From Ignavibacteriota bacterium (GTDB lineage Bacteria > Bacteroidota > Ignavibacteria > UBA10030): a DNA stretch of 48,125 bases. Under the pieces are notes generated by a model, which did no database searches, was not told the DNA's origin, and saw nothing but the letters and a program-made list of their open reading frames with translations. A program made the position numbers and the translations under genes. Shown piece after piece: positions 1-48,125 of the stretch (the first letter of the stretch is position 1; each line of letters opens with the position of its first letter). The stretch is from assembly GCA_022616555.1 (NCBI GenBank), contig JAKEEG010000087.1, forward strand, positions 1 to 48,125, given 5' to 3'.

Positions 1-2
1 CG

Positions 3-563
3 AAGACGCATCCGTTCGAGTACCCGGAGTCGGGTCTGTTGAGCGGTCCTCACTTCTCTGGGCTAATCGGTGCAACGCACGCAGATGGCTATACGCTGTT
101 CGCGGAAGGCACAAAGCCGACGATGGGTCTGGAGAGGCTTTCCGAGGAAGGCAAACACAATCCGCTCGATGAGGAAATTAAGGCGGCAATCAAAGCCGGT
201 AAGGTGGGGGAGCTGTTCGAGACGGGTCCGATTAAGGATGCGACCGAGATGAAAGCTGAAATGGTGGAGTTTACGGTCACAGACAAATACCCGATGGTTT
301 CCGCTGTGGCGATGATCGCGCCTAGCCCCGACTGGTTTGCCGGCGTGGCAAACGTTAACCTGATGGAAAACGGGAAGTGGGTGCAGACGAAGACTATCGA
401 ATTATACGCGTTCGATTCCGGTGGAGACGACGGCAGGACCTATAAGGCTTCCGATGTCGATACGAATCCCAAGAAGCAGACGATGAAAGCGATGAACCAG
501 CATTTCGTTGTCGATGGTAAGGCTCGCCCGGTTGCAACGCTCACGTTTACGCTGAAGAAGTAA
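3..563 (+). CDS. Spondin_N domain protein, 5' truncated by window edge
   Basis: The reading frame is open from base 3, so the true start lies outside the window; the TTG at 39 is internal to the domain. The visible part reads as a Spondin_N domain: an early GLIGATHADGY stretch (the family's PLIGATH region), then SPDWFAGV, then an acidic FDSGGDDGRTY segment that in the family forms a metal-binding, aspartate-rich site. It ends TFTLKK at a TAA. Bacterial members are usually secreted and of unknown ligand; any signal peptide would be in the missing part. The gene converges with the DUF1428 gene, with a perfect 11-bp hairpin between them. The domain call is from motif recognition only. Confidence 0.8.
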   Translation, partial: KTHPFEYPESGLLSGPHFSGLIGATHADGYTLFAEGTKPTMGLERLSEEGKHNPLDEEIKAAIKAGKVGELFETGPIKDATEMKAEMVEFTVTDKYPMVSAVAMIAPSPDWFAGVANVNLMENGKWVQTKTIELYAFDSGGDDGRTYKASDVDTNPKKQTMKAMNQHFVVDGKARPVATLTFTLKK

Positions 564-576
564 CATAAGTATCCGT

Positions 577-603
577 AGGGGCACAATGTACTATTGTGCC
601 CCT
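577..603. terminator. Perfect 11-bp hairpin between convergent genes
   Basis: AGGGGCACAAT (577-587) pairs with ATTGTGCCCCT (593-603) around a 5-base loop. It lies between the stops of the spondin-domain gene and the DUF1428 gene, so it could end transcription from both sides. There is no long T-run. A similar GTAGGGGC palindrome lies at 39877-39903, so this may be a dispersed repeat doing terminator duty. Confidence 0.6.
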
Positions 604-625
604 GCGTTAGTATCGTCGCCCTGCT

Positions 626-985
626 CTACGCTTCCACGATGACCTTGAATCCGCCGGTGACCATCCTCTTCAGGTCGAAGGGCATTTTGTTTGCATACTT
701 CGGATCGTTCATCGCCGGGTCTTGCATAACTTTTGTGTTCACACTGTCGCGATGCGCCCGCGATTTATACACAATGAACGAGAATATCACCGTTTCGCCT
801 TTCTTCGCTTTCACAGTCTTAGGGAATTTCGCCCCCCACTTCGGGTTAAGGTCATCGCCGACACACTCAAAGTATTCTAGCGCGCCGTACTTTTTCCAAA
901 GTTTAGCCCCTAGCGCCGCCATTTGGCGATATGCTTTCAGGTTCTTTTTCTTTACAGGAATTACATAGCCATCTACATAGCTCAT
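626..985 (-). CDS. DUF1428 family protein
   Basis: A 119-residue protein beginning MSYVDGYVIPVKKK and ending KVIVEA. The start pattern, the central WGAKFPKTV and the MPFDLKRMVTGGF segment near the C-terminus are typical of DUF1428 (YbaA-like), small alpha+beta-barrel proteins of unknown function. It has no signal peptide, so it is presumably cytosolic. The ATG at 985 is chosen because a GGAGG Shine-Dalgarno lies about 9 bases upstream; the frame stays open further upstream inside the EamA gene but without family-like sequence. It is 38 bases downstream of the EamA transporter gene and may be co-transcribed with it. Confidence 0.88.
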   Translation of the reverse strand: MSYVDGYVIPVKKKNLKAYRQMAALGAKLWKKYGALEYFECVGDDLNPKWGAKFPKTVKAKKGETVIFSFIVYKSRAHRDSVNTKVMQDPAMNDPKYANKMPFDLKRMVTGGFKVIVEA

Positions 986-1023
986 AGGTTGATCCTCCGT
1001 ATGAATGAAATGATTGTAAGAAA

Positions 1024-1986
1024 TTACGGTTCGCCCGCTGTGCCTTCCACTTTGCATTTTTGGATCGCGTCCTCCACTTTTTCCGCAGGCAGTTTCTTCC
1101 GGTACAAAACCAGATAGACAGAGATAATAATCAGCATTGTAGCGATAAGCATTTCGCTCGTCAGCGCTTCGTTGGCGAATGTCCACCCGACAATCATCGC
1201 GACGATGGGATTCACGAATGTATGTGTGGAGATGCGCGTGGCGGTGGTGACCGTCAGCAGCCATGTGTAGGCGGAGAACGTGATAATCGAGCCGAAGAGA
1301 ATCAAATACGCCAATCCAAGCCACGAGCGCAGCGCGACCTGCGAGAAGCTAAATGTTGTCCACTCGCCCAACAAATAGCTTGTGATAACCAGGAACACCC
1401 CTCCGCTGAACAACTGCAAACCGCTGGTGATGAGCGGCGAGCGCGGCAGTTGTGCGACACGCGCATACACAGCGCCGGACGCCCACGAGCATGTGCCAAT
1501 GAGTATTGCGATGGACCCAAGCAGACTGTCGTTCTCAACATCGAATCCCTGCGGCACGACAAGCACGGCTATGCCGGCAAGCCCAAACAACATTCCCAGC
1601 GCCGTGCGTTTACCCATGCGGCCTTCCTTGGTCACTAGCGGTTCAAAGAGCGCAAGGAGGACTGGCTCCGAGGCGATCAGCAACGCCGCTACGCCCGAGG
1701 GTACAGTCTTCTGCGCCCATGCAAGCACGCCGTGACCGACGAGGAAGAATAGGAATCCAATGAGCATCAAGGACGGCAATTCCTTTTTTGTGGGATTCGC
1801 CCCGCCGCGCAGGCGTCCCCACGCGTACAGCGCCGTGCCCGCAGTCAGTGCCCTCATGCCCATCATCATAAACGGCGGGATGGTTTCAATCGCGTATTTA
1901 ATAGCGAGGTACGTGGTACCCCACACGAAGTAAATCGCAAAAAATGCCGCGAGGAGTTTCACTCTATTGGGTTGATCGGAAGTCAT
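1024..1986 (-). CDS. EamA/DMT-superfamily transporter
   Basis: A 320-residue inner-membrane protein with about ten hydrophobic helices in two EamA repeats. The first helix, FFAIYFVWGTTYLAIKYAI, carries the family's WG(S/T)xF/Y-like signature, and the second repeat starts near the middle after a GTCSWASGAVYAR stretch. Length and layout match YedA/RhaT-like drug/metabolite exporters. Substrate cannot be deduced. The start MTSDQPNR at 1986 has no clear Shine-Dalgarno. It is the first gene of a likely two-gene unit with the DUF1428 gene and is divergent from rlmN. Confidence 0.92.
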   Translation of the reverse strand: MTSDQPNRVKLLAAFFAIYFVWGTTYLAIKYAIETIPPFMMMGMRALTAGTALYAWGRLRGGANPTKKELPSLMLIGFLFFLVGHGVLAWAQKTVPSGVAALLIASEPVLLALFEPLVTKEGRMGKRTALGMLFGLAGIAVLVVPQGFDVENDSLLGSIAILIGTCSWASGAVYARVAQLPRSPLITSGLQLFSGGVFLVITSYLLGEWTTFSFSQVALRSWLGLAYLILFGSIITFSAYTWLLTVTTATRISTHTFVNPIVAMIVGWTFANEALTSEMLIATMLIIISVYLVLYRKKLPAEKVEDAIQKCKVEGTAGEP

Positions 1987-2113
1987 AACAACAGTGCTAG
2001 AAAAGTAAAACCGGGAAACATACCATAACCAATGATAACGTTTTTTTGTTCCGGATTCTGTAATGATTTTGCCTTGTTATCTCAATCATATTTGCGTAAC
2101 TTATAGTCCCGTC

Positions 2114-3253
2114 ATGTCCAAGCAAAAGCGCAATCTAAAGGGACTTACCGTGCCCGAGTTACAGGAATTCGTCGAGTCCCTGGGCGAGAAGAAGTACCGC
2201 GCGCGGCAGATGTTTTCGTGGTTGTATGGCAAGCGCGCGCAGTCGTTCGACGAGATGACGGATATCTCGAAGGATTTTCGCACGCTCTTGCACGAAGCGG
2301 CGACAGTCGATAACCTGAAAGTCGCGGCGAAGGAAGTATCTGAGCGCGATGGGACGGTCAAGTTTTTGTTTGAACTCTCCGACGGGCTGAAAATTGAAAG
2401 CGTGTTGATTCCGCCAGAAAAAACATCGCCCGCAGCGGAAAAGCGCCTGACGCTCTGCGTTTCCACGCAAGTCGGATGTCCGCTGGATTGCAAATTTTGC
2501 GCCACCGGTACGATGGGTTTCCTGCGCAATCTCACCGTCGGCGAGATTGTCGACCAGGTGATTCAGGCGCAAAACCGAAGCCCGAAACGCATCACGAATC
2601 TTGTATTCATGGGCATGGGCGAGCCGATGTTGAACTATGAGAATGTGATGAAGTCTGTGGAGATTATCCGTGCGGAGGATTCGTTCCACATCGGCGCGAG
2701 ACATATTACGATTTCCACAGCCGGGTACGCGGATAAAATCAGGCAGATGGCGGACGAAGGCAGGACGGTCAAGCTGGCGCTTTCGCTTCACTCGCTGGAC
2801 AACGCGAAGCGCGCAGAGTTGATGCCGATCACCAAAAAATATGGCGTCTCCGAGCTGATGGACGCGCTGAACTACTATTATAAGAAAACGCGCAATCGCC
2901 CAACGTTCGAATACATCTTGTTTGATGGCTATAACGACACGGAGCAAGACGCGCAGCTGTTTATTAAGATATCAAAGCGGTTCCCCTGCAAAGTGAATAT
3001 TATCCCGTTTCATTCGATTGAATTTACCCACCCATCCGGTTTTGCGAAGACGCTGAAGCCTTCGCCGCGCGCGCGGGTTGAGCAGTTCGTCGAACAACTG
3101 CGGAAAGCGGATATTACCGTCATGGTGCGAAGCAGCGCGGGCGAGGATATCAACGCCGCCTGCGGCCAGTTGGCGGTGGAAGAAGAGAACAGCAGGAAGG
3201 GTTCGCGTGCGGTTCAAAGCAGGAAAACAGAAGCGGCACCGATAACCAATTAA
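2114..3253 (+). CDS. rlmN: Dual-specificity 23S rRNA/tRNA (adenine-C2) methyltransferase RlmN
   Basis: A radical-SAM enzyme methylating C2 of A2503 in 23S rRNA and A37 in some tRNAs. The cluster motif C122-PLD-C126-KF-C129 is intact. C115 (TLCVSTQ) and C350 (NAACGQL) match the two catalytic cysteines of the E. coli enzyme (C118 and C355) by spacing and context. The GMGEPMLNY motif follows the cluster. The ATG at 2114 gives 379 residues and a family-like N-terminus (MSKQKRNLKGLTVPEL); an in-frame ATG at 2063 would add 17 unconserved residues. The C-terminal 30 residues after the catalytic cysteine region are charged and extend beyond the core. Confidence 0.96.
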   Translation: MSKQKRNLKGLTVPELQEFVESLGEKKYRARQMFSWLYGKRAQSFDEMTDISKDFRTLLHEAATVDNLKVAAKEVSERDGTVKFLFELSDGLKIESVLIPPEKTSPAAEKRLTLCVSTQVGCPLDCKFCATGTMGFLRNLTVGEIVDQVIQAQNRSPKRITNLVFMGMGEPMLNYENVMKSVEIIRAEDSFHIGARHITISTAGYADKIRQMADEGRTVKLALSLHSLDNAKRAELMPITKKYGVSELMDALNYYYKKTRNRPTFEYILFDGYNDTEQDAQLFIKISKRFPCKVNIIPFHSIEFTHPSGFAKTLKPSPRARVEQFVEQLRKADITVMVRSSAGEDINAACGQLAVEEENSRKGSRAVQSRKTEAAPITN

Positions 3254-3300
3254 CTCATGCATTTCAAGTAAATCATATTGTATTTAGAGTGAAAATGAAT

Positions 3301-3436
3301 GGTAACCTCCCCGTCCCGACAGAAAACGTCGGGACACCCCTCCTTTGTCAGGAGGGGAAAAGCATTGCGCAACCCTTTTTTTGTCCCCCTGTAAGGGGGA
3401 CGCGGCTCGTTTTTTGAGCCGCAGGGGGTTTCCTTT
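3301..3436. repeat. Composite palindromic repeat, copy A (inverted orientation)
   Basis: Four nested hairpins in a row: GTCCCGAC/GTCGGGAC (3313-3335), CCCCTCCT/AGGAGGGG (3337-3357), GTCCCCCT/AGGGGGAC (3383-3401) and GCGGCTC/GAGCCGC (3402-3422), closing with GGGGGTTTCC. The same order appears in reverse complement at 4204-4353 and 24543-24686. The hairpin arms are conserved while the loops vary. It fills most of the rlmN-adk gap. The rest of the 248-base gap holds nothing recognisable. Confidence 0.85.
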
Positions 3437-3501
3437 ATCTAATAATTTACAAGATTCATTTATTGAAACTGCACACATAACCAATAACGAGTTTTCATAG
3501 T

Positions 3502-4167
3502 ATGCGTATTATTCTCTTCGGACCTCCGGGTGTCGGCAAAGGCACACAAGCGAAATTACTCTCAGAGGAATTCAGCGTTCCGCATATCTCGACGGGCGAC
3601 TTGCTCCGCGCCGCCGTTAAGAACCAATCCACACTCGGCAAAAAAGCGCAGGAATATATGGATGCGGGCAACCTTGTTCCGGACGACGTCATGATCGGGC
3701 TGATCCGCGAAATTCTCAGCTCGCCGAAAGCCAAGCGCGGGTTCATCCTCGATGGATTCCCGCGCACCGTTCCTCAAGCCCAAGCGCTCGATACAATGCT
3801 GAGTGGATTGGGATTGAAACTGGATGGTGTTATCAGCTTGCGTGTTGAGCACGAAGAGGTCATCAAACGGTTGAGCGGCAGAAAGATGTGCCGCACGTGC
3901 GGGCGTATTTACAGCACCCAGCAGTTGGAAATCATCGATATGCCGACGAAGTGCCAGGATTGCGGCGGGGAGCTTTTCCAACGCGAAGACGACGACGCTG
4001 AGACAGTCCGCCATCGTCTGGAAGTGTATGTGAAGGAAACCAAGCCGCTGAAAGATTTCTACCGCGAGACTGGGCGATTCATCCAGATCGACGGCATGCT
4101 GGAAGTGCCGTTCGTCCACAAGACGATCCTCGATATTGTGTACAAAAGCAGAAATGGCAAAGATTAG
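3502..4167 (+). CDS. adk: Adenylate kinase
   Basis: ATP + AMP to 2 ADP, cytosolic. The P-loop GPPGVGKGT is at residues 7-15 of 221, the AMP-site region STGDLLR at 30-36, and DGFPRT at 84-89. The LID domain carries four cysteines, C130/C133 and C151/C154, the structural-zinc type found in many bacterial long-form enzymes. Length is normal for the long form. The gene stands alone between two copies of the composite palindromic repeat. Confidence 0.97.
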   Translation: MRIILFGPPGVGKGTQAKLLSEEFSVPHISTGDLLRAAVKNQSTLGKKAQEYMDAGNLVPDDVMIGLIREILSSPKAKRGFILDGFPRTVPQAQALDTMLSGLGLKLDGVISLRVEHEEVIKRLSGRKMCRTCGRIYSTQQLEIIDMPTKCQDCGGELFQREDDDAETVRHRLEVYVKETKPLKDFYRETGRFIQIDGMLEVPFVHKTILDIVYKSRNGKD

Positions 4168-4203
4168 TGTCATTCCAAAAAAGTAAGCCTGTAGCTTTTA
4201 GAT

Positions 4204-4353
4204 TAAGGAAACCCCCTGCTCGCTGCGAAACGCTCGCGTCCCCCTTAGTTAGGGGGACAAAGCGTTTTTACGCAGGGCCTTTTCCCCTCCTGACCAAGGA
4301 GGGGTGTCCCGACCTGCCGGCAGGCAGGGGTTTTTTGTCGGGACGGGGTGGTT
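4204..4353. repeat. Composite palindromic repeat, copy B, with nested CCTGCCGGCAGG
   Basis: Same family as copies A and C. It opens AAGGAAACCCCCTGC, then GTCCCCCTTA/AGGGGGAC, CCCCTCCT/AGGAGGGG and GTCCCGAC/GTCGGGAC, and ends CGGGGTGGTT. The last hairpin loop is enlarged and contains the perfect palindrome CCTGCCGGCAGG (4313-4324), a second repeat family also seen at 29651-29670 and 39697-39718. An open frame running through it (4167-4403) is only a translation of the repeat. Confidence 0.85.
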
Positions 4354-4445
4354 GCTTTCATCCCAAGTTCTTACACATTAGTAATTGTTTGAACCAAAAA
4401 TAGTTTGAGAACAATCATCCATCCTTGTCTCACGCTGCCTCGAGT

Positions 4446-5237
4446 ATGGAATTGATGAAGCCGTTTGCACCGCGTCCGCTGACTGCGGACACACCTCCCT
4501 ACGTTATTGCGCACCGCGGAATTTCCGCACTTGCCCCTGAAAACACGATCGCGTCGTTCCGGCTTGCCGCCGAAATTCCGGGCGTTGATATTATTGAACT
4601 CGACGTCCGTCTTACGCGCGACGAAGAAGTGATCGTTCTGCACGACCGCACGCTCCAGCGCACTACGACGGGCAACGGCGCGGCGCGCGGATATACGCTC
4701 GCGGAACTTAAGCAATTCGACGCCGGTTCGTGGTTTCATCCGCGATTTGCCGAAGAGCGCATCCCGACGCTGCGAGAAGTTCTAGATGTCGTGGGCACAA
4801 GATGTTGGTTGGATATCGAAATGAAGTCCGACCTGTTTCATCGCGAGCCGGAGGGTTTGTTGGAGCGCCGTGTGTTGGAGACCGTGAAAGAAGCCGGGTG
4901 CGCAGACCGCGTGATGTATTCGTCGTTCGACCATCACCTCGTTGCGAACCTGAAGCGCATCGAGCCTGCGGCAACGACAGCAGTCATCTATAGGATTTAC
5001 CGCGACTTCGGCAGGCTGCCCTCGAAGCTGCTTCGCCGGGCCGGTGCTTCGGTTTTTGTCTGCTCGAAAATGGACCTCAACCAGGCAATCATTCGTGACG
5101 TGCGAGAACACAACATCCCCATGTACGTCTATACGTTGAATTCTCTTACAGACGTGCAAAATATTATGAAGATCGGGGTGCAAGGGATTATTTCAGACGA
5201 AGCGAGCGCCATTGTGTCCGTCGTCAAACAATCGTAG
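4446..5237 (+). CDS. Glycerophosphodiester phosphodiesterase (GDPD family)
   Basis: Predicted to hydrolyse glycerophosphodiesters to glycerol-3-phosphate and an alcohol, releasing phospholipid head groups. A TIM-barrel GDPD of 263 residues with H23-R-G, E32-N-T, E51-L-D53 and H66-D, the general acid/base and metal-binding set of the family. No signal peptide, so cytosolic. The ATG at 4446 is preferred; a TTG at 4425 would add seven residues and lies just after the repeat. No clear Shine-Dalgarno. A monocistronic unit is likely, since a DUF6588-type gene with its own Shine-Dalgarno follows after about 100 bases. Confidence 0.9.
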   Translation: MELMKPFAPRPLTADTPPYVIAHRGISALAPENTIASFRLAAEIPGVDIIELDVRLTRDEEVIVLHDRTLQRTTTGNGAARGYTLAELKQFDAGSWFHPRFAEERIPTLREVLDVVGTRCWLDIEMKSDLFHREPEGLLERRVLETVKEAGCADRVMYSSFDHHLVANLKRIEPAATTAVIYRIYRDFGRLPSKLLRRAGASVFVCSKMDLNQAIIRDVREHNIPMYVYTLNSLTDVQNIMKIGVQGIISDEASAIVSVVKQS

Positions 5238-5342
5238 TGAGCAATATCAATCCCAAATGCAATTTTGTGTTATCCTGCAGACTTACAGTTGTAATTTGAA
5301 CAAAGCTACGCTATCTTGTGTAACACTATTAGGAGGATTTGT

Positions 5343-6338
5343 ATGAAACTGTTTCGTTTGACCTTATTGTTTTCGACTCTTTCGTTGTTTGCCGGTGCGC
5401 AGATTGCCAACGCGCAGGATGACATCGGAAGCCAGCTATCGAAGGTCTCAGGTGAGAATGCCCCGAATTATCTCTCGCCATTTCTGTCGGGTTTGGGTGC
5501 CGACCTCAATAGCGGCATTTATCATTCTGCCGATCTTCATAGTGTCCTCGGTTTTGATATCGGCGTCAAGTTTACCAGTATTCTTGTGCAGGACGATGAC
5601 AAGATGTTTGATTTCGTAATGCCTGATCAAATACAAACTATTTTTGGTACACTCCAAGCCGGACAAGATTACGACAAAATTATTTCAGGGTCGCCGACGT
5701 TACTAGGGGGGGAGACGGGCATCGATGTGAAGGTTAAAGACACTTCTCCAAATGTGCCGGCGAGAGGTCAAACAATTTTTTCAACCCCTCCGGGGTCCAA
5801 TTTAAAACTTGTTCCGCTCATTGTCCCACAGGCTTCGGTCGGGTTGCCGTTTGGTATTGAAGTGACCGGCAGGTTCATCCCCACTGTCAGTTTGGGCGAC
5901 GTTGGCAAAGTCAATTTCCTCGGGTTCGGCCTTCGTCACGACATTGACCAGTACATTCCCGTTCCCTTGCCAATCGACATTGCAGCACACTTCATGACGC
6001 AGAGCCTCACATTTAGCGATAAGGATGACAAGAAAATTCTTTCTGGGAGCGGCACGGCATTCGGCCTCGAAGTCAGCGCCAGCGCGTTGATCTTTACGCT
6101 CTACGGCGGCTTGCAGCTAGAGAGTTCTTCGTGGGATATCGAGTCGTACGAATACACAGACGAGTCAAGCGGTACGCCAGTAACGGTGCAAATCCCCGGT
6201 TTTTCCGTCGATGGAAAAAACAAGTCGCGTTTCCATGCCGGTGTGCGGTTTATTCTCGCGGTGATTAACATCCACGCGGATTACTCGTTTGCCAACCAGC
6301 CGGTTATTACTGCCGGTTTAGGGATTTCGTTCCGTTAA
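5343..6338 (+). CDS. DUF6588-like secreted/outer-membrane protein
   Basis: 331 residues starting MKLFRLTLLF with a clean signal peptide (cleavage likely after ANAQ, near residue 25). AGGAGG sits 8 bases before the ATG, which fixes the start. The mature N-terminus, with GLGADLNSG and a following GFDIGVKF segment, resembles DUF6588, a family of predicted beta-barrel-like envelope proteins in Bacteroidota. Alternating beta strands run to a C-terminal GLGISFR, an aromatic-final outer-membrane-type end. Function unknown. It lies upstream of the TPR-CHAT lipoprotein but is separated from it by three hairpins. Envelope location is inferred from the signal peptide and strand pattern. Confidence 0.7.
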   Translation: MKLFRLTLLFSTLSLFAGAQIANAQDDIGSQLSKVSGENAPNYLSPFLSGLGADLNSGIYHSADLHSVLGFDIGVKFTSILVQDDDKMFDFVMPDQIQTIFGTLQAGQDYDKIISGSPTLLGGETGIDVKVKDTSPNVPARGQTIFSTPPGSNLKLVPLIVPQASVGLPFGIEVTGRFIPTVSLGDVGKVNFLGFGLRHDIDQYIPVPLPIDIAAHFMTQSLTFSDKDDKKILSGSGTAFGLEVSASALIFTLYGGLQLESSSWDIESYEYTDESSGTPVTVQIPGFSVDGKNKSRFHAGVRFILAVINIHADYSFANQPVITAGLGISFR

Positions 6339-6350
6339 GCTATTATGGAG

Positions 6351-6372
6351 CGCATCAATCATTATTGATGCG
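6351..6372 (+). terminator. Hairpin after the DUF6588-like gene
   Basis: CGCATCAAT (6351-6359) pairs perfectly with ATTGATGCG (6364-6372) around a 4-base loop, 12 bases after the stop. No T-run follows directly. It is the first of three consecutive hairpins in a 129-base gap. Confidence 0.5.
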
Positions 6373-6415
6373 GTTCGAAAAGGCCGTTGCACTCCGAACG
6401 GGTCTTTCTTATATT

Positions 6416-6456
6416 ATCCCGTCTCATGTTGAACATGAGACGGGATTTCTTTTTTC
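6416..6456 (+). terminator. Strong intrinsic terminator or leader attenuator
   Basis: ATCCCGTCTCATGTT (6416-6430) pairs perfectly with AACATGAGACGGGAT (6432-6446) and is followed by TTCTTTTTTC, a textbook Rho-independent terminator. It ends about 11 bases before the lipoprotein ATG at 6468. Either it ends the upstream transcript and the lipoprotein promoter is inside or overlaps it, or it acts as an attenuator in the lipoprotein leader. A weaker hairpin (AAAGGCCGTT / AACGGGTCTTT, about 6378-6408) lies just before it. Confidence 0.75.
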
Positions 6457-6467
6457 ACAAAAGCGCT

Positions 6468-9095
6468 ATGTCTCAAATCCTTCGAATCGTATTCCCAATT
6501 ATCTTCCTCGCGTTTGCGTGCGATATCCGTAACAACCCGGAAAAAAGTCCGGCCGAGTTGTTTGAAAACGGAGTAGAGCAGTTCAACGCGCAATCGTACC
6601 AGCAAGCTGAAGCACAACTTGTACAGGCATTAAGCAAGTTTGAACAGCTGGACGACGGAAGCCAAGCCGCACGTGTGGGGGGCTATTTGGGACAAATCAA
6701 ACTGATGCGGGGCGAGTACCGCGCTGCTCTGGACCAATTCCAGTCGGCAATCCAACACAGCCGCCGCGCGAATGATTTTCGCGCTGAGGCACACTTGAAT
6801 ATGCTTCTGGGCGAAGTGTTTCTCGAGCGCGGCGAATACGCCAACGCCCTTGAGCGTTTCCGCGGAGCGTTTTCGTATTACTCGGCTTTCGGTGACCGCA
6901 GCGCTTCGGCACAGATCGAGATGCGCATGGCGTCCGCAAGCAAACGTGCGGGAGAGTTGGAACAGGCGTTATCGTTATACGAGAGAGCCTACGGTTATTA
7001 CAGCAACGCCGATGAGAGTCCGCTTGCCAAGGCGCGGGCGCTTGCCGGTGTGGGAGAAATTTATGCGCTCCAGGGGCGGCACGAGGAAGCACTTAATTCG
7101 TTTACGCAGTCGTTTACAGCGGCCGGCTCCGACGACCCGGTGCTCGAAGCGACCTTGCGAATGCGCGCAGGCCTCTCTTCCTATGCACTCGGGAGATTGA
7201 ACGACGCGCTGGAACAGTACCGCCAATCGGCCAACATACTACGCTCGAAAGGCATTGCCCGAAGCCTGGAAAGTCTTGTTCTGTTCTACATCGGTAACAC
7301 GTATTACCACAACGGACTTTACGAAGACGCGAAAGGATATTATGCACAGGCGTTGTCGGTAGCGCAAAGCGGGAACGACCGAATTGCCGAGAACTATAAT
7401 ATCCTTGCCTCATTGCGCTGCGACGAACAGCTTATCAGGTCCGCAATAACGCAGGAAGGCGTGGAAGAGCTTGTAGATTCCTATCGGGCGGTTGCGGAAG
7501 GATTCCGGGCTTGCGGCCATCGCACGGGCGAGGCGTACGCCCGAAGCCAGATGGGGAGGCTGTACGTGGTGTTGCAGGATACCGCTCGCGCGCGCGAAGC
7601 GTATGCGTCTGCAGTCGAGTTAAATGAATCGACTGCCGGTGAATATGTCCACGACGAGTTTCACCGGCCGTATGTCTCGGAGCTTGGCATCGAGTCCGAC
7701 AAAGCGCGCTGGTACAGCGCGTTGGCGCAGTTGTTTCTGAGCGAGAATAAGTTGGAAGAAAGCCTTGGTGTGCTCGAGCGCAGTGTCGGCAAACGATTCT
7801 TCGATAGGTTGTTTCGCGCTGCAGTGAATGCGCGACATCCGCAACTGCAAGCAGAAGTGCAGAAGACGAGGGAAATGCTGCGGGAGGTCGAGTTGCTGGA
7901 AGTCGAATGGTCGCGCGCGTTGTCATCCGGTTCGGACCCTGAGAACCGGAGCCTGGTAACATCGCTGCAAGAGGAAATCGACCGGCTCAAAAACGAGACC
8001 CGGCAATCGGCGCTTCGCATTATTGAACAGCATCCTAACTACGAGCCTTTGGTCGGAACCGGGAGCTTCTCCATTGCTGAAATTCAGAAATTGATTCCCC
8101 GCGGCACCGTTGTGCTCAGATTTCTCCCAACGGATGAACAATTGTACATTCTTGTATTGACAAGAACCCGGCTTGCCGTGCGAACCTCCCCGGTAAAACG
8201 CAGTGCCCTTCTCGGGTCGGTAAGCGAGTACATGCGCTTGCTGAACGACCCCAACGTGTATGCAGGCGCCGCCGGGGCGGCGAGCGTGCCGTTTATGACG
8301 CGGTTCAGCATTCTTGCCAGCCAGCTGTATGACCAGATGCTGAGGCCGGCAGAGGCTCTCTTTGAACGTAACCTGCTCATCGTGCCGGGTTGGGAGTTTG
8401 AGAATTTTCCTTTCCACGCAACGGAGCGGCAGGACGCAAAGGGAGGCGTGCAGTACCTTGTCGAGGTATCGTCCGTGGATTACCTGCCGAGCCTCGCGTC
8501 GTTAGCCTACCGAACAGCGCAGTCCGCCCGCACACGGGATGTGCTTGCGCTGGGCAATCCCACGGGCAAAAATTGGTCAATAGACTACGAGCTGCGCGAC
8601 GTGCGAAGCTTTTACAGAAATGCGAAAATTTTTATCGGGTTGGAAGCGTCGTGGAAGAATTTAACCGAGACGCGCGGGGATATTGTTCAACTTTCGACGG
8701 AATTTGGAAAAATGCTGGCGACCCAGCCGCTCGGCATGTTTGTGCTCTCCGGCGGGGAGACCGTGGGCGAGACTCGCGAAATCGCTTTTGAGCGGTTGAC
8801 GGATATTCCGGCGTTTCCCGTTGTTTTTTGTTCGAACCAGCTCGTGGAAGGCGAAGGGCTTTCAGCCGCAAACGCGCTGCTGCTGCGCATCAACGGCACT
8901 TCGGACGTGTTCCTCAACAGTTGGTACGCGGACCGCAAGGCGGCAAAATTTTTCAGCGAATACTTCTACACCCATCTTTCCAACGGGCTTGCTGTGGGCG
9001 ACGCGTACCGGCAAGCGCTCCTCAACATGATCCGCAACAAGGATATTAACCATCCGCGCTCATGGGCGCAGTTCTTTCATTATGGAACGGGATGA
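6468..9095 (+). CDS. TPR-repeat lipoprotein with C-terminal CHAT domain lacking catalytic residues
   Basis: 875 residues. MSQILRIVFPIIFLAFAC is a lipoprotein signal with the acylated Cys at 18. The ATG at 6468 is chosen because it starts the signal peptide and follows the terminator hairpin. Residues about 30-430 are tandem TPRs (patterns such as ALDQFQSAI and ALERFRGAF), followed by a coiled-coil stretch and a C-terminal CHAT domain (about 540-875) with the family end PRSWAQFFHYG. CHAT domains are caspase/separase-like cysteine proteases. Here the ATHG-type histidine site reads STEFG (743-747) and the LSACET cysteine site reads LSGGET (760-765), so both catalytic residues seem replaced. I infer a binding or scaffold role on the periplasmic side. 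Lipobox and domain order are seen; inactivity is inferred. Confidence 0.85.
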   Translation: MSQILRIVFPIIFLAFACDIRNNPEKSPAELFENGVEQFNAQSYQQAEAQLVQALSKFEQLDDGSQAARVGGYLGQIKLMRGEYRAALDQFQSAIQHSRRANDFRAEAHLNMLLGEVFLERGEYANALERFRGAFSYYSAFGDRSASAQIEMRMASASKRAGELEQALSLYERAYGYYSNADESPLAKARALAGVGEIYALQGRHEEALNSFTQSFTAAGSDDPVLEATLRMRAGLSSYALGRLNDALEQYRQSANILRSKGIARSLESLVLFYIGNTYYHNGLYEDAKGYYAQALSVAQSGNDRIAENYNILASLRCDEQLIRSAITQEGVEELVDSYRAVAEGFRACGHRTGEAYARSQMGRLYVVLQDTARAREAYASAVELNESTAGEYVHDEFHRPYVSELGIESDKARWYSALAQLFLSENKLEESLGVLERSVGKRFFDRLFRAAVNARHPQLQAEVQKTREMLREVELLEVEWSRALSSGSDPENRSLVTSLQEEIDRLKNETRQSALRIIEQHPNYEPLVGTGSFSIAEIQKLIPRGTVVLRFLPTDEQLYILVLTRTRLAVRTSPVKRSALLGSVSEYMRLLNDPNVYAGAAGAASVPFMTRFSILASQLYDQMLRPAEALFERNLLIVPGWEFENFPFHATERQDAKGGVQYLVEVSSVDYLPSLASLAYRTAQSARTRDVLALGNPTGKNWSIDYELRDVRSFYRNAKIFIGLEASWKNLTETRGDIVQLSTEFGKMLATQPLGMFVLSGGETVGETREIAFERLTDIPAFPVVFCSNQLVEGEGLSAANALLLRINGTSDVFLNSWYADRKAAKFFSEYFYTHLSNGLAVGDAYRQALLNMIRNKDINHPRSWAQFFHYGTG

Positions 9096-9433
9096 GGGTA
9101 AGGGCGAAGGACGAAGTGTGAAGGGAGAAGTGCTGGTGAGACGTTTGCGATGAGTTGCAGGAATATAAAGGCGAAGAGTTAAAATACTACGACGAGCCGT
9201 CTGAGGCGAGATTTTTTTCTTGGGCGATGTGCATCACAGTTGTACAGCGTTGATTTGCTACTGTGATTTGCTTTTTTTGTTAAAGTATTTTAATATGGTG
9301 ACGGAGACTCAGCTGATGAATGAATCCACCTCATACGAATCCCGACCTTAAGCAGATGTTTTGAAAGAACATCTGTTTCAGAGAGGGATTTTTTGTTGGT
9401 GATAAAGTCTCGTAAAAAAATATTGATAGAACT
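9096..9433 (+). promoter_or_regulatory. Intergenic leader: candidate promoter and hairpin
   Basis: A 338-base gap with no convincing gene. TTGCTT (9268-9273), a 17-base spacer and TAATAT (9291-9296) resemble a sigma-70-type promoter for the downstream lipoprotein. In the putative leader CAGATGTT (9353-9360) pairs with AACATCTG (9368-9375), followed by a T-rich run about 20 bases later. The region is AT-richer than the preceding gene. The promoter assignment is by eye only. Confidence 0.4.
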
Positions 9434-10351
9434 ATGAAATTTGTTGCACGAATAAGCATAATACTAACGTTACTTGGACTCGGTTCTTGCAAAGACGGTC
9501 CGCCAAGTTCGGCGTGTCGTATTTGCCCAAGGGACTTTCGTGTTACGGACTTCGAACCAGCATGGTCACCGGACGGAACTACCATAGCATTTGTACGTGG
9601 AGATAGCTCACCGGCAAAGACAGGTATTTACCTGATTAATTTCGACGGCACAAACATCAGGCTGTGGCATGCAAGTGTCGGTGCGTACACTCCAACATGG
9701 TCACCAGATAATCAGTGGATTGCGTTTTCAGACGGTGGACAAATCTTCAAGAAGAAGGTTAATGGTGATAGCCTAACGCAGTTAACATCTGCAGGGGGGA
9801 ATTATTTCCCCGATTGGAGTCCGGACGGACGTTGGATTGTATTTGATTCAAACAACGAAAGTCCAAACGGAATGAATTTTGTTTGGAGAATGCAACCAGA
9901 TGGTTTGAATAAAGTCCGAATCAGTTATGAACCTACTCAGGGTGAGGTTCGTATGCCGAGTTGGTCGTTGGATGCAACGAAAATTGCACATATCCGGTAT
10001 TTCGTTGGTACTTTTTCTTCGGAAATAGTTCTAATGGATTCAAATGGTGCTAATACCCTTCGGCTCACAATAAATAATGCGACTGATACTTACCCCCGTT
10101 ACTCCCCGGATGGAGCAAAAATTGCATTTACATCACAAGCTGAGAACGGTTATACGCAGATTTGGGTTATCAACTCAGACGGAACAAATCCACAACAGCT
10201 TACCACAACACAGGGCTATACGTGCGATTGGTCGCCTGACGGTGAATGGATTGTCTTTACCGATTCGCGCTCAGTGAGCGGCAGGTTGTGGCTGATGCGC
10301 AAGGACGGGTCGGAAAAACAACAACTGACGTTCGATGAAGGAGGTGGTTGA
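9434..10351 (+). CDS. PD40/TolB-like beta-propeller lipoprotein
   Basis: 305 residues starting with a lipoprotein signal (LLGLGS-C19). The mature protein consists of repeated PD40 (WD40-like) blades, each with a (W/Y)SPDG(x)xIAF core: WSPDGTTIAF, WSPDNQWIAF, WSPDGRWIVF, YSPDGAKIAF and WSPDGEWIVF are visible. This is the TolB-propeller fold, often used for protein or glycan binding at the cell surface. No enzymatic motif is visible. A cysteine pair follows the lipobox (SACRIC). Codon use is more AT-rich than in the preceding genes. It has its own upstream leader and is followed by two hairpins, so it is probably monocistronic. Confidence 0.85.
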   Translation: MKFVARISIILTLLGLGSCKDGPPSSACRICPRDFRVTDFEPAWSPDGTTIAFVRGDSSPAKTGIYLINFDGTNIRLWHASVGAYTPTWSPDNQWIAFSDGGQIFKKKVNGDSLTQLTSAGGNYFPDWSPDGRWIVFDSNNESPNGMNFVWRMQPDGLNKVRISYEPTQGEVRMPSWSLDATKIAHIRYFVGTFSSEIVLMDSNGANTLRLTINNATDTYPRYSPDGAKIAFTSQAENGYTQIWVINSDGTNPQQLTTTQGYTCDWSPDGEWIVFTDSRSVSGRLWLMRKDGSEKQQLTFDEGGG

Positions 10352-10373
10352 CATGTGCCAAAGAGCATAAAAA

Positions 10374-10475
10374 TACCGCCGTTGTGCTGAGAACACACCG
10401 GCGGTGTACTGCACAAACAAAGCGGCTGCCTTAAAAAACCATGAATGATGTTATCATTCATCGTTACCGTTTTGT
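10374..10475 (+). terminator. Two hairpins between PD40 lipoprotein and subtilase
   Basis: ACCGCCG (10375-10381) pairs with CGGCGGT (10399-10405). Then ATGAATGAT (10441-10449) pairs perfectly with ATCATTCAT (10453-10461) and is followed by a T-rich stretch. The second looks like an intrinsic terminator for the PD40 lipoprotein. The gap otherwise holds only the subtilase leader. Confidence 0.5.
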
Positions 10476-10544
10476 TTGTATCTCGTTTCATCATAAGGTA
10501 CTCATAATCCACAATTTTATCCACTCCCCTCAAGGATGACAGTC

Positions 10545-12929
10545 ATGAAAAAACATTTATTCGTAGTCCAAACACACCTCGTAGTTGTCCTATTGCTTGT
10601 TTTGTTCTCGAATTATCAGTTACAAGCGCAATTGAAAGGCGACCTGAGAAGAGAGATTCTTGTCTATATCCAACCTAATGCACTGGCGTTTCCCAGTCTG
10701 GAACGCGGCCACATCGGAATCGAAAATCTTCCGCAGGTCTCAACTCCTCTCCGGGAAACATTTACCCGTTTTGGCGTTCAATCTATGGCAAAGGCTTTTC
10801 CAAATTTTACGGATGTAGACACAATCAGAACAAGGGAAGATGGTGTGGCCGTGAAGCTCCCGCAATTTTCCCGTATTTTCAAGGTCTATGTAGCAGATGA
10901 AGCAGACATCGATTCCGCCGTGAGCGCTCTCTCAAAAATTCCTGGAGTATTGTACGCCCACAAAAACAGCGATGCCCGGCGTAACAGCGACCCGACTTAC
11001 AGCAATCAATGGCATCTTAAAAACACCGGTCAAGGAGGTGGCACTATTGGAGAGGATATCAAGGCTGAGGAGGCTTGGCAAATCTTCACCGGCAGCTCCT
11101 CCATCAAAATTGCCGTTGTCGATGGAGGTGTTGAAACTGGCCACCAAGACCTTGTAGGCAAAGCAACAGGAGATTTGCCAGATTATGAAGATGAGCTTGC
11201 TCACCATGGCACACATGTAGCCGGTATTGCGGCGGCAAAGGCAAATAATGGTTACGGCGGCAGGGGTGTGGACTGGAATGCACAAATCCTCTCTGAGATT
11301 GTTTTCAACCACGACGGCTTTATGGGCGACGGGCGCGCAGCCCAGGCTATTACCGAAGCGGTCAATGACGGTGCACATATTATTAATCACAGTTGGGGTG
11401 GTCCTACGACTCCGACACTTGACGTTGCAATGGCGTATGCTTATAAAATGAATCGCGTCACTGTTGCTGCGATGGGAAACTTCGAGGGAAACTCAATACA
11501 ATGGCCCGCCGCTTTTGTGCAGGGAGTCATTGCTGTCGGAGCGACTCAGGATAATGGTATCCGCGACCCAGGCTCCAAAACTGGAAATCACATAGATGTT
11601 GTGGCCCCAGGCGGGTTTCAAAATTTTGACATTAATGGCAATGCTATTAACAACGCTCACGACATTTGGTCAACTCTGCTTAACAACAGTTATGGCTATG
11701 TTGCAGGTACTTCGATGGCTGCGCCCGTAGTATCTGGTATTGCTTCTCTTCTTAAAGGTTATAACCCTAACCTTTACAATGACGACATCGAGAACATCAT
11801 TAAGCTCTCAGTTGATGATAAAGGACCTACTGGTTGGGACCCCGAGTACGGTTACGGCCGCGTGAACGCCAAAAAGGCGCTTGAGCGTCTCGGCGCAAAC
11901 AACTCGGGTTATGTTGTCAATCACGCAACATCATCCGGCGGTACTGATCAAGGCGCCTCGAGTAACTACCTGATGACAATTTATGGAGCTCAGGGATTAT
12001 CCGATGGTGTCTATAATGTCATACGGCACGAAGTCCGGAAAAATGTTACCTTCGCCGCGATAAATTCTCCCGTAGTCTGAGGACGGGGCGTTGCAACAAA
12101 CGGCTGGGCAAATTTGGGAACCTTGAATTTTGGTTGGGGCTGGTGTGAAGTGGTGCCCGGCACTGTCACATCCACTGGGGCAACATTACGTACTTATGTG
12201 TATGAAGTATACGGTTGGGCTGTTCCTAATTTCTTTGGTTGGTATCTTACTACTCCGGGTAACGTTAATTTTGCCTATACGGTCCACGGAATCCCACAGC
12301 CTCTTGCGGTCACGATGTCTGGACCAACTTCAATCTATCATCCACAAAAACCTAATGTGGACCAATACACATGGACAGCAAATGTTACCGGTGGAACGCC
12401 GCCGTACACGTATGTCTGGAAAAAGAACGGTTATACTGTCGGCACAAACTCACCGACATACACAGAATACCTTTCCTGGAACGGGAACACTTGTGATTAC
12501 ACCCAGTGGACTCTGAGGGTTGATGTCACAGGGGGCGGTTCGGCCTACGCTACGAAAAACGTAACGGAATACAATTCCTGCGATGAAATTGACCCAGCAC
12601 TACGTGAAAGTGGCGAACAGGTAGCTGTGTTACCGGAAACATTCAACTTGGGTCAAAACTACCCCAACCCTTTCAATCCAGAGACAGAGATCACGTTTGC
12701 ATTGCCGGAGCCCTCAACAGTGCGGCTCACAGTGCTCGATATTCTCGGTAGAGAAGTTGCGATGTTGGAGAATGGAGCACTTTCTGCGGGCTACAAGTCA
12801 ATTCGTTGGAATGGTCGCAATGGCAACAACGAGCCGGTCAGTAGCGGAATGTATTTCTATCGGCTTACGGCAGTCGGTGAATCTGGTAAGAGCTTTGTCG
12901 AGACGAAAAAAATGTTGATGATGAAATAA
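10545..12929 (+). pseudogene. Subtilisin-like (S8) protease with T9SS tail, split by an in-frame TGA
   Basis: The start is the ATG at 10545: AAGG lies 9 bases before it but abuts the alternative ATG at 10536. A signal peptide ends LQAQ. The catalytic triad is complete: D193 (VVDGG), H221 (HHGTHVAG) and S390 (GTSMAAP). At codon 512 (12078-12080) a TGA ends the frame, yet the same frame continues for 283 codons without another stop, reading GRGVATNGW onward, an Ig-like segment, and a complete T9SS type A sorting tail (NYPNPFNPETEITF ... KKMLMMK). One substitution, for example TGG or CGA to TGA, explains it. As it stands the product would have an intact protease domain but no sorting signal. No Shine-Dalgarno supports restart at TTG 12114. 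Sequencing error is possible. Confidence 0.88.
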
Positions 12930-12957
12930 GAAATTTCTAGAGCAAATAAAACGCACA

Positions 12958-12982
12958 AACCCCCAACGATAAGTTGGGGGTT
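12958..12982. terminator. Intrinsic terminator after subtilase
   Basis: AACCCCCAAC (12958-12967) pairs perfectly with GTTGGGGGTT (12973-12982) around GATAA, with A-rich and T-rich flanks. It lies between the convergent subtilase and toast-rack genes and may serve both. Confidence 0.8.
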
Positions 12983-13026
12983 GTGTATTTACTTGCTACT
13001 TAATACTTATTACTCACTACTTCAAT

Positions 13027-13893
13027 TCACCTCTGCCTTACCTTTACGCTACCCAAGCCTGCTTCGAGCTCGAACGTCAGCCTTGTCTTTGCTCGTTCGT
13101 AATTGTCGGTCTCGTACACGCCCTTTTTCACTCTTTTAAAGCCGTCGTCGATGTCAAACCCGGCAAACCAGTGGTCCTCATATTCGACGCGCGCAGCCGT
13201 TTCACGGGGCAGGTAAATCGTTACCGCGCCCAACCCAACCTCGACTTTCACCTTGGCGTCACGCTGTAATTTGCCGCCGAAGTCCAGCTTGTAGGAACCC
13301 ACTCCGCCGCTGAAATTCATCTTTTCGAAGTTTAAGTTGGCGAGATTGTAGGCGTCGAATTCGCTCACACCCGACTCGATGTCGATGTGTTCGGCAATAA
13401 CGGGGTTGGGTTCGTCGCATACTAAGTCTGCCGAGCTTGCGCCGGAGGAGATCGAGAGGTTCAACACCTGCAAGCCCGTGAGGTCTATTTCACCCTCGCC
13501 CGCACCGAATTCGATTTTGAAATCGATCGGCACGGCGTCGGTAAATTTCAGCATCCACTCGCGCTTGCGGTCATCCTTATCTCGCTTTCCGCCCCACCAG
13601 CGGGAGTCGCTATTGTCGGTTTCGATATGCAGTTCGCCGCGGTCCCCGCGCAGTTTGTAATCGACGCGCGGCATGGGGGCGTCTTCATGCTGGCGGAATT
13701 CTGCCGCAACGACTTTATCCCGGTCGCCCTTCTTCACGATGATTGTACCAAATGCCGCTTCGATATTCGCCCGCAGTTCTTTTTCGGATGTGAGAGGAAT
13801 ATCCTTGCGGGTTGTTTCCAAAAGAATTGCGGCGAAGACGACGGAAGTCGCCAGCAGCAGGAAAAGGCCGGTGTAAGTCAGGTAGCGTTTCAT
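13027..13893 (-). CDS. LiaF/toast-rack-type envelope protein
   Basis: 288 residues with one N-terminal hydrophobic segment (YTGLFLLLATSVVFAAILL), so membrane-anchored or exported, followed by an all-beta region. The repeated short strands with alternating small residues (IEFGAGEGEIDLTGL, LSISSGASSADLVC, FSGGVGSYKLDFGG, VEVGLGAVTIYLP) and the final LEAGLGSVKVRQR are the beta-helix pattern of toast_rack/DUF4097 and LiaF C-terminal domains. Such proteins sense or modulate envelope stress. It lies 77 bases downstream of an ECF sigma factor gene on the same strand, so it is a candidate partner or target. The function is inferred from fold and context. Confidence 0.72.
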   Translation of the reverse strand: MKRYLTYTGLFLLLATSVVFAAILLETTRKDIPLTSEKELRANIEAAFGTIIVKKGDRDKVVAAEFRQHEDAPMPRVDYKLRGDRGELHIETDNSDSRWWGGKRDKDDRKREWMLKFTDAVPIDFKIEFGAGEGEIDLTGLQVLNLSISSGASSADLVCDEPNPVIAEHIDIESGVSEFDAYNLANLNFEKMNFSGGVGSYKLDFGGKLQRDAKVKVEVGLGAVTIYLPRETAARVEYEDHWFAGFDIDDGFKRVKKGVYETDNYERAKTRLTFELEAGLGSVKVRQR

Positions 13894-13969
13894 AATGCAA
13901 TGGATAACCCGCCTAGGGCGAGCAATTCCTTATTTACATACGGAAAAGCGCGGGTGGAGTTGCAAAACC

Positions 13970-14632
13970 TTAGTAGTTTCTCAGCTTATCGCGCAAATAT
14001 TTATAGAGCATTTCACGTGCGCGGAAGATATGAGCTTTCACAGTGCCAAGCGGAAGGTGCAATAAATCGGCGATTTCTTGATAATCCTTTTCTTCGGTGT
14101 GTCGTAAAATAATCACTTTCCTATATTTGGGAGGGAGGGAGTTAATCGCGTCTTCGAAGAGATTTTTTTTCTGTCGTTCAATCATCTCCCTGTCGGGTTC
14201 GTAACTGGAATCCGGCACCTCGAAGGTAAATTCGCTATCAGCGGATTCGATCGGCTTATTAATGGAAAAAGTCGAGAGCTTTTTTCGGCGGATGTAGTCG
14301 ATACAGTTATTCGTCGCTATTTTGTAAAGCCACGTGGAAAACGCGTATTCGTTATTGTAGCTAGAAAGCGACATGAACGCTTTAATGAACGCTTCCTGCA
14401 CAAGGTCTGCTACCTCGTCCTTTTCCCGCACCATCCGGTAAATAAGATTATATACGGCGTCGTGGTGCTTTTTCTTGAGTCTCTCGAAGGCTTGTTGCTT
14501 TCCGGCAAGGGCGTCCTGAATCAGACGCGAATCCTCCTCTCGCGACTCGGCACGCTTTGGGTCGACGATGACGGGGGGTGTAGTCTGAACAACGTGGCGG
14601 GAAGAGCTATGTTTCTTTTTTGATGGGGGCAT
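13970..14632 (-). CDS. ECF-type RNA polymerase sigma factor
   Basis: 220 residues. Sigma region 2 is seen as LVQEAFIKAFMSL followed by FSTWLYKIATNNCIDYIRR, and region 4 as INSLPPKYRKVIILRH with a helix-turn-helix YQEIADLLHLPLGTVKAHIF. The 40-residue N-terminal extension is Ser/Lys/Pro-rich and unusual in length. ATG 14632 (MPPSKKK) is preferred over a GTG at 14647. The expected adjacent anti-sigma factor with a zinc motif is absent; the next gene on the strand is a toast-rack protein, which may play a regulatory or target role. The gene is divergent from tmk. Confidence 0.92.
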   Translation of the reverse strand: MPPSKKKHSSSRHVVQTTPPVIVDPKRAESREEDSRLIQDALAGKQQAFERLKKKHHDAVYNLIYRMVREKDEVADLVQEAFIKAFMSLSSYNNEYAFSTWLYKIATNNCIDYIRRKKLSTFSINKPIESADSEFTFEVPDSSYEPDREMIERQKKNLFEDAINSLPPKYRKVIILRHTEEKDYQEIADLLHLPLGTVKAHIFRAREMLYKYLRDKLRNY

Positions 14633-14796
14633 TAGTGCGATGTACACCTGCGGCGGGCGCCGATGGTGTATGAACCTTCGGACGGCCTAGCGTGTTAAGT
14701 ATAATGAAAAAATGTGAGAGCCGCAACGTTGCAAAACGCCGCTTATTTCTGTATGTTGAGGAAACTTGCAGAGTTTTTTGAACACCGGTTCTCCGT

Positions 14797-15423
14797 ATGC
14801 TCATCACGTTTGAAGGTCTCGATTTTTCGGGAAAGTCTACACAAATCAAATTGCTTGCCGACCGGCTGAAGCAGGAGCGGCATGAGGTATTGGTGCTGCG
14901 CGAGCCGGGTGGAACGTCTATAGGCGAGAAGATCCGCACTGTACTGCTGGATACGAAATCGACGGGCATGACGGCTGCTGCGGAGTTCCTCTTGTACTCC
15001 GCGAGCAGGTCCCAGCTTGTGGAGCACGTGATGAAGCCAGCCCTGGCGTCTGGAACGGTTGTTCTATGTGACCGGTTTTATGACTCATCCACCGCATACC
15101 AGGGATGGGGCAGGGAATTGCCTCTGGATATTGTAAAGGCGATTAACTATCTGGCAGGCGGCGGCTTGGTACCGGATGTTACGTTCTTTATCGATATTCC
15201 GCTGCACGAGGTCGAGCGAAGAATTGCGGAGCGCGGAGAGGGAAAAGACCGCATCGAGTCGGGTGGGCATGAGTTTTACGAGAAGGTATTGAAGGGCTAC
15301 AAATCTCTGATGGCCGAGCACAAACGTTTTGTCGTCATCGACGGCATGAAGTCGATTGAGGTTATTCATGACGCCATTTGGAAAGCTGTGAGCGCAAAGT
15401 TGAACAAACGAGTAATACATTAA
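14797..15423 (+). CDS. tmk: Thymidylate kinase
   Basis: Phosphorylates dTMP to dTDP, cytosolic. P-loop GLDFSGKST at residues 7-15, dTMP-site REPGGT at 35-40, and DRFYDSS with D92-R93 in the catalytic motif. The lid segment RRIAERGEGKDRIE has basic residues as in type II enzymes. Normal length at 208 residues. The ATG is clear. The S41 protease gene follows after 22 bases, so the two may be co-transcribed. Confidence 0.96.
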   Translation: MLITFEGLDFSGKSTQIKLLADRLKQERHEVLVLREPGGTSIGEKIRTVLLDTKSTGMTAAAEFLLYSASRSQLVEHVMKPALASGTVVLCDRFYDSSTAYQGWGRELPLDIVKAINYLAGGGLVPDVTFFIDIPLHEVERRIAERGEGKDRIESGGHEFYEKVLKGYKSLMAEHKRFVVIDGMKSIEVIHDAIWKAVSAKLNKRVIH

Positions 15424-15445
15424 TCTTTTTGTGGAGAGGATTGTT

Positions 15446-17110
15446 ATGCAACAACGGAGACTACAGGCTGTTGTCATCCTGTGCACGTTTATCGCCGTGT
15501 TGTCCGCCGGTTTTTACAGTATCGGTGACGGCGACATGTTACTCAAGATTCACCGTGGAATCGATCTCTTTGGGAAAGTGTATAAAGAGGTTGCAGCGAA
15601 TTATGTCGATGAAGTCGACCCGGACGAATTTATGCGCGCCGGCATCGACGGCATGCTGAAGACACTCGACCCGTACACAGTGTACATCGGTGAAAAAGAT
15701 AACGATGAAATCGACCTTGTCACTACCGGCAAGTACGGCGGCGTGGGCGTTACCATCGGCGTGCGCGATGGAATGATCTTTGTCGTTGATTTGATCGATG
15801 GCTTTTCTGCCGCCAAGCAGGGCATCCAAATAGGCGACCAGATTCTTGAAATCGACGGCAAGTCGATTACGGGCTGGAGGCTCGACGAGATACGGCAGAT
15901 TGTTCGCGGCGCGCCGGGCACGGACATCAGGATGAAAATTGAACGTGAGGACGAACCACAGCCGCTGGATTTTGTTCTCGTGCGCGAAGAAATTTCCGTC
16001 AAGAACATCGCCTACACGGGGTATATCGAACCGGGCATCGGATACATCAAGCTCGAACGGTTCTCGCGCTCTGCCGGAGACGACATGCGCCAGGCCATCA
16101 AGGAACTGCGCGTGAAGGGAACGCTGACAGGGCTCGTATTGGATATTCGCGACAATCCCGGCGGATTGCTGGACGTCGCTGTCGATATCTCTGCCAAATT
16201 CCTGCCGGAAAGCAGCCTTGTCGTTTCGACACGGGGACGCAAAAGCGACAGTCAGCGCAAATATTATTCCACAGAAATCCCGATGTTGCCCGACGTCCCG
16301 CTCGCCGTGCTTGTCAACAACAACAGCGCCAGCGCCAGCGAGATTGTCGCAGGGGCGATTCAGGATTTTGACCGTGGCATTATCGTCGGAACGCGCACAT
16401 ACGGCAAAGGGTTGGTGCAGACCATCACGCGCCTCTCTGAAGCAACATCGTTGAAGATGACCACCGCGCGCTATTATACCCCGAGCGGCAGAAGCATTCA
16501 GGAAATCGACTACTCGCACCCGCTGGAAAACGGGGAGTACGCCACCATGCCGGACAGCTTGCGCAAGGTATACCACACCGCGCACAACCGCGAGGTGAAA
16601 GAAGGCGGCGGCATTGTGCCGGATTCCGTAGTCAGCAGCCCTGAACCGAGCCGGTTGTATCAGGAACTGCAGCGCAAGGCGATGTTTTTCAAATACGCCA
16701 ACCGTTATGCCAGCAAACAGAAATCGCTGCCGGAGAATTTCGAGGTCACAGACGCTATCCTGAAGGATTTTGAAGCGTTTCTCAGCGAGCGCAAGTTCGA
16801 GTTTGTCGGCGAAGCAGAGTTGAATCTGCGTGAACTGCGCGAGACGGCGCAACAATACGGTTACGGCAAAGAATTTTTTGATCACATCGATGAGTTAAGC
16901 GCGCTAGCAGCAAAGGAGAAGAACACCTCGTTCCAACGGAATAAGAAGGAAATTCAGGTTGCGTTGAAAGCGGAAATACTCGACAGGCTTGGCGGCGACA
17001 AAGCCCGCATCGAAAGCACCATGCGCGATGATAGCCAGTTAAAGACTACCGCGGCATTGTTGAAAAACAGGAGGGTCTATACCGCGCTGTTGGGCGAGAA
17101 GGAAAGATAA
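15446..17110 (+). CDS. S41 family C-terminal processing peptidase (CtpA/Prc-like)
   Basis: A periplasmic serine protease of 554 residues. A hydrophobic segment (VVILCTFIAVLSAGFYS, about 8-24) anchors or exports it. A PDZ domain (about 90-170, with GVGVTIGV and GDQILEIDGKSI) precedes the S41 domain. The catalytic Ser is in SASASE (about 296) and the Lys is 321 in YGKGLVQT; the 25-residue spacing matches CtpA/Prc. GAGAGGA upstream makes ATG 15446 the start; a GTG at 15431 is part of that ribosome-binding region. A C-terminal helical tail of about 150 residues follows. Such proteases trim C-termini of envelope proteins. Confidence 0.94.
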   Translation: MQQRRLQAVVILCTFIAVLSAGFYSIGDGDMLLKIHRGIDLFGKVYKEVAANYVDEVDPDEFMRAGIDGMLKTLDPYTVYIGEKDNDEIDLVTTGKYGGVGVTIGVRDGMIFVVDLIDGFSAAKQGIQIGDQILEIDGKSITGWRLDEIRQIVRGAPGTDIRMKIEREDEPQPLDFVLVREEISVKNIAYTGYIEPGIGYIKLERFSRSAGDDMRQAIKELRVKGTLTGLVLDIRDNPGGLLDVAVDISAKFLPESSLVVSTRGRKSDSQRKYYSTEIPMLPDVPLAVLVNNNSASASEIVAGAIQDFDRGIIVGTRTYGKGLVQTITRLSEATSLKMTTARYYTPSGRSIQEIDYSHPLENGEYATMPDSLRKVYHTAHNREVKEGGGIVPDSVVSSPEPSRLYQELQRKAMFFKYANRYASKQKSLPENFEVTDAILKDFEAFLSERKFEFVGEAELNLRELRETAQQYGYGKEFFDHIDELSALAAKEKNTSFQRNKKEIQVALKAEILDRLGGDKARIESTMRDDSQLKTTAALLKNRRVYTALLGEKER

Positions 17111-17128
17111 GTCTCAAGCTTTGAATGG

Positions 17129-17156
17129 AAAAAGCCCGACTTCGGTCGGGCTTTTT
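17129..17156. terminator. Bidirectional intrinsic terminator
   Basis: AAAAAGCCCGAC, a TTCG loop, then GTCGGGCTTTTT. A perfect 12-bp stem with A- and T-runs on the two sides, between the convergent S41 protease and deoxynucleoside kinase genes. Confidence 0.92.
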
Positions 17157-17159
17157 AAT

Positions 17160-17801
17160 TTACGCCTCAAACAACTGCAGCTGCGGCAGGGATTCCTTCA
17201 CTCGTCTCACGATGTATTCGAAATCTTCTTTCCGGTTCACGAAGTCCAAATTATCGCTGGGGATGACAAGCAGCGGCCCTATCTTGTAGCCGGCTATCCA
17301 TTCTTCGTACAGGCGATTGAGCTGCTCCAAGTACGAGCGTTGGATGCCTTGCTCAAACTCCCTTCCGCGCCGGGTGATTTGCTTCACCAGCGTATCCACG
17401 CTGGCTTGCAGGTAAATCATCAAATCCGGAGGCTTGAGGTATTCCATCATCACGTGGAAGAGCGAAACGTAGTTCTCGTAATCGCGGTCGGTCATGTTGC
17501 CGATGTCGTGCAAGTTCCGGGCAAAAATCTCCGCGTCTTCGTAGATCGAGCGGTCTTGAATCACCGACGAATCGCCTTCCACGATCAGCTTATGGCTTTT
17601 GAAACGGTTGGCAAGAAAATAAATTTGCAGATGGAACGACCACCGTTTCATGTCGCCATAGAAGTCGGAGAGATAGGGGTTATCGTCCACCGATTCGTAA
17701 TAGGGTTTCCAGCGGAAACGCTCGCCTAACATACGCGTGAGCGACGATTTGCCCGCGCCAATGTTACCCGCTACTGCGACAAAGACCGTGCCTTTTTCCA
17801 T
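17160..17801 (-). CDS. Deoxynucleoside kinase (dNK family)
   Basis: 213 residues. P-loop GNIGAGKSS (12-20), ESVDDNPYLSDFY at the nucleoside site, and the family's catalytic/binding DRSIYED motif in the middle. The lid region RRGREFEQG precedes YLEQLNRLYEEWI. It matches the bacterial dGK/dAK-type salvage kinases; purine specificity is likely but not provable here. Cytosolic. The gene has terminators on both sides, so it forms its own unit. Confidence 0.92.
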   Translation of the reverse strand: MEKGTVFVAVAGNIGAGKSSLTRMLGERFRWKPYYESVDDNPYLSDFYGDMKRWSFHLQIYFLANRFKSHKLIVEGDSSVIQDRSIYEDAEIFARNLHDIGNMTDRDYENYVSLFHVMMEYLKPPDLMIYLQASVDTLVKQITRRGREFEQGIQRSYLEQLNRLYEEWIAGYKIGPLLVIPSDNLDFVNRKEDFEYIVRRVKESLPQLQLFEA

Positions 17802-17884
17802 GCGTTCAGTGAATGAGCGTGAAAGAAGAGAAATGCCGATTCAATATATTGGAAGGCTGGATGAAATACAAGTTACCGCTCAAA

Positions 17885-17915
17885 AAAAGGGGGAACGCAC
17901 TGCGTTCCCCCTTTT
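17885..17915. terminator. Terminator below the secD-secF-STAS unit
   Basis: AAAAGGGGGAACGCA (17885-17899) pairs with TGCGTTCCCCCTTTT (17901-17915), allowing for loop bases at the tip. Long A- and T-runs flank the stem. It lies 26 bases past the STAS stop on the minus strand and before the kinase gene. Confidence 0.9.
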
Positions 17916-17941
17916 GACAATTGTCAAAACCATACAGGTGC

Positions 17942-18280
17942 TTACTTAAACGCAGCGACCGCCTTCTCAACGCTGTCGTGATGGTCGAAGACGGTAATCA
18001 ACTTCGTAACGATGAGCAGGCTCTCGATTTTATCCGAGGCGCGCGCGATTTTAAGGTCGCCGCCCGAGTTGCGGATTGTCGTCAGGCTGCCGATGAGCAT
18101 GCCCAAGCCGGAGCTGTTCATGAACTTTACTTCATGGAGGTCGATAACAACTTTATTTTTTTTCGTTTCGATGAGCTTGTGGAGCTCGTCGTTGAGCGCG
18201 GTGGCATCAGGTCCCCCCATCACATTCCCTTTCAACTCAATGACCGTGACGTTGTTCATATCCTTGGTTTTGAGTTTCAT
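17942..18280 (-). CDS. STAS-domain anti-sigma factor antagonist
   Basis: 112 residues, a single STAS domain (SpoIIAA/RsbV-like) beginning MKLKTKDMNNVTVIELKG. The phosphorylatable serine region MNSSGLGML (S56/S57) is intact, so it could be switched by a serine kinase. An AGGAG about 7 bases upstream fixes ATG 18280; the frame is open much further upstream inside secF but without family sequence. No RsbW-type kinase or phosphatase is in the window. It follows secF by 64 bases and is probably the last gene of that unit. Its partner is unknown. Confidence 0.93.
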   Translation of the reverse strand: MKLKTKDMNNVTVIELKGNVMGGPDATALNDELHKLIETKKNKVVIDLHEVKFMNSSGLGMLIGSLTTIRNSGGDLKIARASDKIESLLIVTKLITVFDHHDSVEKAVAAFK

Positions 18281-18344
18281 AAGCCGCTCCTGCCCAGTGA
18301 ATGTAAAAAAAGATGTGAAGAAAAACGTGTTCGGCGAAACGCCC

Positions 18345-19259
18345 TTATTTAGTTGTTTTTTGCCGTAAAGTCCAGTCCAAAACGATGGCACTGGCGATAT
18401 AGATTGTTGAATAGGTGCCGGCAATCGTCCCAACCACCAACGCGAATGAAAACCCTCGTGTGACCTCGCCGCCTCCAAGGAGAAGGACGAGCAGTACGGA
18501 AAAGATCGTACCGTTGGTGACAATTGTGCGATTAAGCGTGTCGTTCAAGCTGCGGTTAATTACTTCGCCCAGAGAGAGAGTCCGGTAAATTTTCAGGTTT
18601 TCGCGTATGCGGTCGAAGATGACAACGGTGTCGTTCACCGAAACGCCGACGAGGGTGAGGAACGCGGCGACCACCTCCAGCGTAATTTCCATGTTCAGCC
18701 ACGCAAACACTCCATCCAGGATCGACATCACGCTCAGCGTCACAAGCACGTCGTGGAACAATGCAGCCACCGCACCGACGCCGTAAATAAATTTGAAGCG
18801 AATCGCAATGTACCCGAGGATCGCCACCAGCCCGGCAATAATTGCGTAGAGCGCTTTGGTGCGCATCTCGTCCCCGATTTTCGGGCTGATGCCATATTGC
18901 CTCTGGACAGTAAATTTGGTATCCGATAAGTTGGTTTGGATCGCGTTTTTAATTCTATCCCCGACTTCAGTATCTACGCCCTTTTCAGTGGTGCGAATGA
19001 GGATGTTTTGGTCCGAGCCGAACGTTTTGATCTCGCTCTGGCTCATACCGATTGAGCCGAGCGCAGTGCGGATCTCACTGATTTCGACCGGTTGTTCAAA
19101 TTGAAGCAAGACCTCAGTTCCACCGCGGAAGTCGATGCCAAAGTCAATGCCTCTAACAAACAAGGAAACGATACCCGCCGCGATAATCAAGAGTGACAAA
19201 ACGTACATTGTACGTCGTGGTTTCAGGAAGTCGATATTCGTTTTCTCAAAAAAACGCAT
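18345..19259 (-). CDS. secF: Protein translocase subunit SecF
   Basis: 304 residues, six predicted transmembrane helices. The family signatures GIDFGIDFRGGTEVLLQF near the N-terminus and VGVSVNDTVVIFDRIREN in the middle are intact. It works with SecD and YajC to pull preproteins into the periplasm using the proton gradient. Starts MRFFEKTNIDFLKPRR. It is 27 bases downstream of secD on the same strand. Confidence 0.97.
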   Translation of the reverse strand: MRFFEKTNIDFLKPRRTMYVLSLLIIAAGIVSLFVRGIDFGIDFRGGTEVLLQFEQPVEISEIRTALGSIGMSQSEIKTFGSDQNILIRTTEKGVDTEVGDRIKNAIQTNLSDTKFTVQRQYGISPKIGDEMRTKALYAIIAGLVAILGYIAIRFKFIYGVGAVAALFHDVLVTLSVMSILDGVFAWLNMEITLEVVAAFLTLVGVSVNDTVVIFDRIRENLKIYRTLSLGEVINRSLNDTLNRTIVTNGTIFSVLLVLLLGGGEVTRGFSFALVVGTIAGTYSTIYIASAIVLDWTLRQKTTK

Positions 19260-19286
19260 TTACATCCTCATAGAAGTCTAATAAGA

Positions 19287-21149
19287 TTAACCAAAATTCG
19301 GGCTTATATTACGGTCTGTGAGCAGGTTGAAGATCAACCGCGTAATCAACAACGCGCTAAACATCGTTGCCGCAATGCCAATCATCAGCGTCAAGGCAAA
19401 ACCTTGCACGGGCCCCGAGCCGAATTGGTAGAGGATCAAGCCCGTTAAGAACGTCGTGATGTTGGAGTCCAAAATAGCGCTGAACGCTTTATCGTACCCC
19501 GCATCGATGGCGGCGCGCAATGTTTTACCGCCAGCCAGTTCCTCACGCACGCGCTCATTGATGAGTACGTTCGCGTCCACTGCCATACCGATCGTAAGAA
19601 TAATGCCCGCGATGCCGGGCAGAGTGAGCGTTGCCTGGAAGCCCGCAAGCACCCCAAGAATAAACAACATATTGAAGACCAACGCTATATCCGCAACACT
19701 ACCCGCTGTGTTGTAATAGACTACCATGAAAAGAACGGTGAAGAGAAGTGCCACCGTTGTCGCCGTCAGTCCGGAGCGGATGGAGTCTTCACCGAGCGAT
19801 GCACCAACAGCGCGTTGCTCGACAATGTCAACGGGAGCGGGCAGTGCGCCTGCGCGTAACACGATCTCCAGCAATCTTGCCTCTGCAGGAGAATCCAACC
19901 CGGTGATGCGCGACCTTCCGCCGACAATTTTCTGTTCCACATTCGGAGCGGAGAATATCGAATTATCCATCGCAATCGCGATGCGTTTGTTGATGTTCGC
20001 ACCGGTGATCCGTGCCCACTCGCTTGAGCCTTCAGAGTTCATTTCCATGTTCACGATTGGGCGATTGTTCTCCGGGTCAACGCTGGCACGCGCATCGACG
20101 ATGACTCCGCCGGTAAGTTCAGGTTGGCTTCGTACGCCGTACAAATTGTAAAAGTTAATGCCCTGGTCATTTTTTATAGGTTTTGCCGACCAGAGGAATT
20201 CAAAGTCCGGCGGCAGGAGACTTCGCACCTCCTCACGTTCAAGAATCCTTCTCACGCGGTCGCGATCTTTCTCATCCACAAAACCCACTGCAGAATTGTC
20301 TATCCGAACCAGCGCAAAGAATGGGTGCTCCTGGGCAAATTGAAGGTCTGAAGCGGTATCAGCCGCTGCGGTGCCAGTAAGCTCGGAGAGAGCATCTTTT
20401 TGCGTCGTGTCGCGTAGGGGCGTGCTTTGCGCTGCAGGAGTTGTGCCTGTGCCGCCCTTGCTCAGCAGCAATTTATCGATCGATTCCATCACGCGATAGG
20501 TGAGCGCAGGGTCTTTCAAGAGGCGAAACTCAAGTTTTGCTGTGCCTTCGAGAAGCTGCCGGACTTCTGTTTCATCCTTCACACCGGGCAACTCAACGAT
20601 AATCCTCTTAGAGCCTTGCTTCTGGATGTTCGGCTCGGATACGCGGTACTGGTCGACGCGGTTGCGGACGATTTCAATGGCGCGGTCGATGGCTTTTTCA
20701 GTCTCATCGCTCAGTTGGCTCACAATTGCGTCGTCATCATCCCGGATGCTGCCGTAGTAGCGGCTCATGCGTATGCCGCGTTCCTGAAATTCTGCCGCCA
20801 ACACGGGTATAAGGGATTCATCCGTGCTTTGGGTTTCTCCGCGCACCGCTTGCATCACAGACGTAAAGTTCTCGTCTTTGTTTTTGGCGACGTCTTCCAA
20901 TAACTGGAGAACATCCACTTCCAGTACAACGCGCATACCACCCTGCAGGTCGAGGCCCAGCTTCATCCGCTTCAAGCGCGCCGCAACGATATCGGCCTCG
21001 TTGTCTTCGAGATATTTGAGGCTGTCGGCCCCGCTCAGGGATTCAAGCTGTTGTCTGTGCTGGTAATCTTCGTAGGTCGGGTAGAGAAAATACAGCGAGA
21101 GGATGACCGCCGCAAAGATCAAAATAATACGCGATAAATGATTTCTCAC
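19287..21149 (-). CDS. secD: Protein translocase subunit SecD
   Basis: 620 residues. N-terminal helix (IILIFAAVILSLYFLYP), then MKLGLDLQGGMRVVLEV, the large periplasmic P1 region with a conserved NRVDQYRVSEPNIQKQG, and five C-terminal helices with GMAVDANVLINERVREEL (catalytic D-N region of the RND-like core). A Thr/Ala/Ser-rich linker of about 50 residues (around 230-280) is a lineage-specific insert in P1. It is the first gene of secD-secF-STAS and is divergent from the PpiD-like gene. Confidence 0.97.
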   Translation of the reverse strand: MRNHLSRIILIFAAVILSLYFLYPTYEDYQHRQQLESLSGADSLKYLEDNEADIVAARLKRMKLGLDLQGGMRVVLEVDVLQLLEDVAKNKDENFTSVMQAVRGETQSTDESLIPVLAAEFQERGIRMSRYYGSIRDDDDAIVSQLSDETEKAIDRAIEIVRNRVDQYRVSEPNIQKQGSKRIIVELPGVKDETEVRQLLEGTAKLEFRLLKDPALTYRVMESIDKLLLSKGGTGTTPAAQSTPLRDTTQKDALSELTGTAAADTASDLQFAQEHPFFALVRIDNSAVGFVDEKDRDRVRRILEREEVRSLLPPDFEFLWSAKPIKNDQGINFYNLYGVRSQPELTGGVIVDARASVDPENNRPIVNMEMNSEGSSEWARITGANINKRIAIAMDNSIFSAPNVEQKIVGGRSRITGLDSPAEARLLEIVLRAGALPAPVDIVEQRAVGASLGEDSIRSGLTATTVALLFTVLFMVVYYNTAGSVADIALVFNMLFILGVLAGFQATLTLPGIAGIILTIGMAVDANVLINERVREELAGGKTLRAAIDAGYDKAFSAILDSNITTFLTGLILYQFGSGPVQGFALTLMIGIAATMFSALLITRLIFNLLTDRNISPNFG

Positions 21150-21561
21150 AAAAATATCTCCGCGTTAAAACGTTCTCAACTTCATTAAATTCGTGTTAGA
21201 CTGCCGCGTCCTCACCTCGGTAATCGACACAGTTCCGGAGACACATCCGCAGGCGTGATCGATAACAGCAGGCAAGGTACCGGGAAGTTTGTGACAGAAG
21301 CGAATCACAATATACCCCTCCATGACTTCAAAGTCAATAAAAAACCGTTGCATTTCAGCCGATTCGCGGGTATATTGACGTTATCTCATCTCAGTGAGAC
21401 TTCTGAAAAAGAAAAAGGGCTGTCATTCTGAGGAGCGACGAAGAATCTCATTTTTTTGCTTTATACTTGATGGCTTAGATTCTTCGCTACGCTCAGAATG
21501 ACATTAAAGGTAAAGCCGCTCTGAAATCACTCATTACTGTAGTGCGGGAGTTCTGTTTGTT
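21150..21561. other. Divergent intergenic region of secD and the PpiD-like gene
   Basis: 412 bases with a palindromic repeat at 21421-21503 and otherwise no supported gene. A 62-codon minus-strand frame at 21165-21353 is open but has no recognisable domain or clear ribosome site. Both flanking genes must be promoted from here; no box pair stands out by eye. Confidence 0.5.
21421..21503. repeat. TGTCATTCTGAG inverted repeat, long copy
   Basis: Left arm from 21421 (TGTCATTCTGAGGAGCGACG, continuing to AAGAATCT) and right arm 21477-21503 (AGATTCTTCG ... CTCAGAATGACA) form a long imperfect hairpin with a T-rich loop. A short copy lies at 40803-40843. Repeats of this type are common in environmental bacterial genomes and metagenomes. 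Confidence 0.8.
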
Positions 21562-23661
21562 ATGGCATTGATGACTCAAATCCGGGACAATCTTACGAAG
21601 CTCTTTGCAGTGCTTGCAGTATTGTTTATTGTCCTTATCGTTTTTGATTGGGGCATGGAGCTTCCCCAAATGCGCTCGGGCGGTGCGGGCGACGTCGTGG
21701 GCGTTGTGAATGGAAAAGAAATCAAGCACCAGGAATTTTTAACGATGCTCCGCCAACAGGTCGAGGCATATCGAACGCAGGCGGGCTCGGAACCGGACGA
21801 AGAAACCGAGCGGTACCTTCGCGACCAGGTATGGAATACGTTCGTTCAGCAATTCCTCATGGACGAACAAATCGACCGGCTGGGCATTAGCGTGACCGAC
21901 CGCGAGGTTATCGATATTGTGCACGGCCCCAACCCGCCGGAGTTTCTCGCGCAGAACTTCCGCGATTCCACGGGACGGTTTAACCGCGCGGCGTACGACC
22001 AAGCCATCGGTGACCCCCAAAACCGCGAAGCGTGGGTGCAGGTAGAGAATGTTATCCGCCAGCAGCGGCGTCAGGAAAAACTCCAAAGCCTCATCAATGC
22101 GACTGTGCGAGTCACAGAAGGCGAGCTGCGCCAGCGATACCTTGAACGAAATGCCAAAGTTTCTGTAGAATTTGTGTTATTCGACCCGAGCCGGTTTTTC
22201 CCGGATTCCACAATCTCGATAACAGACGAAGATATCCTCAAACATTATAACGCCAACCAGGACGAATTTGTTGTCCGCCCCGCGCGGAAAGTCAAATACG
22301 TGCGGTTCCAAATTGCGCCTTCCGCAGACGACACCGCCGCGGTGGAAAACGAGATGAATCGCCTGCTCGCCCAAACGAAATCCGGCATGGATTTTACCGA
22401 GCTGGCGAATACTTACTCCGAGCTGCCCGTGAACGAAGCTTTTTTCAAACACGGCGAATTGAGCCGCGAGAAGGAATCGGCTGTGTTTTCCGCAAAGAAG
22501 GGCGATGTGGCGGGTCCTATTAAGGACTTCGACGGTTTTCATTTGATTAAAGTGCTCGATGAACGGCGCGGAAACGACGAATACATTCGCGCGAGTCATA
22601 TTCTCCTTCGCTCGGTTGCAGGCGAGGACAGCACGCAAAAAATTGCAACGATGCGCGGCTTGCTCGGACAAATCCGCAGCGGTGCGGATTTTGCAGAGCT
22701 AGCCAGGACGCACAGCGAGGACGTCGGCAGTGCTGTGCAAGGCGGCGATTTAGGCTGGACGGGTAAGGGCGGTTGGGTGAAACCGTTTGAAGATGCGGCA
22801 AAACGCACGCGCGTAGGAGATGTCGTAGGCCCGGTTCGTACGCAATTCGGATGGCATCTGATCAAAGTAACCGGAAAAGACCGTCGCGAGTTGAAACTTG
22901 TGGGGCTGACGATGAAAGTAAAATCAAGCTCTCAATCGACGGAACTTGCTTATAAACAAGCGGAAGAGTTTGCCTATCTCGCGGAGTCCGAAGGCTTCGA
23001 GAAATCCGCACAGTTGAGCGGGTACCAAGTTGTCGAAACACCCCAATTTGTGAAAACCACGCCGATTCCCGGAATCGGATTCAACGAAACTCTGACAAAT
23101 TTTGCGTTCCGAGAAGACGTTGGGGCGATCAGCGAGCCGATAGGAATACGGGGCGGGTTGATTGTCGCGATGGTTTCCGAAAAGCGCGAAGAAGGCGTTC
23201 AGCCGTTCGAAGATGTGAAAAATATTACCCGTACGCAGTATATCAAAAAAACGAAAATGGAAAAACTGAAGCCCCTCGTTGAGGACTTCTATAACAGACT
23301 GCTTCAAGACCCGGGAACAAGTCTTGGGTCCGGTGCGCCGAGCGGGGCGCAGTACCAAAAGACTACGGAGTTCAAGCCCTCGGAAGGAGCTCCGTTTGTA
23401 GGACGTGACCCCGCCTTTACTGGCGTCGTGCTGAACTTGCAACAAGGGCAAACGAGCAAGCCGTTTGAGGGGTTGCGCGGGTATTATATCGTCCGGGCGT
23501 TAACCGTGGCAGGGGTTGATTCTGCAACGTATTCCGCAGAATCGGCTGCACTGCGCGATCAGCTCCTCCAGGAGAAGAAAAACCAAGTCGTGTCGCAATG
23601 GTTCACTGCGTTGCGCGAACAGGCGACAATCGAAGACTACCGGCATAAATTCTTCCGGTAA
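21562..23661 (+). CDS. PpiD/SurA-like periplasmic peptidyl-prolyl isomerase
   Basis: 699 residues. One N-terminal transmembrane helix (LFAVLAVLFIVLIVFDWGM) anchors it in the inner membrane, facing the periplasm. A SurA_N-type chaperone region (about 45-170) is followed by a parvulin-like segment with GELSREKES (about 270-330) that looks degenerate, then a clear PPIC/parvulin domain (about 340-440) with ASHILL, GGDLGWTGKGG and TQFGWHLIKV. A C-terminal region of about 250 residues has a third weak parvulin-like stretch. Length and order match PpiD, which assists newly exported proteins at SecYEG; placement next to secDF agrees. Start MALMTQIRDN. Confidence 0.92.
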   Translation: MALMTQIRDNLTKLFAVLAVLFIVLIVFDWGMELPQMRSGGAGDVVGVVNGKEIKHQEFLTMLRQQVEAYRTQAGSEPDEETERYLRDQVWNTFVQQFLMDEQIDRLGISVTDREVIDIVHGPNPPEFLAQNFRDSTGRFNRAAYDQAIGDPQNREAWVQVENVIRQQRRQEKLQSLINATVRVTEGELRQRYLERNAKVSVEFVLFDPSRFFPDSTISITDEDILKHYNANQDEFVVRPARKVKYVRFQIAPSADDTAAVENEMNRLLAQTKSGMDFTELANTYSELPVNEAFFKHGELSREKESAVFSAKKGDVAGPIKDFDGFHLIKVLDERRGNDEYIRASHILLRSVAGEDSTQKIATMRGLLGQIRSGADFAELARTHSEDVGSAVQGGDLGWTGKGGWVKPFEDAAKRTRVGDVVGPVRTQFGWHLIKVTGKDRRELKLVGLTMKVKSSSQSTELAYKQAEEFAYLAESEGFEKSAQLSGYQVVETPQFVKTTPIPGIGFNETLTNFAFREDVGAISEPIGIRGGLIVAMVSEKREEGVQPFEDVKNITRTQYIKKTKMEKLKPLVEDFYNRLLQDPGTSLGSGAPSGAQYQKTTEFKPSEGAPFVGRDPAFTGVVLNLQQGQTSKPFEGLRGYYIVRALTVAGVDSATYSAESAALRDQLLQEKKNQVVSQWFTALREQATIEDYRHKFFR

Positions 23662-23690
23662 ACAGCGAGACAAGACCAACGAGATAAGAA

Positions 23691-24419
23691 ATGAGGAGAT
23701 TGAAGATCCCTGTGCTGTTGACGGTTGTTCTGTGCGGCACAACCGTGCTTCGCGCGGACGACCCGGTATTCTCTCTCACCCTGCGCGGCAGTTATACAAC
23801 TACCTCCAAAGTATTCTTCAACCCCAATGGCTCTACGGAAGACCTACGCGGGCAGTATTTTTCACTGGACGGCATCTTTGGCGCAGGGCTGGAAGCGCGC
23901 TACCAGCTTCCCGTTGAAGGTTTTTTCGTAACGCTCTCGGGGGAATATTTTTCTAAAATCCGCGAGCAAGACCAGATTCTCGGGTTCGCCGGTTCCGGTG
24001 AACGCTTTCCGGTCGTCGACGGGTTCGACTTTGTTCCTATCGAGTTTGGCTTGCATACGTACATTCCGCTCGGCACGGAGACGGCACGGCTTTCTATGGG
24101 CGGCGGGTTGGGCGTGTATATCGGTAAGCGCGTATTACGCGTTGCTGGAGTTGACGCAGTTGCACAGAATTCGGCGGTCGGCGTCGGTATCCACATCTCT
24201 AGCGGCTTTGAATACCGTGTCTACCCCGGCATTCTTCTGCGCGGTGAAATGAAATTCCGCGACCCCGAATTAAAGACCGTCAACAAATACACGAAACAAT
24301 CTGCCGACCTCGATGGGGACGGGAGTCCGGACCTTGTGTTCCCGCCAAACGAAGTCCCGGGCAGGATCAATATCGACGGCTTTACGTTCTCGGCCGGAGT
24401 GGTTGTTGAGTTGTTCTAA
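23691..24419 (+). CDS. Outer-membrane beta-barrel-like protein
   Basis: 242 residues. Signal peptide MRRLKIPVLLTVVLCGTTVLRAD. The mature part alternates amphipathic strands (FSLTLRGSYTTTS, FFVTLSGEYFS, LSMGGGLGVYIGKRV, FTFSAGVVVELF) and ends in Phe, as outer-membrane barrels do. An aspartate-rich DLDGDGSPD loop (about residue 205-213) resembles a calcium-binding site. No family recognised. It starts 29 bases after the PpiD-like gene and is probably co-transcribed with this chaperone. Confidence 0.7.
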   Translation: MRRLKIPVLLTVVLCGTTVLRADDPVFSLTLRGSYTTTSKVFFNPNGSTEDLRGQYFSLDGIFGAGLEARYQLPVEGFFVTLSGEYFSKIREQDQILGFAGSGERFPVVDGFDFVPIEFGLHTYIPLGTETARLSMGGGLGVYIGKRVLRVAGVDAVAQNSAVGVGIHISSGFEYRVYPGILLRGEMKFRDPELKTVNKYTKQSADLDGDGSPDLVFPPNEVPGRINIDGFTFSAGVVVELF

Positions 24420-24438
24420 ACTGTGAACGGGCGTTCTG

Positions 24439-24497
24439 AAGCGGAACGGCGAGAGACGGGGAGTCTCCGCTCTTCCGCTCTTCCGCTTTTTCGTTTT
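24439..24497 (+). terminator. Intrinsic terminator after the barrel gene
   Basis: AAGCGGAA (24439-24446) pairs with TTCCGCTT (24481-24488), with an inner GAGAC/GTCTC pairing, followed by TTTCGTTTT. The next 250 bases are mostly composite repeat copy C. Confidence 0.7.
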
Positions 24498-24542
24498 GAG
24501 CTAGTGCAGTTTCAAAAAAAATAATCTTGTAGTTTTTTTTGA

Positions 24543-24686
24543 TAAAGGAAACCCCCTGCGCTCCGGTTACAAGTAACCGGAGCGCGTCCCCCTTAGACAG
24601 GGGGACTTGAGAAGCTTATGTGACGCTTTTCCCCTCCTGTCAAAGGAGGGGTGTCCCGCTGCTTCCCAGCGGGACGGGGAGGTTAC
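24543..24686. repeat. Composite palindromic repeat, copy C
   Basis: Same order and orientation as copy B: AAGGAAACCCCCTGC, a variable hairpin CTCCGGTTAC/GTAACCGGAG, GTCCCCCTTA/AGGGGGAC, TTTTCCCCTCCT/AGGAGGGG, GTCCCGCTG/CAGCGGGAC, CGGGGAGGTTA. Stem bases change together relative to copies A and B (for example GTCCCGAC/GTCGGGAC becomes GTCCCGCTG/CAGCGGGAC), so pairing is kept. Confidence 0.85.
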
Positions 24687-24745
24687 TGTTCATCATTTAG
24701 CGTAAAACAGAATATGATTTATTTGAAACGGCACTAGTAACAAAC

Positions 24746-25306
24746 ATGGAACAATCCGAGACACGACAACGGCGGCGTTTGATATACCTTGCCGGATTTA
24801 TGGGCAGCGGCAAGAGCACCGTCGGCCCCATTCTGGCGAACACGCTGGGCTATGAATTCATCGACATCGACAAGCTGATCGAAGAAAAGTCTAAACTTCC
24901 CGTGGTGCAGATTTTCGATTCGCTGGGGGAGAAGGCATTTCGCAGCCTTGAACGGGAGGCGCTTCAGGAAGTCTCGCTGCTTGACGGGTACGTCGTCTCG
25001 CTCGGCGGTGGGACGATTGCAAACGAGGAAAACCTCCACCTCGCGCGCGAGTCCGGCGTTGTGGTGTACTTGCAGCTTTCACAAGATGAAATCCTTCAGC
25101 GCATGAAGAACAAACGGGATAGGCCCATGCTCAAAGACGCACAGGGCAACGCGTTGCCCCAGCGTGAGCTGGGAGAGCGTATTGAACAATTGTTGAAATT
25201 CCGTGCGCAATTTTATGAGCGTGCGGACATTATCATCTCGTCGGACAAGAAAAAAGTCGGCGCGACTGTCGACGAAATTGTCAATAAACTGAAAACGATT
25301 GGGTAG
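24746..25306 (+). CDS. aroK: Shikimate kinase
   Basis: Shikimate to shikimate-3-phosphate with ATP. P-loop GFMGSGKST (17-25), DID at 40-42 for shikimate and magnesium, SLGGGT in the shikimate site, and the lid arginine in KNKRDRPML. 186 residues, slightly longer than usual from a charged N-terminal extension (MEQSETRQRRR). AroB follows after 10 bases, an aroKB pair. Confidence 0.96.
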   Translation: MEQSETRQRRRLIYLAGFMGSGKSTVGPILANTLGYEFIDIDKLIEEKSKLPVVQIFDSLGEKAFRSLEREALQEVSLLDGYVVSLGGGTIANEENLHLARESGVVVYLQLSQDEILQRMKNKRDRPMLKDAQGNALPQRELGERIEQLLKFRAQFYERADIIISSDKKKVGATVDEIVNKLKTIG

Positions 25307-25316
25307 AGTACAATCC

Positions 25317-26420
25317 ATGGTTCACCGCGAAATACAAGTACCGTTAGGAGAGCGTTCTTACCCGATTTACATCGGGTCGGAAATGCACTCGTCCTTTGCC
25401 CCAACATGCCAACGGCATAACGTTCCGCAGGACGTCCTCATTATTACCGATAAACTCGTCGGCAAGCACTACCTGCGTCCGCTCGAAAAAAACCTCAAGC
25501 ATTATCAATTCCGTGTAACGACGATCGTCATCCCGCCGGGCGAGCGGGAGAAAAATCTTCGCCGCGCAGATAAAATTTTTACGGCGATGCTGGAGAAAGG
25601 CATTGGGAGAAACTCGGCAGTTGTTGCGCTCGGCGGCGGTGTCGTGGGAGACCTCGCAGGCTTCGTCGCGGCGGTGTACCAACGCGGCGTGCAATTTATT
25701 CAGGTGCCGACGACGCTGCTCGCTCAAGTCGATAGCGCCGTGGGAGGGAAGGTCGCCGTCAACCACCCGCTGGGAAAGAACATGTTGGGCGCTTTTTACC
25801 AGCCGGCGTTTGTGTGGACGGACGCCAAATGCCTGAGGACTCTTCCGGAGCGCGAAATTTCGTGCGGGCTGGGCGAAATTATCAAGTATGGAGTCATTTC
25901 GGACAAAAATTTGTTCATCTATTTGGAGCAACAGCTTGACCGGCTCTTGCATCTCGATGCGGAAGCCGTAATGCACGTGCAGGCCCGGTGCTGTGAAATC
26001 AAGTCGCAGATTGTCGAGCAAGACGAGCATGAAGCTGGGTTACGGATGGTGCTGAATTTTGGCCATACGGTGGGGCATGCGCTGGAGGCCGCTGGGCACT
26101 ATCGCGTACTCAAACACGGGGAAGCGGTATTGCTCGGTATGATGGCTGAAAGTTTCCTCGCGCACAAGATGGGTTTGCTGGATGCGGAATCTTTTCGACG
26201 CATCGAAACGTTGATATACCGTGTGCCGCTCAAGCGTGCATTGGGGGCCTTAAAGCCTAAGGCTATCATCGCCGCCATGGGCCGGGACAAAAAGGCAGTG
26301 AGCGGGAAGAAGCGGTTCGTTCTCCCCACTGCCATCGGCGCGGTGCGAGTGGTGGAAGAAGTAGAGCCTTCGCTCCTTCGAGCATGCGTTCAACGGATAC
26401 TTGGACACAGGAGTGCGTAA
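25317..26420 (+). CDS. aroB: 3-dehydroquinate synthase
   Basis: Second step of the shikimate pathway, NAD- and metal-dependent. 367 residues from ATG 25317; a TTG at 25299 overlapping aroK would add six unconserved residues. Motifs: GGGVVGDLAGF (NAD binding), PTTLLAQVDSAVGGK, LGEIIKYG with a metal-binding Glu, FGHTVGHALE and HGEAVLLGM with metal-binding His. It is closely followed, 5 bases later, by the cytochrome-like lipoprotein gene. Confidence 0.96.
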   Translation: MVHREIQVPLGERSYPIYIGSEMHSSFAPTCQRHNVPQDVLIITDKLVGKHYLRPLEKNLKHYQFRVTTIVIPPGEREKNLRRADKIFTAMLEKGIGRNSAVVALGGGVVGDLAGFVAAVYQRGVQFIQVPTTLLAQVDSAVGGKVAVNHPLGKNMLGAFYQPAFVWTDAKCLRTLPEREISCGLGEIIKYGVISDKNLFIYLEQQLDRLLHLDAEAVMHVQARCCEIKSQIVEQDEHEAGLRMVLNFGHTVGHALEAAGHYRVLKHGEAVLLGMMAESFLAHKMGLLDAESFRRIETLIYRVPLKRALGALKPKAIIAAMGRDKKAVSGKKRFVLPTAIGAVRVVEEVEPSLLRACVQRILGHRSA

Positions 26421-26425
26421 TCCGG

Positions 26426-27904
26426 ATGATGTTGAGGAATGTTGTGCTGTTCTGTTGCTTCCTAGCCCTCGCATTTGCTTCTTGTGATCGGGATTTGGGT
26501 TTTGGTCCCGACGATTATGACAGCATTGAAACAATCATTTATTCACAGCACGTCCAACTGTTATTGAACAGGCGCTGTGCCACGAGCGGGTGCCACAACA
26601 CCGAGACCGCGGCTGAAGACCTTGTGATGACCTCGTGGCAGTCGCTGATGCAAGGCTCGCACAACGGCGCTGTGGTGATTCCCTTCAGGCCGGAAAAGAG
26701 CCACTTGATTTTCCACGTCAATCGCGATTCAAACATTGCTCCGGTTGCTAACCCGCAGATGCCGCCGGACGAGCCGCTCCCGACCGTAGAAGTACAGTTC
26801 TTGATGCGCTGGATCCGTGAAGGCGCAAAGAACGATTTCGAACAGGTGCCGTTCGATGAGCCCGGGCGAGGGAGGGTTGTGTTGACAAACCAATCGGATG
26901 ACGAAGTGGCAATCATCGACGCCACCTCCAATTTGCTGATGCGAATGGTGCCGGTCGGCGTGGCGCCTCAGCCTGAATCACCGCATAACGTAACAGTGGA
27001 CCGTCAAGGTAACTTTTACTATGTCAATCTCATCGCAGGAAATGAGATATGGAAATTTGACGCGCGCACGAACGAGCATGTCGGCACATTGAGCCTCGGC
27101 GCGCAGCGCTCTCCTGCGCAGATCGCGCTCAGTCCCGACGGGACAGTCGGATATGTGACAAACTATGATTTGACAAAGACGAACCGCTCAGTACAAAAAT
27201 TCTCTGCGCTGTCGATGCAGTTGGAGTCAGAAATCTTCGACCAACGGATGATTGCCCCGCACGGCATCACGCGGCGGCCAACGACTGACACGGAAAGCGG
27301 TTCCGAATACTGGATCGCGTGCGAGCAATCGGATAATATCGCGATCCTCCTTAACGACGATGTGGTTGTTATCAAAGCCGATTCGACAGTGCCGGATTTA
27401 CCCACCTCTGACTACACGCCAAACTTCGGCCCCTACCAAACCGTGTTTACGCCGGATGGCGCGTTCGCGTACATCACATGCCGGCTTTCGGACGAAGTGC
27501 GCGTATTCAATGCACAGACGCTTCAACTCGTCAATATCATTCCAGTCGGTGAAAACCCGTTGATTCCGGATATCACACCGGATGGCAGGCTGGTGTATGT
27601 CGCCAATAGGAACTCTAATTCCGTTTCTGTCATCAACACGCTGCTCAACGGAGGAAAGGGGATGAAAATAACGGATATCCAAAACGTCGGTGTGGAGCCG
27701 CACGGTGTTTTGGCGGCTCCGCTCGGCGATTTTATTTACGTTTCGTGCGAGAATGTCAACTCTCCCGACGCTCCGCACCATCCTGTGAGCGGCTTAAAAA
27801 CGCCGGGTTTTGTTACCGTCATCGATGCTGCTAATCATGAAATCGTACTGCGCATAGAAGTGGGAGCATTCGCCGCCGGGATAGCGTTTCTGCCGGAGAA
27901 TTAG
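26426..27904 (+). CDS. Lipoprotein with cytochrome-like CX4CH motif and YVTN beta-propeller
   Basis: 492 residues. ATG ATG at 26426/26429 starts a lipoprotein signal (LALAFAS-C20). Residues 51-57 read CATSGCH, a CX4CH heme-attachment-like motif, with NPQMPPDEPLP (M112) as a possible axial methionine region; this resembles the small planctomycete-type cytochrome module at the head of some FCB lipoproteins. From about residue 150 a YVTN/40-residue beta-propeller follows (blades with SPDGTVGYVTN, TPDGAFAYITC, TPDGRLVYVAN). The CX4CH spacing is longer than the canonical CX2CH, so heme binding is plausible but unproven. It lies 5 bases after aroB, possibly transcribed with it, with no evident functional link. 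Confidence 0.8.
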   Translation: MMLRNVVLFCCFLALAFASCDRDLGFGPDDYDSIETIIYSQHVQLLLNRRCATSGCHNTETAAEDLVMTSWQSLMQGSHNGAVVIPFRPEKSHLIFHVNRDSNIAPVANPQMPPDEPLPTVEVQFLMRWIREGAKNDFEQVPFDEPGRGRVVLTNQSDDEVAIIDATSNLLMRMVPVGVAPQPESPHNVTVDRQGNFYYVNLIAGNEIWKFDARTNEHVGTLSLGAQRSPAQIALSPDGTVGYVTNYDLTKTNRSVQKFSALSMQLESEIFDQRMIAPHGITRRPTTDTESGSEYWIACEQSDNIAILLNDDVVVIKADSTVPDLPTSDYTPNFGPYQTVFTPDGAFAYITCRLSDEVRVFNAQTLQLVNIIPVGENPLIPDITPDGRLVYVANRNSNSVSVINTLLNGGKGMKITDIQNVGVEPHGVLAAPLGDFIYVSCENVNSPDAPHHPVSGLKTPGFVTVIDAANHEIVLRIEVGAFAAGIAFLPEN

Positions 27905-27930
27905 AGAGGTATCAAAAACAACCCACTTAT

Positions 27931-27996
27931 GTCATTCCCGCATGCTTTTAGCGGGAATCCAGCAGGTGGATGCCTGCTTAAAATCCGCGGCATGAC
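27931..27996. repeat. GTCATTCCCGC palindromic repeat
   Basis: CATTCCCGC/GCGGGAATCC forms the first hairpin (27933-27960). AGCAGG/CCTGCT (27961-27978) forms a second. The element closes with CGGCATGAC. It follows the propeller lipoprotein stop and may act as its terminator. Short related repeats are widespread in bacteria. Confidence 0.7.
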
Positions 27997-28039
27997 AAAG
28001 TACTTATTTTGAGATAAACTTTAATTGTCCCTTGTTTGT

Positions 28040-29446
28040 ATGCCAACGAAAAATAAACTACGATTGATATCATGTGCGGTTTTCACTGCGTTCGCTCTTA
28101 TCTTTGACGAAGCCGCTGCGCAAACGAACAACAGCTTCAACATGGAATTCCTGGGGAACCTCAACGAGCATAATCAAAGCGGCCTGTACTCCGCCTGCTG
28201 GGGGTACACCGCGCCGGATGGAAGAGAGTACGCACTGCTTGGCGCGTATAACGGCACGGCGATTATCGACATTACCGATGCGCCGACTCTCACGGAAGTC
28301 GCCTTTATTCCCGGACCGAACAACTTCTGGCGGGAAATGAAAACCTACCAGCAGTATGCGTACATCGTGAGTGAGAGCGGCGACACGGCAACGGGAGGCG
28401 TGCAGATCGTTGACCTTTCCGGCTTGCCGGATTCTGCCGCGCTCGTGAAGACGTATATTTGGATGGAAGGCGCAACGCCCATGCGCCGCGCTCATACGGT
28501 AAGCATTGAGGGAAAGTATCTCTATCTCAACGGAGGAGATTATCCTACTGGCATTCGCATTCTGGATTTAACCGACCCCGTAAATCCGGTGCAGGCGGGG
28601 AAATACGTCGGGCCGTATATCCACGATTCATACATTCGTAACGATACAATCTATGCTTCCGCAATCTATTCCGGTCCTGACGCAGGTTTGGATATAATCG
28701 ACGCCAATGATAAAACGAATCCGCAGCGTATTAAACTCCTACAATATCCCGGCTCCGGCACCCATAATGCGTGGACAACCGAAGACGGGAAGTATGTATT
28801 GACAACGGATGAGATCGGAGACACGGACAAATCACTTAAGATTTGGGATATACAAAATATCCAAAACCCAGTGCAAGTCGGCGAGGTGTATAGCGATTCT
28901 GCTATCGTGCACAACGTTTTTGTAAAAGACACGCTGGCGCACGTTGCGTGGTATAACGACGGTATTAAAGTTGTGAGTATCGCAGACCCAACGAACCCGC
29001 AGGTCGTCGGTTACTATGATACGTATCCTGCGCCGGCTAATCCGCTAACGTACCCTGGTGCCTGGGGAGCGTATCCATACTACCCGTCCGGGAAAGTCAT
29101 CGTGTCCGACCGTCAGACAGGGCTCTACGTTCTTCGTTATACCGGCAATGAACCACCGCCTCCTCCTCCGCCCCCCATACCGTCGCGATTTGCCGTGCAT
29201 CAGAATTTTCCCAATCCGTTTAATGAGGAAACGACCATTCAGTTCGACTTGCCGGTTGAGACAGTCGTGCGTGCAAGGCTGTTCAATGTACTGGGTCAGG
29301 AAATTCGCGTGCTGCAGAATGGAAAAATGCCCGCTGGTGAATACCCTGTCAAAATCAATGCACGCGGTTTGCCGTCCGGTATTTATATTTTTTACGTAGA
29401 AACGACTGAGTTCTCTCAGTCGCGCAGAATGGTGTTGGTGAAATAG
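28040..29446 (+). CDS. Choice-of-anchor-B / LVIVD-repeat protein with T9SS tail
   Basis: 468 residues. Signal peptide MPTKNKLRLISCAVFTAFALIF...AAAQ. The body is a beta-propeller of LVIVD-type repeats (ALLGAYNGTAIIDITD, GIRILDLTDPVNPVQAG, GIKVVSIADPTNPQVVG). HTVSI, HNAW and HNVF histidines recur as in TIGR04312-type proteins. A PPPPPPPP linker leads to a T9SS sorting domain (FPNPFNEETTIQF ... SGIYIFYVET ... RRMVLVK). Predicted to be exported across the outer membrane and held at the surface. Ligand unknown. ATG 28040 is preferred over an upstream TTG at 28025. Confidence 0.88.
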   Translation: MPTKNKLRLISCAVFTAFALIFDEAAAQTNNSFNMEFLGNLNEHNQSGLYSACWGYTAPDGREYALLGAYNGTAIIDITDAPTLTEVAFIPGPNNFWREMKTYQQYAYIVSESGDTATGGVQIVDLSGLPDSAALVKTYIWMEGATPMRRAHTVSIEGKYLYLNGGDYPTGIRILDLTDPVNPVQAGKYVGPYIHDSYIRNDTIYASAIYSGPDAGLDIIDANDKTNPQRIKLLQYPGSGTHNAWTTEDGKYVLTTDEIGDTDKSLKIWDIQNIQNPVQVGEVYSDSAIVHNVFVKDTLAHVAWYNDGIKVVSIADPTNPQVVGYYDTYPAPANPLTYPGAWGAYPYYPSGKVIVSDRQTGLYVLRYTGNEPPPPPPPPIPSRFAVHQNFPNPFNEETTIQFDLPVETVVRARLFNVLGQEIRVLQNGKMPAGEYPVKINARGLPSGIYIFYVETTEFSQSRRMVLVK

Positions 29447-29486
29447 CATAACCTGGTGCCATGCCAAATATATATTCTTGTAGTCT

Positions 29487-29566
29487 TATGACCCCCCTCT
29501 TTAATTCTCCCCCTGGAGTGGGAGAACAGTTCCTTCCCCTTTAGGGGAAGGTCAGGATGGGGTCAT
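29487..29566. repeat. ATGACCCC composite palindromic repeat
   Basis: Outer arms ATGACCCC (29489-29496 region) and GGGGTCAT (about 29559-29566) enclose two hairpins, TTCTCCC/GGGAGAA and CCTTCCCCTTTAGGGGAAGG. It is organised like the A/B/C family but with different stem sequences. It lies downstream of the LVIVD protein. Confidence 0.75.
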
Positions 29567-29650
29567 GCTTTCGCTTTTGCATTTTAAAAATACAAGATTA
29601 ATTTTCTGGAATAGTACTAGCAAAGGTCAGTACGAAGGTGACGATAGATA

Positions 29651-29670
29651 CCTGCCTGCCGGCAGGCAGG
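29651..29670. repeat. Perfect 20-bp palindrome
   Basis: CCTGCCTGCCGGCAGGCAGG is fully self-complementary. It lies 28 bases before the start of the FG-GAP gene, inside its likely leader. Related copies are at 4313-4324 (nested in repeat B) and 39697-39718. Confidence 0.9.
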
Positions 29671-29697
29671 TTGTCGCCTACACAAAACTATCCATGT

Positions 29698-31806
29698 ATG
29701 CGCCTACTCTCGCTGCAGTGTCGATACGCTCTTTTATTGACAGCGTTGTGGAGCAACACCGCTCTTGCTCAACCGTTCCTGTGGCAGGTAAAACCTTCGT
29801 TCACTGTTTCCAACTCCTGGGAAGCTAACATACTCAACCCGTTTACAGGCGGCATGAATGTTCCAATTGTCCAATTTGTCGATATCGACGGCGATGGGGA
29901 TTACGACCTGTATCTACTCGATTCCGACCGCCGCCTGAATTTTTACGAGAATATCGGCAGTACGGAGAGCCCGAAATTCGTCCTGCGAACTTTAGACCTG
30001 CAAGACAATACCGGAACGCGCATCGATCCCGGTGCATGGTTCCGTTTAGTGGATATCGACAACGACGGTGACCGCGAATTGTTCTGTAACACTCCGGTAT
30101 CGTTTGTCAAATTCTACCGGAATACCGGCACACCGCAGTCTCCAGTTTTTACGTTAGTAAGCTCAACTCTCCAAGACGATAACGGTGATCCCATCCTCAG
30201 CGAATCCATCAGCATTCCAACGTTTGCGGACGCGGACGGCGACGGCGATATGGATTTTTTCTCCGGTTATTCTAACGGCGCAATACTTTACTATGAAAAC
30301 ATTGACACCACCGAACAGTCGTTTCTGTTCCACTATGTCACAGACCAATATCAGGGCATAACGATTATCGGGATGAAAAAAGTTGAGGAGGGGAGCGAGG
30401 GATTACTGTCTCTGAAGCTCAACAAAGGACTTCACGGCGCGATGGCGTTGGACTTCGTAGACATCGATGGAGACGGCGACCTCGATATGTTCTGGGGGGA
30501 TTTTTTTAACACCAGTCTCTACCGTTTGGAAAACACCGGTACGCCAACACAGCCACAGTTTGTGTTGACGGATTCGACGTTCCCAAAGCCGAATATCGTC
30601 CAGACCAACGGCTTCAACATGCCGCAGTTTGTGGATATCGATGGCGATGGGGATTTGGACATGTTCATCAGTGTGTTATCCGGAGCGTCGCTGGATAATT
30701 TTCGTTTTTACAGCAATACGGGCATGCCCGAAAACGCAGGCTTCGAGCTTGTGACGTCGAATTTTATCTCCACAATAGACCACGGCGCGGCAAGCTCGCC
30801 CGTCTTCGCGGATATCGATGGCGACGGGGACCTCGATTTAGTGATTGGCAATGAAAACGGTGAGCTGGCTGAATACATCCGGGAAGGAACGGGAGCAGGC
30901 CTGCAATTTACGCTAAGTGAATCTCCAACCTTTGCTCCGGTTGGTTTTTTCAATGCGAGTCCAGATTTTGGCGACATCGACGGCGACGGGCAGATTGACC
31001 TTATCTTCGGCGAAGCGAATGGAAAAATTCATCTCTATCGTAGGTCGAATCCAGCAAGTGAGGATACGGCCTTCCCGCTGCGCGCGACTTCCTTCGGGCA
31101 AAATGCAGCTCCCGTGCTGGTCGATTTCGACGGCGATGGCGACTTCGACCTGTTCATAGGGACTGGCGGCGGAACAGTCCACTACTATAGAAACGACGGG
31201 ACGGAGGAGAATCTCAATTTCGTTCTTGTCCCAGATTTCTTAGCGTCCATCGATGTGGGCGATGACGCGAAGCCGGTGTTTCTCGATGATGACGGTGACG
31301 GCGATTTAGACCTCGTAGTCGGCTCGCGGAATAACTCTCTCTTCTACTATCAAAATACCGGCGATAGTTTTACGCTTGTGGATGATTACTTCGCGGACGT
31401 GCCGGTTTATTCTCGCACAGCCCCCGCGTTCGACGATGTGGATGGAGACGGGGACTTCGACTTATTCCTCGGCAACTACAGGGGCGGGTTGCTGTTTTAT
31501 CGTAATGATAATGTGACGGGTGTCGATCCAATGCCGGTTCCGCAATCATTTCTGCTAGAGCAGAATTATCCTAATCCGTTTAATGCGGAGACCGTCATGA
31601 AATTCCGCCTTTCCACAGCAGAGCACGTGAGTTTGCGCGTGTACGATGTTTTGGGGAGAGAAATTGCCGTGCTTACGAATGGGAGATTCGACCAGGGGTT
31701 ACACGTTGTGCGTTGGAATGCAAAAGGTTTCGCAAGCGGAGTTTATGTCTATCGACTTCAAGCAGGAAAGTATACGGAAGTACGAAAAGCGATTTTATTA
31801 AGATAG
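29698..31806 (+). CDS. FG-GAP/VCBS repeat protein with T9SS tail
   Basis: 702 residues. The ATG at 29698 starts a signal peptide (MRLLSLQCRYALLL...NTALA); a further upstream frame only translates the palindrome. Ten D-x-D-x-D-G calcium-binding loops recur (VDIDGDGDYDLY, ADADGDGDMDFF, VDIDGDGDLDMF, ADIDGDGDLDLV, VDFDGDGDFDLF, LDDDGDGDLDLV and others), each followed by a YYRN or FY.N strand: an integrin-like beta-propeller of VCBS/FG-GAP units. The end carries a T9SS sorting domain (NYPNPFNAETVMKF ... RKAILLR). Predicted to be a surface-exposed, calcium-stabilised adhesion or ligand-binding protein. No enzyme domain is visible. Confidence 0.9.
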   Translation: MRLLSLQCRYALLLTALWSNTALAQPFLWQVKPSFTVSNSWEANILNPFTGGMNVPIVQFVDIDGDGDYDLYLLDSDRRLNFYENIGSTESPKFVLRTLDLQDNTGTRIDPGAWFRLVDIDNDGDRELFCNTPVSFVKFYRNTGTPQSPVFTLVSSTLQDDNGDPILSESISIPTFADADGDGDMDFFSGYSNGAILYYENIDTTEQSFLFHYVTDQYQGITIIGMKKVEEGSEGLLSLKLNKGLHGAMALDFVDIDGDGDLDMFWGDFFNTSLYRLENTGTPTQPQFVLTDSTFPKPNIVQTNGFNMPQFVDIDGDGDLDMFISVLSGASLDNFRFYSNTGMPENAGFELVTSNFISTIDHGAASSPVFADIDGDGDLDLVIGNENGELAEYIREGTGAGLQFTLSESPTFAPVGFFNASPDFGDIDGDGQIDLIFGEANGKIHLYRRSNPASEDTAFPLRATSFGQNAAPVLVDFDGDGDFDLFIGTGGGTVHYYRNDGTEENLNFVLVPDFLASIDVGDDAKPVFLDDDGDGDLDLVVGSRNNSLFYYQNTGDSFTLVDDYFADVPVYSRTAPAFDDVDGDGDFDLFLGNYRGGLLFYRNDNVTGVDPMPVPQSFLLEQNYPNPFNAETVMKFRLSTAEHVSLRVYDVLGREIAVLTNGRFDQGLHVVRWNAKGFASGVYVYRLQAGKYTEVRKAILLR

Positions 31807-31869
31807 TCGAAAGTTCCAAGTTGAGTTAAACTTGAGACTTTAAACCTTAGACTTTAGACTGAGAAAAAA

Positions 31870-34179
31870 TCACCAATCAATCCTTCTCCGTCTGTCGCCT
31901 TCGTTCCAGAACGGACCCGTGTGTTTGTCGCAGAGCGCCAGCGGGTACTTCACATTGAACAGCTCGGACGTTTTCTCCGGGCACCACTCCTGCGCTTTTT
32001 TCTTTGTCTCAACGCAAATGGTGTCGGTGACAACGGTTTCCGGCTGTGGAAATAGCTCGATCGGATACGCGAGCGCCGGGTCTTCGTAGACTGATTTCAT
32101 GAACCGCGCGAAAATCGGCGCGGCAGCGCGTCCGCCCTGTCCATCCGATGTCGTGAACTTAATCCGATGGTCGTCAAAACCCACCCAAGTTGCGGCTGAA
32201 AGATGCGGCGTAAAGCCGACAAACCACGCATCACCGTAATCGTTGGTTGTACCCGTTTTGCCCGCGACGGGAAAATGGTACGGAAGGAAGCTTCGCACGC
32301 GTGTGCCTGTGCCGCTGTTGACGGCGTCTTCAAGAATGTTGGTGACGAGGAATGCCGTTTCCTTGTTCAGCACTTCGCGCCGCTCGGTGGTGTTCTCCTC
32401 AATAACGTTGCCGTCCTTATCCTCTATGCGTACGATCGCCAGCGGCTCCACGAGCACGCCTTCATTGGCAAACACGCCGAACGCGGACGCCATTTCCAGA
32501 GGCTCAAGCTCCGGTGTGCCGAGCGCGATGGATTCATAAGGCCGAACTGTAGATCGAATTCCCATCCGTTTTGCGTACTCGGCTACAACTTTAGCCGGTG
32601 CAATCTCAAGGATAGCACGCACAGCAACAAGATTGATCGAATTTTTGAACGCATCACGGATAGTGTACTTTCCGCCGAATGTGCCTTCAAAGTTGCCGGG
32701 CGTCCAACGCGTGCCGTCGGGCATAGGGATTGTGACTGGCTGGTTGAGCAATTCGTAGCACGCAGGGTACCCGTTATCCAGCGCAACCGTATAGACGAAT
32801 GGCTTGAACGCCGAACCCGGTTGTCTTTTGATTTGTGTTACGTGGTTAAGCCCGTACTTGAAGGTTTTGAAATTCCTGCCTCCCACCATGGCGAGGATAT
32901 GTCCCGTGCGCGGGTCGAGCACCACGAAGCCTACTTCAATGGTCTGGGCGTCTCGTCTCACTTTACTAACGAATGCCGTATCGCTTTCGAGAGCGAGCGT
33001 AACGCTATCGCGCTCATCCCGGTTTGCCGCCCGTTTGTACTGGGGTGTTTCGCGTATCGCTTTTTGGATATTCTCGCGTAACACGTCGGGAGCTTTTTCC
33101 CAATTCCACGTGGCGTCGAAGCCCCGCTGGAATTCCGTCAAGTGCTGGTCGACTGCGATGTTGGCGAACTGTTGCATGCGGGAGTTCAGCGTCGTGTACA
33201 CGCGCAAGCCGTCGCGGTACAGGTCAAACCCGTACTCCTCGGCCTTTTTCGCCATTTGCTGGCGGATCCACTCCACAAAATGCGGGGCAACGCCTGCACG
33301 TAGCTCAGGGTCGGTGATGCGGTACGACAGTGTGTCCGCGCGGATAGAGTCAGCTTCTTCCGGCGTCAGGTAGCCATCACGCACCATTTGTCCGAGGACA
33401 AGGCTGCGCCTTCCGTACGCCCGTTCGGGATGGTTGATGGGGTCGTAGTAGCCCGGGCCTTTAAGCATTCCGATCAGCATTGTGTACTCGCCGACTGTCA
33501 GGTCGGAAGCGGATTTGCCGAAGAACATCAGCGCGCCGGATTCGATGCCGTACGCGCCGCGTCCGAACAGCGAGACATTCAGATACAGCTCAAGGATCTC
33601 TTCCTTGGTGAAGTTCCGCTCGATTTGTACCGAGGTGATAAACTCACGGATCTTGCGCGTAATTTTGTCGAAGAAGCTTTCGCGCGCACCTTGCAGGTTA
33701 TAGAGGTTGCGGGCGAGCTGCTGTGTGATCGTGCTCGCGCCTTCGCGGGTTAAATCCAGATAAGCGACATTCTTCACGAGCGCGCGTCCCAACCGTGCAA
33801 GATGAACGCCCCAGTGGTCGTAAAATGCCTTATCTTCCGTCGCGATGAGAGCGTTGACTAATCCATTGGGAATCTTATCCAGCGTGGTACGCGTGCGGTT
33901 TTTGATGGAAAACTGGTCGAGCACTTCGCCGTCTTCGGAGTACACTTTCGTCGCAAGCTCTGGCCGCGGGTTCTCGAGTTTTTCGAGAGAGGGAAGTCCG
34001 GACACGATGTAAATCCCGTACCACACAAAGAGCGCGAGGACAACCGCCCCAGCGGCCATGAACCACTTCTTGTGTTCGCGCACGAATCCTTTGCCGCGCT
34101 TCAAGAGCGAGCGGCGGAATTCCGGGTCATTGAAGTACCGCGCCATTTCTTCCGAACTATAGTTTGATGAACCTGCCAT
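31870..34179 (-). CDS. Class A penicillin-binding protein (PBP1A family)
   Basis: 769 residues, bifunctional peptidoglycan synthase. Cytosolic N-terminus, one membrane helix (about 41-60), glycosyltransferase 51 domain with catalytic E115 in TEDKAFYDHWG and GASTITQQLARNLY, then a transpeptidase domain with the active serine S456 in SAFKP and K641-TGT. A short tail ends DRRRRIDW. It incorporates lipid II into the sacculus in the periplasm. Its start is 3 bases after the lpxH stop, so the two are probably co-transcribed. Confidence 0.96.
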   Translation of the reverse strand: MAGSSNYSSEEMARYFNDPEFRRSLLKRGKGFVREHKKWFMAAGAVVLALFVWYGIYIVSGLPSLEKLENPRPELATKVYSEDGEVLDQFSIKNRTRTTLDKIPNGLVNALIATEDKAFYDHWGVHLARLGRALVKNVAYLDLTREGASTITQQLARNLYNLQGARESFFDKITRKIREFITSVQIERNFTKEEILELYLNVSLFGRGAYGIESGALMFFGKSASDLTVGEYTMLIGMLKGPGYYDPINHPERAYGRRSLVLGQMVRDGYLTPEEADSIRADTLSYRITDPELRAGVAPHFVEWIRQQMAKKAEEYGFDLYRDGLRVYTTLNSRMQQFANIAVDQHLTEFQRGFDATWNWEKAPDVLRENIQKAIRETPQYKRAANRDERDSVTLALESDTAFVSKVRRDAQTIEVGFVVLDPRTGHILAMVGGRNFKTFKYGLNHVTQIKRQPGSAFKPFVYTVALDNGYPACYELLNQPVTIPMPDGTRWTPGNFEGTFGGKYTIRDAFKNSINLVAVRAILEIAPAKVVAEYAKRMGIRSTVRPYESIALGTPELEPLEMASAFGVFANEGVLVEPLAIVRIEDKDGNVIEENTTERREVLNKETAFLVTNILEDAVNSGTGTRVRSFLPYHFPVAGKTGTTNDYGDAWFVGFTPHLSAATWVGFDDHRIKFTTSDGQGGRAAAPIFARFMKSVYEDPALAYPIELFPQPETVVTDTICVETKKKAQEWCPEKTSELFNVKYPLALCDKHTGPFWNEGDRRRRIDW

Positions 34180-34182
34180 TAT

Positions 34183-34914
34183 TTACCTTTTCAATCCCTT
34201 CCATTTCTTCAACTGCAGCTTCTTGCCGTCGAACACGGCGTAGGTTTGCTCGGAGATCCAGTCTCCTAAATTGACGTATAAGCCCCCGTCGAAGTTCCGC
34301 TGCAGCGGCACATGGTTGTGCCCCATCACCACAAAATTGTAGCCCTCGCGAATCTTGTACTCGGCGAAATCCACCATGTCTTTCTCTTCAAACGTCCGTT
34401 TGCTCACATGGTTGCGGCTTGCCCTTGAGGAGCCGCGTGCGAGCCGGCTCGCTAAATCCGGGTGCAATAATGAATACAGAAAAATGTTCACCTTGCTGCG
34501 GAGGATGCGCTTCAAAATTCGGTAGCCGGTGTCGTTCTTCATCAGCCCGTCGCCGTGGTGTATATAGAAACGTTTTCCGTTGATGGTACGTTCAATCGGC
34601 TCCAGGTACACCCGCACGCCTAATTCCTCCGGAAAGTAACTCTTCAGCCAGTAATCGTGGTTGCCCGCAAGGTACGTGACTTCAATTCCCTTTGCAGTGA
34701 GGTCGGCGAGCTTTGTGAGGAGCCGGAAGAATCCTTTCGGCACAACCGTCTTGTACTCGAACCAGTAGTCGAATAAATCGCCCACGATGAACAGCCGCTC
34801 GCCGTCCCGTTCGACCGCGCTTAAAAACTGTATGAGTATTTGCTCTTTGTTCTGTTCCTCTTCTTGAGAACCCAACCCGAGATGAGCATCGGAGAAGAAA
34901 TACGTTTTGCGCAT
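34183..34914 (-). CDS. lpxH: UDP-2,3-diacylglucosamine hydrolase (LpxH family)
   Basis: 243 residues of the calcineurin-like phosphoesterase fold. Metal ligands are all present: D9-x-H11 (SDAHLG), D46 in GDLFDYWFEY, N85-H86, H120 region (IHHGDG), and H199/H201 in MGHNHVP. Predicted to cut UDP-2,3-diacylglucosamine to lipid X in lipid A synthesis, so the cell makes LPS. The GDLFDYW and GNHDYW spacing fits LpxH better than LpxI or the general phosphoesterase group, but in Bacteroidota some relatives have other roles. Confidence 0.88.
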   Translation of the reverse strand: MRKTYFFSDAHLGLGSQEEEQNKEQILIQFLSAVERDGERLFIVGDLFDYWFEYKTVVPKGFFRLLTKLADLTAKGIEVTYLAGNHDYWLKSYFPEELGVRVYLEPIERTINGKRFYIHHGDGLMKNDTGYRILKRILRSKVNIFLYSLLHPDLASRLARGSSRASRNHVSKRTFEEKDMVDFAEYKIREGYNFVVMGHNHVPLQRNFDGGLYVNLGDWISEQTYAVFDGKKLQLKKWKGLKR

Positions 34915-34998
34915 GAGGCGACGAGTTTTTCTTAGGGGATGTAATAGGGGATTACATACAAGGTCGCCAAAAAACGGCGGAAACGCAAGGCAGTGGGT

Positions 34999-35026
34999 TT
35001 GAATCTCCCATATAATTCACTATATT
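34999..35026 (+). promoter_or_regulatory. Candidate sigma-70-type promoter for the TRAP gene unit
   Basis: TTGAAT (34999-35004), 16-base spacer, TATATT (35021-35026), 42 bases before the TatT start, in the divergent gap with lpxH. Assigned by eye. Confidence 0.4.
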
Positions 35027-35068
35027 TTTACACTCCGAACCTCTACAGAAGCGCCGTTGTTTTATACT

Positions 35069-35932
35069 ATGCGACGATTCGTTCCCATACTGCTCATTGC
35101 TCTTGTGCTGCAAGGCTGCATCCAGACGCTTGCCATCCGCACGATGGGCGGAATTATGGATTACGGCTTCGAGGCGTTCAACGAAGAAACCGACCTCAAG
35201 CTAGCCGAAGACGCGCTCGGCTCCAATTTGAAGCTCATCGAAGCGCTCATCAAAGGCGACCCGGAGAACGAACGGCTCTTGTTTATGGCGTCGCAGGGAT
35301 ACAGCGCATATGCGCTGGCGTTCGCCGAGGACGAAAGTCAGGAGCGGGCGAAAGTGTTCTATATAAGAGGACGGGATTACGGATTACGGCTATTGAAACT
35401 TAACTCAGCGATGCGAACTGCTTTTGACGGCGACACCGGAGAATTGCAACGGGCTTTGCAATCGCTCTCCAAAGACGATGTGCCGGCGGTGTTCTGGACG
35501 GCGTTCGGCTGGGCGGGATATGCTAACCTTGCTCGCACGGACGTTGAGGCCCTCGCCGCGCTGTCAAAGATTAGCGCGATGATGGAGTTTGTGCTGCAAC
35601 AAGACCCCGGGTATTACTACGCCGGAGCGCATCTTTTCTTTGGGTCGGTGGCGGGCAGCATACCGGCGGTGCTGGGTGGGAAGCCGGAACGGGCGAAGGA
35701 GCAGTTCGAAAAAGCGCTCTCGCTCAACGGCGGGAAATTCCTGATGACGCACGTGTATTATGCCAAAACATACGCCGTGCAGGCACAGGACAAGCAGTTG
35801 TTCGATTCGCTGCTCACGGTTGTGGACGAGGCGTCGCTGGATATACTCCCGGAAGCCAAACTCCCCAACGCCGTCGCCAAGCGCAAAGCCGAATTGCTAC
35901 GCGAATCGATGGATGATTTGTTTATTGAGTGA
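35069..35932 (+). CDS. TRAP-associated TPR lipoprotein, TatT family
   Basis: 287 residues. Lipoprotein signal with LVLQG-C17. ATG 35069 is preferred over an upstream TTG at 35057. The mature protein is all-helical with TPR-like pairs and matches the TatT (T component) family described from Treponema pallidum Tp0956, which pairs with a TRAP binding protein. Typical segments are SNLKLIEALIKGDPEN, GQGYSAYALAF-like SQGYSAYALAF, and DPGYYYAGAHLFFG. It precedes dctP-dctQ-dctM, as in the Treponema system. In the model, lipoprotein trimers hand ligand to the DctP-like protein. The family call is by motif and context. Confidence 0.86.
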   Translation: MRRFVPILLIALVLQGCIQTLAIRTMGGIMDYGFEAFNEETDLKLAEDALGSNLKLIEALIKGDPENERLLFMASQGYSAYALAFAEDESQERAKVFYIRGRDYGLRLLKLNSAMRTAFDGDTGELQRALQSLSKDDVPAVFWTAFGWAGYANLARTDVEALAALSKISAMMEFVLQQDPGYYYAGAHLFFGSVAGSIPAVLGGKPERAKEQFEKALSLNGGKFLMTHVYYAKTYAVQAQDKQLFDSLLTVVDEASLDILPEAKLPNAVAKRKAELLRESMDDLFIE

Positions 35933-35941
35933 TTTACGCAT

Positions 35942-36012
35942 CCACGAAGCACACTAAGGACACAAAGTAATAGATGTTGAAAAACCTTCGTGTTACTTCG
36001 TGCTCTTCGTGG
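35942..36012. repeat. CCACGAAG/CTTCGTGG imperfect inverted repeat
   Basis: CCACGAAG (35942-35949) and CTTCGTGG (36005-36012) enclose an imperfect repeat of related ACACAAAG/CTTCGTG strings. It lies between TatT and dctP, so it would sit inside the transcript if the four genes form one operon. A widespread type of dispersed repeat. Confidence 0.65.
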
Positions 36013-36043
36013 ACAAAGAATTTCATAAACAGGATTTAAATCT

Positions 36044-37051
36044 ATGAAAAGACTATCCAACATCTTCCTACTTATTACTCTCATACTCGCTACTTCCTTC
36101 TCACAAAACTACACCATCAAGTTTGCCACGATTGCGCCGGAGAACAGCACGTGGTATAACGTGATGAAGGATTACGACGCTGCGGTGCGCAAGGAGAGCG
36201 GAGGCAGACTGAAATTTCAGATCTACGCAGGCGGCGTGTCCGGCGACGAAAAAGCCGTGTTGCGGAAAATCCGTATTGGACAGCTTCACTCCGGCGGCTT
36301 TACGGGCGTGGCAATGGGCGAAATTGCCCCAGTCGTCCGCATCCTCGATTCGCCCTTCCTCGTGCGCAATAACGAGGAGGTTGACTTCCTCGCTTCGCAG
36401 TTCGAGAACGAATTCAATCAGGCTTTTGAGAAGGGCGGTTTCGTACTGCTCGGCTGGGCGGAAGTGGGCTTCGTGCACGTGTTTACCAACACTCCCATCG
36501 AGAAACCGGACGACCTGAAGCGCATCAAATTGTGGACGTGGGAAGGTGACCCGGTGGCGGAAGCCGCATTCCGTGCGCTCGGCATTAGTCCAATCCCGAT
36601 AGCCGTGACCGACGTGCTGACCTCGCTGCAAACCGGGTTGATTGACGCGTTCTATTCTACCCCGCTCGCAACGATAGCATTACAATGGCACACCCGCGCA
36701 AAATACATGGTGGAGACGCCCATCTCCAATGCCGCTGGAGCGGTGTTATTGTCGAAGCGTTATTATGATACGCTGCCCGCCGACCTGCAGGAAATCCTCA
36801 TCCGCAACGGCAGAGAGCACCTCTCGAAGCTCGTGAAGCTCATCCGCACGGACAATGAAAAATCCATCGCGCAGCTCAAGAAAGCGGGGATTAAAATTCA
36901 AGAAGTGAAAGAGAGCGAGCTTGCCACTTATATCGAAGCGGGGGCAAAAGCGCGGCGTTCGCTCGTCGGAAAGCTGTACTCGGAAGAATTTCTCGATAAA
37001 GTAGAAAAGGCAATCGACGAATACCGCAAGAACAACCGGGCCAGCAAATGA
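36044..37051 (+). CDS. dctP: TRAP transporter substrate-binding protein (DctP family)
   Basis: 335 residues with a signal peptide (MKRLSNIFLLITLILATSFS). DctP fold: YTIKFATIAPENSTW at the N-terminus and the central LKRIKLWTWEGDP. In most DctP proteins an Arg in the DLKGLKIR-V segment binds the ligand carboxylate; here the aligned residue appears to be Trp (KLWTW). This fits the Treponema Tp0957-like branch proposed to bind less polar ligands, but the ligand is unknown. It overlaps dctQ by 4 bases (ATGA). Confidence 0.92.
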   Translation: MKRLSNIFLLITLILATSFSQNYTIKFATIAPENSTWYNVMKDYDAAVRKESGGRLKFQIYAGGVSGDEKAVLRKIRIGQLHSGGFTGVAMGEIAPVVRILDSPFLVRNNEEVDFLASQFENEFNQAFEKGGFVLLGWAEVGFVHVFTNTPIEKPDDLKRIKLWTWEGDPVAEAAFRALGISPIPIAVTDVLTSLQTGLIDAFYSTPLATIALQWHTRAKYMVETPISNAAGAVLLSKRYYDTLPADLQEILIRNGREHLSKLVKLIRTDNEKSIAQLKKAGIKIQEVKESELATYIEAGAKARRSLVGKLYSEEFLDKVEKAIDEYRKNNRASK

Positions 37052-37563
37052 AGCTTCTGCAACGCGTCGACGCGCTGCTGAATAAAGTTGAAGGGACGCT
37101 GCTTGTGGCGTTCCTTGCCGTCATGCTCATCATGGCGTTCCTGCAGGTCGTTCTGCGCAACGTCTTTTCATTCGGTTTCGCCTGGGCGGATATTCTCACG
37201 CGCCACTTCGTGTTGTGGATTGCCTTCCTCGGCGCGGCGCTGGCGACGAGTCAGGAGCGGCATATTTCCATCGATGCCTTTACGCGGTTCCTGCCAGAGC
37301 GCATCAAATATATTTCCCGTGTCATCACCAACCTCTTCGCCGCCGTCATCTGTTATTATTTGATGACCGCTGCGATCGCGTTCATTCAGTCTGAAATTGA
37401 ATTCAGCACCATTCTGTTCGACGACATCCCCGCGTGGTATGCGCAGATTATTATTCCGGTCGGCTTCGGATTATTGATGTTCCATTTTGCCGTACGCGTG
37501 CTTCTTGATTTGCGCTCAGCCATCACCGGCGCGTCCACTCCTGAAAAGCCACGGGAGGTGTGA
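37048..37563 (+). CDS. dctQ: TRAP transporter small membrane subunit (DctQ family)
   Basis: 171 residues with four predicted transmembrane helices (for example TLLVAFLAVMLIMAFLQVVL). The FAWADILTRHFVLWIAFLGA segment with TSQERHISID is the usual DctQ signature. Starts at the ATGA overlap with dctP. Inner-membrane partner of the DctM channel. Confidence 0.94.
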   Translation: MKLLQRVDALLNKVEGTLLVAFLAVMLIMAFLQVVLRNVFSFGFAWADILTRHFVLWIAFLGAALATSQERHISIDAFTRFLPERIKYISRVITNLFAAVICYYLMTAAIAFIQSEIEFSTILFDDIPAWYAQIIIPVGFGLLMFHFAVRVLLDLRSAITGASTPEKPREV

Positions 37564-38831
37564 TGGAAACCTGGCTTATCGTCATAGGACTCGTACTGCT
37601 GGCGCTATTCGGGTCGCCGCTGTTCTCCATCATCGGCGCCATCGCGCTCATTGCGTTCTATAACGCGGGCATTGATACTTCAGCCGTTATCATCTCGCTC
37701 TACACGCTCGCCGAAACACCTACACTTATCGCGATACCGCTCTTTACGTTCGCCGGCTACATGCTGGCGGAAAGCAATTCACCGCGCCGGCTCGTTAACC
37801 TCGCGCAAGCGCTGTTCGGATGGATGCCGGGCGGGTTGGCAATTGTCGTGCTGGTGACGTGTGCGTTCTTCACGGCGTTCACCGGCGCGTCGGGCGTCAC
37901 CATCGTCGCACTCGGGGGATTGCTCTATCCGATACTGTTGAAGGAATCATACCCGGAGCGGTTCTCGCTCGGGCTTGTGACCACTTCCGGCAGCCTCGGC
38001 TTGCTCTTCCCGCCCAGCCTGCCCATCATTATTTACGGGCTTGTCTCCAAAGCGAGCATCGACCAGATGTTTCTCGCAGGGATCATACCGGGACTTGTAT
38101 TAATGGTCGCGCTAGGGCTGTACAGCACGAGCGTTGGAATAAAATACAAAGTGCCGCGCACGCAGTTCTCGTGGGCAAACGTCCTCAAAGCGACGCGCGA
38201 AGCCGCGTGGGAAATCCCGTTGCCGATTATCGTTGTTGGCGGGATTTACGGCGGCATCTTTACGGCGACGGAGGCCGCCGCGGTAGTGGCGTTCTACGTG
38301 CTCGTTGTCGTTGTCTTCGTGTATAAGGATTTGTCATTGACGGAAGGCTTGCCCCGCGTGATGAAGGAGAGTATGCTCGTCGTTGGGGCAATTCTCGTCA
38401 TCGTTGGCACGGCGTGGGGGCTGACGAATTTCCTCATCGACGAACAAGTGCCGCAGCAATTGTTCGCGCTGGTGGAAGAGACGATCGGCAGTAAATTTAC
38501 GTTTCTGCTTATCCTTAACGCATTTCTAATCGTCGTCGGGATGATGATGGACATTTTCTCAGCGCTGATTGTCGTGGTGCCGCTCATTATGCCCATTGCC
38601 CAGCGCTTCGGCATCGACCCGGTTCACCTCGGCATTATCTTCCTGACCAACCTGGAAATCGGCTACCTCACACCGCCCGTGGGACTTAATTTGTTTCTGT
38701 CTTCGCTCCGTTTCAAAAAGTCGATCTTCCACGTCGCCCGCTCCGTCCTCGTTTTTATCGCCATCCTGCTTGTCGCTTTGCTCATTATTACCTACGTGCC
38801 GGAGCTGAGTTTGTGGCTGGTGAGTGGGTAG
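37563..38831 (+). CDS. dctM: TRAP transporter large permease subunit (DctM family)
   Basis: 422 residues and about 12 transmembrane segments. The Na+-coupled permease with FTGASGVTIVALGGLLYP, GSLGLLFPPSLPIIIYG and a late TPPVGLNLF motif. The start overlaps the dctQ stop (TGATG), with GGGAGG just before; an adjacent GTG at 37560 is an alternative. Last gene of the TRAP unit, convergent with the methyltransferase. Confidence 0.95.
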   Translation: METWLIVIGLVLLALFGSPLFSIIGAIALIAFYNAGIDTSAVIISLYTLAETPTLIAIPLFTFAGYMLAESNSPRRLVNLAQALFGWMPGGLAIVVLVTCAFFTAFTGASGVTIVALGGLLYPILLKESYPERFSLGLVTTSGSLGLLFPPSLPIIIYGLVSKASIDQMFLAGIIPGLVLMVALGLYSTSVGIKYKVPRTQFSWANVLKATREAAWEIPLPIIVVGGIYGGIFTATEAAAVVAFYVLVVVVFVYKDLSLTEGLPRVMKESMLVVGAILVIVGTAWGLTNFLIDEQVPQQLFALVEETIGSKFTFLLILNAFLIVVGMMMDIFSALIVVVPLIMPIAQRFGIDPVHLGIIFLTNLEIGYLTPPVGLNLFLSSLRFKKSIFHVARSVLVFIAILLVALLIITYVPELSLWLVSG

Positions 38832-38861
38832 TGTGGGAGCGAGGATATTTCCTCGCCTGCG

Positions 38862-39585
38862 CTACTTTTCACACCAACAGATGAAGCTTTCGGTCCACAA
38901 CTTGGACGAGTTCTTGGCTTCGATTTGCCGTACGATTCGAATAACAGCCCGGACAATTTTCCACAGGATCGTCCGCAGCCTGCCTTCAAAACAATCGGGC
39001 AACCGGCCCGGTCTCGGCAAATCTAATACTGTGAAAGCCAGCCAGGGAGAGAATATGTTGGAGTGAGTCCTGGGCGAAGATGGTTCGGTGTGTGAGATCG
39101 CCGTAGATCACTTGTCCGGGGAAGAGCCCTTGCGCATTTGGTGTTTGGAGAAGCAGGATACCGCCACTGCGAAGCGCTTTAAAGACGAGTGGGAAGAGCT
39201 TAAGAAGTTCTTGCTGTGTGAAGTGCTCGACAAAATCCACCGCGATAACGGCTGCATACGATTTTTTTCCGGTTGAGAGAAAACGAAACACATCGGCAGC
39301 TTTGGCGCGCAGTCCGCGGGCGCGGGCGAGTTCTACTTGCTCTGGCGAGATATCGATGCCCTCAATATTTTGAAACCCGTGCTTGGCTAAGAACTCTAGA
39401 ACGTGGCCCGGGCCGCACCCAAGCTCAAGGATGGGGTCATCGGGTTTGAGATGTTGCAGCATCGGAAGGTACTTGAAGCGGCACCAACTCCAGTACTCCC
39501 GGAGCCGCCTCTCGTCGTGAGACGAACCGGCAGTTTTGAACTTCGATACGTACTGCTGATACAGAACTTGTCTGGTATCACGCAT
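38862..39585 (-). pseudogene. Class I SAM methyltransferase with a C-terminal frameshift
   Basis: The intact part (38986-39585, 199 residues, starting MRDTRQVLYQQYV) has motif I ILELGCGPGHVLEFL, acidic IEGIDISPEQVELAR, FVEHFTQQELLKLF and LRSGGILLLQTPN, a class I methyltransferase (UbiG/COQ5-like, small-molecule or lipid type). It stops at a TGA just after GPVARLF. Dropping one base from the A4 run at 38988-38991 (T4 on the coding strand) restores a 41-codon continuation, starting EGRLRTILWKIVR and ending WTESFICWCEK, which resembles the normal tail of this family. Full length would be 240 residues. Natural mutation, slippage or a homopolymer sequencing error would all fit. Confidence 0.78.
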
Positions 39586-39696
39586 AAGTTTAGAGTGTCA
39601 TCATACACGGAGTCCGCCCCACTGATTCGTATCGGTCAAGAAATGAATCCGCCAATATAGGTGAGAATCGATTGAAAGGCAAGTGGGTGGGTAAAT

Positions 39697-39718
39697 ACCT
39701 GCCTGCCGGTAGGCAGGT
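39697..39718. repeat. CCTGCCTGCCGG-type palindrome
   Basis: A near-palindrome of 22 bases from ACCTGCCTGCCGG to TAGGCAGGT. Same family as 29651-29670, with one mismatched pair. Confidence 0.8.
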
Positions 39719-39752
39719 CCTCGCTTTTACTAACCTCTCTTTCTATCCCAAT

Positions 39753-39801
39753 AACCTTCCGAAGGTTTTCCGGCGCGCGGGCTGGTACCCTTCGGAAGGG
39801 T
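39753..39801. repeat. Paired CTTCCGAAG-type palindromes
   Basis: AACCTTCCGAAGGTT (39753-39767) and ACCCTTCGGAAGGGT (39787-39801) are each perfect 7-bp palindromes around one base, separated by a GC-rich spacer. Their arms can also pair with each other. Confidence 0.75.
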
Positions 39802-39876
39802 TCACAAGCGCCCATCACGTTGTCGAAGGTCTTCCAACCGAGAAAGGAGCATGTTTCCTAACACTCGTAATTCACG

Positions 39877-39903
39877 GTAGGGGCGACCGGCCGGTCGCCC
39901 TAC
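39877..39903. repeat. GTAGGGGCGACCGG/CCGGTCGCCCTAC palindrome
   Basis: Arms of 14 and 13 bases meet without a loop; one C is missing in the right arm. Shares the GTAGGGGC core with the hairpin at 577-603. Confidence 0.75.
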
Positions 39904-40055
39904 ACTTATTAACCCGCCACCTAACACCCACATAACTCATCATCTAATATCTCATATCCCACCCCCGCACTCACCTCCGCAACCCCCATCCACACAATAA
40001 CTTATCCAATAAATATAAAATGTAAAAAATAAACAATTATTGTAATATTTTTCTC

Positions 40056-40084
40056 TTGACATTTAATGAAATGGCTATTATCAT
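40056..40084 (+). promoter_or_regulatory. Strong orphan sigma-70-type promoter
   Basis: TTGACA (40056-40061), a 17-base spacer and TATCAT (40079-40084), in an AT-rich tract with an A/T-rich upstream region. A start near 40091 is expected. No gene follows for more than 800 bases. A 6-bp hairpin CGCAGA/TCTGCG (40158-40163, 40173-40178) and a T5 run at about 40188 could bound a short transcript. Confidence 0.55.
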
Positions 40085-40196
40085 TGAATACTTTCATCAA
40101 TGAAAAAACCGGATTGAATACGCAGACCGATGCCGGGAACTAGCTAGCCTGCCATCACGCAGAAGTTTCGTATCTGCGAAATCCACGTTTTTAGTG

Positions 40197-40232
40197 TCCC
40201 GCCGCCCTGAGCTTGTCGAAGGGTTGGCGGGG
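40197..40232. repeat. CCCTGAGCTTGTCGAAGGG repeat
   Basis: CCCGCC...GGCGGG arms (about 40198-40230) enclose CCCTGAGCTTGTCGAAGGG, an imperfect palindrome well known from dispersed repeats in environmental bacteria. Confidence 0.65.
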
Positions 40233-40258
40233 TGCGTGAATCCGCGAAATCAGCATCG

Positions 40259-40444
40259 TCCTAACCCCATTAGGGGCTGTCCCAACCGGGGTTCGTTGTA
40301 GGAGCCACACGACGCGAGTCCGCATCAGTCGGGCTCGGGCTTCTGAACCCCATGAGCCTGTCTCGCAAGCTATACGGCGAGAAGGGCCGAGTGGACAAGT
40401 CAGTTCTTTTAACATCCTCGGTGTGACGCCCCTTTCGGTTAGGA
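40259..40444. ncRNA. Structured element; candidate ncRNA or tnpB 3'-end/omegaRNA relic
   Basis: The ends TCCTAACC (40259-40266) and GGTTAGGA (40437-40444) pair perfectly over 186 bases. Just inside, AGGGGC (40272-40277) pairs with GCCCCT (40428-40433). The interior is GC-rich with further short stems. On the minus strand a frame across the outer arm reads KILTERGVTPRM, which could recall the NIL-x-RG end of IS200/IS605 TnpB proteins, where the omegaRNA overlaps the gene end. No TnpB catalytic domain is present. The strand and identity are not settled. The nested pairing is what I see; the relic idea is inference. Confidence 0.4.
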
Positions 40445-40802
40445 TCTTAATAAAGAAAGCAAGACGTAAGGCGGAATCAAGAACACAGAAAATAGAAGAA
40501 AAAACATATCGCCCCAGCTGTCCTACAAATACCAACCCCGAAAATAGGGCACAACGTGATGCAGCCTAACTGCGAATTGTTCTTAAAATTCGAAAAGTGA
40601 AAGAGATTGGTGTTTTGTGAACATTCCTTCTTAAAGAAATCACCACTGGCAACATGTCCAAACGTTTCTTAGATTGAGACAACTTCCGCACCGGTTTAAC
40701 AATCATTTGCTCTCGACGGTAGATTTGTGTTCTGCATCACATATTTGCACATCAGCGAAAGATACTTTCTACACACTACTTTATTAGATGACAGGAAAAG
40801 AT

Positions 40803-40843
40803 TGTCATTCTGAGGAGATCGCCGCGGCGGACTCAGAATGACA
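40803..40843. repeat. TGTCATTCTGAG inverted repeat, short copy
   Basis: TGTCATTCTGAG (40803-40814) pairs perfectly with CTCAGAATGACA (40832-40843) around a GC-rich spacer. Shortened copy of the repeat at 21421-21503. Confidence 0.8.
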
Positions 40844-40927
40844 TCGAGTTTAGAGCATTTCAGGATTCTCAAGTAGGAAAAAAGAAAAACCATTTCAGTT
40901 CCACTATTAACTAACTTTGGAGGTTTT

Positions 40928-42034
40928 ATGAACATTGGGCAGAAGTTTGTTGTACTCGTATGTGTAGTGCTGCTTGTCAGTTCTATCGCTTCGGCACAAA
41001 CCCCGATTACGGTTTCTTCATCGGAGTTCTCATCGTATTTCAATGTGGGCAGCCCTGTACAAATTTTAGTAGATACGACGATTTTTTCAGAGGAAACCCC
41101 AATGGTGTACGTTGGTCACCAAGGGGGACCAAATGTGTACGATTTCAGCAACGCAACGCTCGTTGAATACGTCAATGATACGCTTCGCTCGGTTTCGGAA
41201 AACGAGTTTTTGGCGTCGAGATTTGCGTCTGAATATTTTACGTTTGCAATTCCCGAAGGCGGGGAATCGGGAGGGTCCGATTACCCGATCATTTCCGTGA
41301 CGAACGATGCCTTTTCCGTCGTGGGTCAGTATCGAGTGTGGACAAGTGATAGCGTCCGCGTGAGGCATCACGACCCGGGTGAGCTAATTTTCCCCTTCCC
41401 GATCACCTATGGTGATTCCGTGCAAGTGACGAACGCGTATGCCGAAACCACCTATGTGAGTGATTCTCCATTCGAACCAATGAGCTATGATGAAACAAGG
41501 GATCTCGTGGTGGATGGCTGGGGAACGATACTGCTTCCGGGCGGGAAATCGTTTCCCGTGTTGCGTGTTCGTGATGTGAGTACGGCAATAGATTCGATGG
41601 ATTTTGGCGGTAAGGAATTTCGCTTCCTCACGCAGGGTGGCGGCATGCTCTTCATGAGCGCGCGCTACAGCGACGCGCCCGATACCGGCTGGGTGGAAGC
41701 CGGCGACCCCATTCAGTATATCATTAACCCGACAATCACTGCGGCTTCTGATATTCCAACCGAGCTCCCAACGGGTTTCGAACTTGCGCAGAACTATCCG
41801 AACCCGTTCAACCCGTCAACCACAATTAGATACTCGCTGCCGGTCGGCTCTAAAGTACGCTTGACGGTGTACTCGATACTCGGCCAGGAGCTTGCTACCC
41901 TCTATGAGGGTGAGAAGTCGGCGGGCTGGCATACAGTACAGTGGAATGCCGTGTCGCAGCCGAGTGGCGTGTATTTTGTCCGACTGCAAGCCGGGTCGTT
42001 TATCTCAACGCGGAAGGTTGTGCTGTTGAAATAA
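40928..42034 (+). CDS. T9SS-exported protein, tandem paralog 1
   Basis: 368 residues. GGAGG is 8 bases before the ATG. Signal peptide MNIGQKFVVLVCVVLLVSSIASAQ. The body is beta-rich with a conserved FSEETPMVYVGHQGG and NVYDFS, a VRVRH strand and VVDGWGTILLP; no known domain recognised. The last 80 residues are a T9SS type A sorting domain (FELAQNYPNPFNPSTTIRY, VRLTVYSILGQELA, STRKVVLLK). Very similar to the next gene, so a tandem duplication. Predicted surface or extracellular protein. Confidence 0.85.
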   Translation: MNIGQKFVVLVCVVLLVSSIASAQTPITVSSSEFSSYFNVGSPVQILVDTTIFSEETPMVYVGHQGGPNVYDFSNATLVEYVNDTLRSVSENEFLASRFASEYFTFAIPEGGESGGSDYPIISVTNDAFSVVGQYRVWTSDSVRVRHHDPGELIFPFPITYGDSVQVTNAYAETTYVSDSPFEPMSYDETRDLVVDGWGTILLPGGKSFPVLRVRDVSTAIDSMDFGGKEFRFLTQGGGMLFMSARYSDAPDTGWVEAGDPIQYIINPTITAASDIPTELPTGFELAQNYPNPFNPSTTIRYSLPVGSKVRLTVYSILGQELATLYEGEKSAGWHTVQWNAVSQPSGVYFVRLQAGSFISTRKVVLLK

Positions 42035-42058
42035 ACATTGCGTAAGCTAGTACGACTC

Positions 42059-42094
42059 AAGGCGGGCGGACTTTTCGAGTCCGTCCGCCTTTGT
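42059..42094 (+). terminator. Intrinsic terminator after paralog 1
   Basis: AAGGCGGGCGGACT (42059-42072) pairs with AGTCCGTCCGCCTT (42078-42091) with one G-T pair, followed by TGTG and T-rich bases. Confidence 0.8.
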
Positions 42095-42145
42095 GTTCAT
42101 CACAAAATATTTCATTTCCACTACTCACAAACTCATGGAGGGTTT

Positions 42146-43243
42146 ATGAACATCGGGCAGAGGTTTGTTGTGTTGCTCTGCGTCGTACAGGCGATTGCAA
42201 TTTCATCGCCGGCGCAGACTAATATCTCCCACTCTCAGTTCACTTCGTATTTTAACGTCGGCCAGCCGATTCGATTACTCGTGGATACGACCATCTTCTC
42301 ATCGGAGACCCCGATGGTGTACGTGGGTCATCAAGGGGGATCGAATGTGTACGACTTCAGCAGTGCAGTGTTTGTCGAATATGCTTCAGACACATTGGAT
42401 TCGGTTTCTGAAAACGAGTTTTTGGCAGAACGATTCCCGCCGCAGTACTTCACATTTGACATCCCCAATGATGAAGGGGGCGGGTTCGAAAACCCCATTT
42501 TGTCAATAACGGACACCACATTTACTACCATGGGGCAATACCGCTTTTATACAAGCGATAGCGTCCGCGTTAGACATGGACAGGAGTTCCTTTTTGGTTT
42601 CCCGGTGGAGTTTGGGGACTCGGTACGCGTGGTGGGCATGCATGCCGAGACAACCTACGTCAGTGATTCACCGGTAGAGATGCAGAGTTTTGAAAGGACG
42701 CAAGAAGTTGTTGTGGATGGATGGGGGACAGTAAATCTTCCGAACGGGCTTGAGGTGAACGCCCTGCGTATGCGCGACACGGAGGTATACGAGGCGCCGG
42801 ACTTTTTCACCGGCAAATCATTCCGCTTCCTATTGGAAAGCGGCGGCGCGTTCGTCGGCATGATCTTCGTGGAATCGATGAACGATCAGCCGGATACTGG
42901 ATGGGTTGCCGTTGACGCTCCCATTCAATACATCATCAACCCGTCGATTACGGCTGCTGAAGTTCCAACTGAGCCCCCGACAGGTTTCGAGCTTGCACAG
43001 AATTATCCGAACCCGTTCAACCCTGAAACATCAATCAGGTACTCCCTGCCGGTCGGCTCGAAAGTACGCTTGACGGTATATTCTATATTAGGCCAGGAGC
43101 TTGCCGTTCTCGATGAAGGCGAGAAGTCGGCTGGGTGGCATACGATTCGGTGGAATGCCGTGTCGCAGCCGAGCGGCATCTATTTCGTGAGACTGCAGGC
43201 TGGGTCGTTTGTTTCGACACGGAAGGTTGTACTATTGAAGTAA
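42146..43243 (+). CDS. T9SS-exported protein, tandem paralog 2
   Basis: 365 residues. GGAGGG just upstream fixes ATG 42146; the frame continues upstream through the terminator without family sequence. Signal peptide MNIGQRFVVLLCVV...SSPAQ. Same architecture as paralog 1: ETPMVYVGHQGG, VYDFS, SVSENEFLA, VVDGWGTV and a near-identical sorting domain (GFELAQNYPNPFNP, VGSKVRLTVYSILGQELA, STRKVVLLK). The middle differs more than the two ends. Each copy has its own leader and terminator, so they are separately expressed. Function unknown. Confidence 0.85.
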   Translation: MNIGQRFVVLLCVVQAIAISSPAQTNISHSQFTSYFNVGQPIRLLVDTTIFSSETPMVYVGHQGGSNVYDFSSAVFVEYASDTLDSVSENEFLAERFPPQYFTFDIPNDEGGGFENPILSITDTTFTTMGQYRFYTSDSVRVRHGQEFLFGFPVEFGDSVRVVGMHAETTYVSDSPVEMQSFERTQEVVVDGWGTVNLPNGLEVNALRMRDTEVYEAPDFFTGKSFRFLLESGGAFVGMIFVESMNDQPDTGWVAVDAPIQYIINPSITAAEVPTEPPTGFELAQNYPNPFNPETSIRYSLPVGSKVRLTVYSILGQELAVLDEGEKSAGWHTIRWNAVSQPSGIYFVRLQAGSFVSTRKVVLLK

Positions 43244-43269
43244 ACGCTGCAGGGATGAGTCGAAACCAG

Positions 43270-43302
43270 AAGGCGAACGGTCTGTTTCAGGCCGTTCGCC
43301 TT
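43270..43302. terminator. Terminator between paralog 2 and hemL
   Basis: AAGGCGAACGG (43270-43280) pairs perfectly with CCGTTCGCCTT (43292-43302), followed by GGTTGTTCTTT. It lies between convergent genes. Confidence 0.8.
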
Positions 43303-43330
43303 GGTTGTTCTTTGGGGCACAAGTGAAGCG

Positions 43331-44626
43331 TTAAGAAGAAAAAACAGTCGTAAGAGCCAAGCGAGTTGCCGCGAGGAATTTCTCAATTTCTTCGTTGGTG
43401 TGGGCGGCTGAAAGAAACGCGGCCTCAAATTGCGAGGGAGCGAGATAAAACCCGCGCGCGAGCATCTCGTTAAAGTAGCGGGCGAATTTCTTTGCGTCAG
43501 ATGCGAGCGCGGAGCGATAATCGTTTACACGCGAGTGTGAAAAAAACAAAGTAAACATCGAACCGACGCGATTCTGTGTAAGCGGATATTGATGTTGTGT
43601 GATGATATGTTGAATACCCGCCTCATACTTTTTCCCCAATTCTTCTAAACGGGAATAGACCGAGTTGTCACGGCGAAGGATGTTGAGCGTGGTGATTCCC
43701 GCAGCCATCGCGAGGGGATTGCCGGAGAGCGTTCCGGCTTGATAAACAGCGCCAAGCGGAGCGACGAGCTGCATGATTTCTTTTTTGCCGCCGTATGCGC
43801 CGACGGGTAATCCGCCGCCGATGATTTTTCCGAGTGTCGTCAGGTCCGGCTGCACGTTGTATAATTCTTGAGCGCCGCCCAGCGCAACGCGGAAGCCGGT
43901 CATCACTTCATCCATGATGAACACAACGCCGTGCTTGGTGCACAGATCGCGCAGGCCTTTTAGGAAATTCGCCTCAGGCGGCACGCATCCCATGTTACCG
44001 ACAACGGGCTCAACGATAAGCGCCGCTATACTGTTTGGATATTGGTCAATGAGTGCTTTGACGGATTCGAGATTATTGAATTGCGCTGTGAGCGTGCCGC
44101 TTGCTATCGCCTGCGGGACACCCGGGCTATCCGGGATGCCGAGCGTTGTTGCACCCGAGCCTGCTTTAATCAAAAATGAATCCGCATGGCCATGATAGCA
44201 GCCTTCGAATTTGATAATTTTTTCTCTGCCGGTGTATGCACGCGCGAGCCTGATAGCACTCATGGTCGCTTCAGTACCCGAGTTTACCATCCGCACCATT
44301 TCAATCGATGGAACAATGCTGCAAATCAATTCAGCCATTTCGATCTCTCGTTCCGTTGCCGCGCCGAAGCTTGTGCCATCCAGCATTGCTTTGTGCACGG
44401 CTTCGAGTACTTCGGGTTGCGCATGGCCGAGTATCATCGGGCCCCAAGAGCCGACGAAATCAATGTATTCGTTTCCGTCAACATCCCAAAGTCGCGAGCC
44501 CTTTGCGCGCGTGATGAAAATCGGCGCGCGGCCGACCGATTTGAACGCGCGTACAGGTGAATTCACGCCCCCGGGCAGTAACTGTTGCGCTCTTTGAAAT
44601 AATTTTTCAGACGTCGGGGTTTTCAT
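43331..44626 (-). CDS. hemL: Glutamate-1-semialdehyde 2,1-aminomutase
   Basis: Makes 5-aminolevulinate from glutamate-1-semialdehyde, the C5 route. 431 residues with the PLP lysine K267 in [18 protein letters not shown], the [17 protein letters not shown] segment and the VNSGTEA motif. N-terminus [20 protein letters not shown] is typical. Its ATG overlaps the hemB stop by 4 bases. Last gene of the visible heme operon. Confidence 0.97.
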
Positions 44627-45642
44627 GTATCCCGGAGTAATTTGGCTGCGTCTTTCGCGAAGTAGGTCAGTATCAAATCGGCGCCTGCCCGCTTGATGCT
44701 CGTGAGCACTTCCATCATCACGCGCTGCTCGTCGATCCAGCCGTTACGCCCCGCGGCTTTGATCATGGAATATTCTCCGCTCACATTGTACGCAGCAGTC
44801 GGCATACCGAACTGGTCTTTCACGCGCCGGATGACATCGAGGTACGACAAGGCCGGTTTAACCATTACAATATCAGCGCCTTCCAGTATGTCCTGCTGGA
44901 CTTCGCGGATGGCTTCCTCCGAGTTTGCCGGGTCCATCTGGTGCGAGCGGCGGTCGCCGAATTGCGGCGTGCTCTGTGCCGCTTCGCGGAACGGCCCGTA
45001 GAATCCTGAGGCATACTTCGCCGCATACGACATGATCGGGAGATTTGGGAATCCATGTTGATCCAACACGCGCCGGATCGCTTGTACGCGCCCGTCGAAC
45101 ATATCGGACGGAGCGACCATATCCGCACCCGCTTGAGCGTGCGTCAGCGCTTCTTTCGTGAGCAGCTCGATGGATTCGTCATTGACGATTTCATTATCAC
45201 GGATGATACCGCAGTGCCCGTGTGAAGTGTACTCGCACAAGCAAACGTCGGTAATAACGACGAGCTCGGGGACTTCTTTCTTCATCGCGCGAACCGCAGT
45301 TTGCACGATGCCGTGCTCGCTGTATGCCTCGCTTCCCATTTCATCCTTGTGTTCGGGAATGCCGAACAGGATCACTGCAGGAATGCCGAGCGTCTTCACG
45401 TCGACAGACTCGCGCAGCACTTCGTCAACGGAGAGCTGATAGACACCCGGCATCGAGCCGACCTCCCTGCGGATACCGGAGCCGGGCACGACAAACAATG
45501 GATAAATGAAATCCTTTGTGGAAAGCTCTGTCTCGCGCACCATCGCGCGGAAGGCATCCGTCATGCGGAGCCGCCGCAAGCGCTTAAAGGATTCGGTCGC
45601 TGTAAGTTCGCTGAAACCGTTAGGCATTTTTTCGTTTTGCAT
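44623..45642 (-). CDS. hemB: Delta-aminolevulinic acid dehydratase (porphobilinogen synthase)
   Basis: Condenses two 5-aminolevulinate to porphobilinogen. 339 residues. Schiff-base lysines K209 ([14 protein letters not shown]) and K262 ([10 protein letters not shown]) are present. Three cysteines C134, C136 and C144 in [14 protein letters not shown] indicate the zinc-dependent type. Overlaps hemL by 4 bases; hemG lies 22 bases upstream. Confidence 0.97.
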
Positions 45643-45664
45643 AGGGTCCTCTACTTAGTACAGA

Positions 45665-47080
45665 TTATGAATGCACGTGCGTGCTCACATCTCTTGGCAT
45701 CGACAACGATTGCAGCACGCGTTCTGCCGTCGCGTGGGAGCTCGCGACGCAATCGCCAACGGAAATTCCGCCCCGGAAATTGCCCGCGAGAAACATGCCG
45801 GGGTTGTTGTGCTCAAATTGTTCCATGTGATCAACGACCGACAAATGTCCAAGCCGGTACTGGGGAATCGCTTTCTCCCAGCGTGTAACTTTGCTATAAA
45901 TCGGTGCCCCTGTTGTGTGCAAAAACTTTGCTAATTCCTGAGTAACAACGTCAATCAATTCGGAATCAGATTTTGCTGCAATCTCGGGTTGCCGTGAGCC
46001 GCCGACAAATGTCGTAAATGCGACTGTGCCGCTGGGGCAACGTTCCGGGAAAATCGATGAAGACCAAATCGTGCCGAGTATCTTCCGGTGTTCCTTTGCA
46101 GGCACCAGAAATCCGAATCCGTCTAGAGGCCTGCCAACGTCACTTAAGTTGTACCCCAGATAGACTTCTGCTACTGGAGGATAGTAAATGTTTTTGAGCG
46201 ATTGCGCAAGTGAACTATCGAACGGTTCAATCAATCCGGCAGTATGGAATGCTGGTATCGCCACTACGACCGCATGTCCGCTTACGGTGATCGGCTGCCC
46301 GTTTTCTATCGCGGAGATTTCATACATCTTTCCAGAGCCGTTGGATGAAGCCGCAGCTTTGATTCGCGAAACCGCAACATTGGTTTTAATTTTTCCGGCG
46401 AGCGCTTTCGCAATACTCTCCGTCAGTGTTTGCATGCCGCGCTTGAAGGAAAACATGCGCGCGCGGTCTTTTGCTTTCTCTGCACGTTTTTTTCGTTCTC
46501 GCGCTCCAAGAATCTGGCCTTTGATGAGGCCGCCGTACTGTTTTTCCAATGCGTAGAGTTTCGGGAACGCAGCCTGTATGCTTAACTCGTCGGGATTGCC
46601 GGCATACACGCCTACCACGAACGGGTTGATGGCATAGTCGAGGAATTCCTGTCCGAGCCGGCGATGCACAAACTGAGCGATGGTTTCTTCATTCTGAGCA
46701 CGCCCGATGAACGGCTCCTTCAATAGCCGGAGCTTGCCCGGTAACGTCCAGAGCTTCGACTGGAGGAACTGCAGAGGACTTAGAGGAAGTGCATGTAACT
46801 GTCCATTGCGCAGGATGTATCGTTTGTTGGCGGCTTTATTGGCGTACACGACTTCGTCTTGAAGACCCAACTCATCAAACAGCGTCCGGAACAAGGGCGT
46901 AGTTTCGAGCGCGCTGTTGGGGCCTGTCTCGACCAGCCAGCCACCGTCGTGAAGCGTTTTCATGGTGCCGCCGACATGTCGGTCTTTTTCGAGGACGAGC
47001 ACATCACAGCCTTTGTTATGAAGCCACCATGCCGTGGCGAGCCCCGAGATTCCTGCACCTATGATGACAACACGTTGCAT
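45665..47080 (-). CDS. hemG: Protoporphyrinogen/coproporphyrinogen oxidase (HemY-type)
   Basis: FAD-dependent oxidase of 471 residues. Dinucleotide fold GAGISGLATAWWL (8-20) and EKDRHVGGTMKT; a central FAD/substrate region with NPFVVGVYAGNPDELS, and a C-terminal MFLAGNFRGGISVGDC. It oxidises protoporphyrinogen IX or coproporphyrinogen III; which one cannot be told by eye. Ferrochelatase lies 1 base upstream, so tight co-expression. Confidence 0.94.
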   Translation of the reverse strand: MQRVVIIGAGISGLATAWWLHNKGCDVLVLEKDRHVGGTMKTLHDGGWLVETGPNSALETTPLFRTLFDELGLQDEVVYANKAANKRYILRNGQLHALPLSPLQFLQSKLWTLPGKLRLLKEPFIGRAQNEETIAQFVHRRLGQEFLDYAINPFVVGVYAGNPDELSIQAAFPKLYALEKQYGGLIKGQILGARERKKRAEKAKDRARMFSFKRGMQTLTESIAKALAGKIKTNVAVSRIKAAASSNGSGKMYEISAIENGQPITVSGHAVVVAIPAFHTAGLIEPFDSSLAQSLKNIYYPPVAEVYLGYNLSDVGRPLDGFGFLVPAKEHRKILGTIWSSSIFPERCPSGTVAFTTFVGGSRQPEIAAKSDSELIDVVTQELAKFLHTTGAPIYSKVTRWEKAIPQYRLGHLSVVDHMEQFEHNNPGMFLAGNFRGGISVGDCVASSHATAERVLQSLSMPRDVSTHVHS

Positions 47081-47081
47081 G

Positions 47082-48062
47082 CTACGTCCTGACCTGCTTC
47101 GTGACGAGGTCGGTTAAACACTCAATGAATTTCTTATTGTCGATTAATGCCGGCATCATTTCAAAACGTTGAACGCCGAGGTGTTGTGCTTCTTCTCTTG
47201 CTTCTATATTGATTTCGGATAATGTCTCGATATGTTCTGTGACAAACGCGATTGGTACAACAACGAGGTGCGTTGCATCAGCAATCGCAAGATCGTGGAT
47301 GGTTTGAGTCAGCGATGGCTCAAGCCATTTTTGCGGTCCTACTTTGCTCTGGAAACAGAGATGATGGGGGAGATTCCACTTCCCGCGCTCAACGATGAGT
47401 TCATAGGTGCGTTTGATTTGGTTGGGATACGGGTCGCCGGCTCTTACCAGCGAGAGTGGGATCCCGTGCGCGCTGAACACAAAGTGCGCTTTTCCTTGCT
47501 CACTCTTGGGTATGCGCGAGAGCGCGAGGTTAATTTGTTCAACCATCGCTTCGATGTATAACGGATGGTCGTAGTAATGGTCTACTTTTTTGATGGAGGT
47601 AGGGTGGTAGCCGAAGCGTTTCAGTGCTCTGTTCCATTCGTTAAAACTCGACCCGGTTGTTGCTTTTGAATAATGAGGATAGAGCGGGAGCAATACCACA
47701 TCCTGAGCTCCATTCGAGTGGAGTTTCTGCACGACTTTGTCTGTCAGGGGATGCCAGTAACGCATCGCGATGTGTGTCGTCGTATTCAATCCCTTTCGTT
47801 CTAAAGATTTTTGAAGTCCTGCAGCTTGTCGCTGTGTCTCTTCTAGAATGGGAGATTTCCCGCCGATGTTTCTGTACAAGTTTTGCACTTTCGGTGCGCG
47901 GCGCGAAGAAACAAACCGCGCAAGCGTTTTCCTGAACAAAAATGCTCCGGGCAGGTCAATGATATCCGGGTCGTAAAACAGGTTGTACAAAAACGGCTCG
48001 ACAGCTTCGAGTGAATCCGGTCCTCCGAGTTGAAATAAAACGACGGCGGTGTGTTTGTTCAT
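47082..48062 (-). CDS. hemH: Ferrochelatase
   Basis: Inserts Fe2+ (into protoporphyrin IX or coproporphyrin III). 326 residues from ATG 48062: N-terminus MNKHTAVVLFQLGGPDSLEA, the active-site FSAHGIPLSL with the catalytic His, and the C-terminal segment around VVPIAFVTEHIETL. An ATG at 48080 would add six residues, but 48062 overlaps the stop of the preceding gene (ATGA), which supports translational coupling there. Confidence 0.95.
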   Translation of the reverse strand: MNKHTAVVLFQLGGPDSLEAVEPFLYNLFYDPDIIDLPGAFLFRKTLARFVSSRRAPKVQNLYRNIGGKSPILEETQRQAAGLQKSLERKGLNTTTHIAMRYWHPLTDKVVQKLHSNGAQDVVLLPLYPHYSKATTGSSFNEWNRALKRFGYHPTSIKKVDHYYDHPLYIEAMVEQINLALSRIPKSEQGKAHFVFSAHGIPLSLVRAGDPYPNQIKRTYELIVERGKWNLPHHLCFQSKVGPQKWLEPSLTQTIHDLAIADATHLVVVPIAFVTEHIETLSEINIEAREEAQHLGVQRFEMMPALIDNKKFIECLTDLVTKQVRT

Positions 48063-48125
48063 AATGTTGTCTGTACCCATTCTTTCGGTGTTGTTAACAC
48101 TTCAAGGAGCGCCGCCTCTCGTGAA
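48059..48125 (-). CDS. C-terminal end of an upstream operon gene, partial
   Basis: The last 21 codons of a minus-strand frame, ending KEWVQTTL at a TGA that overlaps the hemH ATG by 4 bases. It continues beyond the window. Position in the heme operon suggests another tetrapyrrole gene such as hemE or hemN, but the fragment is too short to identify. Confidence 0.55.
   Translation of the reverse strand, partial: SREAALLEVLTTPKEWVQTTL

Follow-up and report, generated by a model that had tools for sequence, protein, structure and literature searches.

A lipid-anchored TPR protein of Ignavibacteria-like bacteria with a predicted catalytically dead, separase-like CHAT domain

The gene at positions 6468-9095 of the window, by which we mean the whole 48,125-nucleotide stretch of contig JAKEEG010000087.1 of an Ignavibacteriota bacterium that was analysed, encodes a TPR protein with a C-terminal CHAT domain that sequence alignment strongly supports as a catalytically dead pseudoprotease. 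Its N-terminus indicates that the product is an exported, lipid-anchored lipoprotein of the cell envelope. By analogy with the adaptors LbcA and NlpI we propose, at about even odds (roughly 0.5), that it works in the envelope without catalysis, as a TPR adaptor or scaffold. Most discussion of CHAT domains concerns proteases of conflict and CRISPR systems, and within the literature that we searched no paper tied a CHAT domain to a pseudoprotease, nor to Ignavibacteria.

The PF12770 (CHAT) profile of Pfam matches residues 616-873 of the product with an E-value of 7e-20 over profile positions 3-288 of 289, and the score of 72 bits against a curated cut-off of 24 places the protein in the CHAT family; no other gene of the 3.0-Mb host genome matches PF12770/CHAT. 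A fold search with an AlphaFold2 model computed with 17 homologs (pLDDT 89.3, pTM 0.87) recovered: 1) the separase protease domain (5fc2_B), which matches model residues 428-875 (Z 22.4, rmsd 3.2 Å, 299 residues aligned); 2) Csx29 (7y85_D), which matches residues 184-875 (Z 26.3, rmsd 8.1 Å, 518 aligned); and 3) the LGN/Pins TPR domain, which matches the TPR part of the model (Z 31.8). A preliminary description of this DNA had held that the CHAT fold is retained apart from its catalytic residues and had proposed such a structural comparison as a check; the near full-length Pfam match and the predicted model both agree with it. The link to separase rests on the fold search, because a phmmer search of PDB with the single sequence recovered above chance only TPR structures, and a profile of the CHAT region gave a weak match to Csx29 (E = 0.03) covering part of that region.

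With the ATG at 6468 taken as start (an in-frame TTG is also present upstream), the protein begins with a hydrophobic stretch followed by a lipobox cysteine, MSQILRIVFPIIFLAFAC. The lipobox of the window's protein is itself loose (A-F-A-C) and that of many homologs is more classic, for example LWGC; the cysteine, Cys18, is aligned in all 49 homologs of the alignment. The residue at position +2 after it varies (D in 17, E in 9, S in 9, G in 7, and others). These features indicate export and lipidation, and the exposure on the cell surface that had been claimed in calling it a surface lipoprotein is unsupported.

Table 1. Positions of the lipoprotein gene, its parts and the genes discussed with it (window coordinates unless another locus is named).
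Feature	Position	Strand	Basis or remark
TPR-pseudoCHAT lipoprotein gene	6468..9095	+	Intact ORF; 875 aa plus stop
Predicted lipoprotein signal peptide up to lipobox Cys18 (FLAFAC)	6468..6521	+	Aligned Cys in 49/49 homologs
TPR superhelix, residues 28-449, about ten helical pairs	6549..7814	+	Pfam TPR_12 and others; AlphaFold2 helices; LGN/Pins fold match
Long helical hairpin, residues 458-521	7839..8030	+	AlphaFold2
Separase-like CHAT region, residues 547-875	8106..9092	+	Pfam match 616-873; AlphaFold2; separase fold match
Family signature ELRDVRSF, residues 708-715	8589..8612	+	D711 46/47, R/K713 47/47
His site, Glu745	8700..8702	+	His in 6/6 active CHATs; acidic in 39/47 family members
LSGGET, residues 760-765; strand upstream of the real Cys site	8745..8762	+	Alignment with active CHATs
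True Cys motif CSNQ, residues 788-791; LSAC in active CHATs	8829..8840	+	Cys replaced by Gln791; residue 790 N/D in 45/47
Family signature ADRKAAKFFSE, residues 821-831	8928..8960	+	SLWxVxD Asp replaced by Arg823; K827 46/47, F829 47/47
GDPD (glycerophosphodiester phosphodiesterase), syntenic neighbour	4425..5237	+	Pfam; synteny
DUF6588 protein, frequent upstream neighbour	5316..6338	+	PF20230, E 2e-56; synteny
Toast_rack/LiaF-like protein, convergent syntenic neighbour	13027..13893	-	Pfam; synteny
PDZ-S41 C-terminal processing protease, same syntenic block, speculative client	15431..17110	+	60/61 genomes
Diverged TPR lipoprotein of families f16/f24	L127 6590-9223	+	Matching genes in L128, L129, L130, L131

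An HHalign profile alignment of the lipoprotein family against active CHATs (E = 2e-23 over 260 columns) and a MAFFT alignment located both former catalytic positions: 1) The His column, which holds His in all six active CHATs of the same order, is occupied by Glu745, with STEF replacing ATHG, and this bears out the His site that had been read as STEFG. 2) The LSACET motif of active CHATs aligns to CSNQLV, in the segment FCSNQL, so that the column of the catalytic Cys holds Gln791. 3) LSGGET, which had been taken for the altered Cys motif, lies upstream of it and is aligned by both methods to the strand after the His motif, where L134, an active TPR-CHAT of the same order, has LSPDG. The loss of the Cys that had been claimed therefore stands, but not the motif to which it had been assigned. 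Neither catalytic residue of an active CHAT cysteine protease is present, and a search for an intact pair elsewhere in the domain, which would have spoken for activity, found none: Cys788, its only Cys, is Leu in the other 26 of the 27 members from the window's taxonomic family, and His650, the only near-invariant His (46/47), lies in an FPFHA segment far in sequence from the catalytic motifs.

Homologs share this loss. Not one of 47 full-length members keeps both residues; His is retained in a single member (L046) and Cys in a different one (L044). These two are long-branch members of the lipoprotein family. In a maximum-likelihood tree of 59 CHAT regions the 47 family members and 12 active CHATs are split by a branch with support of 100/100, and because of this split the simplest account is a single, ancestral loss. 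We also encountered a second TPR-CHAT in one relative (L169, 1900-4500, + strand) that keeps its His motif as HIASHA and has no LSACET-like Cys motif; its frame ends shortly afterwards and may be truncated.

Strong purifying selection acts on the dead CHAT domain, which is conserved better than any other part of the protein; this result is well supported. Averaged over pairs of family members, identity is 46-70% in the CHAT segments other than the site loops, where it is 38%, and 27-35% across the TPRs and the hairpin; each of the seven close pairs has a lower dN for CHAT than for the TPRs; and CHAT dN/dS is about 0.02-0.15 in pairs with unsaturated dS, a rough figure from simple Nei-Gojobori counts. 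With the family-wide residue loss and the separase-like predicted fold, this selection gives good support to the earlier suggestion of a pseudoprotease on an exported lipoprotein. The surroundings of the former site in the sequence look as if they had been remodelled for something besides the old chemistry. Residues that are fixed in the family and variable in active CHATs include D711 (46/47), R/K713 (47/47) and K827 (46/47), and all 47 members have Phe at position 829, against Leu or Ile in active CHATs. In the SLWxVxD motif the Asp has given way to Arg823 in 27/27 members of the window's taxonomic family and in 11/20 of the other members. Just before the lost Cys, position 790 holds N or D in 45/47, and position 745 is acidic in 39/47, while residue 791 drifts in members from outside the window's taxonomic family.

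The carriers are uncultured Ignavibacteria-like bacteria known from MAGs. Homologs occur in 28 of the 32 genomes of the window's taxonomic family (36-46% identity, full length where complete), in many genomes of the order (20-28% identity) and, at full length, in f9, another family of the class. With small variations, families f1, f3 and f6 share the gene order rlmN-adk-GDPD-(DUF6588)-TPR-CHAT-toast_rack-ECF sigma-dTMP kinase-S41 protease; f5 keeps DUF6588-CHAT-toast_rack-sigma and f9 keeps adk-GDPD-DUF6588-CHAT. This synteny covers the window's family and most of its order, and the adk-GDPD-DUF6588 part recurs in another order. Since gene order is kept across families, the best reading is that the lipoprotein gene belongs to the core genome, is inherited vertically and lies outside any defence island. 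Four genomes of the window's family (G011, G013, G020 and G031) lack it, and as they also lack the syntenic S41 copy these absences may be assembly gaps. In f2 and some f3 genomes the flanking genes are joined without the TPR-CHAT gene, so that its absence is real; being absent from some complete genomes, it is therefore not essential.

The nearby DUF6588 gene, to which the preliminary description had drawn attention, is a frequent neighbour, but a special tie is not sustained: DUF6588 is found in genomes without the TPR-CHAT gene and is non-adjacent in part of the family, and it was rejected as an obligate partner. In the window, genes for a PD40 lipoprotein and a subtilase (9434-12929, + strand) separate TPR-CHAT from toast_rack, and these look like an insertion in the window's lineage, as TPR-CHAT and toast_rack are directly adjacent in many relatives. 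The subtilase (S8) frame (10536-12929, + strand) contains an in-frame stop at about 12078-12080, after which it resumes and closes with a sorting tail for type IX secretion; a single broken gene, two separate genes or a mistake in the assembly could explain it. Co-occurrence with the type IX system, scored by SprA_N, was uninformative, at 58 of 61 genomes with all 53 high-quality ones included.

Families f16 and f24 of the same class have TPR lipoproteins of equal size whose C-terminal domain is strongly diverged. In one f16 member (n = 1) this domain is unrecognised by Pfam, and the fold search with an f16 model, whose C-terminal part is of low confidence, gave only TPR matches among those listed. 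As a set, the f16/f24 proteins join the lipoprotein family over the whole length (HHalign probability 96%, E = 5e-9) and reach active CHATs only at E = 0.002. Their genes lie in another neighbourhood, with AIR-synthase-like and, in one case, PD40 genes. The profile comparison suggests an older, wider lipoprotein family whose CHAT head probably diverged further in f16 and f24.

Since conservation peaks in the dead domain and the gene keeps the same genomic place across the lineage, a non-cutting role in binding or as an adaptor is indicated. In such an adaptor the lipid anchor would hold a TPR superhelix ending in a non-cutting head of the separase/CHAT fold; the fast-evolving TPR groove would capture variable clients in the periplasm, and the conserved pseudo-CHAT head, with its former active site remodelled, would dock one conserved, putative partner. 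The PDZ-S41 protease of the same syntenic block is a hypothetical partner in the fashion of LbcA-CtpA and NlpI-Prc, although the pairing is a guess. The case for it as exclusive partner is weakened by its presence in 60 of 61 genomes, including ones without the lipoprotein; it was not found beside the lipoprotein gene in f5 and f9, and adjacency may be functionally meaningless within a housekeeping block as stable as this one (adk, dTMP kinase). In its full form, which we put forward tentatively and with the odds somewhat against it, the proposal is of a lineage-wide, vertically inherited envelope pseudo-separase, whose old active site would have become a dedicated pocket for a conserved periplasmic partner and which would act as a non-proteolytic adaptor outside the cytoplasm.

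The new charges fixed around the former motifs (acidic 745, N/D790, R713, R823 and K827) would also suit an envelope sensor or receptor, whose former cleft would recognise a particular small ligand or peptide and whose TPRs would relay the bound state to another envelope protein. The architecture matches that of Csx29, in which a TPR-to-CHAT allosteric path has been described (PMC10028731), and the syntenic block includes an ECF sigma gene. However, this sigma gene, in a conserved block, is encoded on the opposite strand and persists in genomes that lack the lipoprotein, the lipoprotein has no transmembrane or cytoplasmic output domain, and the drift of residue 791 likewise speaks against a sensor, which we regard as unlikely. 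A regulator of another clan-CD protease, comparable to cFLIP, is improbable. Dead clan-CD homologs are common in bacteria, pseudo-variants making up 28% of cyanobacterial orthocaspases (PMC8283722), and the genomes of many relatives contain a gene for an exported WD40-caspase whose His-Cys pair is intact; yet none was found in the lipoprotein-bearing f3 and f6, and the window's genome encodes neither an active CHAT nor a WD40-caspase, which was rejected as the partner there. WD40-caspase relatives as such occur in 28 of 61 genomes, and exported copies (Peptidase_C14) with both motifs intact lie in L168 (2165-4609, - strand) and L170 (1911-4364, + strand). It is very doubtful that the protein is still an enzyme with other chemistry at the remodelled site, for instance Glu/Asp745 with Lys827: the latter and D711 are conserved like catalytic residues and 745 is mostly acidic, but the acid is missing in 8/47 and position 791, that of the nucleophile, holds Q, H, T, R, S, L, V, I or yet other residues. 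That the domain is a decaying relic of a protease, drifting without function, would fit the barely recognisable C-terminal domain of the f16/f24 lipoproteins, which keep their TPRs, and the clean absence of the gene at the syntenic site in some genomes, but is highly improbable in view of frames intact throughout, low dN, a CHAT part more constrained than the TPRs and retention in most of the order.

The lipoprotein is a syntenic core-genome CHAT protein that has left the protease role: it is exported, lipid-anchored and, as predicted, catalytically dead, and its dead domain is nevertheless better conserved than its repeats. It offers a clear test case for the reuse of a separase-like fold in binding. 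It also provides an annotation for a widespread lipoprotein, hypothetical so far, which an automatic pipeline would label a CHAT protease.

Among known systems, Csx29 of the type III-E CRISPR Craspase resembles the lipoprotein in that a separase-like protease region follows its TPR superhelix. It acts in a CRISPR complex and requires H615 and C658 (PMC10028731), whereas here both sites are replaced, in an exported lipoprotein with housekeeping neighbours; an association with Cas7-11 is absent, the neighbours being rlmN, adk, GDPD, DUF6588, toast_rack and ECF sigma genes. The separase protease domain (ctSPD) is the best compact fold match to the CHAT half of the lipoprotein, but separase is an active His-Cys protease of chromosome segregation and has 14% sequence identity to it. 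The active TPR-CHATs of the same order (such as L134 and L135) have PF12770 and the domain order in common with the lipoprotein, but they keep an ATHG-type His and an LSACET-type Cys, score 137-243 bits on PF12770, where the lipoprotein reaches 74.9, and fall outside the lipoprotein clade. Cyanobacterial pseudo-orthocaspases resemble it in having a clan-CD fold with the His-Cys pair substituted; they are, however, Peptidase_C14 rather than CHAT proteins and are not described as a TPR lipoprotein family (PMC8283722). Finally, TPR lipoproteins serve as adaptors of periplasmic proteases, NlpI for Prc and LbcA for CtpA, and LbcA binds substrates and protease separately (PMC11021448). Unlike the lipoprotein described here, these lipid-anchored periplasmic TPR proteins are described without a CHAT domain, and the likeness to them is one of functional analogy only.
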